Assembly: GCA_012841995.1 (NCBI GenBank)
Contig: DUTQ01000143.1
Location: 1-10,690, forward strand
DNA: 10,690 bases
Direction of reading: 5' to 3'
DNA from: Thermoanaerobacterales bacterium
GTDB lineage: Bacteria; Bacillota; Thermosediminibacteria; Thermosediminibacterales; Tepidanaerobacteraceae
Shown here: positions 1-10,690 of the stretch, piece after piece
Layout: each line of letters opens with the position of its first letter
Position numbering within the stretch: the stretch's first letter is position 1
The notes under the pieces: model-generated
What the model saw: only the letters and a program-made list of their open reading frames with translations
Told to the model about the DNA's origin: nothing
Database searches by the model: none
Program-made: the position numbers and the translations under genes

Positions 1-907
1 ATCCACCATGAGCATTTATAAAATTGACCGCGGTATTTAACGCATCATAAAAATTTGTTGATTTCTTCTGTTCCTTAACACCCGGGAAACTATACTCCAA
101 AGCCCCATCGCTGTATACTCGAAGTCCTCTTTGGCCATCAGTATAGATTACTGCCTCATCTTTTTCTTCAATCTTACGTGTTATGGAAAAATCAGGGAAA
201 AATTTAGCAGCTATCCTATCACTTACAATTTCTTCATCTTTACACAAATAAATAGACATCTCAAAAGGGGTAAGTGAAACATATATATTTTTTTCGATCT
301 TCAAGTTTTGATTTCCTGAAGGAAGTTCAGCAAAAAGGATCGGGTTTGAATTGGAAATCTTGTCTAATGTTAGTGTCAGCTCTTTTTGATTTGAGTCCTG
401 GCTGATTAAGAAGTACTTGTCGTTGTTATCTCTCAAATAAACACAAACGCCCTGATCTTCTACGATCAGGTAAGATTTAACCATCATACCATCTAGTACT
501 GTGGAATCAAAGGGTTTAATATCTAATAATCTTTTTATAAAATTTGCTGGAAGTGGTGTAGAAAAAAATGCCTCAATCCCTTTTTTGTCAATGAAGTATT
601 CCTGGGAATGTATGGTAGGTTCAGGTTTTTTTTCCGCCCATTTAGAAGCTAGAGTTTTTTTTGTAAAATCCAATGTGCTTTCGTACAGTGGAGAAGAAGG
701 CGTTATAACAGTGCATATAGAGCCTCCTAAGTGCACCAATAACTTGCCCGGGTTTGCCACAGATGCTAAGTCTACCTTTTTACCTTCTGCAATATGAGTA
801 TCATCGTTTATTTTACCTGGGACTTGTGACCATATATTAAAAGAAAGAAAAAGGCTGGTTCCCACCAGTAAAATAAGGATCCAGACTAAAATTGAATCTC
901 TTGACAT
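1..907 (-). CDS. yycH: YycH family regulator of WalK, C-terminus cut off by window edge
   Basis: The frame is open from an ATG at 907 to the window edge, giving 302 residues; family members are about 450, so roughly the last third is missing. A single N-terminal membrane segment (about residues 5-25, ILVWILILLVG) follows a short charged start, giving the N-in, extracellular-domain-out layout of YycH. The visible end, AVNFINAHGG, fits a conserved stretch I recall from the family. In Bacillus, YycH and YycI are membrane proteins that bind WalK and modulate its activity; that role is taken from the family. The start is preceded by GAGGCGG about 7 nt upstream and lies 13 bp after the stop of the Ig-like gene, so the two are probably cotranscribed. 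yycI and walJ would be expected just outside the left edge. Confidence 0.85.
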   Translation of the reverse strand, partial: MSRDSILVWILILLVGTSLFLSFNIWSQVPGKINDDTHIAEGKKVDLASVANPGKLLVHLGGSICTVITPSSPLYESTLDFTKKTLASKWAEKKPEPTIHSQEYFIDKKGIEAFFSTPLPANFIKRLLDIKPFDSTVLDGMMVKSYLIVEDQGVCVYLRDNNDKYFLISQDSNQKELTLTLDKISNSNPILFAELPSGNQNLKIEKNIYVSLTPFEMSIYLCKDEEIVSDRIAAKFFPDFSITRKIEEKDEAVIYTDGQRGLRVYSDGALEYSFPGVKEQKKSTNFYDALNTAVNFINAHGG

Positions 908-920
908 GGTGGCACCGCCT

Positions 921-1319
921 CTATTTTAATATCAGAAACGTCCTAATGGTTTGTACAAGGGAGTCTAGTTGCCCAGATCCATTTTGAAGTTGGTAAACCC
1001 GCCGTGATACAGTAATCGGCGATTTGTAAGGTATATTTGCTCTGACTGTTATAATATTATTTCTCGATGTTATAGGTACTTGTGTTAGGAAAATCCCTGC
1101 AGCACCTACATTGACTCTAGCCTTAGTCTTACCATTAACCATTACTACAACATTTGCATTTGGAACGGTCTCTCCTGAAACTACGACAGTTCCCGAATTT
1201 GTCATAAAGTTATCTCTTGGTTCATTTACAACAAGGAATCTATCCAAGGCTTTCGCCGAGGGAGATAATATTATTGTAAAGAGCATGACTATAACAAATA
1301 CTAATGCAGTTTTTTTCAT
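921..1319 (-). CDS. small secreted protein with one bacterial Ig-like domain
   Basis: This 132-residue protein has a clear signal peptide (KK, hydrophobic core to residue 19, then SPSAKA with likely cleavage near 24). Residues 29-110 look like a single beta-sandwich Ig-like domain of the type found in Gram-positive surface proteins (Glucodextranase B/Big-like). The cues are NEPRDNFMTNSG, the VSGETVPNANVVVMVNG strand pair and NNIITVRAN. The C-terminal 20 residues are hydrophobic to amphipathic with no LPXTG motif, so it is probably secreted or loosely wall-bound. GGGAG before the ATG is a good ribosome binding site. The gene sits between walK and yycH, where the Bacillus operon has none, and has WalR-type repeats upstream. 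The function is unknown; a role in sensing or binding near WalK is a guess from position. Confidence 0.8.
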   Translation of the reverse strand: MKKTALVFVIVMLFTIILSPSAKALDRFLVVNEPRDNFMTNSGTVVVSGETVPNANVVVMVNGKTKARVNVGAAGIFLTQVPITSRNNIITVRANIPYKSPITVSRRVYQLQNGSGQLDSLVQTIRTFLILK

Positions 1320-1397
1320 CCTTCTCTCCCTTTCGAAAAATAAGCCTGAATACTGGCTATCTAATCTCTACGCCCAATTTTATTTTAAACGAAGAAT

Positions 1398-1436
1398 ATT
1401 ACAATAAGATTACAGAAGGATTAAGATTAAATTACA
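1398..1436 (-). promoter_or_regulatory. WalR box with 11-bp periodic extension, upstream of the Ig-like gene and yycH
   Basis: On the minus strand, TGTAAT-CTTAT-TGTAAT (1414-1398) matches the WalR consensus TGTWAH-N5-TGTWAH at every position. A third TGTAAT at 1431-1436 lies exactly 22 bp further upstream. The intervening 11-bp register (1420-1425) holds a degenerate CTTAAT, so the site reads as four helically phased repeats with one decayed. It lies in the 133-bp gap between walK and the Ig-like gene. A possible -10 is TAGATA at 1358-1363, or TAAAAT at 1377-1382; neither can be assigned firmly. It implies an internal, WalR-controlled promoter in the wal cluster. Confidence 0.7.
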
Positions 1437-1452
1437 GATGGTAATTATCCCC

Positions 1453-3222
1453 TTAAGCAATCTCATCTATTGCAGGCAATAGTATTGAGACCTCTGTACC
1501 ATGGCCTGGCGTACTTTGAATTAATATTTCTCCATTATGTGCATTGATAATTTCCTTTGCAATTGAGAGGCCTAGCCCTGTGCCCCCCATTTGACGTGAG
1601 CGCGTCTTATCAACTCTGTAAAATCTTTCAAATATACGGGAAAGATCTTCTTTAGGTATACCAATTCCTGAATCGCGAAACACCACTTTTATATATTTAC
1701 CGTCCTGCTTGAGATATACGTAAATACTGCCACCTTCAGGTGTGTATTTTATAGCGTTACTCATAATGTTTTGAAATACCTGTTCTATCTTATCCCTATC
1801 GGCATAAACCTTAGAAATACCATCAGGTAAATCATAGCGTAATTCTTGTTTTTTCTTCCTTGCATTTACAGCCATCTTATCGATTACATCTTTAAGCACC
1901 ATTTCTAAACTAATTGGGCTCTTTTCCCATCTGGTTTCCCTATTATCAAGCCGTGATAACTCTAGAAGGTCGCTTACGAGTCTTGTCATTCTGTCTGCCT
2001 CATTGTTTACCACATTTAAAAAGCTCTCGGCAAGTTCATGTTCAGTTAAGGCGCCATCTAATAATGTTTCAGTGTAGCTCTTTATCGTAGTCAGAGGTGT
2101 CCTTAACTCATGGGAAACATTTGCCACAAATTCCTTGCGCATATCATCAAGTTTGTGCTGCTTCGTTATGTCTTGCAGCACTATAATCAGACCAACTACA
2201 AGATCCTCCCGTTTAAGAGGTGCTATAATTGATTTTAATATTGCGTTATTTGTTTTTATAAGGATTTCCTTGTCTTCAGGTTTTTCATTGAGATAGTTTT
2301 CAAAATTTACCTTTAACAAAGATTGTAAAAACTCATTGTCTATGTGTTTATTGTTGAGTAAGAGCATCTGCCTTGCAGCCGGGTTGATATGTATAATCTC
2401 ACCCCTGCTGTTTAACGCAATAACACCATCTGCCATATTGAGCAGTATTGCTTCAATTTTTTCCTTTTCATCTGATATCTGCTCCAATGTCTCCTTTAGG
2501 CGAGTTGTGAGGAAATTGAACATCTTAGTTAATTTGCCTATTTCATCATCAGATTTTACCGGTATTTTGTGGTCAAAATCCCCTTTTGCCATCAATGCAG
2601 CTTTTTGTGTAACCTCTTGTATAGGGCCAGTAATTGTTTTTGAAAGGGCATAACCTAAAAATCCAGTTATTACCATTGCAATGACAGTAGCCATAAATAA
2701 TATTGTTTTAATATCGCCTATGGTAGCATATATATTCTCCATTGAAGAGATAAGATAGATAATCCCAACAACCTTATTTCCATTTAAAACCGGATAAGCC
2801 ATATGCATAAATCGCTTTTTAGTAGCAGAATCCTGTCTAATATCCCTGGCATACTCTCCAAGAGCTGCTTTTGTTGTCTCAGGTGTCAAAAGTTTAACTC
2901 CCTGCTGAAACTTCTCTTCCTCAATATCTGTCGTAGATATTACATTGGCATCAGCGTCTAGTATTACTATATACATGATTTCAGAATCAGAACCAGTAAA
3001 GCCTTGAATGAGATTATTTATTTCTTGATATCTGGGAACAGGGTACATATGTCTTTCGATAAAATTAGATATGAGTTGAGCCTTCCCCTCCATGCTGTTT
3101 GAAAGGTTATCTATATGGTATCTTTCCATGGATTGGAGGAGAAATCCCCCTACAACTTCCATGGCAAGCAAAATGAGCAGGATATATATGGAAACTAATT
3201 TCCATTGGATACTCCTGAACAT
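1453..3222 (-). CDS. walK: sensor histidine kinase WalK (YycG)
   Basis: This is a 589-residue membrane sensor kinase with the full WalK architecture. It has TM1 at about 9-30, an extracellular sensor domain at about 31-170, TM2 at about 171-193, HAMP at about 191-245 and a cytoplasmic PAS domain at about 251-352. The dimerisation/phosphoacceptor motif FVANVSHELRTPL follows, with His371. The catalytic domain has an N-box around NIMSNAIKYTP (485-495), DSGIGI (517-522), and GGTGLGL (546-552). All catalytic residues are present. WalK phosphorylates WalR in response to cell-wall state and controls autolysin expression in Firmicutes. The ATG is preceded by AGGGGG at 6 nt, overlapping the walR stop, with only 10 bp between the two genes, so they are cotranscribed. 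No terminator is visible downstream. Confidence 0.95.
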   Translation of the reverse strand: MFRSIQWKLVSIYILLILLAMEVVGGFLLQSMERYHIDNLSNSMEGKAQLISNFIERHMYPVPRYQEINNLIQGFTGSDSEIMYIVILDADANVISTTDIEEEKFQQGVKLLTPETTKAALGEYARDIRQDSATKKRFMHMAYPVLNGNKVVGIIYLISSMENIYATIGDIKTILFMATVIAMVITGFLGYALSKTITGPIQEVTQKAALMAKGDFDHKIPVKSDDEIGKLTKMFNFLTTRLKETLEQISDEKEKIEAILLNMADGVIALNSRGEIIHINPAARQMLLLNNKHIDNEFLQSLLKVNFENYLNEKPEDKEILIKTNNAILKSIIAPLKREDLVVGLIIVLQDITKQHKLDDMRKEFVANVSHELRTPLTTIKSYTETLLDGALTEHELAESFLNVVNNEADRMTRLVSDLLELSRLDNRETRWEKSPISLEMVLKDVIDKMAVNARKKKQELRYDLPDGISKVYADRDKIEQVFQNIMSNAIKYTPEGGSIYVYLKQDGKYIKVVFRDSGIGIPKEDLSRIFERFYRVDKTRSRQMGGTGLGLSIAKEIINAHNGEILIQSTPGHGTEVSILLPAIDEIA

Positions 3223-3232
3223 GACAAGCCCC

Positions 3233-3919
3233 CTAATGTTTTAGAAAATAATAGCCAATTCCTCTCTTGGTCAGAATATACCTGGGATTTGCTGGGTCAT
3301 CCTCCACTTTTTCTCTTAATCTTCTTATGGTCACATCAACTGTTCTGATATCCCCATAATACTCATATCCCCATACTTCCTCAAGCAACTTTTCCCTAGT
3401 AAAAACCTGACCTGCTTGAGTCGCTAAAAACTTCAGTAATTCGAATTCTCGAAATGTGAGATCAAGTGGTTCTCCGTCTTTTTTAAAAACATAGCTCTTC
3501 ATATCAAGCTCTAGGTTTCTTATTTTTATGACTTCATCCTGTACCTTGCCTGATAGGTTTACTCTGCGCAAATTGGCCTTGACTCTTGCCATAAGCTCCC
3601 TCATGCTGAAAGGTTTAGTGATATAATCATCGGCACCAAGCTCAAGACCTAATACTTTATCTACTTCTTCGCCTTTTGCAGTCAGCATAATGATAGGGCA
3701 TGTCAGTTTTTCGCGCAATTTTTTGCAGACTGTAAATCCGTCTTGTTTTGGCAACATAATGTCTAGGAGAATTAAATCTGGATTTTTCCCAAATGCCTTG
3801 TTTATAGCTTCTTCACCATCATATGCTACAGAAACGCTGTAACCTTCCTTTTTTAGATTATATTTTAAGATATCGACAATAGGTTTTTCATCGTCCACAA
3901 CTAATACTTCCTTATTCAT
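3233..3919 (-). CDS. walR: response regulator WalR (YycF), OmpR/PhoB family
   Basis: This 228-residue protein has an N-terminal receiver domain (residues 2-117) with the acidic pair Asp9/Asp10, phosphoacceptor Asp53, Thr80 and Lys102. It is followed by a winged-helix DNA-binding domain (about 130-228) ending [14 protein letters not shown], typical of WalR. Thr101 (YITKPF) lies at the position reported to be phosphorylated by the PrkC kinase on Bacillus WalR. The frame extends upstream, but the start chosen (ATG 3919) has GGGGG at 8 nt and begins the classic [12 protein letters not shown]; upstream starts lack a ribosome binding site. It overlaps the 3' end of the upstream metallopeptidase gene by 8 bp, implying translational coupling. 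WalR binds direct repeats TGTWAH-N5-TGTWAH, three occurrences of which lie in this window. Confidence 0.95.
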
Positions 3920-4802
3920 CTTGAACACCCCCATAAGTGTTATTCGCCATAGCGATATGTTCCCCCTCCATATGAGAAGCATCTACCGATTGAAGGAAGA
4001 TTTCATTAACACAAGCACCGCTTTTTAGCATAGAAAACACATTTTTGATTTCATCTATCTGTCCATCACCAATTAAGGCTTTAGTCATATCAAGGGCTGC
4101 AAGGTAGGCAACCGCTGTATCTGGCAACTCATCAAAACAGTAAAAAATATCATTTAGTTGATACTTTGTTTTTTCATCTACATCAAAATCCATGTCAAGT
4201 GTATACCCGGTTACCTGTTGTTCAACATATTGTGCCACACCTTCGGTAAACCATCTGGAATAATTGCCACCTGTAAGTTCGTCAACAACAAGGTGTGTGT
4301 ATTCATGAACCATTGGGCCTTCTTTAAAATAATCCTTATTGCCCAAGGGTGATTGTAAATGAATAAAGCCCATGTAATATACTCCCTGGACCTTTTCCTC
4401 TTCCGGCCATCCAAAGGCCCTTGCCATACTGCTTTGGTCTGCATAGATCACGACTGGAATTTTGAATCTTGGGAAAAAATCAAACATCTCTCCTATTATA
4501 TCATAAGTTTTTTCTGCTGAAGATGCTACAATTTGTACATTACTTCGATTCTCTTGCTTAAAAAACAGTTTGAAATGTTCGGTTTCTATAACCTCAAATC
4601 CTTTGGCCTTATATAAGTACTCATTAAAATACTTGTATATTAAATTAAAGTTATTTGTAGTGTTTACATCTGTAATTTTATATTTTGGTGTTGATTCAGG
4701 ATAAATTTGGTTCTCGTTGATATTATAATAAAAAAATTCATTTATTGTCAAAAAAACAATTATGCTCAAAAAAAATATTAAGATGATTTTTTTATTTTTC
4801 AT
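3912..4802 (-). CDS. membrane-anchored zinc metallopeptidase (peptidase MA-like, HEYTH)
   Basis: This 296-residue protein has one N-terminal membrane segment (about residues 5-25) and an extracytoplasmic remainder. The zinc motif is H166-E167-Y-T-H170, and WFTEGVAQY supplies the likely third ligand Glu187, 17 residues after the second His. This is the gluzincin arrangement of the peptidase MA-like family. [17 protein letters not shown] and [15 protein letters not shown] strands before the motif also fit that family (here [11 protein letters not shown]). The chosen ATG (4802) has GGGGAGGGGGG just upstream and begins MKNKK plus a hydrophobic stretch; an in-frame ATG at 4853 lacks a site. It is the first gene of the walR-walK operon and overlaps walR by 8 bp. 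The substrate is unknown; processing of an exported or wall-associated protein linked to WalK is a guess from context. Confidence 0.8.
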
Positions 4803-4807
4803 AGTTT

Positions 4808-4853
4808 CCCCCCTCCCCTTATAGATTATATTAAAAAAAATAATCATTTTCAC
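4808..4853 (-). promoter_or_regulatory. candidate promoter of the metallopeptidase-walR-walK operon
   Basis: On the minus strand there is a perfect TATAAT at 4825-4830 and GTGAAA at 4848-4853 (four of six to consensus), separated by 17 bp. Transcription would start near 4818, giving a very short leader of about 16 nt that is mostly the ribosome binding site at 4808-4818. It lies after the terminator at 4867-4887, so it could drive the operon independently of anything upstream. Prediction from motif only. Confidence 0.4.
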
Positions 4854-4856
4854 TGG

Positions 4857-4887
4857 AAAATAAAGAAAAGCGGCTTTATGCCGCTTT
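4857..4887 (-). terminator. rho-independent terminator before the wal operon
   Basis: A perfect 8-bp stem AAAGCGGC/GCCGCTTT (4867-4874 with 4880-4887) has a 5-nt loop. On the minus strand it is followed by a T-rich tail (TCTTTATTTT, 4866-4857). On the plus strand it is followed by CAAAGG, so it works only leftwards. It would end transcripts from the YqhV-like gene and from the WalR-box promoter at 4930-4984. Confidence 0.8.
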
Positions 4888-4923
4888 CAAAGGGGGGATC
4901 GTTTTGTTGTTGCTGACTGCTTC
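4857..4923 (-). ncRNA. candidate C-rich small RNA under WalR box control (or leader/attenuator of the wal operon)
   Basis: A TATAAT at 4930-4935 on the minus strand predicts a start near 4923. The intrinsic terminator at 4867-4887, with its U-rich tail ending at 4857, would end the RNA after about 67 nt. The 5' part (AGCAACAACAAAACGA and flanks) has no evident pairing. It is followed by a run of six C (4892-4897) and UUUG, then the hairpin. No open frame of useful size lies within it. CCCCCCUUU is complementary to AAAGGGGGG in the ribosome binding sites of the M23 and permease genes. C-rich single-stranded seeds are known in Firmicute small RNAs such as RsaE/RoxS. It could instead be an attenuated leader of the metallopeptidase-walRK operon, or untranscribed. 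Confidence 0.35.
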
Positions 4924-4929
4924 AATTTT

Positions 4930-4984
4930 ATTATAATTGAGGAATATTAAAGTATTGTTTCAGTTGTATTACAATTATATTACA
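4930..4984 (-). promoter_or_regulatory. WalR box plus promoter between the YqhV-like gene and the wal operon
   Basis: On the minus strand TGTAAT-ATAAT-TGTAAT (4984-4968) matches the WalR consensus at all fixed positions. A perfect TATAAT lies 32 bp further on (4935-4930), with no recognisable -35 (ACAATA at the 17-bp position). This places the box at about -45 to -61 from the predicted start, a position suited to an activator at a promoter lacking a -35. The box itself also contains a TATAAT at 4974-4979, so WalR could instead block a second weak promoter there. Confidence 0.6.
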
Positions 4985-5009
4985 AAATGCCCCTTTAATC
5001 GACATTTCA

Positions 5010-5273
5010 TCATTTTAAACTTGTGCCTATTAGTATAAGTAGCACACCTGCAGCTATTATTAACAGTTTTAAGGAAGAAGAAGCATCAGCCATGCCCACA
5101 AGCCCCAAAAAACTCACACCAATAAATACAAACTGACCTACTAATCCCACAAGTGCATTTACTCTTATAGCTGTTTCAACGCTATTTAACTTTAAAAACA
5201 ATATAGCTGCTAAAAACTCTAGGCTTGCCGAAATGAATCTCAATAAAGCCATATAGCAAAGAATAGGGTCCAT
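5010..5273 (-). CDS. YqhV-like (DUF2619) small membrane protein
   Basis: This 87-residue, very hydrophobic protein has three predicted membrane segments (about 8-28, 40-60 and 66-85) linked by short polar loops. The pattern MALLRFISASLEFLAAILFL...NSVETAIRVNALV resembles Bacillus YqhV (MA.LR..S..E..AA...N....A...N), a DUF2619 protein of unknown function. In Bacillus yqhV sits beside the spoIIIA sporulation operon; here it does not. The ATG has AAGGGG about 10 nt upstream. An alternative start at the internal ATG (residue 8) would still leave the first membrane segment. It lies 138 bp after the ABC ATPase gene and is followed by the terminator at 4867-4887, so it may be the tail of the ABC transcript or a single gene. 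Confidence 0.65.
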   Translation of the reverse strand: MDPILCYMALLRFISASLEFLAAILFLKLNSVETAIRVNALVGLVGQFVFIGVSFLGLVGMADASSSLKLLIIAAGVLLILIGTSLK

Positions 5274-5411
5274 TAAACTATTTCCCCTTTTGCAAAGTAA
5301 TTTATTAAATCTATATGCTGTATTTTATCTGGTAATACCATAGCATGACATTCAATAAGCCAATTGTGATTTTGGTGTTTGAGGTGCCGTCGTCTTCACC
5401 GAAATAAATTT

Positions 5412-6227
5412 CTACACTGAAATCAATTTTGCCTTTTTAGCTGATAGCCTTTCAAACTCTAAATCAATACCTTTAAAATTTGTTTCAAAAATCCCGTTTA
5501 ACTCACTAAAGAAATTTCTATATAGTGCCGTTTCTCTCACACGTGGTCTTTCTAGAGGATTTTTAATATCAGCTAAAATACAGCCTGGCGCAAAAGCTAT
5601 AATCCGATCTGAAAGATCTATGGCCTCTTCAATGTCATGTGTTACAAAGATTATGGTTACTTTTGTCTTATTCCAAACCTTTAGGAGCATATGATGCATA
5701 GCCTTCCGGCTAAAGGCATCAAGACTTCCAAAGGGTTCATCCATTAAAAGTACCTTAGGGCCCACTGAAAGAGCCCGTGCTATTGAGGCCCTTTGTTTCA
5801 TACCACCTGATAACTGATAAGGGTAATAGTCACCAAAACCCGAAAGTCCCACTAGTTCCAGATTGTTTTGTGCCCTTTGCATTATCTCATCGGATTTTAC
5901 TGCTTTTACTGCCTTCATGGCAAAGGCAATGTTTTGCTTTAACGTCAACCATGGAAATAATTGGTCTAATCCCTGAAAAATCATAAATCTGTCAGGCCCG
6001 GGTTTTTTTATGAGGGTGCCATCTAAATATATATTGCCATCATTTATCTTCTCAAACCCGGCTATACACCGTAGAAGAGTCGATTTTCCACACCCTGAAG
6101 GGCCTATAATACTTATAAACTCTCCTTCATCAACTGTAAAGCTAACATGTTGTACCCCTACTGCTTCTTTCCCCTCAGATGTCTTATATAACTTTGTTAC
6201 ATCGCAAAGTTTCAATAACTCACCCAT
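5412..6227 (-). CDS. ABC transporter ATPase, NitT/TauT (SsuB/TauB) type
   Basis: This 271-residue nucleotide-binding subunit has Walker A GPSGCGKST (42-50), the Q-loop Gln85 in MIFQ followed by LFPWLT, signature LSGGMKQR (139-146), Walker B VLLMDEP (159-165) and the H-loop His197. The PWLT and LSGGMKQR signatures are typical of ATPases serving nitrate, sulfonate, taurine, thiamine-precursor and similar importers. All catalytic residues are present, so it should hydrolyse ATP to drive uptake. The ATG follows AGAGGGGG and lies 12 bp after the permease stop, as in one operon. The C-terminal 20 residues (FERLSAKKAKLISV) are basic and extend slightly beyond the usual family length. The substrate cannot be told from the ATPase. 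Confidence 0.9.
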   Translation of the reverse strand: MGELLKLCDVTKLYKTSEGKEAVGVQHVSFTVDEGEFISIIGPSGCGKSTLLRCIAGFEKINDGNIYLDGTLIKKPGPDRFMIFQGLDQLFPWLTLKQNIAFAMKAVKAVKSDEIMQRAQNNLELVGLSGFGDYYPYQLSGGMKQRASIARALSVGPKVLLMDEPFGSLDAFSRKAMHHMLLKVWNKTKVTIIFVTHDIEEAIDLSDRIIAFAPGCILADIKNPLERPRVRETALYRNFFSELNGIFETNFKGIDLEFERLSAKKAKLISV

Positions 6228-6239
6228 GTTCTGCCCCCT

Positions 6240-7004
6240 CTAGTTAATTATTGTCTTCCATTTTCGCACTGTGTTTATTTCGACCCAAGTAAACACTATA
6301 TATTCAACAGCAATGCCTATTAAAACAATCACAAGCATACCTGCAAAAACACCGGGAGTTTCCATCATAAAACGCTTTTTATACAAAAACCAACCTAATC
6401 CACCGTTCCCACCTGCAGCACCAAAAACAAGCTCTGCAGCTACAGATGCCTGCCATGCCCTTGCCCATCCAGTCCTTATGCCACCTAATATATGAGGAAA
6501 TGAAGCAGGGAGCATGATATCACGGCCAAGTTTTAAACCTGAAAGCCCCAAGTTTCTGCCTACCTCCAGTTGGTTCGCTGGAATTGATCTAAAACCCGTA
6601 TAAAAATGATTTATTAGTGGCCAGACAGCCGAAAATATTATCACAAACAAAATTGATTTTGTGCCTATCCCAAACCACAGTATGGCAATAGGTAAAATTG
6701 CAATTCCCGGCAGTGGATGTAAAATTGCCAAAACATCTGTTATTATCTCAGAAAATATCCTTCCAGAAAATGCAAGTATTGTTGCACAAATAGCCAAAAC
6801 TATAGCTACTAAAAGCCCTATACCAATAATCTGTAGCGAAAATAATGTCATGTGAAAGATTTGAATTCTCTCAAGCCAGAGGGATCTCAAAATACTCATA
6901 ACCCCAGGTAATAGTAAATCCGAGTATCCCCCAATGGCTTTAACTGCTTCCCATATACAAGCTACTGTCAAAATAAAAAACACCTTTGAGAAAAGTCTTC
7001 GCAA
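6240..7004 (-). CDS. ABC transporter permease, NitT/TauT (SsuC) type
   Basis: This inner-membrane permease of 254 residues, from the start chosen here, has about six hydrophobic segments. The conserved EAA loop is EVGRNLGLSGLKLGRDIMLP and onwards (about 147-177), through which it contacts the ATPase. The frame is open to a GTG at 7034, inside the end of the lipoprotein gene. The TTG at 7004 is preferred because a run of nine G lies 6 nt upstream as a ribosome binding site, whereas the GTG start would translate that run. With this start there is a 17-bp gap to the lipoprotein gene. It is the pore subunit of the importer formed with its two neighbours, probably as a homodimer. Confidence 0.88.
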   Translation of the reverse strand: MRRLFSKVFFILTVACIWEAVKAIGGYSDLLLPGVMSILRSLWLERIQIFHMTLFSLQIIGIGLLVAIVLAICATILAFSGRIFSEIITDVLAILHPLPGIAILPIAILWFGIGTKSILFVIIFSAVWPLINHFYTGFRSIPANQLEVGRNLGLSGLKLGRDIMLPASFPHILGGIRTGWARAWQASVAAELVFGAAGGNGGLGWFLYKKRFMMETPGVFAGMLVIVLIGIAVEYIVFTWVEINTVRKWKTIIN

Positions 7005-7021
7005 TAAAAATCCCCCCCCCT

Positions 7022-8068
7022 TTATTTTGCCCACTGAATTTTTTCCATAGTAGAAGGCTTTCCTTCCCTTTTACCAATTTGAGCAAGCACATTCTCCCAT
7101 GCTATATCTTGAAGATCCTCAGGAATTTTAGAAATATATCCCGACTCTTTCATGAAATTTGCAAAACCCATAATACCATAAGGCGCGGTTGTATAGTTCA
7201 TACCATCTGATTCTAAATACTCTAGTAGCTTTTCTTTCTCAATTTTAAATTCCGGTGCCAATATCTCTGCAGTTTCTTCTTTGTTTTCATTTACCCAGTT
7301 CATAACATCATTTAACCCCATTACAAAAGCGGCATATCCTTTTGGGTTGTTATCGTGATATTGCTGTGTTACTAATGCAACATTAAAATTAAAGTCACCG
7401 CCAAATGCATCAAACCCATCCAGAACCATATGGTACCCAGGTTTTGATAATTCTTCAAAAAGGTATGGCGGTGTTGTGAAATGAGCTACAATATCTTTTT
7501 TAGAAAGCATGGCTTGTGCTCCATCAGGATGTGGTAGTGCAACCAGATTATCATCTAGTGCATTCGGATCTCCCATTACCTTTTCAAGCTCCATCGCAAG
7601 CAATATGTGCTGAATACTCCCTGGAGATGGTAGCGCTATCTTGTGCTCAGGTTTAAAGTCTTTAACACTTTTAATCAAAGGATCGTAAGTTACAAGAGAT
7701 ACTGGTGAGACCGTATACCCTGCTGCTATTTTAGCTTCAACTCCCTTATCACAACCGATGAGAAAGGGCGGTATCCCCATAAATGCTGCATCAAGTTCAT
7801 TTGCTGCCATGGCCTCTCTGACTGCACCTCCGGAGCCAAGGGTCTTCCACTGGACATTAAGGCCATATTTTGAAAAGAAATCTTTCTTTTCTGCAACCAT
7901 AAGAGGTGCATAAACCAAACCAAACTGCTTTGCAACACGAATAGTTTCCAGCCCTTCATCAAGCTTGACCTCACTGTTTTCGCTTTTGCCAGAACACCCT
8001 GCCATAAAGGCAGTTGCTAGAAGCCCCAAAAGTAAAACTACGACAACTTTTTGTGCCTTTTTATACAC
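7022..8068 (-). CDS. substrate-binding lipoprotein of a NitT/TauT-type ABC importer
   Basis: This 348-residue protein has a lipoprotein signal peptide: Lys-rich start, hydrophobic core, and lipobox FMAGC with lipidated Cys25. The mature part is a SsuA/ThiY/NMT1-like periplasmic-type binding domain. Cues are TIRVAKQFGLVYAPLMVAEKKDFF near residue 42 (shown in part), then the GSGGAVREAMAANELDAAFMG ligand-loop region. It would capture substrate outside the membrane and deliver it to the permease. The start is a GTG with GGAGGG about 6 nt upstream. Family members bind nitrate, sulfonates, taurine, bicarbonate, pyrimidine thiamine precursors or aromatic acids; no linked enzyme gene narrows the choice. 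It is the first gene of the three-gene operon and diverges from the DUF441 gene. Confidence 0.9.
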   Translation of the reverse strand: MYKKAQKVVVVLLLGLLATAFMAGCSGKSENSEVKLDEGLETIRVAKQFGLVYAPLMVAEKKDFFSKYGLNVQWKTLGSGGAVREAMAANELDAAFMGIPPFLIGCDKGVEAKIAAGYTVSPVSLVTYDPLIKSVKDFKPEHKIALPSPGSIQHILLAMELEKVMGDPNALDDNLVALPHPDGAQAMLSKKDIVAHFTTPPYLFEELSKPGYHMVLDGFDAFGGDFNFNVALVTQQYHDNNPKGYAAFVMGLNDVMNWVNENKEETAEILAPEFKIEKEKLLEYLESDGMNYTTAPYGIMGFANFMKESGYISKIPEDLQDIAWENVLAQIGKREGKPSTMEKIQWAK

Positions 8069-8098
8069 TTTTCACCCTCCAAAAATCAATCTATATCT

Positions 8099-8128
8099 AT
8101 ATTATTTTTCTGGACCTGATGTTGTGAA
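8099..8128 (-). promoter_or_regulatory. candidate promoter of the ABC importer operon
   Basis: On the minus strand TTCACA (8123-8128, five of six to the -35 consensus) and TAATAT (8099-8104) are separated by 18 bp and lie about 30 bp before the GTG start. No riboswitch, T-box or operator was recognised in the 136-bp divergent gap. Confidence 0.45.
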
Positions 8129-8148
8129 TTTTTCTGTCTTATCATAAA

Positions 8149-8154
8149 TATAAT
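8149..8154 (+). promoter_or_regulatory. candidate -10 of the DUF441 gene
   Basis: A perfect TATAAT lies 50 bp before the TTG start of the plus-strand gene, but no good -35 is found at 16-18 bp. It lies only 20 bp from the -35 of the divergent ABC promoter, so the two may compete for polymerase. Confidence 0.3.
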
Positions 8155-8204
8155 TTTACGGAGAAGCTGGTTTTATAAGTAAATATTTTTTTGGAGGGCT
8201 AATC

Positions 8205-8663
8205 TTGAAATCATGTCCTGTTGTTTTTTTTATTTTTATTCTTGGGGTGTTAAGCAAAAACCGAATGATATCCATATCATCTGGCGTACTATTGGTCTTT
8301 TCTTATTTGGGGTTTTTGCCAAAGTCTGTCTCAACACAGAACATGCTCATTGAAGTAGGGATAGTTCTTCTTGTAATGGGAGTACTTATACCACTCTCAA
8401 CAGGTGAGTTATCTTTTTGTGACCTTTACAAAAGCATTATTAGCTTTGAAGGGCTTGTGTCTTTTTTTGTGGGCATTTTTGCTGCCGTAATGGCAAGAAA
8501 TGGTGTGGTCCTAATGAAGGATACACCTGGCATCATGACAAGCCTTCTCTTGGGCTCTATCATTGGAACTGCTTTTTTTGACGGTATTCCAACAGGCCCT
8601 CTCGTTGCTGCCGGTCTTGCCGCTTTCTTTATAAAATTTTCCCAAAGGATTTTTAGACACTAA
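8205..8663 (+). CDS. DUF441 family membrane protein (YtwI-like)
   Basis: This 152-residue, highly hydrophobic protein has about four to five membrane segments. Conserved cues of the DUF441/YtwI family are ILGVLSKNRMI at the N-terminus, the central VGIVLLVMGVLIPLSTGEL, and the C-terminal LLLGSIIGTAFFDGIPTGPL followed by VAAGLAAF. The function of the family is unknown. The start is a TTG with GGAGGG 6 nt upstream. It is the only plus-strand gene in the window, divergent from the ABC importer and convergent with the M23 gene. A transport or channel role alongside the importer is possible but unsupported. Confidence 0.82.
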   Translation: MKSCPVVFFIFILGVLSKNRMISISSGVLLVFSYLGFLPKSVSTQNMLIEVGIVLLVMGVLIPLSTGELSFCDLYKSIISFEGLVSFFVGIFAAVMARNGVVLMKDTPGIMTSLLLGSIIGTAFFDGIPTGPLVAAGLAAFFIKFSQRIFRH

Positions 8664-8693
8664 AAAAGGCATGGAATTATAATCCCATGCCTT
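8662..8693. terminator. shared terminator between the convergent DUF441 and M23 genes
   Basis: A perfect 9-bp stem AAGGCATGG/CCATGCCTT (8666-8674 with 8685-8693) has a 10-nt loop. On the minus strand the stem runs into TTTTTT, a strong intrinsic terminator for the M23 gene, which stops 12 bp upstream. On the plus strand the tail is ATATGCTT, so stopping DUF441 transcripts there is probably weaker. Confidence 0.85.
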
Positions 8694-8705
8694 ATATGCT
8701 TACTG

Positions 8706-10082
8706 TTATTTGCCCAGATAACTAATCGGGTTTTTCGGTTGACCGTTTACTCTCACTTCAAAGTGAAGATGGGGGCCAGTAGTCCTCCCGGTTGTCCCCA
8801 CAGTCGCTATCTTTTGACCTCTAGAGACACTTTGGCCTGACTTGACAAGGGTAGAATTACAATGTGCGTAATATGTGGAAAAACCGCCTCCATGGTTTAT
8901 TATGACAAGATTGCCATAGCCACCTTTTCGGCCCACAAAACTAACAGTGCCACTGTTTGCTGCATAGATAGCTGTTCCTTTTGAATTTGCTATATCTATG
9001 CCTGTATGCATTCCTCTACCTCTTCTACCAAATGGAGATGTCACCCTCCCAGATGAGGGCCATAAGAAACGCCCACTGCCTCTTGACGCAAGCTGTACTT
9101 TTGTTCCACAAGCTACAATTTTGTTTACAGGTTCTTTTACTATCTTCTCATCAATGCGATTTTGCTCTATTTTAGCTCCATTTTTATATGTAACCTCTGC
9201 TGTCACTTGGCGTTCACCATTTTGTCCAGTCTGCTTTATCTTTTGGTTGCCCTTGACAATCGATTTATCTTTAACAGTTTCTGTCTTGTAAGGAATATTT
9301 TCGCTGTAAACTACTTTTTTAGTCACAACTACATTGAGAAGTGGCTTAATCGTTTTTAGATTCACAATCTCTCCTAATGCCAATTTATCAACTGACTTTA
9401 ACTGAGGATTGGCCTGTATCAATTCTTCTACAGACATATCCTGCTTGTGAGCTATATCCCATAAAGTATCTCCCTGCTGAACTTTATATGTTGTCATCTC
9501 AAGAGAGCCCTGCAATATCAGGTTTTTTGCATCTTCCTCATTTAGTATGCTCAACGGATTTACGTATTTTTCGGCAAGTGTTACTTTCTCAGCAATATCT
9601 ATTTTTATAAGATCTCCCGGAGTTTTTTCTACATAATGGTCTTTTACATCTTGCAATACTCTTTCAGCGATTTCTTTATCGCTCACTATAGCTGCTTGCT
9701 TTTCATCGATGTTTATACATACTGCTTTTATCTTTACCGAGAGAATCTTTCTAAATTTTTCTCGCAATTGTTGTTCAGTATCTACTTTTTGACCTAATGC
9801 TTTAACCGGTTCTACTTGGATATTCTGATAAAAAGCTATCTCACAGCCCATTTTATCTCTATAGTCATCTAACAGTTCTTGTTTCAGTTTTTCTATAACC
9901 TTTTCGTTTTTTGCATTTCCAATAACTTTTCCATCTACACTTATGGCATATATATTACGGTTATACAAAGAAAAAAACATGAAAAGAACCATTAATATGC
10001 TGCAACCGGCTATCATGTAAAGTATTTTCTTGTTTTTCTGCAGTTTTGAAACATAAAAGCCTCGTAATTTGGCAAAATTCAT
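8706..10082 (-). CDS. membrane-anchored LysM-G5-M23 peptidoglycan endopeptidase
   Basis: This 458-residue wall hydrolase has one N-terminal membrane anchor (about 20-38), an uncharacterised extracytoplasmic region (about 42-195), a LysM peptidoglycan-binding domain (198-243, YKVQQGDTLWDIA), a G5 domain (about 249-327) and a C-terminal M23 LytM-like domain (337-458). The zinc site is complete: His359 and Asp363 (HTGID), His407 (YYAH), and His438/His440 (HLHFE). It is therefore likely an active endopeptidase that cuts peptide cross-links. The frame extends upstream to a TTG at 10136, but that lies inside the regulatory repeats. The ATG at 10082 has a G7 ribosome binding site 11 nt upstream and starts a sensible anchor. 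Hydrolases of this class are typical WalR targets in Firmicutes, in line with the four repeats at its promoter. Confidence 0.92.
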   Translation of the reverse strand: MNFAKLRGFYVSKLQKNKKILYMIAGCSILMVLFMFFSLYNRNIYAISVDGKVIGNAKNEKVIEKLKQELLDDYRDKMGCEIAFYQNIQVEPVKALGQKVDTEQQLREKFRKILSVKIKAVCINIDEKQAAIVSDKEIAERVLQDVKDHYVEKTPGDLIKIDIAEKVTLAEKYVNPLSILNEEDAKNLILQGSLEMTTYKVQQGDTLWDIAHKQDMSVEELIQANPQLKSVDKLALGEIVNLKTIKPLLNVVVTKKVVYSENIPYKTETVKDKSIVKGNQKIKQTGQNGERQVTAEVTYKNGAKIEQNRIDEKIVKEPVNKIVACGTKVQLASRGSGRFLWPSSGRVTSPFGRRGRGMHTGIDIANSKGTAIYAANSGTVSFVGRKGGYGNLVIINHGGGFSTYYAHCNSTLVKSGQSVSRGQKIATVGTTGRTTGPHLHFEVRVNGQPKNPISYLGK

Positions 10083-10116
10083 TGTGTTTTCATCCCCCCC
10101 TTTCCTTTGATTTCTA

Positions 10117-10145
10117 TATATACAACGCTGTAACAATTATGTAAT
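10117..10145 (-). promoter_or_regulatory. promoter of the M23 gene, -35 inside the WalR-type array
   Basis: On the minus strand ATTACA (10140-10145, four of six to the -35 consensus) is followed after exactly 17 bp by TATATA (10117-10122). The predicted start near 10110 gives a leader of about 28 nt carrying the ribosome binding site. The -35 is the second repeat of the regulatory array, and the first repeat lies in the spacer. Confidence 0.55.
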
Positions 10146-10167
10146 AAAAATGTAACACATTTGTAAC
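10129..10167 (+). promoter_or_regulatory. four-repeat WalR/PhoP-type operator upstream of the M23 gene
   Basis: On the plus strand TGTAAC (10129), TGTAAT (10140), TGTAAC (10151) and TGTAAC (10162) are spaced exactly 11 bp apart. Each adjacent pair is a perfect WalR consensus match. Relative to the predicted start the array covers about -19 to -57. It reads TGTAAY on the strand opposite to the gene, whereas the two boxes near wal read it on the gene strand. Four 11-bp phased repeats over about -20 to -60 also recall Bacillus PhoP boxes (TTHAYA repeats), so a PhoP-type regulator is the alternative. Confidence 0.75.
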
Positions 10168-10321
10168 ATATATACTATTCGCCACACCTTTGGATTTTCC
10201 TTCTTATTTAAAAAATTATTCTAATACAATATATGGTAAATTACAATGAACTTTTTCTTTATAGATAATAATTCCCACAAATTCCATATTTATACCCACT
10301 TTATAAAGGGTATCTAAATGA
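10168..10321. other. intergenic stretch between the M1 peptidase and the M23 operator
   Basis: This is AT-rich sequence without a convincing open frame or RNA gene. An imperfect inverted repeat (ATACCC...GGGTAT, about 10293-10315) lies just after the M1 stop on the minus strand, but no T-run follows it, so it is not a clear terminator. Transcripts from the M1 gene might read through into the M23 gene. Confidence 0.5.
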
Positions 10322-10690
10322 TCAGGCCGCATCTTTAAGCGGTTCACTGCTATTGAGTTGGTTTAATATATAATCAGTCCAATCAGTTCCAGTAACCCGA
10401 TTTAGGGCCTCTATAAAATCTTGTGTAGAAGCGTTTTTATACATGTTTTGTTGAAAGTAGACTCTGAGTGCCTCCCTAAACTTAGCTTTCCCCACACGCC
10501 TTTCTAACTCTCTTAATACAATAGCTCCTCTTGAATATATTACTGCATCATATTCACCCCAATCAGAAAACTCCGATAAAGGCCTTAAAATATGCCCAGA
10601 CGTATGTCCAAGCTCATAAAATCTGTATGGATTTAAGATATAATCTTCATAAAATGTATCTCCCGTTTTTTTGCCGTATACATGTTCAAA
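10322..10690 (-). CDS. M1 family metallopeptidase, C-terminal part only (cut by window edge)
   Basis: The minus-strand frame is open from the right edge to a TGA at 10322, giving 122 residues. The sequence YDAVIYSRGAIVLRELERRVG, read in two parts (YDAVIYSRGA, IVLRELERRVG), followed by KFREALRVYFQQNMYKNASTQDF (KFREALRVYF, NASTQDF), matches the end of the M1 aminopeptidase-like catalytic domain, where the Tyr of the Y.RGA stretch contributes to catalysis. The protein stops soon after DWTDYILNQL, so it lacks the long C-terminal helical domain of PepN-type aminopeptidases. The HEXXH zinc site would lie just outside the window, so activity cannot be judged. It is cotranscribable with the M23 gene but separated by 239 bp. 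Confidence 0.75.
   Translation of the reverse strand, partial: FEHVYGKKTGDTFYEDYILNPYRFYELGHTSGHILRPLSEFSDWGEYDAVIYSRGAIVLRELERRVGKAKFREALRVYFQQNMYKNASTQDFIEALNRVTGTDWTDYILNQLNSSEPLKDAA

Follow-up and report, generated by a model that had tools for sequence, protein, structure and literature searches.

The 10,690-nt stretch of DNA analysed here (hereafter the window, in whose numbering all positions are given) carries, 5' of walR, a short candidate unit which, judging from its sequence and conservation, is very likely transcribed and functional, and which we are inclined to read as the gene of a WalR-activated trans-acting small RNA (sRNA) whose C-run seed would pair with G-run leaders. The original prediction of a separate gene for a small RNA, with a promoter of WalR type and a C-run that proves conserved, is backed by a comparison of 26 genomes of the class, distributed over the window's own family f1 (taken to be Tepidanaerobacteraceae, 13 genomes) and the families f2 (nine), f3 (two), f4 (one) and f5 (one). 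In 16 of these 26 genomes, a unit composed of a WalR box, a -10-like hexamer at 32 bp, the core AUCCCCCC(C)UUU and an intrinsic terminator is found upstream of walR, with or without a peptidase gene in between. The elements of the unit, all on the minus strand, and the genes and leaders considered with it are the following.

1453..3222, minus strand: walK sensor kinase gene (Cache_WalK, HAMP, HisKA and HATPase domains)
3233..3919, minus strand: walR response regulator gene (Response_reg and Trans_reg_C domains)
3912..4802, minus strand: gene of a Peptidase_MA_2 protein (Pfam PF13485, E 1.4e-8)
4803..4820, minus strand: G-rich leader and ribosome binding site of the peptidase gene, AAGGGGAGGGGGGAAACT, a candidate target with 8 contiguous seed pairs
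4825..4856, minus strand: promoter proper to the peptidase-walRK unit, CCAGTGAAA ... TATAAT (TATAAT at 4825-4830), conserved in 12/12 peptidase loci
4857..4888, minus strand: intrinsic terminator, recognised by sequence and folding, with the hairpin GAAAGCGGC-ATAAA-GCCGCTTTT at 4866-4888 and a T-rich tract to 4857
4858..4922, minus strand: predicted sRNA gene, RNA of about 61-66 nt with a start placed by inference (match to the covariance model R1, E 1.3e-15, the window itself being a member of the R1 training set)
4889..4899, minus strand: seed AUCCCCCCUUU, the RNA segment common, besides a terminator, to f1, f3, f4 and f5
4901..4921, minus strand: unstructured 5' segment AGCAGTCAGCAACAACAAAAC, compared over 12 f1 loci, its first 13 nt invariant in f1
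4930..4935, minus strand: -10 element TATAAT, 32 bp past the WalR box, from the sequence and the 16-locus comparison
4946..4962, minus strand: further WalR-like half-sites TGAAAC and TTTAAT in the same 11-bp register, apparent when the 16 loci are displayed in register (predicted binding)
4968..4984, minus strand: WalR box TGTAAT-ATAAT-TGTAAT (half-sites 1 and 2), agreeing with TGTWAH-N5-TGTWAH at 12/12 positions
5010-5273, minus strand: DUF2619 gene, the 5' neighbour of the unit on the same strand
10092..10103, minus strand: M23 leader AAAGGGGGGGAT, a target proposed earlier that the comparison does not support

Along the direction of transcription, the box is followed by two weaker half-sites, TATAAT, AGCAGTCAGCAACAACAAAACGATCCCCCCTTT, a 9-bp hairpin and the T-rich tract, and the candidate RNA has, as far as can be told from sequence, both a promoter and a terminator of its own. 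The elements of the original prediction (box, TATAAT 32 bp on, unpaired stretch, C-run and terminator) were all located as described on the minus strand, and its observation that the unit holds no open frame also stands. ATG, GTG and TTG are absent 5' of the seed in 12/12 f1 loci. None occurs there in the f4 locus either, and in f3 and f5 a TTG overlaps the first bases of the seed. The window RNA is predicted to fold into the terminator only (-13.5 kcal/mol, z = -2.9; 2/200 shuffles equally good), with a mean unpaired probability of 0.95 for the seed; GATCCCCCCTTT, at 4889-4900, stands just 5' of the hairpin. The GCAGTCAGCAACAACAAAACG segment is unpaired in the minimum-energy fold, a 2-bp pairing showing up when a shorter piece is folded. 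The AAC-repeat part of AGCAGTCAGCAACAACAAAAC varies in length among f1 loci. A search of Rfam 15 at the gathering score returned no match in the window, RoxS/RsaE included, and under permissive settings all hits stayed below the threshold.

By family, the unit was retrieved in 12/13 f1, 2/2 f3, 1/1 f4, 1/1 f5 and 0/9 f2 genomes, 12 of the 16 loci thus coming from one family and being partly non-independent sequences. The sole f1 genome without the unit, G003, also lacks a WalK match at E<=1e-100, so that the locus is probably missing from this draft assembly. A search for the peptidase in 61 genomes gave matches in 26, among them 11/13 f1 genomes (G000 included), and at all 11 f1 loci the unit is present 5' of the gene. 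The model R1 was built from these 11 loci; two apparent 5' pairs in its consensus, one with an apparent double change, proved to be an artefact of an alignment shifted at the 5' end, and the model was used for searching only. It found the RNA in 12/13 f1 genomes, with one strong copy per genome, including an additional f1 genome, G012, in which the peptidase search had no match and the RNA lies directly 5' of walR, and it gave no match in the nine f2 genomes or the four remaining class genomes (f3-f5). Across 299 genomes sampled evenly from the phylum and searched with stricter filters and E<=1e-4, all four matches belonged to f1. Two extra R1 hits in G005 (L041 and L042; E 1.5e-4 and 3.3e-4) were discarded, being hairpins without a C-run.

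A divergent unit that R1 had missed was found in the f3 peptidase locus L020. The pattern of a WalR box followed after 45-75 nt by CCCCCC occurs in 15/26 class genomes, with 1 match in all for the reversed-pattern control, and the unit of the f4 genome G024, whose box fits at 11/12 positions, was found by reading 5' of walR. TGTWAY half-sites with ATCCCCCC were present in 9 of 398 phylum genomes, i.e. eight class members and G332, and a pattern scan of contigs of named genomes yielded 13 loci, eight of which were taken as f1; the other five (Lewinella, Serratia, Dehalococcoidia, Deinococci and Chloroflexi) and G332 were taken as chance occurrences. In f2, other genes precede walR, and neither such a box nor a C-run is present in the upstream stretches examined. 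The f2 genomes (loci L103-L110, L114) also gave no peptidase homologue (0/9 at E<=0.001).

Mean pairwise identities over the 12 f1 loci, obtained with a script that searched for the blocks (all 12 loci have them), alternate sharply along the unit. In the promoter they reach 0.84 for the box, 0.79 between box and -10, 1.00 for the -10 and 0.53 for the discriminator; in the RNA, AGCAGTCAGCAAC and CGATCCCCCCTTT constitute two invariant 13-nt blocks (1.00 each), with 0.83 for the AAC/A part and 0.60 for the linker; in the terminator, the stem arms are at 1.00 (GCGGC/GCCGC in 12/12 loci), the loop at 0.43 and the T8 at 0.85. The flanks are unalignable (0.25 over the upstream 100 nt and 0.29 over the downstream 60 nt), and the conservation that the original prediction had named as its check, with box, C-run and hairpin kept amid variable flanks, is what the f1 loci display at 25-29% flank identity. 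Such a pattern is the one expected from selection on promoter, seed and terminator. Between families, the core AUCCCCCC(C)UUU is retained and only the seed survives: terminator stems are kept in f3 and f4 with another sequence, the AAC repeat is not present in f3, f4 and f5, and the 5' parts differ, with AAGCAAAGCAACACUUUG in f3, a GGAUCAA/UUGAUCC stem in f5 and an end-to-end pairing of AAACAAAUCA with UGAUUUGUUU in f4. The seed is found in 16/16 loci, and its mean predicted unpaired probability is 0.55-0.81 in the four f3-f5 RNAs.

The sequence TGTWAH-N5-TGTWAH, given as the WalR consensus in a passage of PMC9210968, is matched at 12/12 positions in 15/16 loci and at 11/12 in G024. The -10-like hexamer begins 32 bp past the box in 16/16 loci (TATAAT in 12/12 f1, TACAAT in G022, TACTAT in G023, TATACT in G024 and G025) and is unsurpassed in 15 of them; in G023 a hexamer at 35 bp is better by one base, and equally good ones lie at 37 bp in G022 and 38 bp in G024. 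Perfect TGTWAY-N5-TGTWAY boxes are scarce: samples of G004 and G010 totalling 1.6 million strand-bases contain three, and no -10-like hexamer (5/6 match) follows any of these at 20-45 bp. The promoter of the window has four half-sites in all at 11-bp spacing, the fourth ending 10 bp 5' of the -10. According to a passage of PMC10746227, in which "upstream of the -35" is our own reading, WalR sites of S. aureus that lie between the -35 and -10 elements, or downstream of them, go with repression and those located otherwise with activation, in any orientation. Under this rule, a box well 5' of the -10 and a fourth half-site at the -35 position predict activation, and we hold it to be probable that WalR activates the promoter of the candidate RNA.

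As a WalR-activated sRNA, the unit would operate as follows. Phosphorylated WalR would bind the tandem half-sites, the last of which would replace the -35 element, and switch transcription on, as their position and conservation suggest; the resulting RNA of about 61-66 nt would end at its own terminator; and the single-stranded AUCCCCCCUUU would pair with G-run Shine-Dalgarno or 5'-leader sequences, leading to a translation block or an altered mRNA stability. Action through pairing of the conserved C-run seed at mRNA leaders appears likely. Pairing at the 5' end of the mRNA from the adjacent peptidase-walRK genes might, more conjecturally, provide a negative-feedback arm of WalRK in f1. Since genomes without the peptidase gene still carry the RNA, other targets are expected too.

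The pairings first proposed hold literally in the window, with AAAGGGGGG in the M23 and permease leaders and AGGGGGGA in the peptidase leader, and those of M23 and the peptidase fared differently in the comparison. With its 8 contiguous seed pairs, the window peptidase leader forms a duplex of -19.3 kcal/mol, among the best 0.8% of 641 background leaders. At least seven contiguous pairs are available in 9/11 f1 peptidase leaders and 0/1 in f3 (4 pairs in G002, 6 in G011 and 6 in the f3 leader), versus 0/14 leaders of distant homologues from genomes without the box-and-C-run pattern. Regarding energy, the seed duplex falls within the best 3.3% of the 641 leaders in 8/11 f1 loci and in the f3 locus, and within 11.1% in 12/12, but the control leaders are G-rich too (10/14 within 11.1%). 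The contiguous pairs are suggestive of a target in the leader of this gene, then called the HEYTH-peptidase, as first proposed, but kinship confounds the contrast; by energy it gives a one-sided p of 0.026 only, uncorrected for kinship. The control starts, two of which (L017 and L027) are doubtful, were picked by a script favouring G-rich leaders, a bias that works against the contrast. On these sequence comparisons, the peptidase-walRK leader would be the likeliest individual target, a tentative one. As 20-24 nt separate the -10 of the peptidase promoter from the start codon in the 12 loci, its G-run must sit at or near the 5' end of the mRNA, where pairing could block initiation or protect against 5'-3' decay, a protection suggested for RoxS by the title of PMC5419742.

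For the walR leader, scored in 13 of 15 cases, the picture is mixed: three genomes (G004, G008 and G002) rank within the best 1.1% of the background and four more within 7.6%, and the remaining six range from 12.6 to 43.5%, with a maximum of 6 contiguous pairs in any, so that walR is a possible target for some f1 genomes.

In f1, the M23 leader gives a seed duplex among the best 2.2% of 641 leaders in 9/13 genomes and at 22-28% in the other four (G003, lacking an sRNA hit, was assumed to have the seed of its family). As a co-evolving target it was rejected, because this signal, strong within f1, is contradicted outside it: the G-run GGGGGGAU occurs in 4/8 readable M23 leaders of the sRNA-less f2 (8 of 9 were readable, that of G015 not being recovered) and in 0/4 leaders of the sRNA-bearing f3, f4 and f5, contrary to the first proposal. 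The M23 gene has a promoter, AAGGAAAAT ... GAATA (window 10129-10205, minus strand), which we take to be SigH-like. Reverse-oriented WalR half-sites lie over its expected start, four of them at 11-bp spacing in the window, and are also visible by eye in f1 and f2 relatives (L157-L169, L298-L305, L313); this position predicts repression by WalR. A seemingly internal promoter of walR itself (AAGGAAAAA ... CGAATATTA; L003, L004 and L040) resembles that of M23, and its predicted activity may uncouple walRK from the peptidase promoter. In G012 (L040), from a g6 species, AGAAGGAAAAACATAATTTTTGACGAATATAA precedes walR, presumably also a SigH-like promoter. The permease leader or start region (window 7011-7023, minus strand) contains a run of nine G, because of which the start codon is ambiguous.

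Target searches on a larger scale were made on samples of 400 kb each from the sRNA-bearing G004 and G010 and the sRNA-less G013 (G+C 0.43, 0.38 and 0.48, respectively). Leaders with at least 8 nt of seed complementarity amount to 8/314, 9/327 and 10/334 in this order (reversed seed: 4, 5 and 7), and those with at least 9 nt to 2, 3 and 0 (reversed seed: 0, 1 and 3); no clear enrichment of seed-matching ribosome binding sites is apparent in G004 and G010 versus G013. The whole RNA was compared with shuffles in which C6 was kept (n=20): the real RNA is within 1.2 sd of them in G004 and 1.4 to 2.2 sd stronger in G010, no clear excess in these samples. Predictions for orthologs in the G004 and G010 samples are not correlated (rho 0.04 for 30 pairs only). 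The pattern AAAGGGGGGN{3,11}ATG gives 62 rows in the 13 f1 genomes versus 19 for the reversed pattern. Behind these sites are 39 distinct ORFs (at least 35 aa, some probably spurious), among which RpoD-, ParB/Noc-, SpoIIAA-, zinc-finger anti-sigma-, CwlD- and YebC-like N-termini were recognised by eye; no common function of the 39 was seen by eye. In four f1 genomes, each from a different genus, ParB/Noc-like genes (by eye; L212, L228, L257, L277) have G-rich leaders, two of which contain a seven-G run, and YidC-like leaders rank high in both G004 and G010. From their sequences, the ParB/Noc-like and YidC-like leaders are possible shared targets.

The seed also resembles the 16S rRNA 3' tail, which reads GGAUCACCUCCUUUCU in G004: compared with the tail segment GAUCACCUCCUUU, the seed GAUCCCCCCUUU retains GAUC and UUU and has its middle replaced by C, a replacement that favours G-runs over GGAGG. 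The likeness is an observation, and any meaning given to it is our inference. It might reflect an RNA acting as a WalR-dosed competing anti-Shine-Dalgarno that would lower initiation on all G-run leaders at once, the 5' end of peptidase-walRK included, and would couple the state of the wall to translation and close the WalRK feedback loop; we regard this as speculative and rather improbable.

A gene of its own is not the only reading of the unit. In the loci examined it is encoded upstream of, and in the same orientation as, the peptidase gene and/or walR, and it could be an attenuated leader of the peptidase-walRK operon under WalR regulation, in which transcription would end at the hairpin save for read-through. 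Against this stands the separate promoter conserved between the hairpin and the peptidase gene in 12/12 peptidase loci (CCA(G/A)TGAAA ... TATAAT in 11 f1 and one f3; CAGTGAAA in G022). Moreover, the predicted f1 folds offer no alternative anti-terminator, and the RNA stays when the downstream gene is lost: in G012, G023, G024 and G025, it is kept although no peptidase gene separates it from walR. The promoter proper to the peptidase gene and this persistence argue for an independent sRNA gene, and the attenuated leader is improbable. The parts could also be ordinary ones standing side by side, the terminator serving the upstream operon, whose same-strand gene ends at 5010, and the box and -10 having another purpose, with no functional RNA. 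The unit, however, remains constant beside different upstream neighbours (DUF2619 in the window, M23 in G002 and G008, a transaldolase-like gene, by eye, in G012), and the seed and 5' block are invariant amid unalignable flanks. A peptidase gene with its own promoter, a variable neighbour and an RNA outliving the peptidase gene make both explanations poor, and we give the fortuitous one very little weight. Still more remote is a gene for a very short leader peptide. Among f1 loci the AAC repeat varies by 3 nt and the TTG of f3 and f5 overlaps the seed start, as noted above, but the 12 f1 loci and the f4 locus have no start codon 5' of the seed, and the G012 RNA is shorter by one nucleotide, which would break a reading frame.

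A WalR-driven RNA may also be real and bind a protein or the ribosome, as a decoy or sponge for which the C-run and AAC repeats would be binding sites. The near invariance in f1 of the entire 5' part, and not of the C-run alone, the unenriched seed matches at ribosome binding sites and the likeness of the seed to the 16S tail are in its favour. Between families, however, only the core of the C-run is kept, f3, f4 and f5 being without the AAC repeat, and C-rich regions of a Firmicute sRNA are reported, in a passage of PMC4409812, to pair with G-rich Shine-Dalgarno sequences; we judge a decoy or sponge unlikely.

The candidate WalR-activated sRNA resembles in its mechanistic kind what is already known, being csRNA-like. 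According to the passages of PMC3091779 that concern them, the CiaRH csRNAs of Streptococcus share with it a response-regulator direct repeat (TTTAAG-N5-TTTAAG), a spaced -10, a short RNA with a terminator, an unpaired anti-Shine-Dalgarno region and the link to a two-component system of cell integrity. They differ in that the site is here of WalR type, in their number (five in S. pneumoniae, one strong copy per genome here), and in that the f1 RNA has one hairpin only and a C6 seed instead of anti-SD and anti-AUG stretches. The CiaR site does not occur in the present loci, whose boxes read TGTAAY-N5-TGTAAY, or TTTAAT-N5-TGTTAC in G024; the likeness is one of layout and mechanism, and we do not claim sequence homology. 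RoxS/RsaE, as described in PMC4409812, is likewise a Firmicute sRNA activated by a two-component response regulator (ResD/SrrAB), and its C-rich regions pair with Shine-Dalgarno sequences rich in G, but RoxS has four C-rich regions, another regulator and another fold. In S. aureus, SprX on walR mRNA and an antisense yycF RNA (passages of PMC9266662 and PMC8698359) are also sRNAs tied to WalRK (YycFG); they act on walR/yycF, whereas the RNA considered here would itself be driven by WalR. Among the matches listed from the open-licence literature, none describes an sRNA whose transcription WalR controls; this does not prove that no such report is in print. The terms small RNA, sRNA and noncoding do not occur in the portion of the text considered of the C. 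difficile WalRK paper, and in that of the S. aureus WalKR paper "small RNA" occurs once, in the title of the SprX paper among the references.

WalRK is described in a passage of PMC9210968 as common to all Firmicutes and as essential for viability, which most two-component systems are not. The families considered here offer a comparative system at hand, with a sister family devoid of the RNA (f2) and a genus having one species without the neighbouring candidate target. If our reading is true, the WalRK circuit would gain a post-transcriptional arm in the form of a conserved sRNA driven by WalR.
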